From Frankiales bacterium (GTDB lineage Bacteria; Actinomycetota; Actinomycetes; S36-B12; CAIYMF01), in assembly GCA_016125335.1 (NCBI GenBank), contig WGLY01000004.1, forward strand, positions 62,001 to 126,000: a stretch of DNA of 64,000 bases, read 5' to 3'. Every line of letters starts with the position of its first letter. The stretch's first letter is position 1. Below, piece after piece: positions 1-64,000 of this stretch. The notes under the pieces were generated by a model. That model saw only the letters and a list, made by a program, of their open reading frames with translations. It did not search any database and was not told the origin of the DNA. A program made the position numbers and the translations under genes.

Positions 1-864
1 GAGGCGGCGGTCCGCCGCGACCGCAGCCGCCTGGGCCAGCTCGAGATCGCCCTCGACGGCACCTCCCCGCGCGACATCCAGACCCGGGTGCGCCACGGCC
101 AGAGCCCCGACGACATCGCAGCGTCCTCGGGCCTCGCCCCCGAGCGGGTGATGCGCTTCGCCGGCCCGGTCCTCGCCGAGCGCGAGCACATGGCGGTGCA
201 GGCCCGCGAGACCGAGCTGCGCGACGCCGGGCGCGCCGGCACCGTCGAGGAGCTCGTGCTCGTGGCGCTCGAGCGCGGCGGCGCCGACGTCGAGGGCCTC
301 GAGTGGGACGCGTGGCGGCGCGAGGACGGCCGCTGGTCGGTGCTCGCCTCGTGGGACCCGGTCGACGAGGTCGCCGAGGGCGCCACGGCCGCGCTGTGGA
401 TCTACGACCCGGCCGGGCGCACCGTGCACGCCGACGACCCGGCCAGCGCGTGGCTGCTCGGCGAGGTGGCCACGGCCGAGCCGGAGCAGGCCGAGGAGGG
501 CAGCGAGCGCCCGGTGCTGGTGGGGCTGCCCGCCCCGGACGACGCCTGGGACGACGACACCGACGACCCGGACGCCGCGCTCACCGCGATCGTCGACCGC
601 GACTCCGGTGGCGCGCAGGTGGTCGAGCTGATCGACCGCCCGCCAGTGGAGCCCGACGACGCCTCGCCGCTCGACGACCTCTACGACACGCTTCCCGGGC
701 TGGCCCGCCCGGAGAAGGCGCGCACGTCGCGCCGCTCGCGGCGCAAGGCCGCCCGCGCGGTGCCGGCGGTGGCCGAGGGCGACGTCGAGAAGGGCGGCAA
801 GCCGCGGGCCACCGTGCCGAGCTGGGACGAGATCCTGTTCGGCAGCCGCAACCCCGAGTCCTGA
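1..864 (+). CDS. sepH: SepH-like cell-division regulator, 5' end outside window
   Basis: The reading frame is open from base 1, so the N-terminus lies upstream of the window. The visible part begins with a helix-turn-helix DUF3071-type segment (LGQLEIALDGTSPRDIQTRV, then the 'RFAGPVLAEREH' motif) followed by an acidic, low-complexity C-terminal half with a basic patch (ARTSRRSRRKAARA) just before the end. This is the layout of SepH, which in Streptomyces and mycobacteria binds FtsZ and promotes Z-ring assembly; the variable acidic tail is normal for the family. It converges on the sulfurtransferase gene with 22 bp between them. Confidence in the family is high; function is by homology. Confidence 0.88.
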   Translation, partial: EAAVRRDRSRLGQLEIALDGTSPRDIQTRVRHGQSPDDIAASSGLAPERVMRFAGPVLAEREHMAVQARETELRDAGRAGTVEELVLVALERGGADVEGLEWDAWRREDGRWSVLASWDPVDEVAEGATAALWIYDPAGRTVHADDPASAWLLGEVATAEPEQAEEGSERPVLVGLPAPDDAWDDDTDDPDAALTAIVDRDSGGAQVVELIDRPPVEPDDASPLDDLYDTLPGLARPEKARTSRRSRRKAARAVPAVAEGDVEKGGKPRATVPSWDEILFGSRNPES

Positions 865-886
865 CCCGGCCCGTCGCCCGCGCGGC

Positions 887-1753
887 TCAGCCCATCGGCC
901 CGGTGGCGACCGGGCGCCGCGGGTCGCTGACCCAGTCCGACCACGAGCCCGCGTAGAGCGCGGCGTCCACCCCGAGGGCCCGCAGGGCGAGCACGGTGTG
1001 GGCCGCCGTGACACCCGAGCCGCAGTAGGCGGCGACCTCCACGCCGGGGCCCACCCCGATGGGGTCGAACCGCTCGTGCAGGTCGTCGGGCCCCAGGAAG
1101 CGCCCCGCGATGTCCAGCGCCATCGACGCCGGGGCGCTGAGCGCTCCCGGGATGTGCCCGGCGACGGGGTCCACCGGCTCCACCTCGCCGGCGTAGCGAG
1201 CGGCGGCCCGGGCGTCGAGCAGCACCCCGTGGGCCGGCCACGCCGCGGCCTCGTCGGCGTCGATCACCCGCAGCCGCGCGACCTCCGCGACGAACCGGCG
1301 ACCGTCGGGCGGGCCGTCGTCGCCGAAGGGCAGCGGCACCGGCCCGCTCTCGAGCTCGCCGCCGGTCTCGCGCCAGGCGGCCAGGCCGCCGTCGAGCACG
1401 CGGACGTCGTCATGCCCGTGGTGCTCGAGCAGCCACCAGGCCCGCGCCGCCACGGTGCCGTCGCCGGCGTCGAGCACCACCACGGGACGGTCGAGGGTGA
1501 CGCCGCAGCGGCGCATGGCCCGGGCGAAGCGGGCCGGGTCCGGCAGCGGGTGGCGCCCGCCCGGCCCCCGCGGCGGGTCGGCGAGGTCGGCGTCGAGGTC
1601 GACGAACACGGAGCCGGGAACGTGCCCGGCCTCGAACAGCTCGCGCCCGGGCGGGCCGAGCAGGCTCCACCGCACGTCGAGCACCACCGGGGGCGACGCC
1701 GAGGCCAGCGCCTCGCGCAGCCCGGCGACGTCGACGAGCGGTCCGCGGGTCAC
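887..1753 (-). CDS. sseA: Thiosulfate/3-mercaptopyruvate sulfurtransferase (two rhodanese domains)
   Basis: 288 residues with an N-terminal rhodanese domain (DVRW near residue 26, FEAGHVPG near 40) and a C-terminal catalytic one. The active-site loop is CGSGVTA with the nucleophile at about Cys244; the N-terminal domain has Asp in the equivalent loop (DAGDGT) and is presumably inactive, as in classical two-domain rhodaneses. It would transfer sulfur from thiosulfate or 3-mercaptopyruvate to an acceptor in the cytosol. The GTG start overlaps the thymidine kinase stop codon (GTGA), so the two are probably co-translated. The choice between thiosulfate and mercaptopyruvate as donor cannot be settled by eye. 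Confidence 0.9.
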   Translation of the reverse strand: MTRGPLVDVAGLREALASASPPVVLDVRWSLLGPPGRELFEAGHVPGSVFVDLDADLADPPRGPGGRHPLPDPARFARAMRRCGVTLDRPVVVLDAGDGTVAARAWWLLEHHGHDDVRVLDGGLAAWRETGGELESGPVPLPFGDDGPPDGRRFVAEVARLRVIDADEAAAWPAHGVLLDARAAARYAGEVEPVDPVAGHIPGALSAPASMALDIAGRFLGPDDLHERFDPIGVGPGVEVAAYCGSGVTAAHTVLALRALGVDAALYAGSWSDWVSDPRRPVATGPMG

Positions 1754-2469
1754 CCGGTGCCCGCCGCCCCTCGCGGTGCCACCGGCTCATCGAGCCGGGT
1801 GACGGTGCCGGAGACGTCGACGGCCTCCTCGCCGAAGGGCAGCGGCGTGGGGCTCATGTGCGCCGCCTGCGCGCGGGCGGCGGTCATCCGCCGGGAGTGG
1901 TGGCGCCGGCAGAGCACCTCGTAGGCCACGGCGTCGGCGGAGAACGTGTCGCCCACCACCACCTGCTCGCCCTCCACGACCATGGCGCCGTTGACGGTGC
2001 GCGCGTTGTGCGTGGCGCGATCGCCGCACCAGCACAGCGCCTCCACCTGGAGCACCTGCACGCGGTCGGCGAGCTCCACGAGGCGGGCCGACCCGGGGAA
2101 CAGACGGGTGCGGAAGTCGGTGAGGATGCCGAAGGCGAAGACGTCGACGCCGAGCTCGTCGACGATGCGGGCGAGCTGGTCGACCTGCTCGCCGGTGTAG
2201 AACTGCGCCTCGTCGCAGATGAGGTAGTCGCAGCGCCCCCCGGCCTCGAGCACGTCGACGACGTGGGCCCAGAAGTCGGTCTCCGGGCTCACCTCCACGG
2301 CCGGCACCTTGAGCCCGAGACGGCTCGAGAGCGTCTCCTCCCCCGCGCGGTCGAGCGAGGTGAACACGATGCCGGCGCGCCCGCGCGCCGCGTGGTTGTG
2401 GTCGGTCTGCAGCGCCAGGGTGGACTTGCCGCAGTCCATCGTCCCCGAGAAGAAGACGAGCTCGGCCAT
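1750..2469 (-). CDS. tdk: Thymidine kinase (type II, TK1-like)
   Basis: 239 residues. The P-loop GTMDCGKST lies at residues 9-17, a Walker-B-like CDEAQF follows near residue 87, and the C-terminal lasso region carries Cys/His zinc ligands (ALCWCGD, VLCRRHH). It phosphorylates thymidine with ATP in the dTTP salvage route. The protein is somewhat longer than the usual ~200 residues because of a C-terminal tail. The start was set at ATG 2469, preceded by AGGAG; a longer in-frame extension upstream is non-conserved low-complexity sequence. A GATACT -10-like hexamer lies at 2515-2520 (minus strand). Confidence 0.93.
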   Translation of the reverse strand: MAELVFFSGTMDCGKSTLALQTDHNHAARGRAGIVFTSLDRAGEETLSSRLGLKVPAVEVSPETDFWAHVVDVLEAGGRCDYLICDEAQFYTGEQVDQLARIVDELGVDVFAFGILTDFRTRLFPGSARLVELADRVQVLQVEALCWCGDRATHNARTVNGAMVVEGEQVVVGDTFSADAVAYEVLCRRHHSRRMTAARAQAAHMSPTPLPFGEEAVDVSGTVTRLDEPVAPRGAAGTG

Positions 2470-2567
2470 GCGCGGGGGCTCCTGGGGGTGCGGGGCGGGT
2501 GGGCGGTGCCGCCCAGTATCGCCCGGGCGGGCGGCGCCGCGGGCGGTGACGCACCGGGCGGGCACGC

Positions 2568-2602
2568 CGAGAGGCCCGGACGACGGGCGTCCGGGCCTCT
2601 CG
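2568..2602 (-). terminator. Hairpin terminator-like inverted repeat
   Basis: A perfect 15-bp stem (arms 2568-2582 and 2588-2602) with a 5-nt loop ACGGG lies about 90 bp past the stop of the secreted propeller gene and before tdk. There is no long U-tract, as is common in high-GC actinobacteria. It probably ends transcription of the 2691-4343 gene. Confidence 0.7.
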
Positions 2603-2690
2603 TGGTGGCCCCGAGGGGCTGGTCCGGCGTCGCGGGCCGCCGGGCCGTGGTGCGGGTGCGGCCGTCAGGTGCCCGGCCGCCGGGTGCGGG

Positions 2691-4343
2691 TCAGACCCGG
2701 AACGCCTTGAAGTTCGACGCCCACGACCGGTCGATGCTGGTCGTCACCTTGTAGAGGCCCGTGCCGAGGCGCTGGCGGCCGAAGTTGAACAGGCCGCGCG
2801 CCTTCACGGACGTGGTGTGGATGCGGTACCAGCGGGTGCCGACCTTCTTCCACATCGACACGGAGCCGCCGACGCGGCCGGTCTTGCCGGTCACGATGCG
2901 GTAGACGCCCCAGCGCTTCACCGTGAACGACAGCGACGGGACGGCCTGCACGAGGCGGTTCGCCGACGTCGCCGGCGCGACGAGGTCGTCGCCCGCGTAC
3001 TTCCAGTGGAAGTACGTGTTGCGCCAGATCCGCGGCGTGGTGCCGCTCGCGGCGGCGGGGTCGACGACCGTGGTCCAGGTCTTGCCGCCGTCGATCGACT
3101 TCTCGAGCACGCCGGCCACCGTGGAGACGTCCTGCGCGAGCCCGGTCTTGTAGGTGCCCGACGCCGTGTAGCCGACGGTGCGGCCGGCGAAGATGCGCGT
3201 CTTGGAGACCGCGAACGCCGCGGTGACCGGCAGCTTGTTCGCCACCGCGCCCACTGCCGGGGGCTCGGCCTGCAGCGGGGTGATCTGCGAGAACCACTTG
3301 CCGCTGCCGGTGGGCCACATGGTGCCCGCGGTCAGCGGGGTGGAGAACGTGTTGTCGGTGGTGGAGTAAGGCGTGATGTTCGTGATGGTGTTGCCGCTGT
3401 CGAGCGTGAGGCTCCACGCGTACCACGTGCCGCCGGACTGCTTGAGCCCCAGCAGGTTGTCGAGGTTCGGCAGCGCCGTGATGCCGGTGCCGGTCTGGAC
3501 CCCGCTCTGGGCCGAGGACGGCGTGACGGAGAAGGTGGTCCAGGTGGCGCACGGGTCGTTGACGCACTCGCCGAACACCAGGGTGTCGTCGTCGGTGAAC
3601 ACGAGGTTGTAGGGCAGCAGCTGGGGGTCGCTCGCGGTGTTGCCGGTGTAGTTGTAGCTCGTCCACAGCGGGGTGGAGTCGAACGCGGCCCCGGTCTGGC
3701 TGATGTCGAACACCTTGATCTGGCTGCGGTTCACGCCGATCGAGCCGGAGTTGGGGTAGCTCTGCTGGAGCACCGCGGCCTCGAGGCCGTTGGGCGAGAC
3801 GGCGAGCCGGTAGAGGTAGGTGTGCGAGCCGGGCGCCGCGGCCCACGGGTTGAACTCCGCGCCGATGCTGATCTGCGTGGTGGTCTGGGTGTCCACCGCG
3901 TACTTGAACAGGTTGCCGTGCACGACGAACCACACGGTGTTGCCGTCGGCGCTCACGACCGGGTTCGCGTCGTTGTAGGTCGACACGATGCGCGAGGTGC
4001 CGTTGTTGGTCACCACGAGCGCCTGCGTGCCCCCGGCGGTGCGCACGCTGGTCGCGACCGTCGTGGTGGCGGTGGTGGTGGTGCCGCTCGAGGCGTCGAA
4101 GAACCTCGTCGACAGGGTGCCGGACGTGAGGTTGGTGGCGTCGGTCACCGCGGCGGGCGCGAGCCCGGCCACCTGGCGCAGCGGCCCGGGCTGGGACGCG
4201 TCCGTGGTCTCGATGAAGGCGAAGTTCGTCGCGTCGGTCGGGGCGACGGCGGACGCCGCCTGCGGCACGGCGACGGCCAGGCCGACGAGCACGGCGCTCG
4301 CGGTGGCCAGGGCCGCGGCACGGCGCGCGGTCGGAACGGTCAT
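2691..4343 (-). CDS. Secreted beta-propeller-like protein with C-terminal Ig-like region
   Basis: 550 residues. The N-terminus is a clear Sec signal peptide (basic MTVPTARR, hydrophobic core, likely cleavage after ASA near residue 32). The body is rich in beta-strand and repeats like 'PWAAAPGSHTYLYRLAVSPNG' and 'VSADGNTVWFVV', typical of TolB/WD-type propellers. From about residue 385 a different module follows, with KSIDGGKTW and then SMWKKVGTRWYRIHTTSV, which resembles Ig-like domains found at the C-terminus of many actinobacterial extracellular proteins. No catalytic motif is visible and no enzyme function is claimed. A purine-rich GAGGGGG site precedes the ATG. Confidence 0.72.
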   Translation of the reverse strand: MTVPTARRAAALATASAVLVGLAVAVPQAASAVAPTDATNFAFIETTDASQPGPLRQVAGLAPAAVTDATNLTSGTLSTRFFDASSGTTTTATTTVATSVRTAGGTQALVVTNNGTSRIVSTYNDANPVVSADGNTVWFVVHGNLFKYAVDTQTTTQISIGAEFNPWAAAPGSHTYLYRLAVSPNGLEAAVLQQSYPNSGSIGVNRSQIKVFDISQTGAAFDSTPLWTSYNYTGNTASDPQLLPYNLVFTDDDTLVFGECVNDPCATWTTFSVTPSSAQSGVQTGTGITALPNLDNLLGLKQSGGTWYAWSLTLDSGNTITNITPYSTTDNTFSTPLTAGTMWPTGSGKWFSQITPLQAEPPAVGAVANKLPVTAAFAVSKTRIFAGRTVGYTASGTYKTGLAQDVSTVAGVLEKSIDGGKTWTTVVDPAAASGTTPRIWRNTYFHWKYAGDDLVAPATSANRLVQAVPSLSFTVKRWGVYRIVTGKTGRVGGSVSMWKKVGTRWYRIHTTSVKARGLFNFGRQRLGTGLYKVTTSIDRSWASNFKAFRV

Positions 4344-4590
4344 GGAGGGTCCCCCTCGGGATCTGGTGCTCGGCTACTCTCAGTGACCGGTCCGCTCCCC
4401 AGGCCCGGCGACGGTCGGGCCCACCCTCGCACACGCGCACGGGTGGACACACACCGCGAACCCCGGATCACCCGAAAGGGCGAGGAGCGCTCCGTTCATC
4501 GGACCGTCGCGCGTGGTTCACCCGCCGTGCCCGGGCCGTTCGGCCCTTCTGCGGGGACGCCGGCCCCCGCACCCGGGGCGGCGGGAGCGC

Positions 4591-5175
4591 TCAGCGGCTA
4601 CGCGCCGCAGTCGCCTGCGACAGCGCGGCGGCGAACACGAGGGTCTGCGCCACCACCTCGGCGCCGTCGGCGGCCTCGGACACCCGCAGCGCGAGGTCGT
4701 CGTTGGACGCCGTGCCGGTGTAGCCGTGGTCGGCCTCGCAGGCCGGGTCGCCACAGGTGGCCGGCTCGAGGTCGATGCGGCTCACCGCGCCCCACCCGAT
4801 CGTGAGCACGACCTCGCGCACCGGGGAGCCCCGACGGTGGGAGGCGGCGTCGGCGGCGACGCGGGTGACGACCACGGAGTCGATCCGCTCGAGCCGCACG
4901 GCCTCGGTGGAGGCGGTGGCGTAGGTGGTGGGGCTGGTCTCGTCGGCCGGGTTCTCGTCGGTGTGCCCCACGATGAGCCGCGTGGGCGTCAGCGCGAGCA
5001 CCGTGACGTGCCGGCGCAGCTCGTCGTGGTCGAACGTGGCCTCGTGGTGGACGACGTAGGACAGCACCGCCTCGTCGGCCAGCGCCGTGTCGAGGGTGTC
5101 CGAGACCAGCTCGGGGTAGTAGCCGCTGCGCTCGATGTCCGCGCGCAGGCGGGGTGCGAGGGTGTCGCCCGTCAT
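4591..5175 (-). CDS. DUF5998 family protein
   Basis: 194 residues, cytosolic, no signal peptide or membrane segment. It matches my recollection of the actinobacterial DUF5998 family (opening DTLAPRLRADIERSGYYPELV, then 'HHEATFDHDELRRHVTVL' and 'TRLIVGHTDE'). The function is unknown. An upstream ATG at 5184 overlaps the MFS stop, but GGAGG sits directly against it; the second ATG at 5175 has that GGAGG at a normal 9-nt spacing and was chosen. It is tightly linked to the MFS gene, suggesting co-transcription. Confidence 0.72.
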   Translation of the reverse strand: MTGDTLAPRLRADIERSGYYPELVSDTLDTALADEAVLSYVVHHEATFDHDELRRHVTVLALTPTRLIVGHTDENPADETSPTTYATASTEAVRLERIDSVVVTRVAADAASHRRGSPVREVVLTIGWGAVSRIDLEPATCGDPACEADHGYTGTASNDDLALRVSEAADGAEVVAQTLVFAAALSQATAARSR

Positions 5176-5180
5176 GGACG

Positions 5181-6479
5181 TCATCCTCCCACCTGCACCG
5201 CCACGCCGGTGGCCGCACCCGTGCGCCCGTCCTCCTCGGGGGTGATGATCCGCCCGAGCATGCGCAGCGCGACGCCGGCCAGCCCGCAGCCCACCGCCAG
5301 CCCGAGCGCCCACAGCACGCCGAAGCCGTTGCCGAGCGCCCAGCCCGCGATCGCCGGCCCGAGCGCGCCGGAGACGCCCCACACCTGCCCGGCCACCGCG
5401 TTGTAGCGCCCGCGCAGGTGCGGCGGGGCGAAGGCGTTGATGAGGGAGGGACCCACCGGCGAGAACACCATCTCGCCGAGCGCGAAGAGCCCGAAGCCCA
5501 GCGCGATGACGACGCCGGCCGCCACCGGGTGCAGGCCGGCGGAGGCTGCCACGACGACCCAGAACACCGCCCAGATCGCGGCGGTGACGCCGAGCATGCG
5601 GGTGCGCGAGCGGCCCTCGATGCGCTTGAGCACCAGCACCTGGATGCCCACGATCAGCGCCGTGTTGAGGAAGAAGACCAGCCCGATCGCGCGGGCCGGC
5701 AGCCCCACGACCTCGGTCATGAACACCGGGAGTCCGGCGTCGATCGAGCCGTAGCCGCACGTGAGCAGCAGCAGCGCCCCGCCGAGGTACACCAGCAGCC
5801 GCCGGTCGGCGAGCACCGCCAGGTAGCCGACCGGCGCGTCCTCCTCGTGCGGCTCGGGCGCCTCGCGTCCGCGCACGTGCGTCAGGGACAGCACGGCGAC
5901 GAAGTAGGCGAGGAACGACAGGCCGTTCACGACGTACACGGCGGTGAAGGTGCCCGGGCGGCTCGCGTCGATGAACGTCGAGGCGACCAGGCCGCCGAGG
6001 CCGAGGCCGAGGTTGAGCATCATGAACTGGAGGCCGAAGACGCGCTGCCGGTGCTCCGGCGGGGCCAGCCGCGCGAGCAGCGCCCCCTGCGGCGGCCAGA
6101 GCCCGGCGCCGCCCACCGCCATCGCGGTCGAGGCCGCGACGGCCTGGGGCACGGTGGTGACGAAGCCGAGCGCGATGGTGGCGGCCCCGGACACCAGGCA
6201 CGCCACGAGCAGCACCGGCCGGGGGCCCACCCGGTCGACCAGCGCGCCGACGAACGGCGCGATGACGAGCATGAGGACCGCCTGGTAGCTGAGGATCAGC
6301 CCGGCGGTGCGGAGCTCGATACCGCGGACCTGGTGCAGGTAGACGACGAACAGCGCGAGCGCCAGGCCGCCGCCGAGGGCGTTGAGCCCGACCCCCACCA
6401 GCATGCGCACCAGCGGCGGGGTGAGCACCTCCCGGATCGAGACGTGCTCCCCATCGACGACCGTCCCGACCTCGCTCAC
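5181..6479 (-). CDS. Major facilitator superfamily transporter
   Basis: 432 residues with about 12 hydrophobic segments. An MFS motif-A-like loop follows TM2 (FVGALVDRVGPRPVLL), and a second cytoplasmic loop after TM6 is charged (THVRGREAPEPHEED). The layout is that of a drug:H+ antiporter-type exporter; the substrate is unknown. The GTG at 6479 begins SEVGTVVDGEH; longer in-frame starts add a stretch without conserved character. The stop overlaps the first possible ATG of the DUF5998 gene. Confidence 0.85.
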   Translation of the reverse strand: MSEVGTVVDGEHVSIREVLTPPLVRMLVGVGLNALGGGLALALFVVYLHQVRGIELRTAGLILSYQAVLMLVIAPFVGALVDRVGPRPVLLVACLVSGAATIALGFVTTVPQAVAASTAMAVGGAGLWPPQGALLARLAPPEHRQRVFGLQFMMLNLGLGLGGLVASTFIDASRPGTFTAVYVVNGLSFLAYFVAVLSLTHVRGREAPEPHEEDAPVGYLAVLADRRLLVYLGGALLLLTCGYGSIDAGLPVFMTEVVGLPARAIGLVFFLNTALIVGIQVLVLKRIEGRSRTRMLGVTAAIWAVFWVVVAASAGLHPVAAGVVIALGFGLFALGEMVFSPVGPSLINAFAPPHLRGRYNAVAGQVWGVSGALGPAIAGWALGNGFGVLWALGLAVGCGLAGVALRMLGRIITPEEDGRTGAATGVAVQVGG

Positions 6480-6540
6480 CCGAGCATGAGACCACGCACC
6501 ACCGACACCGCGGAAACGGGTTAGGCCTGGGCCGGACGGC

Positions 6541-9369
6541 TCACGCGCCGAGCCGGCGAACCCCTGTGTCGACCCGTGCCGCGGCCCGCCGCAGCACCGC
6601 CCGCGCACCCAGCACCGCGAGGCCGTGCGGGGCCACCACCACGGGCTCGAGGCGCAGCTCGGCGAGCTCGGGATGCTCGTCGGCGAGCAGGCCCACGCGC
6701 AGCAGCAGGTCCTCGAGCGCAGCGCGGTCGGCCGGGGCCGTGCCGCCGAAGCCCTCGAGCAGCGGGGCCGCCCCCGGGGCCCGCACGAGGTCGCGGGCGT
6801 CGACGTCGGTCAGCGGCGGGATGCGGTAGCCGCGGTCGCCGAGCAGCTCAGGCACCACCCCGGCGAGGCCGAACGACACCACCGGCCCGAAGAGCGGGTC
6901 CTCCTGCGAGCCCACCACGCAGGCCACGCCCGGCGTGGCCATCCGCTGGAGCACCAGGCGGCGCGCGGCCGCCGGGTCGAGCGAGGCCACCATCGAGAGG
7001 TAGGCCGTGCGCACCGCGCGCTCGTTCTCGATGTTGAGCCGCACTCCCCCGAGGTCCGTGCGCGTCGCGAAGCGGGGGTCGAGCGTCTTGAGCGCCACCG
7101 GGTAGCCCAGCGCGTTGGCGGCCTGGCGCGCGTCCTCCTCGGAGGACACCGGCACCACCGGCCACACCTCGATGCCGTACGCCGCCAGCATGCGGCTCAG
7201 CGCGTCGGCCGGGTCCTCGGCGTAGAGGATGAACTCGTCGAGCGCCGTCGGGGGCACCGGCGGGGCGTCGGGCAGCCCCGCGCCGGCGGCCGCGGCGTCG
7301 GCGTCGGCCTGCGTGACCACCGGCAGGATGTCGGTGTCCACGAGGTCGCGCGGGCGTGGCACCTGGGTGGGGCCGCCGGCCAGCACGTCCGCGACGACGG
7401 CCTCGGCGTCCTCCGGCCGCACCCCCGCCGGCTCGGGCACCTCGCCCAGGGGGCGCGCCCGCCACTCCGCGTAGCGGGTCACCCGCTCGAGCGCGAGCAC
7501 CGCCTCCTCGACCGTGCCGTAGAAGGGCACCCGGCCCTCCGGGGCGATGTCCGGGTCGCCCTCGATGAGCCCGCTCTCCTCGCGCGCCGCGACCAGCACC
7601 GCGACCACCGGCTTCGCCCCGCGCGCGACGCTCGCGGCCACCACGCGCTCCCACGGCCGCCCGTCGGTGCCCACCACCGGAACGTGGGTCACCACCACGG
7701 AGTCGACGGCCGGGTCCTCGAGCACTGCGGCGAGCGCCACCGCGAGGTCCTCGGGTGTGACGTCGTGGCCCAGGGTCACGAAGTCGCCCACCACCTCGAG
7801 CCCCGCGCCGTCGCAGGCGTCGGCGGCCAGCACGCCGAGGGCGTCGGAGTTGCTCACCACGGCGACCCGGCGGCCGGTCGGCAGCGGCTGGAACGCCAGC
7901 AGCCCGGCGACGTCGTAGAGCTGGCTCAGGGAGTCGGTCTCGATGATCCCGGCCTGGGCGAACATCGAGTCGATCGCGGCCGGCGGCAGGGCGGTGCGGC
8001 GCGTGGTGTGGCCCAGCGGGTAGGCCTGCGTGGTGCGTCCGGTGCGCATGGCCACGACCGGCTTGGTGCGGCCGAGCCGCCGCGCGATGCGGGTGAACTT
8101 GCGCGGGTTGCCCAGGCTCTCGAGGTAGAGCAGCACCACCGAGGTCCGCGCGTCGTCCTGCCAGTACTGGAGCAGGTCGTTGCCGGACACGTCGGCGCGG
8201 TTGCCGGCCGAGACGAAGGTGGACACGCCCAGACCGCGGCGGGCCGCCCGGGCGAGGATCGTGCCGCCGAGCGCGCCGCTCTGGCAGAAGAACCCGATCG
8301 GCGCGCGCCCGGGCATCACGGGCGCGAGCGAGGCGTTGAGCGACACGTCCTCGTCGGTGTTGACGATGCCGAGCGCGTTCGGCCCGATGACGCGCATGCC
8401 GAGGCCGCGCGCGCGGCGCACCAGAGCGCGCTGGCGCTCCGCGCCCTCGCGGCCGGACTCGGCGAACCCGCTGGACACCACGAGCAGCCCGGCGACGCCG
8501 GCCGCACCGCAGTCGTCGACCACCGCCATCACCTCGTCGGCGGGCACCGCCACGACCGCGAGGGTGGGCACCTCGGGCAGCTCGAGCACCGACGGGTAGG
8601 TGGGGACGCCGAGCACCTGCTGCCCCTCAGCGGCGGCCCCGCGGTTGACCGCCGACACGGCACCGGTGAACTCGCCGTCGAGCAGGTGCGCGAGCAGCCG
8701 GTGGCCGACCGACGACGGGTCGCGGCCGGCGCCCACCACCACGACCGACGTCGGGTTCACCAGCGCGGCGATGCTGCGCGCCTCGGCGCGGTGCTCGCGC
8801 GCGACGCGCACCGCCTCGGACGACTCCGACGGCTCGATGTCGAACGAGAGCGACACGACGCCGTCCTCGAGGTGGTGCGACGGGTGGTAGCCCGCCTCCT
8901 CGAACGTGGAGAGCATGCGCCGGTTGGTGGGCAGCACCTCGGCCACGAACCGGCGCACCCCGCGCTCGCGCGCCGCGGCGGCGAGGTGCTCGAGCAGCAC
9001 CGAGCCCAGTCCCCTGCCCTGGTGGTCGTCGCGCACCACGAACGCCACCTCGGCGTCGGTGCCGTCGACCCGGTCGTAGCGCCCGACGCCGACGAGCTGC
9101 CCGCCGACGGTGGCTACCAGCGCGACGCGGTCGACGTGGTCGACGTGGGTGAACCGGTGCAGGTCGCGCTCGGTGAGCTCGGGGTAGGGCGCGAAGAAGC
9201 GGAAGTAGACCGTCTCGTCGGACAGCGACCGGTGGAAGGCCGCGAGCCGGTCGGTGTCGTCCGGGGTGATCGGGCGGATGCGCACCGTCCGGCCGTCGCG
9301 GACCACGACGTCGGCCTCCCAGTGCGCGGGCGGCGGGGCCGGGGCCGCCGGCGTCGGGGCAGCGCTCAC
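6541..9369 (-). CDS. GNAT acetyltransferase fused to ADP-forming acyl-CoA synthetase-like protein (Pat/PatZ type)
   Basis: 942 residues. An N-terminal GNAT domain (about 15-170, with acetyl-CoA loop DDHQGRGLGSVLL) is followed by a CoA-binding Rossmann domain, a succinyl-CoA-ligase-like flavodoxin domain (SGALGGTILA, then LGHTTRRTALPP, whose His matches the catalytic-His region of ADP-forming ligases) and a C-terminal ATP-grasp domain (about 700-942; YPVALKTLDP, GGVRLNI). Such fusions are protein lysine acetyltransferases that use the ligase part as a regulatory sensor. In enterobacteria the GNAT part is C-terminal; here it is N-terminal. The GTG start lies 6 nt from a TACCGT -10 element, implying a leaderless mRNA. 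Confidence 0.87.
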   Translation of the reverse strand: MSAAPTPAAPAPPPAHWEADVVVRDGRTVRIRPITPDDTDRLAAFHRSLSDETVYFRFFAPYPELTERDLHRFTHVDHVDRVALVATVGGQLVGVGRYDRVDGTDAEVAFVVRDDHQGRGLGSVLLEHLAAAARERGVRRFVAEVLPTNRRMLSTFEEAGYHPSHHLEDGVVSLSFDIEPSESSEAVRVAREHRAEARSIAALVNPTSVVVVGAGRDPSSVGHRLLAHLLDGEFTGAVSAVNRGAAAEGQQVLGVPTYPSVLELPEVPTLAVVAVPADEVMAVVDDCGAAGVAGLLVVSSGFAESGREGAERQRALVRRARGLGMRVIGPNALGIVNTDEDVSLNASLAPVMPGRAPIGFFCQSGALGGTILARAARRGLGVSTFVSAGNRADVSGNDLLQYWQDDARTSVVLLYLESLGNPRKFTRIARRLGRTKPVVAMRTGRTTQAYPLGHTTRRTALPPAAIDSMFAQAGIIETDSLSQLYDVAGLLAFQPLPTGRRVAVVSNSDALGVLAADACDGAGLEVVGDFVTLGHDVTPEDLAVALAAVLEDPAVDSVVVTHVPVVGTDGRPWERVVAASVARGAKPVVAVLVAAREESGLIEGDPDIAPEGRVPFYGTVEEAVLALERVTRYAEWRARPLGEVPEPAGVRPEDAEAVVADVLAGGPTQVPRPRDLVDTDILPVVTQADADAAAAGAGLPDAPPVPPTALDEFILYAEDPADALSRMLAAYGIEVWPVVPVSSEEDARQAANALGYPVALKTLDPRFATRTDLGGVRLNIENERAVRTAYLSMVASLDPAAARRLVLQRMATPGVACVVGSQEDPLFGPVVSFGLAGVVPELLGDRGYRIPPLTDVDARDLVRAPGAAPLLEGFGGTAPADRAALEDLLLRVGLLADEHPELAELRLEPVVVAPHGLAVLGARAVLRRAAARVDTGVRRLGA

Positions 9370-9375
9370 GGGGCC

Positions 9376-9381
9376 ACGGTA
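9376..9381 (-). promoter_or_regulatory. -10 element, leaderless promoter of the GNAT-synthetase gene
   Basis: TACCGT on the minus strand ends 6 nt before the GTG start at 9369. It is divergent from the similarly spaced psuG promoter. The -35 box is not obvious. Confidence 0.5.
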
Positions 9382-9455
9382 GCGGTCCGCGCGGGCCGTC
9401 CTCCCGCACGGACCGGCGCGCCGCGGGCCGCCGCGAGAGGGCCCGCGCCCGCCGG

Positions 9456-9461
9456 TAGCGT
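9456..9461 (+). promoter_or_regulatory. -10 element, leaderless promoter of psuG
   Basis: TAGCGT ends 6 nt before the psuG ATG at 9468, and there is no Shine-Dalgarno sequence, so the transcript probably starts at the initiation codon. Confidence 0.5.
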
Positions 9462-9467
9462 GGCGCC

Positions 9468-10370
9468 ATGCGCCTGCAGGTCCACCCCGAGGTGGCCGAC
9501 GCCGTCGCCGCCGGCCGCCCCGTGGTGGCCCTCGAGTCGACGATCATCAGCCACGGCCTCCCGCGGCCGGACAACCTGCGCGTCGCGCGCGAGATCGAGC
9601 AGTCGGTGCGCGACGGCGGCGCCGTGCCGGCGACCATCGCCGTGGTGGGCGGCGTCCCGCGCGTGGGGCTCGACGAGGACGCCCTGGCCACGGTCGCCGG
9701 CGACGACTCCGTGGTGAAGGTGAGCGTGCGCGACCTCGGCACGCTGGTCGCCCGCGGCGGGCACGGCGCCACCACGGTGGCCGCCACCGCGCACCTGGCC
9801 CACCTCGCCGGCATCGACGTGTTCGCCACCGGCGGCCTCGGAGGCGTGCACCGCGGCGCCCGCGACACCTGGGACGAGTCGGCCGACCTCACCACCCTGT
9901 CGACGACGCCGGTCACCGTCGTGTGCGCGGGGGTGAAGTCGATCCTCGACGTGGGCGCGACGCTCGAGCGCCTCGAGACGCTCAACGTGCCCGTGCTCGG
10001 CTACCGCACGGACCGCTTCCCCGGCTTCTACCTGGCCGACTCCGGCTTCGCGCTCGACTGGCGCGTGGAGTCCGCGGGCGAGGTGGCCGACGTCGTCCGG
10101 GCCCGCCACGAGCTGCGGTGCGCGGGCGGCCTGCTCCTGGTCAACCCGGTGAGGGCCGCGGACGAGCTCGACCGCGACCTGCACGACGCCGTGCTGGCCG
10201 AGGGCCTCGCCGCGGCCGACGCCGCCGGGGTCCGCGGCAAGGACGTCACGCCGTTCCTGCTCGAGCACTTCCACACCGCCACGGCCGGGCGCTCGCTCGC
10301 GGTCAACGTCGCGCTGGTGCGCAGCAACGCGACCCTCGCCGCCGCCGTCGCGGCCGCCCTCGCGGCATGA
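9468..10370 (+). CDS. psuG: Pseudouridine-5'-phosphate glycosidase
   Basis: 300 residues, the normal family length. Diagnostic motifs are [14 protein letters not shown] near residue 23, [12 protein letters not shown]-like [13 protein letters not shown] near residue 124, and [15 protein letters not shown] with the catalytic Lys near residue 151. It cleaves pseudouridine 5'-phosphate to uracil and ribose 5-phosphate, a step in pseudouridine salvage. It overlaps the downstream PfkB sugar/nucleoside kinase by ATGA, the usual psuG-psuK pairing, so the kinase probably supplies its substrate. Confidence 0.93.
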
Positions 10371-11302
10371 CCGGCGCCGAGCCGACGATGTTCGTCGTCG
10401 TCGGCCAGTGGATGACCGACGTCGTCGCGGGCCTGCCCGGGCCGGTGCGGCTGGGCACCGACACCCCCGCGCACGTGCGGGTGCTCGGCGGCGGCGCCGC
10501 GGCCAACACCGCCGCGTGGCTGGCGCACGACGGGCACCCCACCACGCTGGTGGCCCGGGTGGGCGACGACCTGCTCGGCCGCGCGGGCCGGACCGAGCTC
10601 GAGTCGCTCGGCGTCACGTGCGCGCTCGCCGTCGACCCCGTGCGCGCGTCCGGCACGTGCGTGGTGCTCGTCGGCCCGGACGGCGAGCGCACGATGATCC
10701 CCGACGCCGGCGCCAACGAGGCCCTCGCGCCGCAGGACCTCGCCGACGACCTGTTCGCCCCGGGGCGCCACCTGCACCTGTCCGGCTACGTCCTGCTCGT
10801 GGACGGCAGCCGCATGGCCGGCCTGTCGGCGCTCGACCGGGCCCGGCTGCGCGGGATGACGACGAGCGTCGACGTCGCCTCGGTGGGGCCGCTGTCCGAC
10901 ACCGGGGCGGCGCGCTTCCTGTCGTGGGTGACCGGCGTCGACGTGCTGCTCGCCAACGAGTCCGAGGCGGCGTTCCTGGCCGGGCTGCCCGAGCCGCGGC
11001 CGGACGACGACGCCGCCACGGTGCTGGCCACCGCCACCATCGCGGCCCGGACGCTGCGCTCGGCGGTGGGCACCGTGGTGGTGAAGCTCGGACGCCACGG
11101 CGCCTACGTCGAGGACGCCGAGGGCCGCACCGCCCACGCCGAGGCGCTGCCGGTGGACGTCGTCGACACCACCGGCGCGGGCGACGCCTTCGCCGCCGGG
11201 TGGCTGCCGGCCTGGTGCTCCGGCGCCGACCCCACGACCGCGCTCGAACGCGGCAACCGCTCGGCCGCGCGGGCCGTCACCCGGGTGGGCGCCCGCCCCT
11301 GA
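10367..11302 (+). CDS. PfkB-family carbohydrate/nucleoside kinase (probable pseudouridine kinase)
   Basis: 311 residues. The N-terminal PfkB signature [16 protein letters not shown] and the C-terminal [13 protein letters not shown] (anion hole and catalytic Asp) are both intact, with an LLANESEA motif between. ATG overlaps the psuG stop. By context it probably phosphorylates pseudouridine; a ribokinase-like substrate cannot be excluded from sequence alone. Confidence 0.83.
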
Positions 11303-11461
11303 CCTGCGCCGACGCCGCTCGCCGTCCGCTGCGGCGGCCGTCCGTCGTGGCGGTGCCGGGGGGCGTCGGGCGGCGGTGGCAGAGTGGCACCGTGACGGGA
11401 CCCCGCCCGCACCCCTCCCGGCGAGCGCCCTCGCCCCGACGCAGGAGCACCTGAGCACCGC

Positions 11462-13978
11462 ATGGCCCGTCGCACGACGCCCCCGCCGCCGGACGTCCCC
11501 GAGAAGATCGTCGACATCGACGTCTCCGAGGAGATGCGCGGCTCGTTCCTCGAGTACGCGTACTCCGTCATCTACGCGCGGGCCCTGCCCGACGCACGCG
11601 ACGGGCTCAAGCCCGTGCAGCGCCGCATCCTGTTCCAGATGGCCGAGATGGGCCTGCGCCCGGACCGCGGCCACGTCAAGAGCGCCCGCGTCGTGGGCGA
11701 CGTGATGGGCAAGCTGCACCCGCACGGCGACGGCGCGATCTACGACGCGCTCGTGCGCATGGCGCAGCCGTTCTCGCTGCGGCTCCCCCTCGTCGACGGG
11801 CACGGCAACTTCGGCTCGCTCGACGACGGTCCGGCCGCGATGCGCTACACCGAGTGCCGGCTGGCCGCGAGCGCCCTGCTCATGACCGCCGGCCTCGACG
11901 AGGACGTCGTCGACTTCTCGCCCAACTACGACGGCCGCGAGACCGAACCGGGCGTGCTCCCCGCGGCGTTCCCCAACCTCCTGGTCAACGGCGCGTCGGG
12001 CATCGCGGTGGGCATGGCCACCAACATCGCGCCGCACAACCTGGTCGAGGTCGTGGCCGCCGCACGGCACCTGATCGCCCATCCGCGGGCCACGCTCGAG
12101 GACCTCATGCGCTTCGTGCCCGGTCCGGACCTGCCCGGCGGCGGGCGCATCGTGGGCCTCGACGGCGTCCGCGAGGCCTACGAGACCGGCCGCGGCTCGT
12201 TCCGCATCCGGGCCACCGCCCACGTCGAGAACGTCACCCCGCGACGCAAGGGCATCGTCGTCACCGAGCTGCCCTACAACGTGGGGCCGGAGAAGGTGAT
12301 CGCCAAGATCAAGGAGGCCGTCGACGCCAAGCGGCTCACCGGGATCGCCGACGTCATCGACCTCACCGACATGGAGTCCGGCCTGCGGCTGGTCATCGAG
12401 GTGAAGAACGGCTTCCACCCCGAGGCTGTGCTCGAGCAGCTCTACGCGCTCACCCCGATGGAGGACTCCTTCGGGATCAACGCCGTCGCCCTCGTCGACG
12501 GCCAGCCGCGCACCCTCGGGCTGCGCGAGCTGCTCGAGGTGTTCGTCGACCACCGGCTCGAGGTCGTGCGTCGCCGCTCGGCGTTCCGGCGGCGCAAGGC
12601 CGAGGAGCGGCTGCACCTCGTCGAGGGTCTGCTCGTCGCCATCATCGACATCGACGAGGTCATCGCGCTCATCCGCTCCAGCGACGACCCCGCCGCCGCG
12701 AAGGCCCGCCTCATCGCGGTGTTCGACCTGTCGGACGTGCAGGCCACCTACATCCTCGACATGCCGCTGCGCCGGCTCACGAAGTTCAGCCGGATCGAGC
12801 TCGAGGGCGAGCGCGACGAGCTGCGCGCCCGCATCGAGGAGCTCACCGCGATCCTCGACGACGACAAGCGGCTGCGGAAAGTCGTCAGCGACGAGCTCGC
12901 CGCGGTGTCCGCCGAGCACGGCACGCCGCGGCGCACCGTGCTGCTCGAGGCCTCCGCCGCGCCCGTCCGGTCCGCCGCGGTGCCGCTCGAGGTGGCCGAC
13001 GAGCCGTGCGTGGTGCTGCTGTCGAGCACAGGGCTGCTGGCCCGCACCGGCGACTCGAGGGACCTGCCCGGCGACGGGGAGCGCGGCCCGCACGACGTCG
13101 TCGTGTCCGCCGTGCACGCCACGGCGCGCGGCCACGTCGGCCTGGTCACCAGCACCGGCCGGGTGCTGCGCCTGCCGGTGCTCGAGCTGCCCGCGCTGCC
13201 GCCCACCCACGGCGCGCCCTCGCTCGCCGGCGGCGTCCCGCTGGCCGCGCTCGCGGAGCTCGAGCGCGGCGAGCAGCCGGTGGCGCTGTGCTCGGTGTCC
13301 GGCGAGGGGCAGGGGCTCGCGCTGGGCACGGCGGCCGGCGTCGTCAAGCGGGTCTCGCCGGACGTGCCCGCCTCGGCCGACTCGTGGAGCGTGGTCCGGC
13401 TCGACGACGGTGACCGCGTGGTCGGCGCGGTCGAGCTCTCCACCGGTGAGGAGGAGCTGGTGTTCGTCACCACGGACGCGCAGCTGCTCCACTTCCCCGC
13501 CAGCAGCGTGCGCCCGCAGGGCCGCCCGGCCGGCGGCATGGCGGGGATCCGCGTGGACGACGGCCAGCGCGTGCTGTTCTTCGGCGCCGTCGACCCCGGC
13601 CGCGACAACGTGGTGGTGACCGCGGCCGGCACCACCGGCGCCCTGCCGGGCACCTCCGGCGCCACCGTCAAGGTCACCCCGTTCGCCGAGTTCCCGGGCA
13701 AGGGCCGGGCCACCGGCGGCGTGCGCGCGCAGCGCTTCCTCAAGGGCGAGGACACCCTGCTCGTGGCGTGGGCGGGCCCGGCACCTGCGCGCGCGGCCAC
13801 CCCGCAGGGCGCGCCGGCCCCGCTGCCCCCCGTGGACCCGCGCCGCGACGCCTCCGGGCTGCCCACCTCGCGCCCGGTCGCGGCGGTCGGCGGCCCGCTC
13901 TCGCCCGGCGGCCCCCGGCCGCCCTCGGCGGACCCCTCCGCGGACGACGCCTCCGGCGCCGACGAGCCGGTCTCGTGA
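11462..13978 (+). CDS. parC: DNA topoisomerase IV subunit A
   Basis: 838 residues. The breakage-reunion domain contains the region around the catalytic Tyr ([14 protein letters not shown], Tyr near residue 127), the quinolone-resistance region ([17 protein letters not shown]) and the GyrA/ParC box region. The C-terminal beta-pinwheel is present but the protein lacks the strict GyrA-box and ends in a Pro/Gly-rich low-complexity tail from about residue 775. Paired with the separate ParE gene at 34926-37016, it is best called ParC rather than GyrA. It decatenates daughter chromosomes. The stop overlaps the GTG of the next gene. Confidence 0.88.
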
Positions 13979-14970
13979 GCTGGGGCCCGCCGTCGGACGG
14001 TCCCTCGCGCTGCTCGGTGCTGGCGCGCCAGCTCGACGAGCCGCTGCCGGGCACCGCGCCCCGGGCCCGGGCGTGGCTCGTGCTCGAGCAGCCCGGGCCC
14101 TACGGCTTCCGCGCCGTCACCGAGTCGCACCTGCCCGCGCCGCTGCAGCACTCCCTGGGCACCCTTCCCAAGGACGCCGGCACCACCGTGCTGCTCGCCC
14201 GTCCGGTCGGCCGCCACGCCGACGACCACGTGCCGGTCGAGGGCCGGCGGTTCTGGCTGGCCCACACCTCGCCCGGCGGCGTGCGCATGCGCGCCGGGCG
14301 GCTCGACGACGCCGAGCTCACCCGGCCGGACCTGCACGACGTCCTGATCGGCGCGGCCGACGGCCGGCTCCCCCCGTGGGGCTCGCGCAGCACGGACCCG
14401 CTCCTGCTCGTGTGCACCAACGCGCGGCGCGACGTCTGCTGCGCCATCGAGGGCCGCCCGGTCGCCGACGCGCTCGCGGCCGACCCCCGGCGGGCCGGCT
14501 CCGTGCTCGAGGTGAGCCACCTCGGCGGGCACCGCTTCGCCCCCACCGCCCTCCTGCTGCCGACCGGGCACTCCTTCGGCCGCTTCGACGCCCGGGCGGC
14601 CGGCGACATCCTCGACGCCGCCGGCCGCGGCGAGCTCGGCGCGCTGGCCCACCACCGCGGCCGCACCGCGCTCGCCCAGCCCGCCCAGGCCGCCGAGCAC
14701 GCCGTGCGCGCGCAGGCGCACGTCACCGAGATCGACGCGCTGGACGTGCTGCGCCGCTCCGGCGAGCAGGTGGTGCCGATCGCCCTGCGCTGGGGCGGCA
14801 CCGACGGAGTCGCCGACGTCGAGGTGCGCCACCGCGACGGCCGGGCCTGGCGCGTGGTGGTGCGTCGTCGCACCCTCACGCCGCCCCGGCCGGAGTCGTG
14901 CGGCAAGGCGCCGGCCGACGGCCACGCGTGGGTCGCGGACGAGCTCGAGCCCGTCCGGCCGTGGCGCTGA
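13975..14970 (+). CDS. Sucrase/ferredoxin-like (thioredoxin-fold) protein
   Basis: 331 residues. It opens [18 protein letters not shown] and carries [16 protein letters not shown] near residue 145 and a [16 protein letters not shown] motif near residue 182, features of the Suc_Fer-like (PF06999) family, whose C-terminal part resembles a thioredoxin-like [2Fe-2S] ferredoxin. Cys residues of CTNxxxDxCC and the late SCGK are candidate cluster ligands. The biochemical role is unknown in bacteria. GTG overlaps the parC stop (GTGA), indicating translational coupling. Confidence 0.78.
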
Positions 14971-15013
14971 CCGGCTGCCGGCGCCCGCGCCACCGGGCGG
15001 GGCCGCGGTTCGC

Positions 15014-15019
15014 TACGGT
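15014..15019 (+). promoter_or_regulatory. -10 element, leaderless promoter of carbonic anhydrase gene
   Basis: TACGGT ends 6 nt before the GTG at 15026, with no ribosome-binding site in between. Confidence 0.45.
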
Positions 15020-15025
15020 CGCGCC

Positions 15026-15538
15026 GTGACCCAGTTCCCGAGCGAGACCTTCGCCGACGCCCTCGCCGGCAACGACCTCTACGCCGCCGGCTTCGCGGGC
15101 ACCGCGCTGACGGGGCGCGCGGCGAAGGGGCTCGCGCTGGTCACCTGCATGGACAGCCGCATCGAGCCCCTGGGCCTGCTCGGCATGGAGCAGGGCGACG
15201 TGAAGATCGTGCGCAACGCCGGCGCCCGGGTGACCGACGACGTCCTGCGCACCCTCGTGCTCGCCACGTACTTCCTCGACGTCACGCGCGTGCTGGTGAT
15301 GCCGCACACGCACTGCAAGATGGCCAGCGCCACCGAGGAGCAGATGCACACCCAGATCGAGGAGGACTACGGCGTCGACACCTGGTCGGTGGAGTTCCGC
15401 ACCGTGCCGGACCAGGAGGCCGCGCTCGCCTACGACGTGCGGCGCATCCGCTCCTACCCGCTGCTCCCCCGCGACCTCGTCGTGGGCGGCGCCGTCTACG
15501 ACGTCCACACCGGACGCCTGCACCCCCGCGACGTGTGA
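15026..15538 (+). CDS. Beta-class carbonic anhydrase
   Basis: 170 residues. Zinc ligands are readable as Cys41 (in TCMDSR, with the Asp43/Arg45 dyad), His94 and Cys97 (HTHC). It interconverts CO2 and bicarbonate in the cytosol. The short form with this spacing matches the small Rv1284-type beta-carbonic anhydrases of actinobacteria. The gene is monocistronic, with its own leaderless promoter. Confidence 0.9.
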   Translation: MTQFPSETFADALAGNDLYAAGFAGTALTGRAAKGLALVTCMDSRIEPLGLLGMEQGDVKIVRNAGARVTDDVLRTLVLATYFLDVTRVLVMPHTHCKMASATEEQMHTQIEEDYGVDTWSVEFRTVPDQEAALAYDVRRIRSYPLLPRDLVVGGAVYDVHTGRLHPRDV

Positions 15539-15564
15539 GGCGCAGATCCGGCGCGCGGGGCGCG

Positions 15565-15570
15565 TAGCCT
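15565..15570 (+). promoter_or_regulatory. -10 element, leaderless promoter of isoprenyl transferase gene
   Basis: TAGCCT ends 7 nt before the GTG at 15578; no Shine-Dalgarno sequence is present. Confidence 0.5.
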
Positions 15571-15577
15571 GCTGCGC

Positions 15578-16348
15578 GTGGGGATCGCTGACCCGGTGCG
15601 CGCGCTGTACGGCGCGCTCCTGAAGCGACGGCTGCGCACCGTCGCGCTGCCGGCCCACGTCGCGGTCATCATGGACGGCAACCGCCGCTGGGCGCGGGAG
15701 CACGGGCACCCGAACCCCAGCGTGGGCCACCGGTTCGGCGCCGAGCACGTCGAGCACCTGCTGGCCTGGTGCGCCGAGGTCGGCATCGGGCACGTCACCG
15801 TGTGGGTGGCCTCGAAGGACAACCTGGCCAAGCGGCCCGGCCCCGAGGTCGCATTCCTCATGGAGGTCGCCGAGGACGTCATCGCCTCGCGGCTGGCGAC
15901 CGCGGGCGGCTCGTGGCAGCTCCACCTCGCCGGCGACCTCGACCTCCTCCCCGGCTCCACGTCGCGGGCGCTCAAGGCGGCCCGGGAGGCGACGCTCTCC
16001 CGGCCCACGCGCCACCACCTCACCGTGGCCATCGGCTACGACGGGCGCAGCGAGATCGTCGACGCCGTGCGCTCCGCGCTCGTCGACGCGGCCGCGGCCG
16101 GCACCAGCGCCGCCGAGCTCGCGACCCGCTTCGACGAGGACGACGTCTCGGCGCACCTCTACAACCCGGGCCTGCCCGAGCCGGACCTCATCATCCGCAC
16201 GAGCGGCGAGCAGCGGCTCTCCGACTTCATGCTCTGGCAGGGCGTCGAGTCGCAGCTGTGGTTCGCCGACGTGTACTGGCCGGCGTTCCGCCGGGTCGAC
16301 TTCCTCCGCGCGCTGCGCTCGTTCGCCGCGCGCGACGCCGGGGCCTGA
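15578..16348 (+). CDS. Cis-prenyltransferase (isoprenyl transferase, UppS family)
   Basis: 256 residues. The catalytic motif HVAVIMDGNRRWA places the essential Asp at about residue 33; the C-terminal signature DLIIRTSGEQRLSDFMLWQ is complete. It condenses isopentenyl diphosphate onto an allylic primer in cis. Actinomycetes carry two paralogues: a short-chain Z-farnesyl synthase and a long-chain decaprenyl synthase; this one resembles the shorter Rv1086-like enzyme in length, but product length cannot be told with certainty. Confidence 0.88.
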   Translation: MGIADPVRALYGALLKRRLRTVALPAHVAVIMDGNRRWAREHGHPNPSVGHRFGAEHVEHLLAWCAEVGIGHVTVWVASKDNLAKRPGPEVAFLMEVAEDVIASRLATAGGSWQLHLAGDLDLLPGSTSRALKAAREATLSRPTRHHLTVAIGYDGRSEIVDAVRSALVDAAAAGTSAAELATRFDEDDVSAHLYNPGLPEPDLIIRTSGEQRLSDFMLWQGVESQLWFADVYWPAFRRVDFLRALRSFAARDAGA

Positions 16349-16364
16349 GCCGGCGCCGCGACGC

Positions 16365-17711
16365 TCACCCGCCGGCGGCGCCGAGCAGGCCGTCGCGCTC
16401 GTGGATCGTGGTGCGGTCGCGCCCGCGCGAGGCGCCCAGCGCGCGCTCGGCGGCGTCGATCGCCGCCCAGCCCGTGCGGTCGACGGCGGCCCGGCCGCGC
16501 TCGCGCAGCAGGTCGGCGCAGCCGTCGCCGGCGCAGGGGTCGACGCCCTCGAGGTCGGCCAGCAGCGACGCGACGGTGGCCGCGGCGTCCTTCTTGTTGG
16601 TGCCGATGATCCCGGTGGGCCCGCGCTTGATCCAGCCGGCCACGTAGAGCCCCGGAACCGGTGCGCCCTCCTCGTCGACGACGCGACCGTCGACGTTGGG
16701 GATGACGTTGCGGGCGGAGTCGAAGGGGACGCCGGGAAGCCCGACGCCGCGGTAGCCCACCGAGCGCACGACCAGGTCGGCGGGGACCTCGTAGGTCTCG
16801 CCCGTGCCGTGGGCGCCGGTCTCGTCGACGGTGGTGCGCTCGACGACCACCGACTCGACGCGGTCGGTGCCGCGCAGCTCGGCCGGGCGGGCGTGGAAGT
16901 GCAGGTGGATGTGGCGGTGGGTGGTGTCGGCCACGTGGTCGGACCAGCTGCGGATCACCTCGACGTTGCGCGCCACCACGCGGTCGCTCTCCACCAGCGC
17001 CGCGCTCACCGGCTCGAGCTCGAGGTCCGTGGGGTCGATGAGGACGTCGACGCCGTCGAGGTCCGCGAGCTCCTTGAGCTCCTTCGTGGTCCACGTGGCC
17101 TGCGCCGGCCCGCGGCGCCCGAGCACGTGGACGTCGGTGACGCCGGACGCCGCGAACGCGTCGAGGACGTGCTGCGGCATGTCGGTGCGTTCGAGCCGCT
17201 CCAGCGGCGCGGTGAGGATGCGGGTGACGTCGACGGCGACGTTGCCGACGCCCACGACCACCACGGACCGTGCCGCGGCCAGCGCCGCCTCGATCCTCTC
17301 GCGGTCGGCGTCGGGATGGCCGCAGTACCAGGCGACGAGGTCGGTCGCCGCGACGCTGCCCTCGAGGTCCTCGCCGGGCACGCCCAGGCGGCGGTCGCGC
17401 GCCGCGCCGTAGGTGAGCACCACGCCGTCGTAGGCCGCGAGGAGCTCGGCCACCGAGACGTCGGCCCCGGCGTCGACGTCGCCCACCTCCACCCCGGCGA
17501 GCAGGCGCACCTCCGGCCGCTCGAGCACGTGCGCGAGGGTGTCGCGCACCGAGCGGATCGAGAAGTGGTCCGGCGCGACGCCGTAGCGCACCAGCCCGAA
17601 CGGCACGGGCAGGCGGTCGAGGACGTCGACGTGGACTCCGGCTGAGGCGAGGGCGTCGGCCGCGTAGAGCCCGGATGGGCCGGCACCGACGACGGCGATG
17701 CGATGGGTCAC
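16365..17711 (-). CDS. Ferredoxin--NADP+ reductase, adrenodoxin-reductase (FprA) type
   Basis: 448 residues. An FAD-binding GAGPSGLYAADAL lies at the N-terminus, a second Rossmann fold (VVVGVGNVAVDVTRIL) near residue 150, and the family signature GWIKRGPTGIIGTNKKDA near residue 365. It moves electrons from NADPH to ferredoxins. It follows the leftward aromatic operon on the same strand (61 bp after the HAD gene), so it could feed the Rieske oxygenase through the Rieske ferredoxin encoded at 33620-33982; it could equally be a housekeeping reductase. GTG 17711 was chosen; an in-frame GTG at 17729 would add six residues. Confidence 0.88.
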   Translation of the reverse strand: MTHRIAVVGAGPSGLYAADALASAGVHVDVLDRLPVPFGLVRYGVAPDHFSIRSVRDTLAHVLERPEVRLLAGVEVGDVDAGADVSVAELLAAYDGVVLTYGAARDRRLGVPGEDLEGSVAATDLVAWYCGHPDADRERIEAALAAARSVVVVGVGNVAVDVTRILTAPLERLERTDMPQHVLDAFAASGVTDVHVLGRRGPAQATWTTKELKELADLDGVDVLIDPTDLELEPVSAALVESDRVVARNVEVIRSWSDHVADTTHRHIHLHFHARPAELRGTDRVESVVVERTTVDETGAHGTGETYEVPADLVVRSVGYRGVGLPGVPFDSARNVIPNVDGRVVDEEGAPVPGLYVAGWIKRGPTGIIGTNKKDAAATVASLLADLEGVDPCAGDGCADLLRERGRAAVDRTGWAAIDAAERALGASRGRDRTTIHERDGLLGAAGG

Positions 17712-17772
17712 ATCGGCATCCGACCACACCCGGCGCCCCCGACGCCGCCCGGGTGCCGCGTGTCGCGCGAGC

Positions 17773-18417
17773 TCACCCGGGCAGGCCGAGCGCCTCGCGC
17801 GCCTCGGCGTAGGACCGCGACGGGTCGGTGACGTCGAAGAGCACCGCGCGCATGCCCACGGCCACGGCGCCCGCGACGTTGCCGGGCTGGTCGTCGACGA
17901 ACACGCACTCCTCGGCGGCCACGCCGAGGCGCTCGGTGACCAGGGCGTAGATGCGCGGGTCGGGCTTGAGCACGCCCTCGACGGACCCGTCGACGAGCAG
18001 GTCGACGTCGCCGAGCACCGACATCCGGGCGACCCACTCCGGGCTGTGGAACGCCTGGAGGTCGTTGGTGCACACGGCCACCGCGAGCCCGGCGGCGTGC
18101 GCGGCGTGCACGAGCAGGCGGGCCTCGGGCCGCACGAGCTCGCGCTCCTCGCCGTCGAAGAGCACGTCCATCAGCCCGCGGAAGCCCGCGTCGGCCCCGG
18201 TGAGCGCGGCGAACTCGGCCGCGCGGTCCTGCCAGTACGCGCGCTCGGTGGTCTCCCCCGCCTGCATCCGGCGCCACTCGGCGTCCGCGGCGGGGTCGAA
18301 CGGGCCGGACCACGCCAGCGAGCCCGGCGCCAGCCCCGCGCGCCGCTCGCCGCCGCGCAGCAGCTCGAACGGCGTGCGCAGCACCGGGCCGCCGAAGTCG
18401 AGGACGAGGGCCTTCAC
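17773..18417 (-). CDS. HAD-superfamily hydrolase (DFGG type), left arm of aromatic island
   Basis: 214 residues. Motif I is VLDFGGPVL, motif II CTND, motif III Lys in LKPDP and motif IV FVDDQPGN. Motif I has DxG in place of DxD, as in the YihX/epoxide-hydrolase-N subfamily. It is a clear paralogue of the HAD protein at 34023-34655: both share TPFE/SPFE, 'AGL..GSL...GPF' and 'YWxD' blocks. It overlaps the hydratase stop by GTGA and ends the leftward catabolic operon. Dephosphorylation of a pathway intermediate is a reasonable guess given the aryl-phosphorylating genes upstream, but the substrate is unknown. Confidence 0.8.
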   Translation of the reverse strand: MKALVLDFGGPVLRTPFELLRGGERRAGLAPGSLAWSGPFDPAADAEWRRMQAGETTERAYWQDRAAEFAALTGADAGFRGLMDVLFDGEERELVRPEARLLVHAAHAAGLAVAVCTNDLQAFHSPEWVARMSVLGDVDLLVDGSVEGVLKPDPRIYALVTERLGVAAEECVFVDDQPGNVAGAVAVGMRAVLFDVTDPSRSYAEAREALGLPG

Positions 18418-19169
18418 CGCCGCACCGTCACCTGCACGCGGGCGCCGTCCGGGTGCGCGAAGGTCGCCGACACCGCACCACCAGGCCCGACCGGGTGCGC
18501 GGCGGTGAGCCCACCCGTGATCACGACGTCGTCGGGCCGCAGGGTCTCGCCGGCCTCGGCCAGCGCCCCCACGAGCCAGGCCAGCGCGGCGGCGGGGTGG
18601 CCGGCGGCGTCGGCTCCCCGGCCCGACGCCACCGCGCGGCCGTCGACCTCGAGGGTGACCGCCACCTCGTCGAGCCGCGACAGCGGCAGCTGGGGGCCGA
18701 GGACGACGCCCGCCGCCGACGAGCCGTCGGCCGTGTTGTGCTCGACGTCGAAGCGGTAGTCGCGCCACGCCGAGTCGACCACCTCGAGCGCGGCGTGCGC
18801 GGAGGCGCAGGCCGCGAGCACCTCCTCCGGGCCGGCCCCGGCCGGCGGGGTGCGGGCCAGGCGCAGCGCGATCTCCGGCTCCACCCGCGGGTGGATGAGC
18901 CCCGCGGGGAGGGTGTCGCCGTCGCCGATCACCATGTCGGACAGCAGCGGGCCGTGGTTGGGCCGGTCGATGCCCATCTGGGCGCGCATCGCCTGCGAGG
19001 TGTAGCCCAGCTTCCACCCGATCCGGTGCGATCCCCGGGCCGTGCGGCGGCGGGTGAGCGCAGCCTGCACGCGGTATGCCGTGGCCAGGTCGCCCACCGG
19101 CAGGCCGTCGGCGTCCAGCTCGGCCGCGCGCAGGTGGGCGGCGTCGATCGTCGCGGCGACGTGCTCCAC
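18414..19169 (-). CDS. 2-keto-4-pentenoate hydratase / oxalocrotonate decarboxylase family enzyme (third copy)
   Basis: About 251 residues from GTG 19169. Family motifs are GWKLGYTSQAMRAQMGIDRP, HPRVEPEIALRL (acidic metal ligands) and GLTAAHPVGPGG near the end. Two other members lie in the rightward operon (28340 and 31100), which already cover the hydratase and decarboxylase steps of the meta pathway. This third copy may handle a substituted dienoate or a different ring-fission product. The start is uncertain: no ATG is available, and a CTG at 19193 has GGAGGAG at better spacing than the chosen GTG. Confidence 0.83.
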   Translation of the reverse strand: MEHVAATIDAAHLRAAELDADGLPVGDLATAYRVQAALTRRRTARGSHRIGWKLGYTSQAMRAQMGIDRPNHGPLLSDMVIGDGDTLPAGLIHPRVEPEIALRLARTPPAGAGPEEVLAACASAHAALEVVDSAWRDYRFDVEHNTADGSSAAGVVLGPQLPLSRLDEVAVTLEVDGRAVASGRGADAAGHPAAALAWLVGALAEAGETLRPDDVVITGGLTAAHPVGPGGAVSATFAHPDGARVQVTVRR

Positions 19170-19189
19170 GTCGACGCCGGTGCCGGAGG

Positions 19190-19486
19190 TCAGTGCTCCT
19201 CCTCCATGATGGTCACCCGGTCGAAGCGCACGACCTCGCCGAACCATCCGCAGGCGCCGCACCACGTCATGAAGTTGCGGGTGTCGCCGGTCCAGTACTC
19301 CGTGGTGATGCCGCCGTGCTCGCCGATCGAGGCCGCGCACATCGGGCAGAACCGCGGGCGGTCGAGGTAGTGCCGCTCGGCGTCGCGGGCGAACCAGGCC
19401 CCGGGCGGCGGCAGCTCGTGCGGGTCGGCCGGGAGCGGCGCGGACTCCGCGGCCCGCGCCACCACCTCCGACCGGTCGTCAGGCAC
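19190..19486 (-). CDS. Small zinc-ribbon-like protein coupled to the Rieske oxygenase gene
   Basis: 98 residues, not recognised as a named family. The C-terminal half holds two CxxC knuckles, C47-P-M-C50 and C76-G-A-C79, separated by an aromatic-rich, Gly-rich linker (GGITTEYWTGDTRNFMTW), a zinc-ribbon or rubredoxin-like layout. The GTG start overlaps the end of the Rieske oxygenase gene, so translation of the two is coupled. It may be an accessory or regulatory subunit, a metallochaperone, or a rubredoxin-like electron carrier; nothing in the sequence decides between these. No signal peptide or membrane segment. Confidence 0.68.
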   Translation of the reverse strand: MPDDRSEVVARAAESAPLPADPHELPPPGAWFARDAERHYLDRPRFCPMCAASIGEHGGITTEYWTGDTRNFMTWCGACGWFGEVVRFDRVTIMEEEH

Positions 19487-20732
19487 CAGCCTCGGCCTTC
19501 TCCAGGTTCGCCCAGTAGGACTCGTGCAGCTCGAGCAACTGGTCCTTGATCGGGCTGTAGCGCATCGACCCGCCGTTGATCCAGGCCGCCGCGAACGTGC
19601 GCTCGGCACCGAACTTGTCCTTCTCGCAAGGCAGGTTGATGATGTCGTGCTTCTCCCGGACCGTCCCGATCGGGTCCTCGCCGTTGGCGACCTTGCGCAT
19701 GTTCTCCTTGAACATCTTGCGCAGCATCGCGACACCGGCGTCCGAGCGGCCGAGGTGCTCCTGGGTGCGGTCGGTGATCTCGCCCTGCGACACCCAGGCC
19801 ATGATGTCCTGGCCCTCGATGTAGTCCGTGATGAACCGGCCCTGCTCGTCCTTCCACAGGTACTCGTAGACGTGGGGGCGCTCCTGCGTCGTGAGCAGCT
19901 CGCCGGGGTTGTGCGTGGAGTAGAAGAGCTTCCAGGTGTGGGTCTCGTCGATGGGCACGCGGATCTGCATCTGGTCGATGTAGGCGCCGCCCACGCGCAT
20001 GTAGAACGGGAACACCAGCGGGTGGCCGATCTTCCAGTCGTCGTTCTCCTCGGTGGAGCCCTCCAGCACGCGGCGCTTGAGGATCCCCCACTCCATCTCG
20101 TCGAAGCCCGTCTTGATGTGGCGCTTCTGGAACGCCTTGGGCGCCTCGAACCCCTGGGTCTCGCCGACGAAGTTGAAGTAGTAGCCGTGCAGCCACTCGA
20201 CGTGGTGCGGGTCGACGGAGTTCTCCATGATCTGGAGCCAGTTGCACGGGATCGTGGTGTAGCCGACGTCGCGCACGCCGTCCTTCACGAACACGTCGAA
20301 GCGCGGCAGCTCGGGCGCCGGGTCCGGCCCGACGTACACCCACACCATGCCGCCCATGGTCTGCGCCTTGCCCGACTTCATCGTCACGCGGTCGCGGAAG
20401 TTCTGGTTGTCGGCCTCGGCCGGCTGCTCGACGCACGTGCCGTCGAAGCCGAACTTCCACCCGTGGTATCCGCAGCGGATGCCGTCCTCGTGCACGACGC
20501 CGTAGGTGAGCGACGCGCGGCGGTGCGCGCACTTCTCGCCGATGATCCCGTACTTGCCGCTCGGGGTCTTGTAGAGGGTCCAGTCCTCGCTGAGCAGCCG
20601 AACGGTGCGCGAGGGCACGTCGTCGAAGTCCTGCTCGAAGGCGATGGGGTACCAGTACCGCCGGAGCAGCTCGCCCATGGGCGTTCCCGGGCCGATCTGG
20701 GTGAGCTCGTTGTTCTGCTCCACCGTGAGCAT
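19479..20732 (-). CDS. Rieske non-heme iron oxygenase, alpha subunit
   Basis: 417 residues. The [2Fe-2S] Rieske domain has C68-A-H70 and C87-G-Y-H90; the catalytic domain has the mononuclear iron motif N171-x2-D174-x2-H177-x4-H182 (NSVDPHHVEWLH) with a candidate third carboxylate in IEGQD. Size and motifs resemble the phthalate-dioxygenase/vanillate-demethylase group, alpha-only oxygenases without a beta subunit; none is encoded nearby. It sits between the split phosphotransferase genes and a zinc-ribbon gene, which suggests the substrate is a phosphorylated aromatic. Electrons may come from the Rieske ferredoxin (33620) and FprA-type reductase (16365). Hydroxylation and O-dealkylation are both possible. 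Confidence 0.9.
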   Translation of the reverse strand: MLTVEQNNELTQIGPGTPMGELLRRYWYPIAFEQDFDDVPSRTVRLLSEDWTLYKTPSGKYGIIGEKCAHRRASLTYGVVHEDGIRCGYHGWKFGFDGTCVEQPAEADNQNFRDRVTMKSGKAQTMGGMVWVYVGPDPAPELPRFDVFVKDGVRDVGYTTIPCNWLQIMENSVDPHHVEWLHGYYFNFVGETQGFEAPKAFQKRHIKTGFDEMEWGILKRRVLEGSTEENDDWKIGHPLVFPFYMRVGGAYIDQMQIRVPIDETHTWKLFYSTHNPGELLTTQERPHVYEYLWKDEQGRFITDYIEGQDIMAWVSQGEITDRTQEHLGRSDAGVAMLRKMFKENMRKVANGEDPIGTVREKHDIINLPCEKDKFGAERTFAAAWINGGSMRYSPIKDQLLELHESYWANLEKAEAGA

Positions 20733-20837
20733 CTCGTGTTCCCTTCGGACTGGACGCAGGTCTGGCCGTCGTTCGCAGTGTGCCGGAGCGTCCCGCCCGG
20801 GAGGCCGCGTCGGCCCCCCAGGCGGGACAGGGTGTCC

Positions 20838-22649
20838 TCAGTCGAGGACGGTGACCTTGCCGTTGGACCCGTCGACGCGGATGCGCTGCCCGGTCCTGAT
20901 GGTGGAGGTGGCGAAGCCGGTGCCGGTCACGGCCGGCAGACCGTACTCGCGGCACACGATCGCGGCGTGGCTCATCATCCCGCCGGTGTCGGTGACGGTG
21001 GCCTGGATCTTGCCGAAGATCGGCGCCCAGCTCGGCGCGGTGAGCGGGGCCACGAGGATCTCGCCCTCCTGCACCTCGTTGATCTGGTCCGGGCCGAAGA
21101 TCACCCGGGCCGGGCCCTCGACGACGCCGGGCGAGGCGGCCATCCCGGACAGCGACCCGTCCTCGCCGGCCCCGCCGCCCAGCCAGTTGGCGATGGAGTC
21201 GGAGGTGATGCCCCAGAGCATGATCGTGAACGGCTCGGTGACGACCTCCGGCGGCGTGCCGAGCGCCGGCGTCGGCTTCCACTGCTCGAGGGCGGTGAGG
21301 ATCTGCTTGCGCTTGGCCACCAGCGGGGGCCAGTACGACGGGCCGCGCGGCGGGGCGGGCGCCGCCCACGAGTGGTAGAGGTCGAACAGTGCGTCGGGGA
21401 CCTCGTGGCGCTTGAGGTAGAAGATGTCCTCGGGCTCCTCGAGGAAGCCCTCCTTGGCGAGCACGCCGCCGATGTCCTTCATCTTGCGCCAGATGACCGA
21501 GTGGCTCCAGTGCTCGACGTAGAAGTTGTGGTTCTCGACGTACGGGAACACCACGCGGGCGAGGCCGAGCTTGCCGTGGAAGGCCTCGCGGTCCTCGTCG
21601 CTGGCGAGCAGCGAGGTGTACTCGGCGACGATCCGGTCGCGCTCGGCCGAGATCGCCTCGGTGGGCCGCGCGATGTCGGCGCCCGAGCGCAGCTTGTCGA
21701 TGTAGCCGCGGATGAACTCGAACGGGATCTCGACGTTCTCGATCCAGATCTTGTCCTGGCTGGAGAAGCCGGAGCCGGTCGAGAAGTTGAACCACGGCTC
21801 GGCCGACTGCTCGAAGGAGGAGATCCAGGCCTGCCCCGCCTCGCCCGAGGACTTCAGCGCCTCGCAGGTCGCCGTGACGTCGCCGAGCGAGAAGGCCTCG
21901 GCCACGCCCGTGTCGAGGGCCATGCGGGCCAGCCGCTTGAGCTCCTCGTCGGGGCGGAAGAGGTCGACCTCGACACCGGCGACCATCTTGGCGATCGCGA
22001 GGTCGGAGATGCCCGGGAACGCCTGCTTGCAGAAGCCGAAGAAGTCCAGGTAGGCGGCGTACCCCAGGTTGAGGAACTCGAAGTGGTACTGCCACAGGGT
22101 GCTCGCGGAGTTCAGCAGCTCGAGGTAGTTCGCCTGGATCTGGCCGCCGGCGCCCTTGCCGGCGCCCGAGGTCACGACCTCGAGCGGCTCGACGTCGGGC
22201 AGGGGCGAGAACTCCAGGGCCTCCATGCCCTTCACCAGGTCGCGGATCTTGACCAGCCAGTTCTCGTAGAGCTGGTTCCAGTTCACGAAGTAGTGGCCGG
22301 CGCGCTGCATGAACTGCTCGGCGCGGGCGGGGATGTCGGCCTCGGGGGCCGGCACCGGCGAGAGGTACGTGTAGCCGTTGACGATGCGGAAGTCGATCCC
22401 GTTCGCCGGTGGGACGAGGAGGTGACGCGTGTTGTACTGCGAGAGCGCGACGATCGCGACCTCCATCAACGACGCGTCCCAGGGCAGCAGGGGCTTGGGC
22501 CAGTGGACGCCGTCCTGGAACCAGAACATGGAGTCCTCGTACTCGGCGCGTGCCGGACTGCACGTGGAGGAGTACGCGTAGAGCTCCTGCCAGCCTTCGG
22601 CTCCGGGCGGAGTGGTGATCTCCGACGGGAGCGGGAACTTCCCAGCCAT
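20838..22649 (-). CDS. PEP-synthase-like phosphohistidine protein (phenylphosphate synthase / CreHI-type large subunit)
   Basis: 603 residues (about 67 kDa). The C-terminal 90 residues form a PEP-utilising mobile domain with the phosphoryl-carrier His561 in GGMMSHAAIVCREYGLPAV. The preceding ~500 residues are mostly helical and contain no ATP-grasp domain, and there is no C-terminal PEP/pyruvate TIM barrel. This is the layout of the 70-kDa protein of phenylphosphate synthase from Thauera and of the corresponding component of the Corynebacterium 4-cresol-phosphorylating CreHI pair, in which the His carries phosphate to a phenol. ATG 22649 is preceded by GGAGAGGG; an in-frame upstream start at 22733 is not supported by an RBS. 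Confidence 0.85.
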   Translation of the reverse strand: MAGKFPLPSEITTPPGAEGWQELYAYSSTCSPARAEYEDSMFWFQDGVHWPKPLLPWDASLMEVAIVALSQYNTRHLLVPPANGIDFRIVNGYTYLSPVPAPEADIPARAEQFMQRAGHYFVNWNQLYENWLVKIRDLVKGMEALEFSPLPDVEPLEVVTSGAGKGAGGQIQANYLELLNSASTLWQYHFEFLNLGYAAYLDFFGFCKQAFPGISDLAIAKMVAGVEVDLFRPDEELKRLARMALDTGVAEAFSLGDVTATCEALKSSGEAGQAWISSFEQSAEPWFNFSTGSGFSSQDKIWIENVEIPFEFIRGYIDKLRSGADIARPTEAISAERDRIVAEYTSLLASDEDREAFHGKLGLARVVFPYVENHNFYVEHWSHSVIWRKMKDIGGVLAKEGFLEEPEDIFYLKRHEVPDALFDLYHSWAAPAPPRGPSYWPPLVAKRKQILTALEQWKPTPALGTPPEVVTEPFTIMLWGITSDSIANWLGGGAGEDGSLSGMAASPGVVEGPARVIFGPDQINEVQEGEILVAPLTAPSWAPIFGKIQATVTDTGGMMSHAAIVCREYGLPAVTGTGFATSTIRTGQRIRVDGSNGKVTVLD

Positions 22650-22743
22650 GCCCTCTCCTTCTCGACGGTCCTCGCGGTCCGTCCCTGGGGTGACTGCCGC
22701 TCCGTCGCGGCGGTCTCGGTGGTTGGCGTGCACGGGGAGTCGG

Positions 22744-23835
22744 TCAGGAACTCCCCGCCCCCTTGGAGTGCAGCGGCGACATCAGCGTCGAGACGATGCT
22801 CGACATGAAGTCGCCGGGTGCGGACCCGGGCGCCACGACGGCGCTCGGGCCCTTCTTGCTCCATACCGTCTCCGGCCGCGACTGCAGCAGGATGATGTTC
22901 TCGCCCTCCGGCAGGTCGAGGTCGACGGCCCACTCGATGTCCTGCGGGCAGCCGTAGTGCCGCTCGGCTGTCTTGGCCAGCTTGGCGATCGCCTTGATCT
23001 CGGTGTCGGTCAGGCAGGGCGCGTCCACCCGGTCCGGCGCGGTCTCCACCTTCTCGACGGAGTCGTGGTCGGTGAGCACGTACTCGTGGGTCTTGCTGCT
23101 CACGACGCGCTTGGTGACGTCGAGCATCACCTTGTCGACGCGGTAGTTGTCCGGGGTGACCTCCCCGGCCACCACGCCCTCGCCGAACCCCCACGCGGCG
23201 TCGATCGCCACCTGCGAGCGGTCGCCGTTGGTCGGGTCGAGGGTGAACGCCACCCCGGCCGCCTTGGGGTGCACCATCTTCTGGACGACGACGCACATCT
23301 CGACCGAGCGGTGGTCGTAGCCCATCTCCACCCGGTAGCAGGTGGCGCGGTCGGTGAACAGGCTGGCCCAGCAGCGGCGCACGGCGTCGATGACGTCCTC
23401 GACGCCGCGCACCCACAGGTAGGTGTCGTGCTCGCCCGCGAACGACGCGTCGGGCGAGTCCTCCGAGGTGGCCGAGGAGCGCACCGCGACGGGCACCTCC
23501 TTGGTGCCGGCACGCGCGCCGAGCTCGAGGTAGGCGCCCCGGATCTGCAGCTCGATCCCCTCGGGGATGGGCATGGTCTCGATCAGGCGCCGGATCTCCG
23601 CGCAGCGCTGCGTGACCGAGTCCGTGTCGTTGACGTCCATGCCGTACAGCAGCCGGGCGACCTGGGCGTCGAGGTCGGCCTCGTCGCGGGCCCGGCGGTA
23701 GGCGTTGGTGGTGATCGCGAAGCCGGGCGGCACCGGGAGGCCGGCGCCGGTCATCTCGCCGAGGCTCGCGGCCTTGCCGCCCACCTCGCTCTTCATCCCG
23801 GCCCAGTAGCTCTCGAACCAGCTGATCGTCGTCAT
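22744..23835 (-). CDS. PEP-synthase-like ATP-grasp protein (phenylphosphate synthase / CreHI-type ATP-binding subunit)
   Basis: 363 residues (about 40 kDa), matching only the N-terminal ATP-binding domain of PEP synthase/pyruvate phosphate dikinase: VGGKAASLGEM near residue 19, GLPVPPGFAITTNAY, VAVRSSATSEDSPDASFAGEHDT-type nucleotide loop, and DIEWAVD...LLQSRPET at the end. It lacks the phosphohistidine domain, which is supplied by the next gene. The pair mirrors the 40- and 70-kDa proteins of phenylphosphate synthase: this subunit would use ATP to phosphorylate the partner His. ATG 23835 overlaps the upstream phosphatase-like gene's stop (ATGA) and has GAGGAGG. Confidence 0.87.
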   Translation of the reverse strand: MTTISWFESYWAGMKSEVGGKAASLGEMTGAGLPVPPGFAITTNAYRRARDEADLDAQVARLLYGMDVNDTDSVTQRCAEIRRLIETMPIPEGIELQIRGAYLELGARAGTKEVPVAVRSSATSEDSPDASFAGEHDTYLWVRGVEDVIDAVRRCWASLFTDRATCYRVEMGYDHRSVEMCVVVQKMVHPKAAGVAFTLDPTNGDRSQVAIDAAWGFGEGVVAGEVTPDNYRVDKVMLDVTKRVVSSKTHEYVLTDHDSVEKVETAPDRVDAPCLTDTEIKAIAKLAKTAERHYGCPQDIEWAVDLDLPEGENIILLQSRPETVWSKKGPSAVVAPGSAPGDFMSSIVSTLMSPLHSKGAGSS

Positions 23836-24920
23836 CGGACCTCCTCGGCGACGTCGCGGCCGGTCGCGGTGCCGGACCACCAGTCGGGGAGCGAGTCCAG
23901 GTCGGGCACCTGCACCTCCTGCACACGGTTGCGGTAGAGGACGAGCGCCGTGACGCCGCCGTCGATGAGGCGGACCCGGACGAACTCGGTGTTGAACGGC
24001 TCGCCGGGGTCGTAGCCCATCGCCCAGGTGGCGAAGGCGCGGATCGGACCCGAGTGGGTCGTGACGACGACGGAGTTGCCCGGCGTCTCGCGGTGGATGC
24101 GCAGCAGCCCGGCCCAGAACCGGCGCACGGCCGAGACAGGGGGCTCGAAGTGCAGCAGCGGCATGGTGAGCCAGTGGGTGATGGGGTCGCCTCCGCCGTT
24201 CTGGATCTTCCAGAACCGGTCGATCTCCACCAGCCACCCGGGCCGCTCGCCCATCGAGGTGCGCTCGAACGCCTCGAGCTCCTTCGCGTAGAGGCGGAAG
24301 GCCGATGTGACGTCGCGCAGCCCCTCGGGCGTCGCGACCCCGAAGTTCTGGAACTCGCGGTAGGCGACGATCTCGCCGACGGTCGCCTCGCGGCCGAACA
24401 GGCTCATGCCGTCGAGCAGCCCGCGCCGCAGGTGCTCGGCGGTCTGGCGCGCCCGGTTGGTGTCGGCGCAGGCGATGCGCACCGTGTGGCCGTCCAGCAC
24501 GCGGCGGGCGATCTCCTGGCCCCGCCGGTGGGACTGCCACGACCCCAGCGGCGTCAGCCCGGACTCCGAGCTGTAGCCCTGAGTCTCACCGTGACGCACG
24601 AAGTAGACGTCGGTGGCGACCTGCGCGGCCTGCTCGCGGCGCTCGGGGACGATCTCCTTCGTGCGGGTGACCTCCGCCCAGCCGCGGGTGGTGTTGATCT
24701 GCTGGCCGTCGTAGCTGGGGACCCGCGACTCGAAGGGGTCGACGTTCTCCCGCCGCTCGCGGAAGCGGCGCAGGTAGAGCGGCGTCGCGTCGTCGGCCGC
24801 CTCCTCGTGGGTGACGCTGCGGCCGGCGCGCTCGAGGTAGCGCGCGAGGTAGGCCGGCGCGTCCGGGCGCTCGGTGCGGGGCAGGGTGGGGCCGGCCTCC
24901 GGCTCCTGGACGGCGGTCAC
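23832..24920 (-). CDS. Histidine-phosphatase (phosphoglycerate-mutase-like) protein with N-terminal extension
   Basis: 362 residues. The catalytic domain starts near residue 104 with VYFVRHGETQGYS (phospho-acceptor His110) and includes the second-His motif THSGPIRAF near residue 300. Residues 1-100 form an extra charged segment (LYLRRFRERRENVDPFESRV) not part of the core fold. Branch-2/branch-1 details cannot be resolved by eye. Placed between the extradiol dioxygenases and the aryl-kinase-like pair and overlapping both neighbours by 4 nt, it is the best candidate for removing phosphate from an oxidised aryl phosphate, the job CreD does in 4-cresol catabolism. GTG 24920 overlaps the stop of the dioxygenase gene. 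Confidence 0.82.
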   Translation of the reverse strand: MTAVQEPEAGPTLPRTERPDAPAYLARYLERAGRSVTHEEAADDATPLYLRRFRERRENVDPFESRVPSYDGQQINTTRGWAEVTRTKEIVPERREQAAQVATDVYFVRHGETQGYSSESGLTPLGSWQSHRRGQEIARRVLDGHTVRIACADTNRARQTAEHLRRGLLDGMSLFGREATVGEIVAYREFQNFGVATPEGLRDVTSAFRLYAKELEAFERTSMGERPGWLVEIDRFWKIQNGGGDPITHWLTMPLLHFEPPVSAVRRFWAGLLRIHRETPGNSVVVTTHSGPIRAFATWAMGYDPGEPFNTEFVRVRLIDGGVTALVLYRNRVQEVQVPDLDSLPDWWSGTATGRDVAEEVR

Positions 24921-25828
24921 GTGTGCACCGTCAGGAACCGCTGGTTGACCACGCCGTCGTACCAGAAGAGCGCCCGGCCCATCTCCGCCTCGGTCCAGAT
25001 CGTCGGCTCGTCGTCGGGGTCGACCCAGTAGCCGCCGGTGAACACCTCGTTGCGGTTGCCGACCGGGTCGAAGAAGTACAGGCAGTGGCCGCGCGTGGCG
25101 CCGTGCCGCGTGGGGTTCGTCTCGATGCGCACCCCGTGGTAGGCGCAGATGTCCGCGGCGTCGCGGATCGCCGTCCAGTCCTCGACCGCCCACGCGAAGT
25201 GGTGCAGTCCGCCGTTGGGCCCCGTGACCAGCGCGATGTCGTGGCTGGCGTGGGAGACCTCGAGCCACGTGGCGATGCGGAACCCGTCGTCGCCGAGCAC
25301 CTGCTCGGTCACCCGGAAGCCGAGCACCTCCACCAGGAAGTCGGTGATGCCCCCGACGTCCTCGGCGGTGAGGAACAGGTGGTCGAGCCGGGGCGGGGCG
25401 ATGCCGACGAGGCCCAGCGGCTTGGGCGGCGGGTTGGTGAGCGGGAGCAGGTTGCCCACCTGCTGCATCCCGTGCACGAGCTCCATCGAGTGCCCGCTCG
25501 GGAGGGTGAAGCGGATCGCGGCGCCGTGGCCGGGGGCCCACTCGTCCGGCGCGTACCGGGTGACGTCGACGCCGGCCTCCTTGAGCCGCGCGGCGTACAC
25601 GTCGAGGTCCTCGGCGTCGGTGACCTTGAAGCCGAAGTGGTTCAGCCCGTGGGTGGGCTCCCAGGTGAGGACGACGGAGTGGTGCTGGTGCTCGTCCCAG
25701 CTCTTGAGGAACACCCGCTCGCTCTCGCGGGCGGTCTCCACGAGGCCGACGACCTCGCAGTAGTAGGCGGTGGCGAGCTCGAGGTCCGGGACGCGGACCT
25801 CCACGTGGCTCAGTCGCAGGATGCCCAT
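24917..25828 (-). CDS. Catechol 2,3-dioxygenase-like extradiol dioxygenase, copy 2
   Basis: 303 residues, two vicinal-oxygen-chelate modules. Candidate Fe(II) ligands in the C-terminal module are His150 (RLDHLFL), His209/His210 (GLHHFAW) and Glu261 (NRNEVFTGGY), spaced as in type-I catechol 2,3-dioxygenases such as XylE. It would open a catechol ring next to the diol. It is a close paralogue of the upstream gene and overlaps it by 1 nt (TGATG), arguing for a tandem duplication with divergence, perhaps for different ring substituents. Confidence 0.9.
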   Translation of the reverse strand: MGILRLSHVEVRVPDLELATAYYCEVVGLVETARESERVFLKSWDEHQHHSVVLTWEPTHGLNHFGFKVTDAEDLDVYAARLKEAGVDVTRYAPDEWAPGHGAAIRFTLPSGHSMELVHGMQQVGNLLPLTNPPPKPLGLVGIAPPRLDHLFLTAEDVGGITDFLVEVLGFRVTEQVLGDDGFRIATWLEVSHASHDIALVTGPNGGLHHFAWAVEDWTAIRDAADICAYHGVRIETNPTRHGATRGHCLYFFDPVGNRNEVFTGGYWVDPDDEPTIWTEAEMGRALFWYDGVVNQRFLTVHT

Positions 25829-26736
25829 CAGGTGTGCACCTTCATGAAGCGGTCGTTGAGCTCGCCCTCGTAGTAGAAGACGGCGCGCCCGATGTTGTCC
25901 TCGGTCCAGGTGATCGTGGGGAAGTCGGGGTCGGGCCGGTACCCGCCGGTGAACACCTCGTTGCGGGTCCCGAGCGGGTCGAAGAAGTAGATCGTGGATC
26001 CGCGGGTGACCCCGTGTCGCGTCGGGCCGACGTCGATCTGGATGCCGTTGTAGGCGAGGGTGTCAGCGGCCTTGCGGACCGCCTCCCAGTCGTCGAGCCA
26101 GAACGCGAAGTGGTGCAGCCCGCCGTTGGGGCCGGCCACCACGGCGAGGTCGTGCGGGGAGTGCGACCGCTCCATCCAGGTGCCGATCTGGTGGCCGTTG
26201 CCGTCGAGGAGCTGCTCGGTGACGCGGAAGCCCAGCACGTTGGTGTAGAAGGTCGTCGCCTCGCCGACCTCCTCGGCCGTCACCAGCAGGTGGTCCATCC
26301 GCGGCGGGGCGATCCCCGGCACCCCGGTGACGAACGGCGCCGGGTTCACCTTGGGCAGCAGGCCGCCGACCTTCTCGACGTCGTGCACCAGCTCCATGAC
26401 GTGCCCGGACGGCGTGGCGAACCGGATCGACTCGCCCTGGCCCACGGACTCGCCCTTCGAGACCCGCTGCACGGGGAAGCCGTAGCGGGACACCGCGTTC
26501 TCCAGGTCGGACAGGTCGTCCTCGCGCTCGACCTTGAAGCTCATGAGGTCGAAGCCCACCCGCGGGGCGTACACCAGGCGCAGCGAGTGGTGGTCGGTCT
26601 CGTCCCAGCACTTGAGGTAGACCGAGTCCGCGTCGCGCTCGACGACGACGAGACCCATCACCTCGGTGTAGTAGGCGGTCGCGAGATCGAGGTCCGTGAC
26701 CGTCACGTCGACGTGGCCGAGCCGCAGGATGCCCAT
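25828..26736 (-). CDS. Catechol 2,3-dioxygenase-like extradiol dioxygenase, copy 1
   Basis: 302 residues with the same two-module fold. Candidate iron ligands are His149 (RMDHLLV), His208/His209 (GLHHFAF) and Glu260 (TRNEVFTGGY). It is the first gene of the leftward operon. ATG 26736 lies 7 nt after a TACCTT -10 element (minus strand) and there is no RBS, so a leaderless transcript is likely; upstream in-frame starts reach into the operator and were rejected. It would turn a catechol into a 2-hydroxymuconic semialdehyde, the substrate of the dehydrogenase encoded at 32107. Confidence 0.91.
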   Translation of the reverse strand: MGILRLGHVDVTVTDLDLATAYYTEVMGLVVVERDADSVYLKCWDETDHHSLRLVYAPRVGFDLMSFKVEREDDLSDLENAVSRYGFPVQRVSKGESVGQGESIRFATPSGHVMELVHDVEKVGGLLPKVNPAPFVTGVPGIAPPRMDHLLVTAEEVGEATTFYTNVLGFRVTEQLLDGNGHQIGTWMERSHSPHDLAVVAGPNGGLHHFAFWLDDWEAVRKAADTLAYNGIQIDVGPTRHGVTRGSTIYFFDPLGTRNEVFTGGYRPDPDFPTITWTEDNIGRAVFYYEGELNDRFMKVHT

Positions 26737-26743
26737 GGCGGCG

Positions 26744-26749
26744 AAGGTA
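26744..26749 (-). promoter_or_regulatory. -10 element of the leftward aromatic operon
   Basis: TACCTT on the minus strand ends 7 nt before ATG 26736. Its expected -35 region (about 26767-26772) falls inside the central palindrome. Confidence 0.5.
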
Positions 26750-26758
26750 GGCGGTGCT

Positions 26759-26795
26759 GTCCCGCACATCGGACCGATGTGCCGCCATGCGGGAC
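26759..26795. promoter_or_regulatory. Nested inverted repeats, probable IclR operator between divergent promoters
   Basis: An outer perfect repeat GTCCCGCA (26759-26766) / TGCGGGAC (26788-26795) encloses a 19-bp perfect palindrome GCACATCGGACCGATGTGC (26764-26782, centre A26773). Both sit in the 82-bp gap between the divergent operons and cover the expected -35 regions of both -10 elements. The IclR-family gene is the second gene to the right, so it is the obvious ligand. Binding is inferred. Confidence 0.68.
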
Positions 26796-26805
26796 GTTGG
26801 TGACG

Positions 26806-26811
26806 TAGCGT
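26806..26811 (+). promoter_or_regulatory. -10 element of the rightward aromatic operon
   Basis: TAGCGT ends 7 nt before ATG 26819, mirror-imaging the leftward promoter. No ribosome-binding site is present. Confidence 0.5.
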
Positions 26812-26818
26812 CCGAGCC

Positions 26819-27523
26819 ATGACCGCAGACCCCGGGCAGCTCCGCGAGGCCATGGCCGGCTTCGTGTCCGCGCTGCACGGCGCCTACCTGGACCAGGCAC
26901 GGCACCTGCCCGTGGGCGAGCGCGGATCCCTGCCGCTCCTCCAGGTGGATCGTGTGACCGTGCTGGCCGTGGGGGTGCGCCACCTGCACGTGCTGGCCAC
27001 CACCGCGCCGCTCGCGCCCCCGGCCGGGCCGGAGGTCGCCGTCCCCGGCTCCCTGCCGGGCCTCGAGTGGACGCTGCGGTTCTTCGACCCCATCGTGGTG
27101 CCCGCCCTGGGCGCCGTCGACGAGAGCGACGGGCCCCAGCCCGCGGCCGTGCGGGAGGTGCTCGGCGTCCCCGACGTCGTCTACCACCTGTCGGTCTCGC
27201 CGGGCGCCGGCCTCTCGGCGCACCACGCGCAGCACGCCGGGACGGCACTGGCCAACCAGCACGCAGCGGCCTTCCACGACCACGACACGATCCGCGCCCG
27301 CTCCGGCGGCGGCTCCCGGGGCGAGATCGCCGACGAGTACGCCGTCGCCGACCGGCTCGGCCTGCACCGGGCCGCGCGCCTGCTCGCACTTCAGCTCGCA
27401 CCGCGCGACGAGCGCCTCTCGGCCGTCTGCGCCGACTCCGAGGCCGACGACGACGCCGTGCGCGCCGCCCTCGTCGCGGCGCTGCGCGCGCCGTCCGAGG
27501 TCCCCCACCCGGCGGGGCGCTGA
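26819..27523 (+). CDS. Protein of unknown function, first gene of rightward aromatic operon
   Basis: 234 residues; I do not recognise a family. It is soluble, without signal peptide or membrane helices. The N-terminal half is beta-rich (VDRVTVLAVGVRHLHVLATT), the middle contains a His-rich stretch (LSAHHAQHAGTALANQHAAAFHDHDT), and the C-terminal half is helical and acidic. The His cluster could bind metal, but this is speculation. It lies 1 nt upstream of the IclR gene and is the promoter-proximal gene, so its product may modulate the regulator or handle the inducer. Confidence 0.65.
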   Translation: MTADPGQLREAMAGFVSALHGAYLDQARHLPVGERGSLPLLQVDRVTVLAVGVRHLHVLATTAPLAPPAGPEVAVPGSLPGLEWTLRFFDPIVVPALGAVDESDGPQPAAVREVLGVPDVVYHLSVSPGAGLSAHHAQHAGTALANQHAAAFHDHDTIRARSGGGSRGEIADEYAVADRLGLHRAARLLALQLAPRDERLSAVCADSEADDDAVRAALVAALRAPSEVPHPAGR

Positions 27524-27524
27524 C

Positions 27525-28343
27525 ATGACCGACCGGGAGCTGCGCCCGCTGGGCGACACGCAGGTGCTCGCGTCGGTGAGCAACGCCGCCCGCCTGCTCA
27601 AGGAGTTCGGCAAGGGGGACCGGGAGATCGGCGTCAGCGAGCTGTCCCGCCGGCTCGGCCTGGGCAAGAGCACGACCCACCGGCTGCTCCACACGCTCAC
27701 CGTCGAGCGGCTCCTCGAGCAGGACCCGGACACCGGCTGCTACCGGCTCGCGCTCACCATGCACGAGCTCGGAGCGAGCGTGCAGTCCGCGATCGACCTG
27801 CACACCGCGGCGAACCCGGTGATCGAGCAGCTGCGCAACCTCACCAAGGAGACCGTGCAGATCGCCGTGCTCGACGGCCGCCACGTGGTCTACGTCGAGC
27901 GCCGCGAGTCGCCGCACACGATCCGGCTCTTCGGCCGCGTGGGCCACCGCAACGACGCGCACTGCACCTCCACGGGCAAGGTGCTCCTCGCGCACCTCCC
28001 CCAGGCCGAGCTCGACCGGGTGCTCTCCGGCTGGCGCCTGCCGCGCAAGACGCAGTACACGATCGCCGACCAGGCCTCCCTGCGCGTGCAGCTGCACCAG
28101 GTGCTGGTGCAGGGATGGGCCGAGAACGTCAACGAGACCGAGCTCGGAGTGGCGTCGATCGCCGCCCCGATCCGCGACCTGCGCGGCACCGTGGTGGCCG
28201 CGCTGTCCATCGCCGGCCCGATCCAGCGCATGGAGGGCGCGACGCTGCGCCGCTACGTGCGGCCGGTGACCGAGGCCGCGGCCGCGATCAGCCGGCGGCT
28301 GGGCTGGGTCGAGCCCGCCGCCCGTCAGGAGGGTACCCGATGA
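27525..28343 (+). CDS. IclR-family transcriptional regulator
   Basis: 272 residues. An N-terminal winged helix ([31 protein letters not shown], residues ~10-75) is followed by the IclR effector domain ([19 protein letters not shown], then the conserved SxxGK loop [10 protein letters not shown] near residue 147 and [16 protein letters not shown] near residue 204). Such proteins often control aromatic pathways by binding a substrate or intermediate. The nested inverted repeats just upstream of the operon are the likely operator, so it is probably autoregulated. Whether it activates or represses is not clear from sequence. Confidence 0.9.
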
Positions 28344-29128
28344 CCCTGTCCGCCGAGCGCGCCGACGAGCTCGCCGCCGCGCTCTACGAGGCCCGGCGCA
28401 CCCGCGTGCCGGTGCCTCCGCTCACCGAGGCCGACCCGGACCTCACGCTCGAGGACGGGTACCTCGTGCAGCAGGGCGTCGTGCGGCGCTACCTCGAGGA
28501 CGGCGACCGCGTCGTCGGCTACAAGCTCGGCCTCACCAGCAAGCCGATGCAGCAGCTGCTCGGCGTGGACTCCCCCGACTTCGCTCCGGTGATGGCCTCG
28601 CACGTGCACCTCGACGGCGCCGCCGTCGCCGCGGCCGACTACATCGCGCCCCGCCTCGAGGCCGAGATCGCCCTCGTGCTGGGGGCCGAGCTGTCCGGGC
28701 CCGACTGCACCCCGCTCGACGTGCTCCGCGCGACGGAGGGCGTCGTCGCCTCGATCGAGCTCGTGGACAGCCGCGTCGCCGACTGGCGGATCAAGCTCCC
28801 CGACACGGTGGCGGACATGGCCAGCAGCGGGGCCATCGTCGTCGCCGGGCGGGTCGTCCCGGTGGCCGACGTCGACCTCCTGCTCACCGGCATGGTCTTC
28901 ACCCGCGACGGCGAGGTCATCGCCACGGGCGCCGGCGCCGCGGCGCTGGGCAACCCCGCCGCCGCGGTCGCCTGGCTGGTGCGCACGCTGCACCCGCTGG
29001 GCGCCTCGCTCCCCTCCGGCTCGATCGTCATGACCGGAGCCCTCCACGCCGCGGTGCCGGTCGCCGCCGGCGAGACCTACCGCGCCGAGTTCGACCGGCT
29101 CGGCCCCGTCACCGTCCGGATCGTCTGA
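28340..29128 (+). CDS. dmpE: 2-oxopent-4-enoate hydratase (meta pathway)
   Basis: 262 residues. Family motifs are [21 protein letters not shown] near residue 57, [12 protein letters not shown] (acidic metal-binding residues) near residue 105, and [13 protein letters not shown] near residue 236. It would add water to 2-hydroxypenta-2,4-dienoate to give 4-hydroxy-2-oxovalerate. Its position directly before the dehydrogenase/aldolase pair supports this role over the decarboxylase role given to the 31100 paralogue. ATG overlaps the iclR stop (ATGA). Confidence 0.86.
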
Positions 29129-29139
29129 GAGGCCTCGCC

Positions 29140-30045
29140 GTGGGACTTCCCGTCGCCATCATCGGTTCCGGCAACATCGGCACCGACCTCATGTACAAGA
29201 TCGAGCGCTCCCCCTCGCTCGACCTGGTCGCGCTGATCGGGATCGACCCCGACAGCGAGGGCCTGGCCCGCGCCCGCGCCCGGGGCTACGAGGCGCCGCA
29301 CACCGGGATCGACTGGGTGCGCGAGCACCCCGACTCCGTGCGCATGGTGTTCGACGCCACGAGCGCCTACGTGCACGTGCGCCACGCCAAGGTGCTCGCC
29401 GAGCTGGGCATCCGTGCCATCGACCTGACTCCGGCGGCGCGCGGACCCAAGGTCATCGCCGCGGTCAACCTCGAGGAGCACCTCGACGCGCCGAACATCA
29501 ACATGGTCACCTGCGGCGGCCAGGCAACCACCCCGATGGTCGCCGCCGTCAGCCGGGTCACCCGGGTGCCCTACGCGGAGATGGTGTCGGCGGTCTCGTC
29601 CCGCTCGGCCGGGCCGGGCACGCGGCAGAACATCGACGAGTTCACGCGCACGACGGCGAAGGCGCTCGAGGAGATCGGCGGTGCCGAGATCGGCAAGGCC
29701 ATCATCATCCTCAACCCGGCCGAGCCACCGATCCTCATGCGCAACACCGTGTTCTGCGGGCTGCCTGAGGGGACCGACCACGCGGCCGTGCTGTCCTCGA
29801 TCGAGGCGATGGTCGCCGACGTCGCCCGCTACGTCCCCGGCTACCGGCTCAAGCAGCGCCCGGTGATCGAGGAGGGCCCGTTCAACACCCCCGGCGGCCT
29901 CGTGCCGCACCGCGTCGTGATCCTCCTCGAGGTGGAGGGCGCGGGCGACTACCTGCCCACCTACGCCGGCAACCTCGACATCATGACCGCCGCCGCAGTG
30001 CGCGTCGGCGAGGCCATCGCGTCCCACCAGGAGGTCGCGGCATGA
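29140..30045 (+). CDS. dmpF: Acetaldehyde dehydrogenase (acylating)
   Basis: 301 residues. NAD-binding [19 protein letters not shown] is at the N-terminus, the catalytic Cys is in [13 protein letters not shown] near residue 127, and a second conserved block reads [17 protein letters not shown]. It oxidises acetaldehyde to acetyl-CoA with NAD+ and forms a channelling complex with the aldolase encoded next (DmpFG/BphIJ type). GTG start; the stop overlaps the aldolase ATG. Confidence 0.95.
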
Positions 30046-31103
30046 GCACCGCTCCCGACACCGGCCGCACCGAGGTGACGCGGGACTTCCGCCTCATCGA
30101 CTCCACGCTGCGCGACGGCTCGCACGCCATCTCGCACCAGTACGACGTCGACCAGGTCGTCGCCATCGTCCGCGGGCTCGACGCCGCCGGCGTCCAGGTC
30201 ATCGAGGTGGCCCACGGCGACGGGCTCGGCGGCTCGTCGTTCAACTACGGCTTCAGCAAGGTGGACGAGCTGGCCCTGGTCGAGGCGGCCGTCGGGGCCA
30301 CCACGCAGGCCCAGATCGCCTGCCTGCTCGTGCCCGGCATCGGCACCGTCGACGACCTCAAGCGGGTGCGCGACCTCGGCGTGGGCGTGGCCCGCATCGC
30401 CGTGCACTGCACGGAGGCCGACATCACCGAGCAGCACATCAAGGCCGCCAAGGACCTCGGCATGGAGGCCGTCGGCTTCCTCATGATGGCCCACATGAAC
30501 GACCCGAAGGGTCTGCTCCAGCAGGCCCGCCTCCTCGAGTCCTACGGCGCGGACACCGTCTACTTCGCGGACTCCGCGGGCGCGCTCACCACGAACGAGG
30601 TGCGGGCCCGCGTGGCCGAGATCGTGGGCGGCATCGACGTACCGCTCGGGGTGCACGCCCACCAGAACCTGTCGCTGGCCGTGGCCAACAGCATCGCCGC
30701 CTACGAGGAGGGGGCGCGCAACCTCGACGGCACCAGCGCCGGCCTCGGCGCGGGCGCCGGCAACTGCCCCACCGAGATCCTCGCGGCCGTGTGCGAGAAG
30801 AACGGCATCGAGTCCGGCGTCGACGTGCTGAAGCTGATGGACGTCGCCGAGGAGGTCACCCGGCCGCTCATGAGCCGCCAGCAGGTGGTCGACCGCGCCG
30901 GCCTGCTGCTCGGGTACGCCGGGGTCTACGGGTCGTTCCTGCTGCACGCGCAGCGTGCGGCCGAGCGCTACGGCGTCTCGCAGGCCGACATCCTGCTCGA
31001 GCTCGGTCGGCGCAAGGTGGTCGGCGGCCAAGAGGACATGATCATCGACGTCGCGCTCGAGCTCGCCGGGGCGCACGCCGACGCGGAGGCGACGGCGTCG
31101 TGA
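30042..31103 (+). CDS. dmpG: 4-hydroxy-2-oxovalerate aldolase
   Basis: 353 residues. The TIM-barrel opens with [12 protein letters not shown] (Arg and metal-binding Asp), the metal-binding HAHQN motif lies near residue 204, and the C-terminal DmpG communication domain follows. It splits 4-hydroxy-2-oxovalerate into pyruvate and acetaldehyde, and the acetaldehyde passes to DmpF. It overlaps both neighbours by 4 nt, as expected for subunits made in fixed ratio. Confidence 0.95.
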
Positions 31104-31873
31104 GCGACATCGCGCCCTTCGTCGACCGGCTGCTCGGCGCGGTCAGCGAGCGCCGCGCCCTCGAGCCGCTGTCGGCGAGCATGGAGCTCGACGAGGACAC
31201 CGCCCTACTGGTGCAGGAGGCCGTGGTGCGCGCCCGCGTCGAGGCGGGTCACGCCGTCGTCGGCGCGAAGCTCGGGCTGACCAGTGCCGCCAAGCAGCGC
31301 CAGATGAAGGTCGACCGGCCGCTCTACGGCTGGCTCACCGCCGACATGGCGCTCGACACGGGTGCGGCGCTGCACTGCGAGCGGTTCATCCAGCCCCGGG
31401 TCGAGCCGGAGATCGCGTTCCTGCTCGGGCGCGACCTCGAGGGTCCGGACGTCACCGCCGCCCAGGTGCTCGCCGCGACCGAGGCCTGCTTCGGGGCCAT
31501 CGACGTGCTGGACTCCCGCTACGCGGGCTACTCCTTCACCTTCGACGACGTCACCGCCGACAACGCGTCCTCGGCCGGCTTCGTGCTGGGCGGCACCGCG
31601 CTCGACCCCTACGGCATCGACCTGCGCCTCACCGGCTGCGTGCTCGAGCGCAACGGCGAGCTGGTGTCCACCGCCGCCGGCGCCGCGGTCATGGGCCACC
31701 CGGCCACGGCGGTGGCCTGGCTGGTGCGTGCGCTCGCGCGGCGCGACCAGGGGCTCGAGGCGGGTCACGTCGTCATGGCGGGCGGGATGACCGAGGCCAT
31801 CCCCGTTGCGCCGGGCGACACCGTCGTGGCCCGTTTCGACCGGCTCGGCTCCGTCGAGCTCGCCTGCCGTTAA
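31100..31873 (+). CDS. dmpH: 4-oxalocrotonate decarboxylase-like (hydratase/decarboxylase family)
   Basis: 257 residues from GTG 31100, which overlaps the aldolase stop. Motifs are VVGAKLGLTSAAKQRQMKVDRP, QPRVEPEIAFLLG and GGMTEAIPVAPGD. The size and the placement next to the tautomerase and the semialdehyde dehydrogenase point to the decarboxylase of the oxalocrotonate branch (2-oxohex-3-enedioate to 2-hydroxypentadienoate). Decarboxylases and hydratases of this family are similar enough that the assignment rests partly on context. Confidence 0.83.
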   Translation: MSDIAPFVDRLLGAVSERRALEPLSASMELDEDTALLVQEAVVRARVEAGHAVVGAKLGLTSAAKQRQMKVDRPLYGWLTADMALDTGAALHCERFIQPRVEPEIAFLLGRDLEGPDVTAAQVLAATEACFGAIDVLDSRYAGYSFTFDDVTADNASSAGFVLGGTALDPYGIDLRLTGCVLERNGELVSTAAGAAVMGHPATAVAWLVRALARRDQGLEAGHVVMAGGMTEAIPVAPGDTVVARFDRLGSVELACR

Positions 31874-31885
31874 GGAGGTCCGACG

Positions 31886-32110
31886 ATGCCGCTCATCCAG
31901 GTGACCATGGTCGAGGGCCGCACCGTGGAGCAGAAGCACGCGCTCATCTCCGGCCTGACCGACGCCATGGCCGAGGCCACGGGCACCCCTCGCGACCGCA
32001 TCCGCGTCGCCATCTACGAGATCACCGGCGAGGACTGGGGCGTCGGCGGCGTCCCCTACTCCGTCGCCCGGGCCCCCCAGCCACCCGCCCCGGAAGGAAC
32101 CCAGCCATGA
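31886..32110 (+). CDS. dmpI: 4-oxalocrotonate tautomerase
   Basis: 74 residues, slightly longer than the classic 62 because of a Pro-rich tail. Pro1 (after Met removal: MPLIQVTMVEG) is the catalytic base, and an Arg in the helix region (TPRDRIRVAI) fits the active-site arginine. It converts 2-hydroxymuconate to its 2-oxo form. It has the strongest RBS of the operon, TAAGGAGG before the ATG, which fits the high level needed for a small hexameric enzyme. Confidence 0.9.
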   Translation: MPLIQVTMVEGRTVEQKHALISGLTDAMAEATGTPRDRIRVAIYEITGEDWGVGGVPYSVARAPQPPAPEGTQP

Positions 32111-33591
32111 CCTCCGCGCCCCTCGTCGACCAGCCCCGCGCGGTCCGCCACTTCATCGACGGGCAGTGGGTGGACTCCCTCGACGGCGCCACCTTCGACT
32201 CCGTGTCCCCCATCGACAACTCGGTCGTGGCCACCGTGGCGGAGGGGTCGACCGCCGACGCCGACCGCGCCGTCGCGGCCGCACGGCGCGCTTTCGACGA
32301 GGGCCCGTGGCCGCGGATGTCGCCCGCCGAGCGGCGGCGCATCATCCACCGCGCCGCGGCCCTCATCGAGGAGCGGCTCGACGAGCTCGCGCTCTGGGAG
32401 ACGCTCGACATGGGCAAGCCCATCAGCGAGTGCCGCACCAAGGACGTGCCGCGCACGGCGTACAACTTCCGCTTCTTCGCCGACTTCGCCGAGCAGCAGC
32501 ACACCGAGGCCTTCCCCCGGCCGTGGGACAAGGTGCTCACGTACACCCTGCGCGAGCCCGTCGGGGTCTCGGCCTGCATCTCGCCGTGGAACTTCCCCAT
32601 GATGCTGGAGTCCTGGAAGGTCGCCCCGGCGCTGGCGTTCGGCAACACCGTGGTCCTCAAGCCCGCGGAGCAGTCGCCGGTCACCGCGTCCCTGCTGGCC
32701 CAGTGCTTCGCCGACGCCGGCATGCCCGAGGGCGTGCTCAACGTGGTGCAGGGCTTCGGCCCGGACGCGGCCGGCGAGCGGCTCACCACGAGCCCCGGCG
32801 TCGACCTGGTCACCTTCACCGGGGAGAGCGCCACGGGGCGGATCATCATGGCCAACGCGGCCGCGACCCTCAAGCGCGTCTCCTTCGAGCTCGGCGGCAA
32901 GAGCGCGAGCATCGTGATGGAGGACGCCGACATGGACCTCGCGGTCAGGGGGACGATCGACGGCATCTTCCGCAACCAGGGCGAGGTCTGCCTCGCCGGG
33001 TCGCGGCTGCTGGTGCAGCGCTCCGTCTACGACGAGTTCCTGGCCCGCTACGTCGAGGCCGCCGAGTCGCTCGTGGTGGGCGACCCGCGCGAGGCCGCCA
33101 CGCAGATCGGGCCGCTGGTCTCCACCGAGCATCTCGACAAGGTGCTCGGCTACCTCGAGCTCGGGCAGGCCGAGGGCGGCAAGCTCATGACCGGCGGCCA
33201 CCGGGTCACCGACGGCGCCCTGGCCCGCGGCAACTTCGTGGAGCCCACCGTGTTCGCCGACGTCGACAACTCCTGGCGCATCGCCCAGGAGGAGATCTTC
33301 GGCCCCGTGCAGGTCGTGGTGCCGTTCGACACGGTGGACGAGGCGATCGCGCTCGCCAACGACAACCGCTACGGGCTCGCCGGCATGGTGTGGACCACCA
33401 ACCTCGACACCGCGCACCGCGTCGCGCGGGAGGTCCGCACGGGGACGATGTGGGTCAACTGCTTCTTCGTGCGCGACCTTCGGGCCCCCTTCGGGGGCAT
33501 GAAGGACTCCGGCATCGGGCGCGAGGGCGGCGCCTACTCCGAGGAGTTCTTCACCGAGTCCAAGGCCGTCGTCATCCAGTTCCCGTCCTGA
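32107..33591 (+). CDS. dmpC: 2-hydroxymuconic semialdehyde dehydrogenase
   Basis: 494 residues, complete aldehyde dehydrogenase. Visible motifs are ISPWNFPMM, LKPAEQSP, VTFTGESATG, FELGGKSASIV (general-base Glu) and the nucleophile in NQGEVCLAGSRLLV; the C-terminus has FGGMKDSGIGREGG. The family-level match is to XylG/DmpC-type enzymes that oxidise the ring-fission semialdehyde with NAD+. ATG overlaps the tautomerase stop (ATGA). With the tautomerase and decarboxylase it completes the oxalocrotonate branch. Confidence 0.91.
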   Translation: MTSAPLVDQPRAVRHFIDGQWVDSLDGATFDSVSPIDNSVVATVAEGSTADADRAVAAARRAFDEGPWPRMSPAERRRIIHRAAALIEERLDELALWETLDMGKPISECRTKDVPRTAYNFRFFADFAEQQHTEAFPRPWDKVLTYTLREPVGVSACISPWNFPMMLESWKVAPALAFGNTVVLKPAEQSPVTASLLAQCFADAGMPEGVLNVVQGFGPDAAGERLTTSPGVDLVTFTGESATGRIIMANAAATLKRVSFELGGKSASIVMEDADMDLAVRGTIDGIFRNQGEVCLAGSRLLVQRSVYDEFLARYVEAAESLVVGDPREAATQIGPLVSTEHLDKVLGYLELGQAEGGKLMTGGHRVTDGALARGNFVEPTVFADVDNSWRIAQEEIFGPVQVVVPFDTVDEAIALANDNRYGLAGMVWTTNLDTAHRVAREVRTGTMWVNCFFVRDLRAPFGGMKDSGIGREGGAYSEEFFTESKAVVIQFPS

Positions 33592-33619
33592 GCACGGCAC
33601 CGGGGACGAGGAGGCACGC

Positions 33620-33982
33620 GTGGCGACCGCACGGGTGAGCGCTGCCGCACTGGCCGGGCCGGGTCGGCTCCGGGTCGAGGTGGGCGGCTGCGCGGTGCTC
33701 CTGGCGCTGGTGGACGGCGTCCCCCACGCCGTGGCCGACGGCTGCCCGCACCGCGGCACGTCGCTGGCGGACGGGGTGGTGCGCGACGGCGTCGTGACCT
33801 GCCCCGCGCATCTCTGGCAGTTCGATCTCAGGTCGGGCGCCCGCCACGACACCCGGGGCGAGGGGCTGGCACGGTACGAGGTGAGCGTCGTCGGCGACGA
33901 GCTCGAGGTCACCGTGCCGGACGGTCCCCCGGCGCGCAGCCTGCGCGAGGTGCTCCTGGCGCACGCCCGGGGCGAGGAGTGA
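33620..33982 (+). CDS. Rieske-type [2Fe-2S] ferredoxin
   Basis: 120 residues. Cluster ligands are in CPHRGTSL near residue 42 and CPAHLWQFD near residue 60 (C-x-H ... C-x2-H). Small soluble Rieske ferredoxins carry electrons to ring-hydroxylating oxygenases. It is the only ferredoxin in the island, so it is the best partner for the Rieske oxygenase at 19479-20732, even though that gene is in the opposite operon; both would be switched by the same operator. GTG start; 28 bp after the dehydrogenase gene. Confidence 0.9.
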   Translation: MATARVSAAALAGPGRLRVEVGGCAVLLALVDGVPHAVADGCPHRGTSLADGVVRDGVVTCPAHLWQFDLRSGARHDTRGEGLARYEVSVVGDELEVTVPDGPPARSLREVLLAHARGEE

Positions 33983-34022
33983 CGGCCGGCCGGGCCGCAC
34001 GGGAGGACGAGGAGGTAGGTCG

Positions 34023-34655
34023 GTGACCGGCGTGGACGTGGTGCTGTGGGACATCGGGCAGGTGCTCTACCAGTCGCCGTTCGAGCGGTTCGGCGAGCTC
34101 GAGGCCTACGCCGGGCTGCCGGCCGGGTCGCTGCCGCGCGGGCCGTTCGCACCCGACGGCGACCCCGAGTACGACGCCGTCGACAGCGGCAAGCGCGACG
34201 AGCCGGACTACTGGCGCGACATCGAGGTGCTGGCCCGGCGCACGGTGCCGGACCTGTCCATCTACGACGCGCTGCGCGAGCTGGGCTGGGACGGGCGCGG
34301 CCGGCCCGTGGTGCTCGACCTGCTGGCCGACATCCCGCGCCGCTACCGCCAGGCCGTGCTGACCAACGACGCCACCAAGTTCCTCGGGGAGGGCTGGCGC
34401 CGCACGTGGGAGTACTCCGGGTTCTTCGAGCGCGTCATCGACTCGCTCGACACCGGCGTCCGCAAGCCGGAGGAGCAGGCGTACCGCACCGCGGTCGAGC
34501 TGCTCGACGTCGCGCCGGAGCGCGTGCTGTTCGTGGACGACCTCACGGTGAACGTCGAGGGCGCCCGGGCCGCCGGCCTGCAGGCCTACCGGTTCGACAC
34601 CACGGACCCGGCCGGCTCGGTGGCCGGCCTGCGCGAGGTGCTGGCGCTGGGCTGA
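34023..34655 (+). CDS. HAD-superfamily hydrolase, right arm of aromatic island
   Basis: 210 residues. Motif I LWDIGQVLY, motif II LTND, motif III RKPEE and motif IV FVDDLTVN. It is paralogous to the HAD protein ending the left operon (17773-18417), with the same 'PFE...AGL..GSL..GPF' cap-region pattern. A phosphatase acting on an aryl-phosphate pathway intermediate is plausible; no substrate is shown. GGAGG lies 7 nt before the GTG. It is the last gene of the rightward run; parE-side genes converge from the right. Confidence 0.8.
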   Translation: MTGVDVVLWDIGQVLYQSPFERFGELEAYAGLPAGSLPRGPFAPDGDPEYDAVDSGKRDEPDYWRDIEVLARRTVPDLSIYDALRELGWDGRGRPVVLDLLADIPRRYRQAVLTNDATKFLGEGWRRTWEYSGFFERVIDSLDTGVRKPEEQAYRTAVELLDVAPERVLFVDDLTVNVEGARAAGLQAYRFDTTDPAGSVAGLREVLALG

Positions 34656-34662
34656 GGCGGGC

Positions 34663-34863
34663 TCAGGAGGCGGTGTCGCCGCGCCGGCGCAGGTCGCGGG
34701 AGTCGAGCACGCTCGTGACCACGATCCCGACCACGAGCAGGGCCTGCACGCTGAGCACCAGCGGGCTGACGTGACCCAGCGCCTCCACCACCAGCAGGGC
34801 GAGGACGCCGACCACGCACAGCAGCCGGAGGCGGAACCAGCGGACGTCGTGCGGGCGCTTCAC
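34663..34863 (-). CDS. Small two-helix membrane protein
   Basis: 66 residues. A basic N-terminus (KRPHDVRWFRLR) is followed by two hydrophobic segments (LLCVVGVLALLVVEALG and VLSVQALLVVGIVVTSVL) and a charged tail (DSRDLRRRGDTAS). AAGGAG is well placed 6 nt before the GTG at 34863. It lies 62 bp past the parE stop on the same strand and may be co-transcribed. Unknown function. Confidence 0.62.
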   Translation of the reverse strand: MKRPHDVRWFRLRLLCVVGVLALLVVEALGHVSPLVLSVQALLVVGIVVTSVLDSRDLRRRGDTAS

Positions 34864-34925
34864 CGGACGCTCCTTCCCTCGCTCCGACCGTAGCCCGGGC
34901 CGGGCGCGGCCGCGGCCCGACGCGC

Positions 34926-37016
34926 TCAGACGTCGATGCGCGCCCGGTCGAGTCGGGCCGCGCCGTCGACCAGGAACTCCTTGCGCGGCGCGACGTCGGT
35001 GCCCATGAGCAGGTCGAAGACCTCGGTGGCGGCGTCGACCTCCGACATGGTGATCCGCCGCAGGGTGCGGGTGGCCGGGTCCATCGTGGTCTCGCGCAGC
35101 TGCGCGGCGTCCATCTCGCCGAGGCCCTTGTAGCGCTGCGGCGTGCGGAAGGTGCGGCCCTTCGCGGTGAGGTCGGCCAGGACGGCGCGGTACTCCTCCT
35201 CGCTGTAGGTGTAGACGATCTCGTTCTTCTTCCCGCCCGGGGAGGTCACCTCGAAGCGGTGCAGCGGCGGCACCGCGGCGTAGACCCGGCCGTCCTCGAG
35301 CAGCGGGCGCAGGTAGCGGTGCACCAGGGTGAGCAGCAGGCAGCGGATGCGGGCGCCGTCGACGTCGGCGTCCGACATCAGGATGACCTTGCCGTAGCGC
35401 GCCTGGGCCAGGTCGAACGTGCGGCCCGAGCCGGCGCCGATCACCTGGATGATCGCGGCGCACTCCGCGTTCTTGAGCATGTCCGCGACGGACGCCTTCT
35501 GCGTGTTGAGGATCTTGCCGCGGATGGGCAGCAGCGCCTGGTGCTCGGCGTTGCGCGCCAGCTTCGCGGTGCCCAGCGCGCTGTCGCCCTCGACGATGAA
35601 CAGCTCGCTGCGGGCGACGTCGTCGCTGCGGCAGTCGGCGAGCTTGGCCGGCAGGGCGGAGGACTCCAGCGCGTTCTTGCGGCGCTGCACGTCGCGGTGC
35701 GCCCGGGCCGCGATGCGCGTGCGCGCCGCGCCGGCGACCTTCTCCAGCACGCTCTTGGCGATCGCCTTGTCGCCGCGCGGCGGCGAGGCGAACCAGTGGC
35801 CGAGCTCCTTGCCCACGACGTGCGCCACGATGCGCGAGGCCGCAGGGGTGCCGAGCACCTCCTTGGTCTGGCCCTCGAACTGCGGCTCCGCCAGGCGCAC
35901 CGTGACCACCGCGGTCAGGCCCTCGACGATGTCGTCCTTGACGACGTTGTCCTCGGTGGTCTTGAGCACCTTCTGCGCCCGCAGCGCCTCGTTCACGCTC
36001 TTCACGAGCGCCCGCTCGAAGCCGGCGACGTGGGTGCCGCCCTTGGGGGTGGCGATGATGTTGACGAAGGACCGGATGTCGGTGTCGTAGCCGGTGCCCC
36101 ACCGCAGGGCGACGTCGACGGTGAGCTCTCGCTCGACGTCCTGGGTGCTCATGTGCCCCTTGCCGTCGAGCACGGGCACCGTCTCGGTGAAGTGGCCGGA
36201 CCCCTTCAGCCGCAGGACGCCGCTCACCGCCTCGTCGCGGCAGAGGAAGTGGACGAACTCGGTGATGCCGCCCTTGAAGCAGAACGACTCGGTGGTGGGC
36301 TCCGGCCCGCGCTCGTCGTGGATCGCGATGCTCAGGCCGGGCACCAGGAAGGCCTTCTGGCGGGCCTGGGCGCGCAGGGCCTCGAGGTCGAACTCGGCGT
36401 CCTTGACGAAGATCTGGCGGTCCGCCCAGTAGCGCGTGCGGGTGCCGGTGACGCCCTTCTTGGCGCGCCCGGCCACGACGAGGCCCGACTTCTTCGTGAA
36501 CGGGGCGTCCGGGCCCTCGCCGTCGAACACGCCCGGGACGCCCCGGCGGAAGGACATGGTGTGCACCTTGCCGTCGCGGTCGACCTCGATGTCGAGGCGC
36601 TCGGAGAGGGCGTTGACCACGGACGCGCCGACGCCGTGCAGGCCCCCGGACGCGGTGTAGGTGCCGCCGCCGAACTTGCCGCCGGCGTGCAGGCGGGTCA
36701 TGACGACCTCGACGCCGGTGAGCCGGGTCTTGGGCTCGACGTCGACCGGGATGCCGCGGCCGTCGTCGCGCACCTCGACCGAGCCGTCCGCGTGCAGCAC
36801 GACGTCGATGCTCGTCGCATGGCCGGCGAGCGCCTCGTCGACGGAGTTGTCGATGATCTCCCACAGGCAGTGCATGAGGCCGCGGCCGTCGGTGGAGCCG
36901 ATGTACATACCGGGGCGCTTGCGGACCGCGTCGAGGCCCTCGAGCACCGACAGGTGCTTGGCCGAGTAGCCGCCCGAGGGCTTGCCGGCACGGGCGGCGA
37001 CGGGCTGGGCGGTCAT
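34926..37016 (-). CDS. parE: DNA topoisomerase IV subunit B
   Basis: 696 residues. The GHKL ATPase motifs are present (EIIDNSVDEALAGH; DDGRGIPVD; GGLHGVGASVVNALS), followed by the Toprim domain with FIVEGDSALG and SDADVDGARI, and the C-terminal KGLGEMDAAQLRETTMDP. The length fits ParE better than GyrB of this phylum in having a compact C-terminus. It works with ParC at 11462-13978. ATG 37016 (MTAQPVAAR) was chosen; the upstream in-frame extension is low-complexity. Confidence 0.9.
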   Translation of the reverse strand: MTAQPVAARAGKPSGGYSAKHLSVLEGLDAVRKRPGMYIGSTDGRGLMHCLWEIIDNSVDEALAGHATSIDVVLHADGSVEVRDDGRGIPVDVEPKTRLTGVEVVMTRLHAGGKFGGGTYTASGGLHGVGASVVNALSERLDIEVDRDGKVHTMSFRRGVPGVFDGEGPDAPFTKKSGLVVAGRAKKGVTGTRTRYWADRQIFVKDAEFDLEALRAQARQKAFLVPGLSIAIHDERGPEPTTESFCFKGGITEFVHFLCRDEAVSGVLRLKGSGHFTETVPVLDGKGHMSTQDVERELTVDVALRWGTGYDTDIRSFVNIIATPKGGTHVAGFERALVKSVNEALRAQKVLKTTEDNVVKDDIVEGLTAVVTVRLAEPQFEGQTKEVLGTPAASRIVAHVVGKELGHWFASPPRGDKAIAKSVLEKVAGAARTRIAARAHRDVQRRKNALESSALPAKLADCRSDDVARSELFIVEGDSALGTAKLARNAEHQALLPIRGKILNTQKASVADMLKNAECAAIIQVIGAGSGRTFDLAQARYGKVILMSDADVDGARIRCLLLTLVHRYLRPLLEDGRVYAAVPPLHRFEVTSPGGKKNEIVYTYSEEEYRAVLADLTAKGRTFRTPQRYKGLGEMDAAQLRETTMDPATRTLRRITMSEVDAATEVFDLLMGTDVAPRKEFLVDGAARLDRARIDV

Positions 37017-37394
37017 GGTGCGGCACGCTCCGGGGACGGTCGGCGGGAGGCCGGCGCGAGCGCCGGCGCGGCGGCGGGAGGCGCCCCGCGGCCGTGCCAC
37101 GAGGGTAGTCGCGCGCGGGGACAGGACCCCCGCGGGGACGCCGCGACACGCGCACCCGGGCCGCTCGTGTGTCCGGCGTGTGACGGCCGGGTGACGATCG
37201 CGGCACACCGGTCCGCAGGCCCCCCACCTGCGGGAGCCTGCGGAGGGTGACGCGCACGACACGCCGCGGGATGGGCTTGGAGCGCCCGGGTGATCCAGGT
37301 CACGATCGGCTTACGCCGGAGGCGAACCAGGGACGCCCTGGGCGGTGCTCGTCGTTGGACCGTGCGAGACTGATGGCCGACCAGGAGGTAGCCG
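37017..37394. other. 378-bp intergenic region between parE and the DUF7455 gene
   Basis: This divergent region carries no convincing ORF. It must hold the parE promoter and the promoter for the rightward DUF7455 gene. The only motif I can point to is a GTGA-N6-TCAC site at 37290-37303. Confidence 0.5.
37290..37303. promoter_or_regulatory. Possible CRP/GlxR-type site
   Basis: GTGATCCAGGTCAC fits the GTGA-N6-TCAC core of CRP-family operators. It lies about 92 bp upstream of the DUF7455 start. The match is short and could occur by chance. Confidence 0.35.
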
Positions 37395-37622
37395 ATGACC
37401 CCCACGCTGAGCCCGACCACACCGCTCACTGCGCTCGACCGCTGTGACCGCTGTGGCGCCCAGGCGTACGTCCGGGTCACCCTCGCCGCGGGCGGCGAGC
37501 TGCTGTTCTGCGGGCACCACTTCCGCGAGCACGAGGCGCGGCTGCGTCCCCTCGCCCTCGACGTCCAGGACGAGACCGCGAAGCTGGCCGAGCCCGCTCC
37601 GGTGCGGCCCGAGGACGACTGA
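37395..37622 (+). CDS. DUF7455-type small zinc-finger protein
   Basis: 75 residues. The conserved core is CDRCGAQAYVRVTL, then GELLFCGHHFREHE: a CxxC plus CxHH set that should bind one zinc. The acidic C-terminus is variable. This short protein is found near parE in many actinomycetes; its role is unknown. The ATG follows GGAGG at good spacing. Confidence 0.82.
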   Translation: MTPTLSPTTPLTALDRCDRCGAQAYVRVTLAAGGELLFCGHHFREHEARLRPLALDVQDETAKLAEPAPVRPEDD

Positions 37623-37637
37623 GCGACCCCGAACCAC

Positions 37638-37670
37638 CGAAGGCCGCCGACTCCGTGTCGGCGGCCTTCG
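37638..37670 (+). terminator. Hairpin terminator after the DUF7455 gene
   Basis: A 13-bp perfect stem (37638-37650 / 37658-37670) with a 7-nt loop begins 16 bp after the stop codon. Confidence 0.75.
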
Positions 37671-37741
37671 TCGTGCGTGACCGGCGTCGGGCGGTGAGGA
37701 CCGGCGCCACGGCCGCCCGCCCGGGTTCCGGACCCGACGCA

Positions 37742-37771
37742 CGAGGACCCCGGCTGCTGCCGGGGTCCTCG
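37742..37771 (-). terminator. Hairpin terminator for the leftward membrane-protein gene
   Basis: A 12-bp perfect stem (37742-37753 / 37760-37771) with a 6-nt loop lies about 39 bp past the stop of the 37810-38391 gene. With the facing hairpin at 37638-37670 it separates two convergent transcripts. Confidence 0.7.
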
Positions 37772-37809
37772 GGACGGTGCGACCTGGTGGGACCGTGAGG
37801 TCCGGGAGG

Positions 37810-38391
37810 TCAGGCAGGGATCGACTCGACCGAGGGCGCGCCGACCATCTTGCTCGCGTCCACGTGACGGCCGTGGTACCAGCCGATGCCGGCGAGGACC
37901 AGGAGGGCCACGGAGGCGCCGAGGGCGACCCATCCGGCGATGAAGGCGATGGTGCCGAAGATCGAGAACGCGTAGGTGTTGAGCAGCAGGCCGCGCAGGG
38001 TCTCACCCATGAACAGCGTCTGGCGCTGGGCGGCGAGGGCCGGGTCGCGCTTGGTCGGGTCGCTGTTCGAGGCGATGTACTCGGAGGAGACCTGGCTGTA
38101 GGTCTTGCCGCCCGCGACGCCCTCGAGGTGGACGGCGATCATGTCCGAGTAGGACTTGGCGAGCGCCCCGGTGGTGACCTGCTGGCCCGCGTACTGCTGG
38201 AGGTTCTGCAGCTCGGGCGAGGCGAGCTGGTCGGCCGGCGGGAAGTAGATCTGCTGTGCGGTCAGCTCGTCCGTCACCGTGTTCTGGGTGAAGTTCGCGG
38301 CGTACAGCAGGATGCCTCCGGCGATGGCCATGACGATCGCCACGACCAGTCCGACTGTCGCGAGCGTGAGGTCGAGAGTCCTGCGCTTCAT
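37810..38391 (-). CDS. Membrane protein of unknown function
   Basis: 193 residues. One hydrophobic helix near the N-terminus (LDLTLATVGLVVAIVMAIAG), an extracytoplasmic region of about 110 residues rich in Gln, Ser and Tyr (NTVTDELTAQQIYFPPADQL), then two helices (YAFSIFGTIAFIAGWVALG and SVALLVLAGIGWYHG). The upstream TAGCGT -10 element overlaps a set of GAACC half-sites, so it is probably under a dedicated repressor. It resembles actinobacterial aromatic-ring-opening-neighbour 'DUF' membrane proteins only in layout; no function is claimed. Confidence 0.7.
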   Translation of the reverse strand: MKRRTLDLTLATVGLVVAIVMAIAGGILLYAANFTQNTVTDELTAQQIYFPPADQLASPELQNLQQYAGQQVTTGALAKSYSDMIAVHLEGVAGGKTYSQVSSEYIASNSDPTKRDPALAAQRQTLFMGETLRGLLLNTYAFSIFGTIAFIAGWVALGASVALLVLAGIGWYHGRHVDASKMVGAPSVESIPA

Positions 38392-38437
38392 GGTGTTGCC
38401 CCCTTGCTAGTTCTGGTGTCGTTGTCCGACAGCAAGG

Positions 38438-38443
38438 ACGCTA
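38438..38443 (-). promoter_or_regulatory. -10 element of the membrane-protein gene
   Basis: TAGCGT on the minus strand, 46 nt upstream of ATG 38391, next to the GAACC repeats. Confidence 0.4.
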
Positions 38444-38466
38444 GAACCGTTGGTTCAACGATGAAC
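38444..38466. promoter_or_regulatory. Three GAACC/GGTTC half-sites, probable repressor operator
   Basis: GAACC-GTT-GGTTC-AACGAT-GAACC spans 23 bp; the right two half-sites form TGGTTCA-ACGA-TGAACCA (38451-38468). It occupies the spacer and -35 zone of the leftward promoter. No regulator gene adjoins it. Confidence 0.5.
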
Positions 38467-38954
38467 CACCCAACGCGTGTGGCCTGATGCACGCAGGCGA
38501 GCCTTACTTCAGTCGCTCGCCGGGCGACGTCCTGGTCACGACGGTCCCCCGATCCTGATATCCGTTGCGGCACAACGGCTTTCGTGACCGCACCGCGCCT
38601 CCGGCGAAGGCCGCCGTATCCCCCGGATGCACGGTCCGCGCGGGCCCGTGTCTGCTAGATCACGTCCCGTCACGGCGCTCCGCCGCGACACCGGCGCCCC
38701 GCACCGCGTCGGCGGGATGCGACCGCGGCACCTGCGGACCCGCGGGCGCCGGTCGCGCGCGACGCGGCGTCCGCCGCAGGATCGGGCGCCGCCGGGCCGT
38801 GCCGCCGCCGGATCTCCGGTGCGCGCGCCGCCCCGCCTCACGTCCGGTCGAGGGCTACGGTGCCGTCGTCGGGGCCACCGGCCCCGGCCGCGGCCGCGGG
38901 CGCCCGCCCGGGTCGCGGGTCTCGGAGCCGCGACGACGCGGCGGAGGAGCGGAC

Positions 38955-40622
38955 GTGCTCACCGACATCGAGATCGCGCAGGGCGCCCGGCTGGAGCCCG
39001 TCTCGCGCATCGCCGAGCGCCTCGGCATCCCGGAGGACGCGGTCGACCCCTACGGCCGGTTCAAGGCCAAGCTCGACCTCGCCTACCTCGACTCCCTCCC
39101 GGACCGCGACGTCTCCCGACTCGTGCTCGTCACGGCCATCTCCCCCACGCCGGCGGGCGAGGGCAAGACGACGGCCACGGTCGGCCTCGGGGACGCCCTG
39201 CGCCGCACCGGTCGCGACGCGATGATCTGCCTGCGCGAGCCCTCGCTCGGCCCGGTGTTCGGCATGAAGGGCGGCGCGGCGGGGGGCGGCTACGCCCAGG
39301 TGGTGCCGATGGAGGACATCAACCTGCACTTCACCGGCGACTTCAACGCCATCGGCCTGGCGAACAACCTGCTGGCCGCACTGGTGGACAACCACGTCCA
39401 CCACGGCAACGAGCTGGAGATCGACGTCCGCCGGATCACGTGGAAGCGCGTCGTCGACCTCAACGACCGCGCGCTGCGCCGGATCGCCGTCGGGCTCGGC
39501 GGCCCCGCCAACGGCTACCCGCGCGAGGACGGCTTCGACATCACGGTCGCGAGCGAGGTCATGGCCATCTTCTGCCTGGCCTCCTCGCTCGAGGACCTCA
39601 AGCGCCGCCTCGGGAACATCGTCGTCGGCTACACCCGCGAGCGGAAGCCGGTGACCGCGCGCGACCTGCGGGCCGACGGCGCGATGGCCGTGCTGCTCAA
39701 GGACGCGTTCCGGCCCAACCTGGTGCAGACGCTCGAGGGCACGCCCGCGCTGGTGCACGGTGGGCCGTTCGCGAACATCGCGCACGGGTGCAACTCCGTC
39801 GTCGCCACCCGCGCGGCGCTCAAGCTGGCCGACTACGTCGTCACCGAGGCGGGCTTCGGCTCCGACCTCGGCGCGGAGAAGTTCGTCGACATCATGTGCC
39901 GAGCGTCCGGCCTGCGGCCCACGGCGGCCGTCCTCGTGGCCACCGTGCGGGCGCTCAAGCTGCACGGCGGCGTGGCCCTCGCCGACCTCGGCCGTGAGGA
40001 CGTGGACGCCGTCCGGCGCGGCTTCGCCAACCTCGAGCGCCACCTCCGCACGGTGACCGAGGTCTACGGCCTGCGCTGCGTCGTGGCCGTCAACCGGTTC
40101 GGCACCGACACCGACGCCGAGCTCGACCTGGTGCGCCGGCTGGTGCAGGAGCAGGGCAGCACGGCGGTCGTCGCGAGCCACTTCTCCGACGGCGGTGCCG
40201 GGGCCGTCGACCTCGCGGACGCCGTCGTCGCCGCCTGCGAGGACCCGACGCCCATGACGCTCGTCTACCCCGACGAGGCCACGCTGTGGGAGAAGGTCGA
40301 GACGGTGGCCCGGCGGGTCTACGGGGCGGCGGGCGTCACGGCCTCCGCGGCCGTGCGCGCGCGCGTGGACGAGCTCCAGGACTCCGGGTTCGGTGGCCTG
40401 CCCGTCTGCGTGGCGAAGACGCAGTACTCGTTCTCCACCGACCCCACCCTGCGGGGCGCGCCGTCCGGGCACACGGTGGACGTGCGCGAGGTGCGGCTGG
40501 CCGCCGGGGCCGAGTTCGTGGTGCTGGTGTGCGGCGACATGCTCACGATGCCGGGCCTGCCCTCGACCCCCGCCTCCACCCGGATCGACCTCGTCGACGG
40601 CCGGGTGGTGGGCCTGGCCTGA
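38955..40622 (+). CDS. fhs: Formate--tetrahydrofolate ligase
   Basis: 555 residues, the normal length. The ATP loop [19 protein letters not shown] lies near residue 65, [18 protein letters not shown] near residue 98, and [10 protein letters not shown] near residue 123, all diagnostic. It makes 10-formyl-THF from formate, ATP and THF. The GTG at 38955 follows GGAGGAG with good spacing and gives the expected N-terminus ([15 protein letters not shown]). Confidence 0.95.
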
Positions 40623-40688
40623 CCGGCGCTGCGCCGCCCCGCGTCCGTCGGTCCGCTAGCGTGCCGACGTCGTCCCCGTCCGCCCGAG

Positions 40689-41465
40689 GTGCCCGTGCCG
40701 CAGCAGCCCACCGTCGTCGTCAGCTTCGACCTCGACGCCGAGGAGGTGTGGCTCGGCGAGGACCCGGCCAACGCGGGCCGGCCGGGCGTCCTGTCGCAGG
40801 GCGCCTACGGGCCGCGCGTGGCGGTCCCGCTGCTGCTCGACCTGCTCGAGCGGCTCGGCGTGCGCGCCTCGTTCTTCGTCCCGGGGCGTGTGGGCGAGCG
40901 CCATCCGGGGGCCGTGCGGGCCGTCGTCGCCGCCGGCCACGAGGTGGGGCACCACGGCCACACGCACACCTCGCCCACGCGGCTCGGCCCCGAGGCCGAG
41001 GAGGCCGAGCTGCTCCGCGGGCTCGAGGTGCTGCACGGCCTCGGCGCCGAGGCCCGCGGCTACCGGTCGCCGTCCTGGGAGCTCAGCGCGGTCACGCTCG
41101 ACCTGCTCGAGCGCCACGGCTTCGCCTACTCCTCCAACCTGATGGACGACGTGCGGCCCTACCGCCACGAGGGACGGCGCATCGTCGAGGTCCCCGTGCA
41201 CTGGACGCTCGACGACGCTCCGCACTTCTGGTTCAGCCTCGCCTCGTGGGACCGAACGATCCGCAGCGCAGCGGAGGTGCGGGCGCTGTGGGAGGAGGAG
41301 CTCGACGGCTACCGCCGCGTCGGGGGCACCGCCGTGCTCACGATGCACCCGCAGATCATCGGCCGGCCCGGACGGCTGGCCATGCTCGACTCGCTCCTCA
41401 CCGGGCTCGTCGCCGCGGGCACGCGCTTCGCCACCGCCGGCGAGGCGGCAGCAGCGGTGCCCTGA
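40689..41465 (+). CDS. Polysaccharide deacetylase family protein (NodB-like)
   Basis: 258 residues. The catalytic Asp pair lies in VVVSFDLDAEEVW, the metal-binding HxxxH set in GHHGHTHTSPTR, and further motifs are GYRSPSWELS and TMHPQIIGRPG (late His). There is no signal peptide, so it acts in the cytosol and probably on a small amide or imide rather than on cell-wall polymer; allantoinase/PuuE-like and peptidoglycan-deacetylase-like members share this fold. GTG at 40689 or 40695 are both possible starts. Confidence 0.83.
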   Translation: MPVPQQPTVVVSFDLDAEEVWLGEDPANAGRPGVLSQGAYGPRVAVPLLLDLLERLGVRASFFVPGRVGERHPGAVRAVVAAGHEVGHHGHTHTSPTRLGPEAEEAELLRGLEVLHGLGAEARGYRSPSWELSAVTLDLLERHGFAYSSNLMDDVRPYRHEGRRIVEVPVHWTLDDAPHFWFSLASWDRTIRSAAEVRALWEEELDGYRRVGGTAVLTMHPQIIGRPGRLAMLDSLLTGLVAAGTRFATAGEAAAAVP

Positions 41466-41468
41466 CGG

Positions 41469-41639
41469 TCAGCCCAGCCGCACCAGCGGACGCCGCGGAT
41501 GGCGCCGCCGTGCGGCGGCCAGGCGGGCGAGGACCGTCTCGCGGTCGAGCGCACGGCCGCGGCGCGACTCGTCCGGCAGCACCGGGGTTCCTGCGGCTGC
41601 GGAGGCCGAGGCCGTCATTCCTGTCGTGATGGTCGTCAT
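41469..41639 (-). CDS. Small hypothetical protein
   Basis: 56 residues with a low-complexity Thr/Ala N-terminus and a basic C-terminus (LARLAAARRRHPRRPLVRLG). It has a good GGAGG 7 nt before ATG 41639 and lies 13 bp after the 41653 gene on the same strand. No family is recognised. It may be a real small gene of this operon. Confidence 0.45.
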   Translation of the reverse strand: MTTITTGMTASASAAAGTPVLPDESRRGRALDRETVLARLAAARRRHPRRPLVRLG

Positions 41640-41652
41640 GGGTTCCTCCGTC

Positions 41653-42000
41653 CTATCGGGCCAGGCGAAGGCCGATGCCCAGCTCGGCCGACGCGAGGAG
41701 TCCGGACACCAGCGCGGCTCGCCGGGTGGCCGACGGCGTGGCGGCGACGGCGAGCATGCTGAGGGCGTGCACGGCGTCCACCGCCGCACCCGCCCGGCGC
41801 ACGCTGGTCCTGGGCAGCAGCGCCGTCACCAGCCCCTGCACGAGGTCCCGCCCGCCGAGCACGCGAGCTGCCGCCACCCCGAGCTCGTCGTATTGATGGG
41901 CGTTCGCCGCGCAGAAGAGCCGGTCCGGTGCCGCGAGCAGCGCACCGCCCCAGGCGGCGCGCAGCACCGCGAACGAGCGGATGCGCGTCGCCGAGGTCAT
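41653..42000 (-). CDS. Small hydrophobic protein of unknown function
   Basis: 115 residues, moderately hydrophobic with about three weak helical segments (SFAVLRAAWGGALLAAPD, AVDAVHALSMLAVAATPS, ALVSGLLASAELGIGLRLA). The pattern resembles small DUF4267-like membrane proteins. The ATG at 42000 overlaps the SDR stop codon (TGA within ATGA), so it belongs to that operon. Confidence 0.6.
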   Translation of the reverse strand: MTSATRIRSFAVLRAAWGGALLAAPDRLFCAANAHQYDELGVAAARVLGGRDLVQGLVTALLPRTSVRRAGAAVDAVHALSMLAVAATPSATRRAALVSGLLASAELGIGLRLAR

Positions 42001-43043
42001 CGGCCACCGCCGGCGAGCACACGCCGGCCGGCGTCGACGGCGACCGACGCCAGGGCCACCGAGGCCACACCCGCCGCGGCGCCCACCACGCCGTGGTGCT
42101 GGCTCGCCCACGACTGGATGCTGTGCGACTTGGACCGGTGGTCGAACACGCCGTGGGCGCCGTGGTCGGTGCCGTCGCGGCCGTCGACCGGCTGCCAGAG
42201 GTTGACCTCGTCCGAGGGCGGCACGTCGTCGGCCTGCTGCGAGGAGTAGCCGGTGCGGGCCAGGTAGCGGTCGAGCAGCCCGGGCGCGACGGCGTTGGCG
42301 ACCAGCGTGCCGGCGGTGGACGCGCCGACCCAGTACTCGCGTCGCCGCGGATGGTCCATGGCATGCAGCACGGCTCGCGCGGCGACCTCGGGCTGGTAGA
42401 TGGGCGGCACGGGCTGCGCGTGCTTGGGCAGCCGCGAGAGCACCCACGAGAACTGCGGCGTGTTCACGGCCGGCATCTGCACCATCGTGGTGCGGATGCC
42501 GCTCTTCTCGTGCAGCAGCTCGCAGCGCAGGGACTCGTTGAAGCCCTGGATCGCGTGCTTCGCGCCGCAGTACGCCGTCTGCAGCGGGATGCCGCGGTAG
42601 GCGAGGGCCGAGCCGACCTGCACGATCGTGCCGCGGTCGCGCGGACGCATCAGCTGGAGGGCGGCCATGGTGCCGTATACGTAGCCCAGGTAGCTCACCT
42701 CGGTGACGCGGCGGTACTCCGACGGTGTGATGTCGGGGAACCGGGCGAACACGGACGTGAACGCCACGTTGATCCACGCGTCGACGGGGCCGAGCTCGCG
42801 CTCCGCGGTGCGCGCCGCGCTCATCACCTGGTCGGAGTCCGAGGTGTCGGTGGGCAGCACCAGCGCAGTGCCGCCGGCGTCCTCCACGTCCTTCGCGGCT
42901 GCGGCCAGGCCCGTCTCTCCCCGGGCCAGCAGCGCCACGGAGACGCCCCGCTCCCCGAGGCCGCGGACGACCGCACGGCCGATGCCGCCGCTCGCGCCGG
43001 TGACCACGACGACCTTCGCTTCCCTGCGCCTGCCCAGGTGCAT
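41997..43043 (-). CDS. Short-chain dehydrogenase/reductase with C-terminal extension
   Basis: 348 residues. The Rossmann motif is TGASGGIGRAV and the catalytic tetrad appears as VGSALAYRG... YCGAKHA (Tyr-x3-Lys). After the SDR core (about 1-245) comes a ~100-residue tail that includes VNLWQPVDGRDGTDHG and a Gly/Ala-rich hydrophobic helix near the end (VVGAAAGVASVALASVAVD), so it may be membrane-associated. Such tailed SDRs are common in actinobacteria; substrate unknown. ATG 43043 (MHLGRRREAK) was chosen. Confidence 0.83.
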   Translation of the reverse strand: MHLGRRREAKVVVVTGASGGIGRAVVRGLGERGVSVALLARGETGLAAAAKDVEDAGGTALVLPTDTSDSDQVMSAARTAERELGPVDAWINVAFTSVFARFPDITPSEYRRVTEVSYLGYVYGTMAALQLMRPRDRGTIVQVGSALAYRGIPLQTAYCGAKHAIQGFNESLRCELLHEKSGIRTTMVQMPAVNTPQFSWVLSRLPKHAQPVPPIYQPEVAARAVLHAMDHPRRREYWVGASTAGTLVANAVAPGLLDRYLARTGYSSQQADDVPPSDEVNLWQPVDGRDGTDHGAHGVFDHRSKSHSIQSWASQHHGVVGAAAGVASVALASVAVDAGRRVLAGGGR

Positions 43044-43359
43044 CCCACGTCCTCTCCGTCGCTGGGGTACCGGTGCGCCGTTCCCGTGATGTCCGGGCCG
43101 AAACCCCTGCGGTGGACGGAATCCGGAGATCGATCCGCTTCTCGTCCAAGACTCGGCCCGGACCGTGCGGGGCCGTGGAGCGCCGACCACGGGGACGCCG
43201 TCGCGACCTCGCCCGGGCTGCGGACAGGGGGTCTGGATGCGGCGTCGCCGCCGCCCTAGGTTCACCCCGACGTCACCGCGCAGTCACGAGCCGGGACCAC
43301 TCTCGGCCCGTCCGGTGCGTCATCGCCCGGTCCCTGCAGTCACTGCCGAAGGGAAGACC
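43044..43359. other. 316-bp divergent intergenic region with possible PHO box
   Basis: No convincing gene. A set of 11-nt direct repeats at 43260-43292 lies 68 bp upstream of the secreted phosphoesterase gene. The rest is unremarkable GC-rich sequence. Confidence 0.5.
43260..43292 (+). promoter_or_regulatory. Possible PHO box (11-nt direct repeats)
   Basis: GTTCACCCCGA, CGTCACCGCGC and AGTCACGAGCC follow one another at exact 11-nt spacing, each with a TCAC core at the same place. Streptomyces PhoP binds tandem 11-nt units of GTTCACCnnnn. The next gene encodes an extracellular phosphoesterase, the kind of gene PhoP controls. Confidence 0.5.
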
Positions 43360-44496
43360 ATGCATCTGCGCCGCCCCAGCTCGCGGCTCGCGACGACCGC
43401 CGTCACGGCCGCCGCCGCCGCGACCGTCACCGCAGCGCTCATCAGCGCCCCGTTCGCCCTGGCGAACGGGCGCGGTGACGACTCGCCGCACGACTCGGGC
43501 TCGACCCGGCTCGACCACGTGTTCGTGATCATGCTGGAGAACCACTCGAAGGAGGGCGTGATCGGCGACGTCAACGCGCCGTACATCACCTCGCTGGCCG
43601 ACACCTACTCGGTGGCCACCCACTACTACGGCGTCACGCACCCGAGCCTGCCCAACTACGTGGCGACGCTGAGCGGCTCCAACTGGGACGTCAACAACGA
43701 CGACCCCAACAACCGCTTCGACCACACGAACCTGGTCGACTCGCTCGAGAACGCCCACCTCACGTGGGGCGCGTACATGGAGGCCATGCCCGCGAACGAC
43801 AAGCTCACCGACTACTGGCCGAGCGAGAGCACCAAGCTCTACGCCTCCAAGCACAACCCGTTCGTGCTGTTCGACGACATCCGCAACGACCCGCAGCGGA
43901 TGGCGAACGTGAAGCCGTACACCGACCTCGCGGGCGACCTGAACTCCCGGTACGCGCCCAACTTCGTGTTCATCTCGCCGGACCAGTGCAACGACATGCA
44001 CGGAGGCGTGTACACCCCGGTCGTCGGCTACCCGGAGACGCAGCACTGCGGCTACGGCTCGGCCAACGACGACCCCAACGACGCGGCGCTCAAGCAGAAC
44101 GCGGACGCCTTCGTGAAGCAGGCGGTCACCACGATCATGTCGAGCCGCTCGTGGACCCGGCACTCGGCCATCTTCATCGTGGCCGACGAGGGCGACTACA
44201 ACTCGACCGCCTCCAACGGCGGGTGGGCGACCACCGAGGGCTGCTGCGACTCCCCCGTCGTCCCGGCGGGTGCTCCGGACATCAACGCCGCGTGGCCCGG
44301 CGGCGTGTACGGCGGCGGGCTCGTGCCGGCCATCGTGATCCCCGGCGGCAACCACCCGCACCACGTGGTGGTCGACACCCCGTTCAACCACTACTCGCTG
44401 CTGCGCACGGTGGAGGACGCGTTCGGCCTGCCGGAGATCGGCTACTCCAGCGACCACGTCCAGGTGCGCACCATGGACGCGCTCCTGGCCCACTGA
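43360..44496 (+). CDS. Secreted phosphoesterase / acid phosphatase-like (PF04185 type)
   Basis: 378 residues. A signal peptide spans about 1-36 (RLATTAVTAAAAATVTAALI, cleavage after ALA). The mature protein opens DHVFVIMLENHSKEG, continues YYGVTHPSLPNYVATLSG (candidate nucleophile Thr/Ser and metal-site residues) and ends with IFIVADEGDY...CCDSPVV and NHYSLLRTVEDAFGL, the blocks of the phosphoesterase family that includes phospholipase C and acid phosphatase AcpA. It probably releases phosphate or cleaves phosphodiesters outside the cell. The upstream repeats suggest phosphate control. Confidence 0.85.
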   Translation: MHLRRPSSRLATTAVTAAAAATVTAALISAPFALANGRGDDSPHDSGSTRLDHVFVIMLENHSKEGVIGDVNAPYITSLADTYSVATHYYGVTHPSLPNYVATLSGSNWDVNNDDPNNRFDHTNLVDSLENAHLTWGAYMEAMPANDKLTDYWPSESTKLYASKHNPFVLFDDIRNDPQRMANVKPYTDLAGDLNSRYAPNFVFISPDQCNDMHGGVYTPVVGYPETQHCGYGSANDDPNDAALKQNADAFVKQAVTTIMSSRSWTRHSAIFIVADEGDYNSTASNGGWATTEGCCDSPVVPAGAPDINAAWPGGVYGGGLVPAIVIPGGNHPHHVVVDTPFNHYSLLRTVEDAFGLPEIGYSSDHVQVRTMDALLAH

Positions 44497-44526
44497 TCGA
44501 CCGGCCTGCGGGCCTGCGCACGCATG

Positions 44527-44559
44527 ACGACGGTCCGCCCCTCAGGGGCGGGCCGTCGT
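44527..44559. terminator. Bidirectional hairpin terminator
   Basis: A 15-bp stem (44527-44541 / 44545-44559, one G:T wobble) with loop TCA lies between the convergent phosphoesterase and globin genes. Confidence 0.75.
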
Positions 44560-44564
44560 GCGCG

Positions 44565-45011
44565 TCAGGGCAGCAGCCCGTGCCACGACCAGCGCGGCAG
44601 CTCGAGGTCGTCGGGCACGTCGTCGGCGGACTCGTGGTAGCGCGCCATCGTCGTCGTGGTGGCCCAGGCGAAGTAGTCGTGCAGCACGGCGCGCAGCCGC
44701 GGGTCGTCGATGCCGACGTCGGACATCGCGGCGTCGAAGCACTCGATGGCGCGCTGGTCCATCTCGTGGTGCTCGCCGTTGCCGCTGTGCAGCCGCACGA
44801 CGAACGACTCGTCGGCCACCGCGCCCGAGTACGCCCGGGGCCCGCCGAGCGCCTCGCCCCAGTAGGCCGCGAGCCGCTCGTCGTGCTGCGGGTGGAACCC
44901 GTGCGAGAACGCGTGACTGACGACGGCGTCGGCCATCACCCGGGCGTGCCAGGCGCGGGCCAGGGCCAGCAGCCCGTCGGCCCCGCCGGCCGCGTCGTAC
45001 ACCGTGGTCAT
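44565..45011 (-). CDS. Group II truncated hemoglobin-like protein
   Basis: 148 residues. The opening YDAAGGADGLLALARAWHARVMADAVVSHAF and the F-helix-like GGPRAYSGAVADESFVVRLHSGNGEHHEMDQR fit group II truncated globins, with a candidate proximal His in the RLHSGNGEHHE stretch and Trp in the WATTTTMARYHES end. These proteins bind O2/NO and protect against nitrosative stress or deliver oxygen. Neighbouring hemerythrin and cNMP-domain genes give a loose oxygen/redox theme. Exact heme ligands were not fixed. Confidence 0.8.
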   Translation of the reverse strand: MTTVYDAAGGADGLLALARAWHARVMADAVVSHAFSHGFHPQHDERLAAYWGEALGGPRAYSGAVADESFVVRLHSGNGEHHEMDQRAIECFDAAMSDVGIDDPRLRAVLHDYFAWATTTTMARYHESADDVPDDLELPRWSWHGLLP

Positions 45012-45073
45012 GCCCGCAGCATCCCACCGCCGCGCAGCCGAGGGGCTGCCGTCGCCGCGAGCGGCCCACCTCT

Positions 45074-45079
45074 TAGGGT
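45074..45079 (+). promoter_or_regulatory. -10 element upstream of a 6-codon leader ORF
   Basis: TAGGGT ends 7 nt before ATG 45087, which opens the short frame MLVERR. That frame ends in a stop overlapping the GTG of the MFS-cNMP gene. Confidence 0.4.
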
Positions 45080-45086
45080 GCAGCCC

Positions 45087-45107
45087 ATGCTGGTGGAGCG
45101 ACGGTGA
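45087..45107 (+). CDS. Candidate 6-codon leader peptide MLVERR
   Basis: The ATG has leaderless-promoter spacing, and the TGA at 45105-45107 overlaps the GTG start of the next gene (GTGA). The frame is different from that of the large gene. It could couple translation initiation. The same bases also serve as the RBS (GGTGGAG) for the MFS gene, so this may be coincidental. Confidence 0.3.
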   Translation: MLVERR

Positions 45108-46738
45108 GCCGGGCGACCTCGCAGTCGCCGCCGACCGTGCAGCCGGGGCTCTCCGACGAGCGGCGGATCGTCGCCTCCGTCGCGGTGTCGGCACTGGGGA
45201 CGTGGAGCTACAACGTCGGCATCGCCGTGTACGCCTACCAGGAGACCGGCTCCACCGCCTGGGTCGCCGCAGCCACGGTGGGACGCTACGTGCCCGCGCT
45301 GCTCATCACGTGGGTCGGGAGCAGGTTCACCGACCGGCTGCCCCGTCGCTCGCTGGCCGTGGGCGCCGACCTGGTGTGCGCGCTCGTCATGCTCCTGCTG
45401 ACCGTGACTGCGGCGCTGCACGGCCCGATCCCCCTGGCGATCGCGCTTGCCGCGGTGAGCTCGGGTGCCGCGCGGATCCAGAGCGCCTCGGCGCTCGCGG
45501 TGGCCGCCGACGTGGTGAGCGAGTCCCGGCTGCCGCGCACCGCGGGTCTGCTCAGCGGGGCCGAGGCCGTCGCGGTTGCGGCGGGCCCGGCGGTCGCGTC
45601 GCTTCTGCTGGCCGTCTCGGCGCCGCCCGTCCTCTTCGCCGTCAACGGGCTCACGTTCGTCGCAAGCGCGATCCTCCTGCGGCGCCTCCGCGACGTGCCG
45701 CCCAGGCCCGCCCACGAGCGCCCGGGCGGTGGTGGGCTGACGCACCCCGACGTCCGCGCGGCGCTGCGAGGTGTGCGCCCCCTGCTGGTGGTGCGCACCA
45801 CGGTGGCGTTCGTGTACGGCGTCGACATCGTCCTGCTGGCCGTCATCGCCACCGACAACCTCGACATCGGCACCGGCGGGTACGGATGGCTGCTGGCGGG
45901 AGCCGGCCTCGGAGGGCTGGTGTGCGCCTGGTGGATCCGGCGTGACGGCGGCGGAGGCCCAGCCACGGCGCCGTCGATCGTGGGCCTCGCGCTCTACACC
46001 CTGCCTCTGCTGGCCTACCTCGCCATCGACACGCTCGGCGGGGGCCTGCTCGTGCAGGCCGTGCGCGGGTTCGGCTGCGTCCTGGCCACCGCCACCGCGG
46101 TGTCGGCGCTCCAGCGCTCCGTGCCGTCAGCCGTGTCCGGACGCGTCCTGAGCGCCACCCACATGCTGGTGATGGTGGGCACCAGCGCGGGCGCCCTGGT
46201 GACACCGGTCCTCCTGTCGGTGTGGGGCCTGCCCGCGACGCTCGGAGCCGTGGTCCTGGTCGCCGTCGTGGCGGCCGCGGTCGTCGTGCCGGCGCTCGCG
46301 CACTTCGACCGCCGCGGCGCCGAGTCGCTCGCCGCGCTCGACCCGCGGGTCGACCTGCTGCGCAGGCTGGCCATCTTCCACGACGCGAGCCGGGCCACCC
46401 TGTACGAGGTTGCCGATTCCCTCGACGAGAGCGAGGTGCCCGCCGGGGCACCGATCCTGGTGGAGGGCGAGCATGCCGATCGGCTGGTGGTGCTGGTCGC
46501 CGGCAGTGTCGAGGTCGCCACGGGTTCGGGCGACGCGAGGCGGTCCCTGCGCACGATGCACGCGCCGGCCTACGTCGGGGAGATCGGGCTGCTGCACGGC
46601 ATCCCCCGCACGGCCACGGTGACCGCCGCGCAGCCGTGCCGGCTGTGGTCGCTCCCCGCGGAGACGTTCCTCGGAGCGGTCTCGCAGGCGGGCGTCTCCA
46701 GCGCGCTGACGGAGAACGTGCGCGTCCGGTTGTCGTAG
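45104..46738 (+). CDS. MFS transporter fused to a cyclic-nucleotide-binding domain
   Basis: 544 residues. Residues 1-405 have about 12 membrane segments in an MFS layout (SRFTDRLPRRSLAVGADL as motif A). From about 425 a cNMP-binding domain follows (GAPILVEGEHADRLVVLVAGSVEVATGSG, then YVGEIGLLHGIPRTATVTA, the phosphate-binding cassette). The PBC reads GEIGLLHGIPRTATV, so an Arg is in place for cyclic-nucleotide phosphate. Transport may be gated by cAMP or cGMP, or the domain may be structural. Substrate unknown. Confidence 0.83.
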   Translation: MSRATSQSPPTVQPGLSDERRIVASVAVSALGTWSYNVGIAVYAYQETGSTAWVAAATVGRYVPALLITWVGSRFTDRLPRRSLAVGADLVCALVMLLLTVTAALHGPIPLAIALAAVSSGAARIQSASALAVAADVVSESRLPRTAGLLSGAEAVAVAAGPAVASLLLAVSAPPVLFAVNGLTFVASAILLRRLRDVPPRPAHERPGGGGLTHPDVRAALRGVRPLLVVRTTVAFVYGVDIVLLAVIATDNLDIGTGGYGWLLAGAGLGGLVCAWWIRRDGGGGPATAPSIVGLALYTLPLLAYLAIDTLGGGLLVQAVRGFGCVLATATAVSALQRSVPSAVSGRVLSATHMLVMVGTSAGALVTPVLLSVWGLPATLGAVVLVAVVAAAVVVPALAHFDRRGAESLAALDPRVDLLRRLAIFHDASRATLYEVADSLDESEVPAGAPILVEGEHADRLVVLVAGSVEVATGSGDARRSLRTMHAPAYVGEIGLLHGIPRTATVTAAQPCRLWSLPAETFLGAVSQAGVSSALTENVRVRLS

Positions 46739-46761
46739 GGCGCAGGTTTCGACCTGCGCCC
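46738..46761 (+). terminator. Hairpin terminator with TTCG tetraloop
   Basis: GGGCGCAGGT / ACCTGCGCCC form a perfect 10-bp stem capped by TTCG, beginning on the last base of the MFS-cNMP stop codon. Confidence 0.85.
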
Positions 46762-46854
46762 GCCCGGTGAGGCCACCGTCAGTCCGAGGCCCGGCTGCGG
46801 GCGTCCCCGACGGGCGTCCGGACCCCCCAGCCGGTCGCAGGAAGGGAGGGTCGC

Positions 46855-47289
46855 ATGTCGACCTTCGGTCACACCGTCACCGTGGACCGGCCGGTCCGCG
46901 AGGTCTACGAGCTCTGGTCCCGCTTCGAGTCGCACCCCGAATTCATGGACGGCGTGGAGCAGGTGGACGCCGTCTCCGACCGTCGTTCCCACTGGACCGT
47001 GCGCGTCGCCGGCGTCGAGCGCGAGTACGACGCCGCCGTCACGAGGATGCGCCAGGACGACCTCATCGAGTGGGACACCGTCGACGGGCCGACCCAGCAC
47101 GGCTCGGTGTCCTTCACCGAGGTGGACGACGACGCGACGATGGTCACGCTCACCGTCACGTTCGAGCCGGAGGGCGTCACCGAGCTGCTCGGCGACGTGT
47201 CCGGCGTGGTGGCCGGCAGCGTCGAGCGCTCGCTCGAGGGGTTCCGCGAGTACGCCGAGGCCCAGCCACGAGCAGCCGGTTCCCCGTGA
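46855..47289 (+). CDS. SRPBCC / cyclase-dehydrase-like protein
   Basis: 144 residues with the START-like fold pattern: TVTVDRPVREVYELWSRFESHPEFMDGVEQV, then WTVRVAGVEREYDAAVT and the WDTVDGPTQHGSVSFTEV block. It has a deep hydrophobic pocket in the family; in actinobacteria such stand-alone proteins are often stress-induced and of unknown ligand. GGGAGGG precedes the ATG; the stop overlaps the next GTG. Confidence 0.82.
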   Translation: MSTFGHTVTVDRPVREVYELWSRFESHPEFMDGVEQVDAVSDRRSHWTVRVAGVEREYDAAVTRMRQDDLIEWDTVDGPTQHGSVSFTEVDDDATMVTLTVTFEPEGVTELLGDVSGVVAGSVERSLEGFREYAEAQPRAAGSP

Positions 47290-47789
47290 CCCTCAGCGGC
47301 CTGGGCTCGGCGCACGACACCGACCGCGCCCTCCGGGAGCTGCTCGAGGAGATCCGCATCGCCCAGATGGGCGCTCAGATCATGCTCGGGTTCCTGCTCG
47401 CGATCGCCTACACCTCCACCATGCAGCGAGCGGACACGGCGGACCGCGTGCTGTGGGCGTGGGCGGTGGGGGTGACGTCGTCGGCGTTCGTGCTGCTGCT
47501 CGGGCCCGTCGTGCTGCACCGCCTCAACTTCGGCCTGCGCGACCGACCGAGGATCCTGCGCGTGGGTCACGTGCTGACCATGCTCGGACTCGCGGCGCTC
47601 GCCGCCGGAGTGGTGCTCAGCGTGTGGCTCGCGGCGCGCATCGCCGTCCCGGAGGCGGCGTCCCCGCTGCTCGTCTGGTCGTCCGCGCTGGTCGCGCTCA
47701 CCTGGCTCGCGCTCCCGGCGGTGCTGCGCCGCCGGCGACGACCGGTGCGTGGCCCGGACGGCCGCGTCCCCCGGGAGCCGGGCCCGTGA
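47286..47789 (+). CDS. DUF6328-like four-helix membrane protein
   Basis: 167 residues with four hydrophobic segments (MLGFLLAIAYTS, VLWAWAVGVTSSAFVLLLG, VLTMLGLAALAAGVVLSVWLA, LLVWSSALVALTWLALPAV). The start LLEEIRIAQMGAQIMLGFLL and HRLNFGLRDRPRIL match my recollection of DUF6328. The GTG overlaps the SRPBCC stop (GTGA). Unknown function. Confidence 0.72.
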   Translation: MTLSGLGSAHDTDRALRELLEEIRIAQMGAQIMLGFLLAIAYTSTMQRADTADRVLWAWAVGVTSSAFVLLLGPVVLHRLNFGLRDRPRILRVGHVLTMLGLAALAAGVVLSVWLAARIAVPEAASPLLVWSSALVALTWLALPAVLRRRRRPVRGPDGRVPREPGP

Positions 47790-47871
47790 CACCCGGGTGT
47801 CCGGGCGGCCCGGGGACAGGACCGCCCGGACCGCCCCGCACCGCGGCCCGAGGCTCGAGCCTGCCTTTGGC

Positions 47872-48123
47872 TCAGGAGCCCTCGCGCACCAGGTGGATCT
47901 CGTCGGCGACGAGGCCGTGTGCCTCGCGGTGGACGGTGTTGGCGGCCTCGGCGTCGGGCGCCTCGGCCAGGCAGAAGATCCTGCCGTTGGGCTCGTCGAC
48001 CCAGTACTGCAGGTAGCGCACGCCGTGCTTCTCCTGGTGCTCGAGGTCGGCCGCGTGGGCCTTGGCGACGTCCTCGAGCGTGACCGCGGCGCCGAGGTTG
48101 TGGACGTCCATGTACAGGGGCAT
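47872..48123 (-). CDS. DUF4242 / SCO4226-type nickel-binding-like protein
   Basis: 83 residues. It reads MPLYMDVHNLGAAVTLEDVAKAHAADLEHQEKHG-like with conserved His and Asp near the N-terminus and CLAEAPDAEAANTVHREAHG at the end. Ferredoxin-like DUF4242 proteins bind metal in at least one Streptomyces member. GAAGGAA precedes ATG 48123. Monocistronic. Confidence 0.78.
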   Translation of the reverse strand: MPLYMDVHNLGAAVTLEDVAKAHAADLEHQEKHGVRYLQYWVDEPNGRIFCLAEAPDAEAANTVHREAHGLVADEIHLVREGS

Positions 48124-48270
48124 GTCGGGTTCCTTCGGGGTGCGGCGGTGCCCTCTGCACCGCGTCGTCCCGTTTCTACGGCCGTGCGACCCTGCGGCGG
48201 ATCGGTGACGACCACCCATCCGCGGACGTCGGCCCACCCAGGTTTGCCGACCGGGGCAGCGAGCGCGGGC

Positions 48271-48783
48271 TCAGCCCGCGCGCTCGACGTACTCCTGCGG
48301 GTCGCGGTCCTTGGCCCGCACTCCCTCGGCGTGCTCGGCCTCGAACCGCGCGAACGCCACCGCGATCTCGTGGCGGACGGCGAGGTCGGCGTGCAGCCGG
48401 AAGTCCGGGAGGTCCTCGCGCTCCTCCTCGGCCATGTGGTCGCTGTTGGCCTCCCGGGCCTCGGCCACCGCGTCCCACCAGCCTTCGCTGCCCACCTCGT
48501 GCCGCTCGACCTCCGCGCACGCGTCACGGATCTCGTTGTGGTCCTTGATGACGTCGGTGACCTCGGCCTCCACGCTCGGCTCGCCGCCCGCCCCGGTGCC
48601 GATGCGCAGCAGGTGGGGGTAGAAGAGCTCCTCCTCCGCCGCCGCGTGCACCTCGAGCAGGATCCGCAGCCTCGTCCAGAGCGCCTCGAGCGTGGCGGTG
48701 TCGTCGCGGTCGACGTCGTCGAGGTAGGAGAACAGCCGCCGCTGCTCGCTGTGGTCGTGGAGGATCAGCTCGGTGATGTCCAT
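48271..48783 (-). CDS. Hemerythrin-like (HHE) domain protein
   Basis: 170 residues. Two HHE-type helical pairs hold the diiron-ligand pattern: LILHDHSEQRRLF, LEVHAAAEEELFYPHLL, IKDHNEIRDA and SDHMAEEEREDLPDF. Such proteins sense or store O2/NO or handle iron in the cytosol. GGGAGCC precedes ATG 48783. It sits near other oxygen-binding genes (globin at 44565). Confidence 0.87.
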   Translation of the reverse strand: MDITELILHDHSEQRRLFSYLDDVDRDDTATLEALWTRLRILLEVHAAAEEELFYPHLLRIGTGAGGEPSVEAEVTDVIKDHNEIRDACAEVERHEVGSEGWWDAVAEAREANSDHMAEEEREDLPDFRLHADLAVRHEIAVAFARFEAEHAEGVRAKDRDPQEYVERAG

Positions 48784-48936
48784 CAGGGCTCCCTGGGTCG
48801 ACGTCGGCTCGGGCAGCCGCTACCCGGCGGACCACGTGACGAAACGCTCAGCACCGGATCCCCGGGGTTTCGAGGCGCCCCAGCGGGTAGGCCGCGGCGA
48901 CCGAAACCGGAGCGACACCCTCCCGAGGAGGCCGCC

Positions 48937-49158
48937 ATGGCTTCACGCACGCCCGGCCGGCACGGACCGCTCGCGACGGCCCGCTACCGCATCAAGCGCC
49001 TGTTCACGTTCCTCTACGGCCCCGCCGACCTGCGCGACGAGGTGGACCCGATCAGCCTGATGGACAAGGAGATGGGGCGCACGCACGAGCCGGCCGAACC
49101 GGTCGAGCCCAACGAGCGGCAGAAGTCCTACAGCCGGCTCCCCCGCCAGCACGAGTGA
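48937..49158 (+). CDS. Small hypothetical protein
   Basis: 73 residues: basic N-terminus (MASRTPGRHGPLATARYRIKRLF), a conserved-looking middle (TFLYGPADLRDEVDPISLMDKEM) and an acidic/charged tail. GAGGAGG is placed 5 nt before the ATG. No family recognised; no membrane segment. Confidence 0.55.
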   Translation: MASRTPGRHGPLATARYRIKRLFTFLYGPADLRDEVDPISLMDKEMGRTHEPAEPVEPNERQKSYSRLPRQHE

Positions 49159-49210
49159 GCACCTGGTCCCGCAGGCCGCTGCGGCGACGGGCCGCGGCGC
49201 ACGTCGACGG

Positions 49211-49849
49211 TCAGGAGGCGGCCGCGCCCGGACCCGGCGCCGTCGCGTCGACCACGGCGAGGAGATCGTCCTCGTCGGAGGCGAACGGCAGGACGAGCGC
49301 GATCGCGTCCGCGTGCCCCGCCCAGCGCCGGCACAGGGCGGGGGCCTCCTCGTGGGTCCCGAGCAGCAGCACGTCCTCGGCGAGCCGGCGCGCGGCCGAC
49401 GGGAGCACCGGCGAGCGCGGGTCGTCGTTCGCCGCGAGCAGGGCGTCGATCTCCGGCCCGTAGCCGTGCGCGCGCAGGACACGCGGATACACCGGGCCCA
49501 TGCGGGTGGTGTAGGCGAGCAGCCACTGCGCCGCGAGCCGCTCGGCACCGCGCTCGTCCGCCGCGATCGCGAGCGGCACGCACGCGGTGACCGTCGGCGC
49601 CGGACGCTCGTGCTGCGCCGCGGTGCGCACGAGCTCCGCCCGGCCGTCGTCGAGGGCCGTCGCCGGGAGCAGGAAGGGCAGCCACTGGTCGGCGACGGCG
49701 CCGGCCAGGCGGATGCTCGGCGTCGTCACCGCCGCGAGGGCCAGCGGCACGGGCGCCGGTGGCGGGCACTGGAGCGCGAGCGGACGGGCGCCCTCGACGG
49801 CGTCCGGCAGCCGCTCGCCCCGCAGCAGCGCGCTGGTCGACCGGCACAC
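49211..49849 (-). pseudogene. 5'-truncated luciferase-like monooxygenase remnant
   Basis: The 212-residue frame matches only the C-terminal two thirds of an F420/flavin luciferase-like protein: 'AWGSPLAELERVCRSTSALLRGE' just upstream and within, then LALAAVTTPSIRLAGAVADQWLP and the VDATAPGPG end. Upstream in the same frame a stop codon appears about 130 bp before the GTG, and the missing TIM-barrel start (first ~90 residues) is not found in any frame in the 277-bp gap. A rearrangement or deletion removed the N-terminus. A different true start encoding a short paralogue is less likely. Confidence 0.6.
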
Positions 49850-50126
49850 CCGCTCGAGCTCCGCGAGCGGCGAGCCCCAGGCACGGCCGGGCGACGACGG
49901 CGAGCATCGCGACGAGAACGGCGCGCCGGCCCCACACGGCCCAGCCGCGGACGTCGTCGCTCACCCGGGCGTGGGGCGACGTCACGCTCGGCGGGGCCGC
50001 GACCTCATCACGGAGCACGGCGCCCCAGGTACCCCTCCGACGCCGTCGCACACCCGGGGCTCGCAGGTTTCGTCGAACCCTGACGGGAAACCGCGGGCCG
50101 ACCACGGGAACCGCTGGAGGCGACGC

Positions 50127-51074
50127 ATGAGGATCGGCTACTTCCTGTCGTGCGAGGAGTACGGCGTGCAGGACCTGCTCGAGCAGGCCGTGCTGGCGCA
50201 GCGGGCCGGCTTCGAGGCGCTGTGGATCAGCGACCACTACCACCCGTGGACCGACGAGCAGGGCGAGAGCGCGTTCGTCTGGTCGGTGATCGGGGCGCTG
50301 AGCCAGGCGGTCGACCTCCCGGTGGCCACCGCCGTGACCTGCCCGACGACGCGGCTGGGCCCGGCGATCGTCGCGCAGGCCGCGGCGACCGCGCAGGTGA
50401 TGCTGCGCGGCCGCTTCCGGCTCGGCGTCGGGACGGGCGAGGCGCTCAACGAGCACATCCACGGCCAGGCATGGCCCGCTGTGGACGAGCGACTCGACAT
50501 GCTCGAGGAGGCCGTAGCCGTCATGCGCGAGCTGTGGACCGGTGAGCCGGTCGAGCACCGCGGCCCGCACTACACGGTGGACCGCGCGCGCATCTACACC
50601 CGCTGGCCGACCGCGCCCGAGGTGTACGTGTCGTCGTTCGGGCCGACCTCGGCGCATCGCACGGTCGCGTTCGCCGACGGGCTCACCACGACGTCGATCG
50701 ACGACGAGGTGCTCCCGGTCTTCCGCGACGCCGCCAAGCCGCTCACCGCCGGGTACAAGGTCGGCTGGGCGCCCACCGAGGAGGAGGGCGTGGACCACGC
50801 GCACCGGCTGTGGGCGTCCTCGGGGCTGCCCGGCGAGCTCGCGCAGGTGCTGCCCACCCCGGCGCACATCGAGCAGGCCAGCTCGCTGGTGAGCCGGGAG
50901 GCGACGCGCGAGAGCGCGGTGTGCGGCCCCGACGTCGACCGTCACGTGCAGCAGGTGACCCGCTGGCGCGACGCCGGCTTCGACGAGGTCTACGTGGCGA
51001 ACATGGGCCCGCACTTCCGCGACATGATCCGCGCGTACGGCGACGAGGTGCTGCCGCGCGTTCGAGCCGCATGA
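50127..51074 (+). CDS. F420-dependent luciferase-like oxidoreductase (G6PDH family)
   Basis: 315 residues. It opens RIGYFLSCEEYG, then GFEALWISDHYHPWTDEQGESAFVW and FRLGVGTGEALNEHIHGQAWP, the TIGR03557-type blocks of F420-dependent glucose-6-phosphate-dehydrogenase relatives. It would use coenzyme F420 as hydride acceptor or donor in the cytosol. GGAGG lies 6 nt before the ATG. Substrate not determined. Confidence 0.85.
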   Translation: MRIGYFLSCEEYGVQDLLEQAVLAQRAGFEALWISDHYHPWTDEQGESAFVWSVIGALSQAVDLPVATAVTCPTTRLGPAIVAQAAATAQVMLRGRFRLGVGTGEALNEHIHGQAWPAVDERLDMLEEAVAVMRELWTGEPVEHRGPHYTVDRARIYTRWPTAPEVYVSSFGPTSAHRTVAFADGLTTTSIDDEVLPVFRDAAKPLTAGYKVGWAPTEEEGVDHAHRLWASSGLPGELAQVLPTPAHIEQASSLVSREATRESAVCGPDVDRHVQQVTRWRDAGFDEVYVANMGPHFRDMIRAYGDEVLPRVRAA

Positions 51075-51194
51075 GACTGCACGCCGCGTCCGCGATCCGC
51101 CGAGCCGCGGTCGCGACGCCGGTGCTCGCGGCGACCGCTTCCCGGCAGCACCGGGCCGCCCGTGGGCATGTGCGCCATCATCGGAGCCGTGGAC

Positions 51195-51998
51195 ATGCTT
51201 CGGGGACAGGTCGCGGTGGTCACGGGCGGGGGGCGCGGCATCGGGCGCGCGGTGGCGGAGACCCTGGCCCGCGAGGGGATGTCGCTGGGGCTGCTCGGCC
51301 GCAGCGCCGACACGCTCGAGGCGGCGGCGCAGGCGTGCCGGGCCCAGGGGGTCGAGGTCGCGCTCGCCACGGCCGACGTCCGGGACCGGGCTGCCGTGCT
51401 CGGGGCCGTGCAGGAGTTCGAGCGCCGGCTCGGCGAGGTCGACCTGCTGGTGAGCAACGCCGGGGTGTCCGTCCCGCCGTGGGTCCAGCCGTGGGGCGAG
51501 GGGCTCGACGACTGGTGGACGTGCATCGAGACGAACCTCATGGGCCCCTTGGCATCCGCCGCCGCCGTCCTCCCCGGGATGTGGGAACGCGGGCGCGGGC
51601 GCATCGTGCACATGAACAGCCTCACCGCCGGTCGCGAGGACGCCGGCCCCTACTCCGTGTCCAAGGCGGGGCTGGCGCGGCTCACCGGCGTGCTCGCGGC
51701 ACGGTGCGCCGAGCGCGGGATCGGCGTCTTCGACGTGAGCCCCGGGCTCGTGCTGACCGACATGACCGACCACGAGGGGTTCGCCGACCTCCCGCCGGAC
51801 CAGTGGACGCCCATCAGCCGGATCGGCGAGATGGTGACGGCGATCGCGCTCGGACGCCTGGACGCACTCTCCGGGCGGTTCGTCCACGCGATGGACGACC
51901 TCGACCTGCTGGAGCGCGAGGCGGAGCGGCTCGTCGCCCGCGACGCCCGCGTGCTGCGGTTCACCCCGGCCTTCGACCCCGACCGGGTCCTGGACTGA
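51195..51998 (+). CDS. Short-chain dehydrogenase/reductase
   Basis: 267 residues from ATG 51195. NAD(P)-binding TGGGRGIGRAVAETLA, SNAGVSVPPW, catalytic YSVSKAG (Tyr-Lys) with NSLTAGRED as the Ser region, and PGLVLTDM. A classical SDR fold with an extended tail; substrate unknown. The upstream in-frame ATG/GTG starts at 51162/51189 lack a well-placed RBS, whereas GGAG is 8 nt before 51195. Confidence 0.85.
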   Translation: MLRGQVAVVTGGGRGIGRAVAETLAREGMSLGLLGRSADTLEAAAQACRAQGVEVALATADVRDRAAVLGAVQEFERRLGEVDLLVSNAGVSVPPWVQPWGEGLDDWWTCIETNLMGPLASAAAVLPGMWERGRGRIVHMNSLTAGREDAGPYSVSKAGLARLTGVLAARCAERGIGVFDVSPGLVLTDMTDHEGFADLPPDQWTPISRIGEMVTAIALGRLDALSGRFVHAMDDLDLLEREAERLVARDARVLRFTPAFDPDRVLD

Positions 51999-52007
51999 CC
52001 CGCCCGC

Positions 52008-55000
52008 TCACCCGACAGGGGCCGGGCACGGGTCGAGGACAGGCCACGCGCCCGCGTAGGCCCGCCATTCCGCAGCCGAGACGCCGCCCGAGATGCGGCA
52101 CGCGGCGTCCCGCCACTGGGCGGGGTCACCGGGCATCGTGAACGTCGTGTCGGCGCCGTGCGAGCGGGCGTCGAGCGGGAGGTACCCGCTGATCAGGTCG
52201 CCGCCCGCGAACCACGCCGCCAGCGGTCCGACGGACCGCAGCCGGACCGGGCTGCCGGCCGCGTCCAGTGCTCCCGCGTCCCAGAGGTGCATGCTCCCGT
52301 CCGAGCCCGTCGTCAGCAGCAGTGCCCCGTCACGGCTGTAGGACAGGGCCGTGACCGCGCCCTCGTGGGCGTTGGGCACCCGTCCGATGCTCGTCAGCGA
52401 CGGCCACGCGTGCTCCGCGACGACGCCGTCGTCCGTGCCGAGCGCGAGCAGCGCCCCGTCCGCGGACAGCGCCCACGTCGTCGGGGTGTCGTCACCGATC
52501 ACCCGGTACGCGGCCACCGCGCCGGTGGACGCGGACACCGCCGCCACGGAGTCGGGGACCGCCGGGCGCACGGTGCCGTCCGGGGTGCTCGGCGCCGGCG
52601 TGACCCCGGCCCCGACCACGACGAGGAGCCCCGTCCCGTCCTCGCCGAGCAGGGAGGGGAAGCCGTACCCGCTGCCGGCCAGGGGGATGCGCACGTCCAG
52701 GACGCCGGCGACCTGGTTCGACGCGAGGTCCACGACGCGCACCGACGTGGCGCCGACGACCTGGTAGAGGGTGCGCCCGTCCGCCGAGAGCACCGCGGTC
52801 AGCGGGCACTCGGGGTAGGCCCACCGCTCGGTCGTGTCCAGCAGGGGCGTGCCCCCGACGCCCCATACGCGGAAGTGCCCGCGGCCTCCCGGCATCTGGG
52901 TGGACAGCGCGCCGCGGCTCCCGTCGGCGGACAGCGACAACCGCACGACGACCTCGTCGGGCTGCATGGGCGCCGCGACGTCGAGCAGCGTGGCGTGCGA
53001 CGCCAGGTCCATCGCGACGACGCGCACGGCGCCCGGCGTGAGCCGCGTGGACCAGGCCACGTCGCCCGCGGCCACGTACCCGTCGGCCGGGATCGGGCCC
53101 ACGCCGAGCTCGAGCCCGGGCGGCAGCTGGTCGAGGTCGCGTCCCACCACCTGTCCCCCGCCGCCGGCGCTGACCACGAGCGGGTCCGCCGCCGTCCCCG
53201 CCCAGACGAGGCCCGTCGTCGCGCCCGGGTCGCCCTGGCCGCTGAGCACCGTCGTCCCGGTCGTGGTCGAGAGCACCAGCAGCGACCCGTCCTTGCCGGC
53301 CGCCGCGAGCATGTCCCCGGCGGGTGAGAACCGGAGCAGGAGCGAGTCGGCGGCCAGCGAGCGGCCGGTCACCTGGATGCCGCGCATGCTGCCGACCGCG
53401 AGGACGCGCGGCAGCAACGGCGAGGACGTCAGCACGACGCCGACGTGCGCGCCGTCGGGCGCCATCGCCAGCGTGCGCACCGGCGACGGCATCCGCACGA
53501 GGTCGACGAGGCGGAGGGTGGGCAGCTGCCGTACGACCACGAGGCCGTCGGCGTAGGCGATCGCGACCCGATCGGCCCCCGTCGCGATCGCGGTGGGCTC
53601 CACCCCGGTGCTCAGGGCTCGCGGCGCGAAGAGACGGTTGCGGTTGTCGTAGACCGTCACCGTGTCGGCACGCATCTGCGCGGGGTCGTACGTCCACACG
53701 TTCTCGGGCCGACGGTGCTCGAGCGCCACGACCCAGCGGTCGCCCTCGGCGAAGGCCGCCGGTGCCGAGCCGGAGGTCGGGACGATCCGGCGCGTGAGCG
53801 ACCAGACGCACGACCCGGACCCCACGTCGACGAGGCAGAGCCGGCTCGAGGACAGGCGTGTCGCTGCGGACGCCGCGAGCACGGTCCGGCCGTCGCGGCT
53901 CAGGTCGGCGACGCCGCCGGACGCCGGTACGGCGACGCTCGAGACCACCGAGCCGGTGGACGCGTCGAGGGTGAGCAGGTTGTCCCTCGAGTCCAGCGCC
54001 AGCAGCGGTGCTCCGGCCGCAGGCACGCCCAGCCACGTGAGCGCGCGATCGGTCGCGATGCGGTAGCGGGTGCCCCGCTCCCGCTGGACCGCGGAGAAGA
54101 GGGCGCCGCGCGTCTGGGGCGAGTCCTGGACCGCCGAGGCCATCAGCGAGAGCTGCAGGGCGGAGCGCGCGTCCGGCGCCGCGTACGACTGCGCGGCGAG
54201 CCGGCCGGCCTCCGCCGTGGTCGCCACCTCGTCGGCCTGCTGCCGCGCGCGCAGGGCCACCCCGCCGACGACGGAGGCCAGCAGGGCGGTGACCGCGAAC
54301 CCCGCGGCGAGCACGGTCATCGTCCGCCGACGACGGCGCTCGGAGTCCATGTCCCGGTGCACGGCTGCCCGGGACGCCTCCAGGTAGGCCCTCTGCCGGC
54401 CGGTCAGGTCGTCGGGATGGCGCTCCTCCCAGGCCAGAGCGGATCCGAGCCGGGGTCCTCGGAGGAGGTCGTCGTCGCTCCAGCCGTCCTGCTCCCACCG
54501 GCGCGCGGCCTCGGCGAGCTGGTCGAGCTGCTCGGCCATGACGGCGCGGTCGCGCAGCCAGGCCGCGAAGCGCGGCCAGCCGTCGAGCAGCGCCTCGTGC
54601 GCGAGCTCCACGGCCACGGGCCCGGCGTCGCCGGGGGCGACGGTGACGAGGCGGGCCCGCGCGAGCGCCGTCAAGGCGCGCACGGACGGCTCGTCGCCCG
54701 GGGGGCAGAGGTCGGCGATCGTCGAGGGACGCCGCACCCACACCCCGCCGCTGTTCGTGGTCAGCGACAGGAGCAGCCGACGCGCCGCCGCACGGGCGGG
54801 CTCGTCCAGCTCGGCGTAGGCGCGCTCGGCCGTCGACTGGAGCGCTCCGCGCACCCCTCCCACGGCCCGGTAGTCCGCCGTCGTCAGGCGCCCGTCGGCG
54901 TGGTGCCCCCAGGCCTGCCGGAGCGACTCCGAGAGCAGCGGAAGGGCGCCCGGCCTGCCCAGCAGCTCCGCGACGATCCGGTCGACGAGCTCGTCGTCGA

Positions 55001-56420
55001 CGGTGACCCCGCGACGCGCGCACGGCTCGACGACGACGCGGCGCAGGTCCGACTCCGACGGGACGCCGACGAGCACCGTCGCGCTCCCGATGCGCCCCGC
55101 GACGAGGTCGAGCTCGAGCAGCCGGTCGTAGAAGTCCGTCCTGACCACCACCACGAGCCGCGTCCCGCGGGAGCGCACCGACGCGAGCCGACGGCCCGGG
55201 GCGCCGCCGCCGCCGGCGAGGGTGAACAGCTCCTCGGCCTGGTCGACGACGAGGAGGTCGAGGTCGCCGGCGAGCGCCTCCTCGAGGGCGTCGTCGAGAC
55301 CTGCCGACGGCGACACGACCCGGATGCGCCAGGCGGCGCTGCCGGGGGCGGCGCCCCGGCGGAGCGCGGGCACCACGCCGGCCCGCACGACCGACGACTT
55401 CCCGACCCCGCTGGCGCCGACCACGACCAGCAGCCGGTCGTCCATGAGCCGCCCGACCAGCTGGGCGACGAGCCGCTCCCGGCCCACGAACACGTCCGCG
55501 TCGGACTCGTCGTAGGCGGCCAGCCCGGGGAAGGGGCACGGCCCGGAGGGGGCCGGCTCGGGGGTGGGCGTGCCGTCGTCGTCCACGCGCTCGTCGACGA
55601 CGGCGCCGGGGACGGGCTCCCGTGCCAGCCGCGGCGGGATCGCCGGCGCGAGGTCGGCGGCCGCCAGCAGCAGCTCCGGGTCGTGGTCGAGGATGCGCGA
55701 CTCCAGCTCGCGCAGCGAGTCGGACGGCTCCACGCCGAGGTCGTCGACGAGGAGGTCGCGGGCGCGCCGGAACGCCGCGAGCGCCTCCGCCTGGCGCCCC
55801 GAGCGGTACAGCGCGAGCATCAGCTGCTCCCACGAGCGCTCCCGGTACGGCTCGCCGGCCACGCGGGTCTCGAGCTCGGGGACGAGGGACGCGCTCTCCC
55901 CCAGGCGCAGCGCTGCCTCCGCGCGCCACTCCCGCGCGAGCGAGCGCAGCTCCGTCAGGCGGGTGCGCTCCATCACGGCGAAGGGCGCGTCGGGGAACTC
56001 GGCGTAGGCCTCTCCGCGCCAGAGCGAGAGCGCACGGTCGAGCTGGTCCAGGGCAGAGGCGGCGTCGCCCTCGCCGAGGGCGTCGCGTGCCTGCTCGAGC
56101 CCGAGCTCGAACCGCACGGAGTCGATGCACCCCGGGTCCACCGCGAGCCGGTACGCCATCGGCTCGGTGAGCACGGGCGAGCCGCCGGTGAGGGCGGTGA
56201 GGTCCGACCGCAGCCGCGCCACGTGGCTGTGCAGCGTGCGCTCGGCGGTGGGTGGCGGCACGTCGGACCAGAGGTCGTCGACGAGGGTGTCAACCCGCAC
56301 GGGCGACGGTGCGCGGGCGACGAGCGCGGCGAGCAGCCGGCGTCTGGCCGGTCCCCCCAGCCGAAGCGCGCGCCCCTCGTCGTCCGACACCGTCAGAGTG
56401 CCGAGCACCCCGAACCGCAC
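52008..56420 (-). CDS. AfsR/SARP-type regulator: winged helix + BTAD + nSTAND NTPase + transmembrane helix + beta-propeller
   Basis: 1470 residues. Residues 1-95 form an OmpR-like DNA-binding winged helix, about 95-245 a BTAD, and 300-600 an nSTAND NTPase with P-loop VVVGASGVGKSS at ~333-344 and DLLVVDQAEELF as Walker B. A single strongly hydrophobic helix (TMTVLAAGFAVTALLASVVGG) follows near residue 700, then a long WD40/quinoprotein-like propeller to the end. The geometry puts the DNA-binding part inside and the propeller outside the membrane. The GTG at 56420 is 6 nt from a TACGCT -10, supporting this start and a leaderless mRNA. It faces a small repeat membrane protein gene. Confidence 0.85.
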   Translation of the reverse strand: MRFGVLGTLTVSDDEGRALRLGGPARRRLLAALVARAPSPVRVDTLVDDLWSDVPPPTAERTLHSHVARLRSDLTALTGGSPVLTEPMAYRLAVDPGCIDSVRFELGLEQARDALGEGDAASALDQLDRALSLWRGEAYAEFPDAPFAVMERTRLTELRSLAREWRAEAALRLGESASLVPELETRVAGEPYRERSWEQLMLALYRSGRQAEALAAFRRARDLLVDDLGVEPSDSLRELESRILDHDPELLLAAADLAPAIPPRLAREPVPGAVVDERVDDDGTPTPEPAPSGPCPFPGLAAYDESDADVFVGRERLVAQLVGRLMDDRLLVVVGASGVGKSSVVRAGVVPALRRGAAPGSAAWRIRVVSPSAGLDDALEEALAGDLDLLVVDQAEELFTLAGGGGAPGRRLASVRSRGTRLVVVVRTDFYDRLLELDLVAGRIGSATVLVGVPSESDLRRVVVEPCARRGVTVDDELVDRIVAELLGRPGALPLLSESLRQAWGHHADGRLTTADYRAVGGVRGALQSTAERAYAELDEPARAAARRLLLSLTTNSGGVWVRRPSTIADLCPPGDEPSVRALTALARARLVTVAPGDAGPVAVELAHEALLDGWPRFAAWLRDRAVMAEQLDQLAEAARRWEQDGWSDDDLLRGPRLGSALAWEERHPDDLTGRQRAYLEASRAAVHRDMDSERRRRRTMTVLAAGFAVTALLASVVGGVALRARQQADEVATTAEAGRLAAQSYAAPDARSALQLSLMASAVQDSPQTRGALFSAVQRERGTRYRIATDRALTWLGVPAAGAPLLALDSRDNLLTLDASTGSVVSSVAVPASGGVADLSRDGRTVLAASAATRLSSSRLCLVDVGSGSCVWSLTRRIVPTSGSAPAAFAEGDRWVVALEHRRPENVWTYDPAQMRADTVTVYDNRNRLFAPRALSTGVEPTAIATGADRVAIAYADGLVVVRQLPTLRLVDLVRMPSPVRTLAMAPDGAHVGVVLTSSPLLPRVLAVGSMRGIQVTGRSLAADSLLLRFSPAGDMLAAAGKDGSLLVLSTTTGTTVLSGQGDPGATTGLVWAGTAADPLVVSAGGGGQVVGRDLDQLPPGLELGVGPIPADGYVAAGDVAWSTRLTPGAVRVVAMDLASHATLLDVAAPMQPDEVVVRLSLSADGSRGALSTQMPGGRGHFRVWGVGGTPLLDTTERWAYPECPLTAVLSADGRTLYQVVGATSVRVVDLASNQVAGVLDVRIPLAGSGYGFPSLLGEDGTGLLVVVGAGVTPAPSTPDGTVRPAVPDSVAAVSASTGAVAAYRVIGDDTPTTWALSADGALLALGTDDGVVAEHAWPSLTSIGRVPNAHEGAVTALSYSRDGALLLTTGSDGSMHLWDAGALDAAGSPVRLRSVGPLAAWFAGGDLISGYLPLDARSHGADTTFTMPGDPAQWRDAACRISGGVSAAEWRAYAGAWPVLDPCPAPVG

Positions 56421-56426
56421 GTCTCG

Positions 56427-56432
56427 AGCGTA
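56427..56432 (-). promoter_or_regulatory. -10 element, leaderless promoter of the SARP-type gene
   Basis: TACGCT on the minus strand ends 6 nt before GTG 56420; no Shine-Dalgarno sequence is present. Confidence 0.5.
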
Positions 56433-56585
56433 GACACGCACCCGCGCGCGAGTCCTGGCGCAGCGACCTGCCTCCGGCGGCGCTTCAGCCGCGCAGCAAC
56501 CGGCGTGCCACCGGGCTGCAACCGCTCCGGGCCACCGTGGAGATGTCACCGGAGGACGGCGACATGGAACGAGGAGGCGGAGACC

Positions 56586-56999
56586 ATGTCCACCACACTG
56601 CACATCCCGTCCGCGCCGAGCACGGGGCCGGTCGAGCACCCGACGACGACGCAGAAGAGGGGTCGGCGCACCGCCTGGATCGTCACGAGCGTCCTCGCCG
56701 TGGCGGTGCTGGTCGCCGGCGTCGTCCTGCTCGTCCTGCAGCCCTGGAGCTCGACGAGCTCCCCCGCCACCACGGCTCCGTCGGTGTCGGCGGTCCAGCT
56801 GTACGGCACGGCCTACGGGCCGGGGTCCCAGACCTACCGCGAGCAGGTGCCCGCGGCGGCGGCCGCCTGGACCGACGCCTACGGCCCCGGGAGCACCACG
56901 TACGCCGAGCAGGTCCCGACGGTCGAGCCCTGGACGGCCGCCTACGGAGAGGGAGGGACCGTGTACGGCGAGCAGGTGCCGAGCCAGGCCACGCCGTGA
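56586..56999 (+). CDS. Membrane-anchored protein with three ~21-residue repeats
   Basis: 137 residues. A ~30-residue cytosolic N-terminus ends in KRGRR, a transmembrane helix spans about 31-51 (WIVTSVLAVAVLVAGVVLLV), and the exported C-terminus carries three imperfect repeats starting at residues 76, 98 and 119 with consensus AYGpGsxTYxEQVPxxxxW. The repeats are rich in Tyr, Gly and Pro. I do not recognise the family. It is divergent from the SARP-propeller gene across 165 bp, so it may be its target or its ligand. Confidence 0.68.
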   Translation: MSTTLHIPSAPSTGPVEHPTTTQKRGRRTAWIVTSVLAVAVLVAGVVLLVLQPWSSTSSPATTAPSVSAVQLYGTAYGPGSQTYREQVPAAAAAWTDAYGPGSTTYAEQVPTVEPWTAAYGEGGTVYGEQVPSQATP

Positions 57000-57131
57000 C
57001 GCACCGCCCGGGCCGGACCACGGCGACGCCGGCCGGCCCGGGCACCACCCGACGGGACCACGTGCCGTGCACGAGGTCCCGTTCCACGCGCGAGCCCGGC
57101 GGCTCGACTGTCGGGACCGTCCTGCCTGCCC

Positions 57132-57137
57132 TACCGT
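57132..57137 (+). promoter_or_regulatory. -10 element, leaderless promoter of the 57145 operon
   Basis: TACCGT ends 7 nt before GTG 57145, which helps to fix that start. Confidence 0.5.
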
Positions 57138-57144
57138 CGTGCGG

Positions 57145-58833
57145 GTGACTCGGCTGCTGTGGATCGAGGACCTCCAGGACCCCGGGCTCGCGACCTCGGT
57201 CGAGGAGCTGCGGCGCGAGCTCGCCGGACCCGCCGAGGCCCTGTCCGGCAGCCCGGCGCTGCGGCTCCAGGCCACGGGCGATGCCCGGGCGGTGCTGAGC
57301 ACCGAGGCCGACGCCGTCGTCGTGTGGGCCGACCACCCGCTCGAGAGCGCGGTGGCCGAGCGGCTGGCCTCGGCCGGGCTGCCCGTGCTGCTGGCCGGCC
57401 CGAGCCTCCAGGCCGCCGACCCCACCGGGCTGCTCGCCGAGGCGGCCGGCCTGCACGTCACCGGTGCCACGCCGGTGCACGACGTCCGTGTCCACGGCGG
57501 CCCCGGGCATCCCCTGGCGGCCCGCCACGTGCACGCCGCGGGCGACCACGTCGAGCCGCACCTGCACGTGCGCGACCGGGTGCTCCTCGTGGACAAGGTG
57601 CGCGACGACGTGGAGGTGCTCCAGCAGGCGTGGGTCGGGCTCGCGGCCCAGCCGGTGGCCACCTGGCGCGCCGCCACCCGCACCGCGGCCTGGACCCTGG
57701 GCGCGCGGCACGCGGCCGTGTCGTCGCGCGAGACGGCGCTGACGGTGCTCGAGCTGCTGCGACGCATCACGGGCACGGCCAGTCCGTCCGCGGTCCGCGT
57801 CGGGCTGCTCGGCTACGGAGCCATCGGGCACGAGCACAGCCGGGCCGTGCGCGCGGTCGACGGCCTCGAGCTCGCAGCCGTGTGCGACACCTCGCCGGAG
57901 CGGCTCGCCGCCGCCGTCGCGGCAGCGCCCGGCGTCGCGTCGTCCACCCGCGCCGAGGAGCTCCTCGCGCGCGACGACGTCGACCTCGTCATCGTCTCGA
58001 CACCGCCGAGCAGCCACGCCGAGTGGGCGCTGCGGGCGCTGGAGGCGGGCAAGCACGTGATCCTCGAGAAGCCCTTCGCGCTCGAGACCACCCAGGCCGA
58101 CCTCGTCATGGCCGAGGCCGCGTCGGCCGGGCTGCTGGTCGCCGTCTACCAGAACCGGCGTTTCGACCCCGACCACCTCGCGGTGCGCCGGGCCGTTCGC
58201 GCGGGGCTGCTCGGCGAGCTCTTCCACGTCGAGACGTTCGTGGGCGGCTACGGGCACCCGTGCAACCTGTGGCACTCCGACGCCGGGGTCTCCGGCGGCG
58301 CGTTCTACGACTGGGGCTCGCACGTCCTCGACCAGGTGCTCGACCTCGTGCCCGGGCCGGTCGAGCACGTGACCGCCGCAGCCCACAAGCTGCGCTGGTT
58401 CGACGTCACCAACGCCGACCACTCGCGGGTGACGGTCCGCTTCGCCGACGGCGCGGAGGCGGAGTTCGTGCACTCCGACCTCGCCGCCGCGCTCAAGCCC
58501 CGGTGGTACGTGCTCGGCACCGAGGGCGCGCTCGTGGGTCAGTGGCGCACCGAGCGGATCGTGGGCCGCAACGACATCGGCACGCTCGTCGAGGACGTGC
58601 TCGCCCCCGCCGACTCCCCGCCGCTGCTCGACCTGCACGCCGCGGACGGCAGCGTCACGCGCCTGGCCACGCCGGCGTCCGGGGCGTACCCGTTCCACCA
58701 CGAGCTCTCCGACCGGCTCCGGCTCGGCCTGCCGATGAGCGTGACCGCGGCGCAGTCGCGACGCGTGCTCTCGGTCATGGAGGCCGCGCGCATCTCGGCC
58801 GACACCGGTGGCCGCCCGGTGGAGCCCCGGTGA
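57145..58833 (+). CDS. Two-domain oxidoreductase: N-terminal ThuA-like domain + Gfo/Idh/MocA dehydrogenase
   Basis: 562 residues. The first ~200 (DAVVVWADHPLESAVAERLA, LLAEAAGLHVTGATPVHDVRV) are a Rossmann-like domain that resembles ThuA-like/trehalose-utilisation proteins, a weak assignment. From about residue 215 comes a Gfo/Idh/MocA enzyme: VGLLGYGAIGHEHSRAVR, AGKHVILEKPFAL, and the GGAFYDWGSHVLDQVLD motif with candidate catalytic His. Such enzymes oxidise or reduce sugars, inositols and related hydroxyls with NAD(P). The fusion suggests sugar catabolism. It is translationally coupled to a second Gfo/Idh gene. Confidence 0.78.
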   Translation: MTRLLWIEDLQDPGLATSVEELRRELAGPAEALSGSPALRLQATGDARAVLSTEADAVVVWADHPLESAVAERLASAGLPVLLAGPSLQAADPTGLLAEAAGLHVTGATPVHDVRVHGGPGHPLAARHVHAAGDHVEPHLHVRDRVLLVDKVRDDVEVLQQAWVGLAAQPVATWRAATRTAAWTLGARHAAVSSRETALTVLELLRRITGTASPSAVRVGLLGYGAIGHEHSRAVRAVDGLELAAVCDTSPERLAAAVAAAPGVASSTRAEELLARDDVDLVIVSTPPSSHAEWALRALEAGKHVILEKPFALETTQADLVMAEAASAGLLVAVYQNRRFDPDHLAVRRAVRAGLLGELFHVETFVGGYGHPCNLWHSDAGVSGGAFYDWGSHVLDQVLDLVPGPVEHVTAAAHKLRWFDVTNADHSRVTVRFADGAEAEFVHSDLAAALKPRWYVLGTEGALVGQWRTERIVGRNDIGTLVEDVLAPADSPPLLDLHAADGSVTRLATPASGAYPFHHELSDRLRLGLPMSVTAAQSRRVLSVMEAARISADTGGRPVEPR

Positions 58834-59780
58834 CCGGGCCGGTCCGCTGGGGATTCCTCGGCGCCGGGTTCGTCGCCTCCCGCGGGGTCGCCCCCGTCGT
58901 CCACGCCTCCGGCGTCGCCGTGCTCCAGGTGGTGGCGGCGCGCGAGCTCGCGCGCGCATCGGCGCTGGAACCGGTGCGCGCGGTCGACTCCTACGACGCC
59001 GTGTGCACGGCCGAGGACGTCGACGCCGTGTACGTCTCGCTGCCCAACGACGCGCACCTGCCCTGGGTGCTGCGCGCGCTCGAGGCCGGCAAGCACGTGC
59101 TGTGCGAGAAGCCGTTGGCCCTCGACGCCGCCGAGGTCGAGCGCATGCGGGCCGCGGCCGACTCCGCCGGCCGCCTGCTCGTGGAGGCGTCGTGGAACCG
59201 CTGGCACCCGCGCACACGCCGGGTCGAGGCGCTGCTGGCCGGGCTGGACGCGCCGGTCGAGTCGCGCAGCTGGTTCACCTTCCCCGGTGTGCCCCACGAC
59301 AACTACCGGCTCGATCCGCGCCACGGGGGCGGGGCGCTGCTCGACGTCGGCTGCTACGCGGCCGCTGCCGCACTGCTCGCCCTCGGCGACGACGTCGACG
59401 TCGTGGGCGCATCGGTCCACGTCGGCCCCACCGGGGTCGACCTGACGACGAGCGCCGACCTGCGCTCCGCTCGCGGCTCGGCGCAGCTGACCGGGTCGTT
59501 CGAGCAGGAGGAGTCGCAGGGCTGGGTGGTCACCGCCGGGTCGACCCGGATCGAGGTGCCGCACCCGGCGTTCACGTCGTGGCGCGAGCCCGCCACGCTC
59601 CTGGTGACCGAGGACGGCCGCTCCCGCGAGGAGCGGTTCGAGCCGTGCGACGCGTACGGGCTCATGGTCGACGCCGTGTCCGACCGCGTGGCCGGCGGCG
59701 ACTCCTGGGTGCTGCCCCTCTCGTCGTCGGCGGCCGTCGCGGGCACGCTCGACCGCATCCGGGCGGGGGCGACGTCGTGA
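58830..59780 (+). CDS. Gfo/Idh/MocA-family oxidoreductase
   Basis: 316 residues. WGFLGAGFVASRGVAPV is the NAD(P)-binding start, AGKHVLCEKPLAL the second conserved block and GGGALLDVGCYAAAAALLA the substrate-side motif. GTG overlaps the previous stop, and the stop overlaps the hydrolase start (GTGA at both ends). A sugar or polyol dehydrogenase working with the two neighbours; substrate unknown. Confidence 0.88.
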   Translation: MTGPVRWGFLGAGFVASRGVAPVVHASGVAVLQVVAARELARASALEPVRAVDSYDAVCTAEDVDAVYVSLPNDAHLPWVLRALEAGKHVLCEKPLALDAAEVERMRAAADSAGRLLVEASWNRWHPRTRRVEALLAGLDAPVESRSWFTFPGVPHDNYRLDPRHGGGALLDVGCYAAAAALLALGDDVDVVGASVHVGPTGVDLTTSADLRSARGSAQLTGSFEQEESQGWVVTAGSTRIEVPHPAFTSWREPATLLVTEDGRSREERFEPCDAYGLMVDAVSDRVAGGDSWVLPLSSSAAVAGTLDRIRAGATS

Positions 59781-60667
59781 GCGGCACCACACCTCCGCGG
59801 CCGCTGCCGGAGCTGGCCGACGGCGACGTGGCGCTGCCCGACGGCCCGCGGCTCGCGGTGCGCCGCGCCCCCGGCCCGCTGCGGCCGTTCCTGCTCGTGC
59901 ACGGACTCGCCAGCAACGCGCACCTGTGGGACGGGGTCGCCCGTCGGCTGGCCGACGCCGGGCACGAGGTGCTCGCCGTCGACCAGCGCGGCCACGGCCG
60001 ATCCGAGGTCACGGCGGACGGCTACGACACGACGACGGCAGCGGCCGACCTCGCTGCCCTCATCGGCGTCCTGGGCTGGAGCGGCGCGCGGTCTCCCGTC
60101 GTCGTTGGGCAGTCGTGGGGCGGCAACGTGGTGCTCACGCTCGCCGCGCGCCACGGCGGCGTCGCGGGCCTGGGGCTGGTCGACGGCGGCTGGATCCACC
60201 TCTCGGACCGGTTCGCCACCTTCGAGGAGTGCTGGGACGCCTTCGAGCCGCCGCACCTCGACCACCTCACCCTCGACGAGCTCGAGCGCCGGTCCCGCGA
60301 CTGGAACCGCGGCTGGCCGGAGGAGGGCCGCCGGGCCATGCTCGCCAACTTCCGCGTGGAGCCGGACGGCACGGTGCGCCCGCACCTGTCGCGCGCGCAC
60401 CACCGCTCCATCGTGCGGTCGCTCTACGACGACGACCCGCGTCCGCTGTTCGCGCGGGTCGACGTGCCGGCCCTGCTGATGGCCGCCGTCGCCCAGGTGC
60501 CCGACGGGCCGACTCCCGCGACCGGCGCCCGCGACGCGCTGCCGGACTCGCAGCTGCTCTGGTACGTGGGCGCCGCCCACGACCTGCACGCCGAGCAGCC
60601 CGACCGGTGCGCCGCCGACCTGCTGTCACTGGCGGCACGCGCCGACGCCGCGCAGGCCGGCGTCTGA
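59777..60667 (+). CDS. Alpha/beta-hydrolase
   Basis: 296 residues. LLVHGLASNAHLWD (oxyanion region), VDQRGHGRS and nucleophile elbow GQSWGG (Ser near residue 113) with GAAHDLHAEQP as the catalytic-His end. No signal peptide. It is likely an esterase or lactonase; a lactonase step would fit two upstream Gfo/Idh dehydrogenases, since oxidation of a cyclic sugar gives a lactone. Specificity is not readable. Confidence 0.85.
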   Translation: MSGTTPPRPLPELADGDVALPDGPRLAVRRAPGPLRPFLLVHGLASNAHLWDGVARRLADAGHEVLAVDQRGHGRSEVTADGYDTTTAAADLAALIGVLGWSGARSPVVVGQSWGGNVVLTLAARHGGVAGLGLVDGGWIHLSDRFATFEECWDAFEPPHLDHLTLDELERRSRDWNRGWPEEGRRAMLANFRVEPDGTVRPHLSRAHHRSIVRSLYDDDPRPLFARVDVPALLMAAVAQVPDGPTPATGARDALPDSQLLWYVGAAHDLHAEQPDRCAADLLSLAARADAAQAGV

Positions 60668-60671
60668 CGAC

Positions 60672-62342
60672 TCACGCCGTCTGGAGGTCCCGGCGGTGGA
60701 ACGCCACCGCGCCCAGCACGAGCAGCGCGACGCCGAGCGCGCACATGACCAGGCCGGCCGCCGCACCCCACGGCTGCACCGGCACCAGCGCGAGGTGCGT
60801 GAAGGGCGAGAGGTCCAGCAGCCACGACGGCCAGCTCAGGGCCGGGCCCAGCAGGGTGAGCAGGTAGGCCACGGGCAGCACCGTGGCCGGCACCGCGACG
60901 GTGGCGCGCGGCACCAGCCCGAAGGCTGCGACCCCCAGGCCGGCGGCGAGCAGCACGACGGGCGCGCCGTTGAGCGCGGCCGCCAGCGCGTCGGTCCAGG
61001 TGACCTCCTCGGACCCGGCGAGCACCGCGCCGAGCCAGGTGGCCGCGCCGGCCACGACGAGGAGCGCGATGCCGCCCACGAGCGCCAGGACCGCGTGCCC
61101 GGCGAGCCAGCGCAGCCGCGACACTGGCCGGGCCAGCACCGCGTCGAGGCGGCCGGCCTCCTCCTCCACCCGCGCCGCGCCCACGCGCCAGGCGACCTGG
61201 AGCACGATGGCGAGCAGCGAGAACGAGGTCATGACAGCCATGAAGCCGCGCACCGACAGCATGTCGCCGAAGCCGAACTGCTCGAGCAGGTTCCGGTACT
61301 GCTCGTCACCTTCGAGCCAGTCGACCATCGTGACCGTGAGGCCGCCGAACACCGCGGAGTACGCCGCGAGCAGCAGGGCCCAGGCCAGGAGCGTGCCGCG
61401 CGTCGTGCGCCACGCGAACGCCGTCGGGCCGGACAGTCCACGCAGCCGCGGTCGCGGCGCGGCGCGGTCCACCAGCAGTGCGGACCCGGCGTCGCGCCGG
61501 CCGCGGAGGACGACGGCCAGTGCGGCGAGCGACGCCCAGGCCACGGCGTAGGCCAGGATCGCCGCCGGAGCGGGTGAACCGAATGCGTGCAGCTCGTCGA
61601 GCCAGCCGAACGGCGTGAGCCACCGCAGCCACAGCCGTCCGTCGTCTGTTCCGACGACCATGCGCACGACCCATGCCAGGCCCACCAGGCCCAGGGCCAG
61701 CCCGGCTGCGCGCCGGCGCACGTCGAACACCTGCGAGGCCAGCGCGCCCACCGCGGTGAAGGTGACGCCGGTGCCCGCGATCACGAGCCCGAACAGCAGC
61801 GCCCCACTCCACTCCGACGACGCCGCGCCCAGCGTGACGCCGACGGCCGAGCCCAGCACGAGCGCCGCCGCCGAGGTGATCCCCAGCACGACGAGCATCG
61901 CGGAGGCAGGGCGCAGCGGGCCCGCCAGCAGCAGGTCGGCGCGGCCGGACTCCTCCTCGCCGCGCAGCAGCCGGGTGCTGGTCAGGGACCCCCAGATCGC
62001 CATGAGGAGCGTGAGCAGCCACCCGGCGTCCCACACCGTGAAGCCTGCCGCGGTGCCGATGTCGTAGGGGATGCCCTGCATCATGCGCACCGCGGGGTTG
62101 TCGGCGAACATCGCGAACTGCGTCGGGGAGACGCCGTCGGGATAGGCCGTGCGGAACGACGCGACCTCCACGACGACCCACACGACGACCATCGCGGCGA
62201 TCACGAGGGTGGAGCGCCGCACCTGCCGCACGCTGAGCGCGGCGACCGCGCGGCGTGGGTGCCCGCGCGGCTCGGGCGAGACCGGACGCTGCACGTGGGA
62301 GTGCGAGGCCACCGCGGTCGGCTGCTGCATCACGTGGCTCAT
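60672..62342 (-). CDS. ABC exporter permease (two-half, ~12 TM)
   Basis: 556 residues with about 12 hydrophobic segments in two similar halves, each beginning with a short cytosolic stretch (VRQVRRSTLVIAAMVVVWVVVE; RTTRGTLLAWALLLAAYSAVF) and containing ESGRADLLLAGPL / EAGRLDAVLARPV coupling-type loops. It fits the permease of an ABC-2-like exporter. ATG 62342 overlaps the ATPase stop (ATGA), so both are made together. The exported compound is unknown. It converges on the hydrolase gene with 4 bp between stops. Confidence 0.85.
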   Translation of the reverse strand: MSHVMQQPTAVASHSHVQRPVSPEPRGHPRRAVAALSVRQVRRSTLVIAAMVVVWVVVEVASFRTAYPDGVSPTQFAMFADNPAVRMMQGIPYDIGTAAGFTVWDAGWLLTLLMAIWGSLTSTRLLRGEEESGRADLLLAGPLRPASAMLVVLGITSAAALVLGSAVGVTLGAASSEWSGALLFGLVIAGTGVTFTAVGALASQVFDVRRRAAGLALGLVGLAWVVRMVVGTDDGRLWLRWLTPFGWLDELHAFGSPAPAAILAYAVAWASLAALAVVLRGRRDAGSALLVDRAAPRPRLRGLSGPTAFAWRTTRGTLLAWALLLAAYSAVFGGLTVTMVDWLEGDEQYRNLLEQFGFGDMLSVRGFMAVMTSFSLLAIVLQVAWRVGAARVEEEAGRLDAVLARPVSRLRWLAGHAVLALVGGIALLVVAGAATWLGAVLAGSEEVTWTDALAAALNGAPVVLLAAGLGVAAFGLVPRATVAVPATVLPVAYLLTLLGPALSWPSWLLDLSPFTHLALVPVQPWGAAAGLVMCALGVALLVLGAVAFHRRDLQTA

Positions 62343-63301
62343 GACGCGCTCCCCGGTCCCGGCTGCGCCCCCTGACCCGCGGTGCCGCCGTGGGCCGCGG
62401 CCACCGCGCGGCGCTGCGCCTCCGTGGTGTCGTAGTAGGTCAGGAAGATCTGCTCCAGGTTCGGCGGGTGGCTCTCGAGGCGCACGAGGTCCGCGTCGAG
62501 CAGACGGCGCAGCACCCCGGACGGCGGTCCGGCCACGGTGATGCGGATCCCGCCGGGCATCGGCTCCACGTCGGCCACCTCGGGCAGGTCGTCGAGCGCC
62601 GGCGCCTCGCCGGACACCGTCGCCTCGAAGATCGGCGTCGTCATCGCGCGCAGCTGCTCGAGCGTCGTCACCTCCGCGAGCACACCGGCGCGCAGGATCC
62701 CCACGCGCGAACAGAGGTCCTCCACCTCGTCGAGCAGGTGCGAGGAGAGGAACACCGTCTGCCCGGCCGCGGACGCCTCGCGCGCGAGCGACTGGAACTC
62801 GGCCTGCATGAGGGGGTCGAGGCCCACCGTCGGCTCGTCGAGCAGCAGCACGTCGGGCCGCGTCATGAACGCCGCCACGAGCGCGACCTTCTGCCGGTTC
62901 CCCTTGGAGTAGGAGCGGATCCGCCTGCTCGGGTCGAGGTCGAGCCGCTCGATCAGCTCGTCGCGCAAGTGGGTGTCGACCGCGCCGGACAGCTGCCCGA
63001 GCAGGTGCAGCGCCTCGCTGCCGGTCAGCTGCGGCCACAGGGACACGTCGCCGGGGACGTAGCCGACGCTGCGGTGCGCCCGCTCGACGTCGGCCACCGG
63101 CACGCCGTTGATCCACGCCTCGCCCGCGGTGGGCCGCAGCAGTCCGAGCAGAAGCCGGATGGTGGTGGACTTCCCCGCACCGTTGGGCCCGAGGAAGCCG
63201 AAGATCTCCCCTCGCTGCACGTCGAGGTCGAGCCGGTCCAGGGCGAGCACGTCGCCGAACCTCTTGGTGAGCCCCCGGGTGCGGATCGCGGTGCCGTCCA
63301 T
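62339..63301 (-). CDS. ABC transporter ATP-binding protein
   Basis: 320 residues. Walker A GPNGAGKST, signature YSKGNRQKVALVAAF, Walker B LLLDEPTVGLD and H-loop SSHLLDEVEDL are intact. The DrrA-like C-terminal extension (DUF4162-type, NLEQIFLTYY) is typical of export ATPases of antibiotics or lipids in actinobacteria. It pairs with the downstream permease. GGGGAGGGG precedes ATG 63301. Confidence 0.92.
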   Translation of the reverse strand: MDGTAIRTRGLTKRFGDVLALDRLDLDVQRGEIFGFLGPNGAGKSTTIRLLLGLLRPTAGEAWINGVPVADVERAHRSVGYVPGDVSLWPQLTGSEALHLLGQLSGAVDTHLRDELIERLDLDPSRRIRSYSKGNRQKVALVAAFMTRPDVLLLDEPTVGLDPLMQAEFQSLAREASAAGQTVFLSSHLLDEVEDLCSRVGILRAGVLAEVTTLEQLRAMTTPIFEATVSGEAPALDDLPEVADVEPMPGGIRITVAGPPSGVLRRLLDADLVRLESHPPNLEQIFLTYYDTTEAQRRAVAAAHGGTAGQGAQPGPGSAS

Positions 63302-63353
63302 GGCCCCTCCCCACGGGCGGCGGCGAGGGTCCCCGGCACCGCCCTCGCTCTTG

Positions 63354-63359
63354 AGGCTA
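63354..63359 (-). promoter_or_regulatory. -10 element of the ABC exporter operon
   Basis: TAGCCT on the minus strand, about 52 nt before ATG 63301; it leaves a 5' leader with an RBS. Confidence 0.35.
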
Positions 63360-63406
63360 GGCAGCGGCGGATGGTGAGTCCACGCGACGGACGCGGACCG
63401 TCCAGG

Positions 63407-64000
63407 TCACGAGCCCAGCTCCGCCAGCGAGTCGACGACGGCCGCGAGCAGAGGTGCGGCGTCGGGCAGCACGGCGGAGTCGACAGTCACGGCGAGGGAG
63501 GCGCGGCCGGCGTACGACATCAGGGCGCTCGTGACGCGCACGTCCAGCGCGAGCGGTGTGCACGGCACCACCTCGAGGACGCGGCACCCGCACAGCGACA
63601 GGGGTTCCACCGGCCCGCGGACGTCGGACGCAGCGAGGTTCACGCGCGCCTGGCCGCGCCGCACGTAGGAGCGCGCAGCGCGGCGCAGCACGGGCGCGGG
63701 CACCGCGTCGGCCGCCCGCACGAGCGCCTCCGTCGCCAGCGCGACGCCGTCGGCCTTCGCCCGGCGGGTCTGCGCCGCGACGTCGGCGAGCCGCTCGCGC
63801 GCGGTGCCGAGGTGCACCGGCAGCTCGACGAAGATCGCGGCGTCGAGGTTGCCCTGCCGCGCGTCCGCTCCCCCGCCGTGCAGCGAGACGGGCACGATCA
63901 CCCGCACGCGGGTGGCGGGAGCGAGCAGGGAGCGCTCGCGCAGCACCGAGCGCAGCCCGCCCGCCAGCGCGGCGAGGTAGACGTCGTTGACGGTGCACCC
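63407..64000 (-). CDS. Wax ester synthase/diacylglycerol acyltransferase (WS/DGAT), C-terminal part
   Basis: The frame is open to the window end, so the N-terminal half with the HHxxxDG motif is outside. The visible 197 residues start with GCTVNDVYLAALAGGLR and include the C-terminal DUF1298 part (VPVSLHGGGADARQGNLDAAIFVELPV, ASDVRGPVEPLSLCGCRV, YAGRASLAVTVDS). These enzymes make triacylglycerol or wax esters in actinomycetes. Copy-specific function cannot be told. Confidence 0.85.
   Translation of the reverse strand, partial: GCTVNDVYLAALAGGLRSVLRERSLLAPATRVRVIVPVSLHGGGADARQGNLDAAIFVELPVHLGTARERLADVAAQTRRAKADGVALATEALVRAADAVPAPVLRRAARSYVRRGQARVNLAASDVRGPVEPLSLCGCRVLEVVPCTPLALDVRVTSALMSYAGRASLAVTVDSAVLPDAAPLLAAVVDSLAELGS

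Follow-up and report, generated by a model that had tools for sequence, protein, structure and literature searches.

A SARP-nSTAND1 regulator with a predicted outward-facing propeller and a divergent repeat-tailed small protein in a Frankiales genome

The gene pair and its intergenic region

The window analyzed here is a stretch of 64,000 nucleotides from a Frankiales bacterium (contig WGLY01000004.1). Between positions 52008 and 56999 it carries a large regulator gene and a small gene in divergent orientation, with 165 bp separating the start codons. The original prediction of a SARP with one strong hydrophobic helix, facing a divergent single-pass neighbor with three repeats across 165 bp, was right in its coordinates, and these features were confirmed. 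Genes flanking the pair were assigned by Pfam to a luciferase-like oxidoreductase, a short-chain dehydrogenase and a GFO/IDH/MocA oxidoreductase. Features are listed by window position:

52008..56420, minus strand: SARP-nSTAND1-TM-propeller regulator, 1470 aa, GTG start at 56420, stop at 52008
56193..56351, minus strand: Trans_reg_C (OmpR-type winged helix), regulator residues 24-76, Pfam 2.4e-6
55689..56126, minus strand: BTAD domain, regulator residues 99-244, Pfam 2.1e-43
54477..55535, minus strand: nSTAND1 NTPase, regulator residues 296-648, Pfam 2.2e-89
54258..54314, minus strand: predicted transmembrane helix, regulator residues 703-721, from hydropathy, at the same place in 13/13 relatives
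52137..54071, minus strand: beta-propeller region, regulator residues ~784-1428, predicted extracellular, from the strand pattern of a low-confidence model, Pfam WD40 and Foldseek
52026..52100, minus strand: regulator C-terminal end holding Cys 1441 and Cys 1465, a pair conserved across 11/11 complete relatives
56485, plus strand: weaker fourth heptamer, in the same 11-bp register as the candidate operator
56494..56524, plus strand: candidate SARP-type operator of three heptamers, GCAACCG (56496), GCCACCG (56507) and GCAACCG (56518), 11-bp period
56533..56538, plus strand: CACCGT, -10-like hexamer, 8 bp after the last heptamer, toward the small gene
56572..56577, plus strand: AGGAGG, read from the sequence as the small gene's probable ribosome-binding site
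56586..56999, plus strand: small single-pass membrane protein, 137 aa, ATG at 56586, relatives found by profile search
56679..56735, plus strand: its predicted transmembrane helix, residues 32-50, Kyte-Doolittle 2.99
56811..56852, plus strand: tail repeat 1, residues 76-89, AYGPGSQTYREQVP
56877..56918, plus strand: tail repeat 2, residues 98-111, AYGPGSTTYAEQVP
56940..56981, plus strand: tail repeat 3, residues 119-132, AYGEGGTVYGEQVP

The N-terminal part of the regulator is that of a SARP, Pfam giving BTAD after an OmpR-type winged helix, and it matched the solved structures of AfsR (8hvr, 3.9e-36) and EmbR (2fez, 3.2e-36). The NTPase was assigned to nSTAND1 (PF20703) with 301 bits against a cut-off of 27.1. 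Against the AfsR equivalog NF053617 of NCBIfam the protein scored 157.3 bits, below the cut-off of 1430. A WD40 repeat was located by Pfam at residues 1350-1381 (1.3e-9).

The small protein starts with a basic stretch followed by one strong hydrophobic helix, with 4 K/R in the 15 residues before the helix and 0 in the 15 after. Its tail holds 3 copies of the consensus AYGxGxxxYxEQVP, spaced by 66 and 63 bp in the DNA. The best pair of 14-residue tail stretches had 12 identical positions, and 0/2000 residue shuffles were as good. CwsA and Rv0361 were rejected as identities for this protein, the matches being below cut-offs.

The heptamers of the candidate operator are invariant in 6/7 columns at period 11, a result reached in 0/2000 dinucleotide shuffles and, when any period from 8 to 15 was allowed, in 1/2000. 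An exact match to the triplet exists at a single site of the 3.93-Mb genome. Allowing up to 2 mismatches gave only this intergenic site, with an additional match there one register up, and one further location. Known SARP operators consist of heptamers with 4-bp spacers, an 11-bp period (PMC10936776, PMC10972967, PMC3367932 and PMC5930380). When fitted to the PimR register (CGGCAAG), the units CAGCAAC, GTGCCAC and CTGCAAC agree at 5, 3 and 5 of 7 positions. The original prediction that the regulator may directly control the shared 165-bp region is supported by this triplet.

The xAxxxT form was present at 2/160 hexamer positions of the intergenic plus strand, CACCGT being one; the -10-like hexamer of afsS is CACTGT. 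The distance to CACCGT is 8 or 10 bp, because the heptamer register is ambiguous by 2 bp. Since the hexamer lies just past the last heptamer on the side of the small gene, the regulated direction is likely toward the small gene. A simple-consensus scan of the locus gave no sigma-70-type promoter and no terminator, and Rfam gave no match there. An imperfect inverted repeat, ATGTCACCG / CGGCGACAT, was seen by eye at 56543-56565, upstream of the small-gene ribosome-binding site; a hairpin or a second operator is possible.

Membrane topology and distribution of the regulator build

The best hydrophobic segment of the regulator, residues 703-721, scored 2.18 on the Kyte-Doolittle scale over 19 residues, with a runner-up at 1.39, and 749 residues lie C-terminal of it. 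It was compared across 13 nSTAND1 proteins, namely the window regulator, one from a Propionibacteriales MAG (L027), 3 from genome G015 and 8 from plasmids. The most hydrophobic segment sits just C-terminal of the NTPase in all 13. A C-terminal cysteine pair, 24-25 residues apart, was present in 11/11 proteins with a complete C-terminus. Of these 11, all but the window regulator, which has 5, carry an even number of cysteines after the helix. K/R residues were more frequent in the 25 residues before the helix than in the 25 after in 10 proteins, less frequent in 2 and tied in 1. Cysteines of disulfide-bonded exported domains are paired and even in number, a rule applied to exported actinobacterial proteins. 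An external propeller is thus favored by the propeller cysteine pairs. Membrane insertion with the propeller outside the cell, as first proposed, is well supported by the helix (13/13), the cysteine pair (11/11), the even count (10/11) and the K/R bias (10/13); the case is good, not final.

Regulator residues 655-1470 were modeled with AlphaFold2 from a four-row alignment at low confidence (pLDDT 63.6, pTM 0.44). The model has a single long helix at ~674-747 spanning the hydrophobic segment, followed by 53 strands. Many Foldseek matches to it were two-propeller WD40 proteins, and the top query TM-score among the best 50 matches listed was that of Apaf-1 (3sfz, 0.44). Apaf-1 shares the STAND NTPase and the WD40 propeller sensor, a likeness drawn from the same low-confidence model; it is soluble, assembles the apoptosome and is not known to bind DNA. 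The regulator is predicted to resemble the transmembrane one-component type, sharing with ToxR/ToxS, VtrA/VtrC and CadC a DNA-binding end inside, one helix and a sensor outside. Those regulators are not known to carry an NTPase.

The original view that the build is unusual as such was not supported. In a tblastn search against plasmids the regulator matched 241 records, 207 of them from Streptomyces. Among 30 plasmid matches listed, most span residues ~270-790 (NTPase and helix), and all fall short of 80% query coverage. Pfam placed nSTAND1 and WD40 families on 6 plasmid proteins, with HTH_31 in 2/6 among the rows listed; the 8 plasmid proteins compared are not SARPs by annotation or Pfam. They share with the window regulator the NTPase, the helix directly after it, the propeller and the terminal cysteine pair, but have a short N-terminal end, annotated in several as helix-turn-helix, where the window regulator has a SARP. 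The predicted NTPase-helix-propeller build is common, because nSTAND1-TM-WD40 proteins are frequent on Streptomyces plasmids, and the SARP end is its variant part. One such plasmid gene, annotated helix-turn-helix (NZ_CP108791.1, L117:3181-7300), is divergent from a lasso-peptide precursor gene.

Within the family of the window (17 genomes) nSTAND1 occurred 4 times, each time joined to a SARP, and the small partner gene was missing beside 2 of the 4. A contig scan of genomes with the regulator gave one locus, L027, with 36% identity in the best segment and a different secreted protein as divergent neighbor. Work on SARP proteins has treated them as activators of antibiotic genes that act in the cytoplasm, and to our knowledge few of the signals sensed by large SARPs have been identified. 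No paper on membrane-spanning SARPs was found in the open-licence literature, an absence that is weak evidence.

Repeat-tailed proteins and their neighboring regulators

Profile searches gave three further members of the QVP-repeat type, from 2 genomes of the same family as the source, and all three adjoin a large ATPase or LuxR-type regulator, one of these being a remnant. Failure of the two proteins to occur together elsewhere had been named beforehand as a refuting outcome; the prediction passed this test, the pair being found on contig G015:C149, in another genus of the family. There a two-repeat protein (RPGGSVYDSQVP, QPGGSVYESQVP) is divergent from a SARP-nSTAND1-TM-propeller regulator that extends past the contig end. 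Its 160-bp intergenic region had no 11-bp triplet (best 3/7; 241/400 shuffles as good). By eye, an inverted repeat, AACGGCCC...GGGCCGTT, is seen in this sister region (L033:3283-3442), where the window has its triplet. The genomes compared are partly incomplete, and the SARP-nSTAND1/repeat-protein pairs number 2, too few for coevolution.

At G015:C28 a QVP-repeat protein is divergent from an AAA_16-LuxR regulator; this intergenic region had no 11-bp triplet either (218/400 shuffles as good), and no propeller was detected in the LuxR-type regulators. The third member (G010:C186, L031:4299-4900) lies beside a truncated LuxR gene. This locus looks rearranged, with an inverted or rearranged repeat array, because further repeat copies are found on the opposite strand. 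For alignments A3 and A4 the G010 member was trimmed ahead of its rearranged end; in A4, one row begins 2 residues before its ATG.

A widespread repeat family was rejected by pattern and profile searches at phylum and class level. The DNA pattern YGPG..QVP was found only in the window among 396 phylum genomes; the PGGSVY form would escape it. A profile search of 394 class genomes, with 11 candidates per genome scored, gave 42 matches in 39 genomes. At the 30 of these loci that were checked (L052-L081) the repeat was present in the window only; a single motif match at L076 was unrelated and lay on the opposite strand. The family profile search gave no motif in the rows checked from E 6.8e-4 upward. 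Visual inspection of the weak matches from the order search and the search among relatives placed them outside the family, except for L040 and L041, which gave no readable translation. L073 and L075 encode exported proteins with GPGCxxYxxQVP, close to the window motif, which may be chance; their N-terminus is one that we take to be fasciclin-type.

A second group of small single-pass proteins, with HG repeats, is divergent from SARP-AAA_16-LuxR (SARP-LAL) regulators of ~1130 aa in 4 genomes (L036:5724-10020 on G000:C17, L101, L102 and L103). An HG profile search of 166 order genomes, with 20 candidates per genome scored, returned the same four members and none elsewhere. Segments with a hydropathy of 1.8 or above were absent from 3/4 of the paired SARP-LALs; in the remaining one, L101, a marginal segment of 1.82 falls within the ATPase region. 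All 4 HG intergenic regions share a GGGGAGAARTCCCC palindrome near the regulator start, and in one of them (G000:C17) the heptamer TTGCAGC recurs unchanged after 11 bp. The QVP and HG types were rejected as homologs (hhalign probability 20, with the alignment covering the helix only).

All 8 accepted repeat proteins (4 QVP, 4 HG) adjoin a large ATPase or LuxR-type regulator and 6 of them are divergent from a SARP; the HG share of 4/4 beside SARPs is partly by construction, because that family was noticed beside SARPs. Counted from the regulators, a repeat-tailed divergent neighbor was found at 6/26 BTAD loci of the family (L152, L153 and L154 unscanned; L104 scanned over 723 bp upstream only and 10 others over ~1.2 kb upstream). 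The small proteins accompany large ATPase activators as a class, propeller or not. As judged from these relatives, the pairing of regulator and repeat membrane protein appears to be a recurring local theme, not an accident.

Interpretation of the locus

With a probability of about 0.5, the locus is a regulator-target module, in which a membrane-anchored AfsR/PimR-like SARP activator with an outward sensor controls the divergent small gene as its dedicated output. The domain order, the helix, the repeat copies, the operator geometry and the recurrence of the pair, from which this reading starts, were obtained by computation. The SARP domains and the NTPase would lie inside, the single helix would cross the membrane and the propeller would act outside as the sensor. 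The long helix would relay the perception of a ligand or of an envelope state to the NTPase, which we infer from STAND biology would change its nucleotide state or assemble. The SARP domains would then occupy neighboring heptamers of the 11-bp series and recruit RNA polymerase to the divergent promoter, an activation of the small gene that is moderately supported. The small protein would be made with its repeat tail exposed outside the cell, as the dedicated output of the switch, like afsS for AfsR and pimM for PimR. A role in the envelope or in feedback is probable for it, and for the tail we propose the former.

An activator with its dedicated divergent target is the best-supported reading, and AfsR-AfsS and PimR-PimM are its closest models. 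AfsR-AfsS of Streptomyces coelicolor shares the SARP with a STAND-type NTPase, the 11-bp direct-repeat operator and a small target with three short repeats, but the C-terminus of AfsR is TPR where the window regulator has helix and propeller. AfsS has 63 aa and three short repeats and is described as sigma-like (PMC2267785) rather than as a membrane protein, whereas the window protein is a predicted single-pass one. The window likewise has a small adjacent gene with three repeats, whose status as target would follow from the operator only. The PimR site, three heptamers with 4-bp spacers, is likewise placed between the divergent regulator and target (pimR and pimM; PMC3367932, PMC5930380 and PMC10936776). 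There PimM is a PAS-LuxR regulator and PimR carries a LAL half, where the window regulator has nSTAND1 and propeller. Against the module reading stand the triplet missing in the sister and LuxR pairs, the deviation of the heptamers from PimR, the odd count of 5 cysteines, the K/R bias failing in 3/13 and the partner missing in 2/4. An outward-facing SARP sensor with one clear candidate operator in its genome and one obvious target would be a small system for testing signal, switch and output. New here are the single-site 11-bp heptamer triplet, the second pair in another genus and the repeat proteins beside LuxR-type and SARP-LAL regulators; because repeat-tailed proteins keep turning up beside large ATPase activators, several pairs are available for comparison.

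We consider it unlikely that the pair forms a co-component receptor, in which the outer propeller would contact the repeat tail directly and regulator activity would depend on the complex or on its loss, as for ToxS and ToxR. The predicted topologies put the two outer parts on one side of the membrane, a like pair is present in another genus, and a membrane partner next door is shared with ToxR/ToxS and VtrA/VtrC. Transmembrane DNA-binding regulators with adjacent membrane partners are known, the ToxR/ToxS-type partner lying downstream in the same operon and having a lipocalin-like fold (PMC9214523), whereas the window genes are divergent. QVP proteins also adjoin LuxR-type regulators and HG proteins adjoin helix-free SARP-LALs; therefore the pairing needs no propeller, and tail reading by the propeller is not required as an explanation, though it fits the window and G015:C149. 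These neighbors, and the 2/4 nSTAND1 SARPs that have no partner, told against the original prediction of a propeller that serves to read out the tail; direct contact is possible but unsupported.

More doubtful is a peptide-signal precursor. In this reading the tail would carry a short exported peptide several times over, and the peptide, once released, would be sensed outside by the propeller or, after re-import, by soluble regulators. The outer tails consist largely of one to four short copies, and the repeat type is kept within each family, HG with SARP-LAL and QVP with other regulator types. The tail copies are not identical, however, and the peptide is putative. It is a speculative and rather unlikely extension that the large ATPase activators of the family (SARP-nSTAND1, SARP-LAL and LAL) have dedicated single-pass proteins whose outer repeats are a signal or receptor surface, a Gram-positive co-component or peptide-signalling class. 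If true, its most elaborate form would be an Apaf-1-like sensor turned through the membrane.

A soluble AfsR-like regulator, with the helix outside the membrane and the neighbor merely a regulated gene, is improbable. The moderate hydropathy of 2.18, the odd cysteine number and the pairing with helix-free regulators are consistent with it, but the constant position of the helix, the terminal cysteine pair and the even counts of the relatives argue against it. Chance neighborhood of functionally unrelated genes is very improbable, for although such a neighbor occurs at only 2/4 nSTAND1 SARPs and 6/26 BTAD loci of the family, the repeat proteins (8/8, the HG part partly circular) adjoin large ATPase or LuxR-type regulators, with 6 divergent from a SARP.
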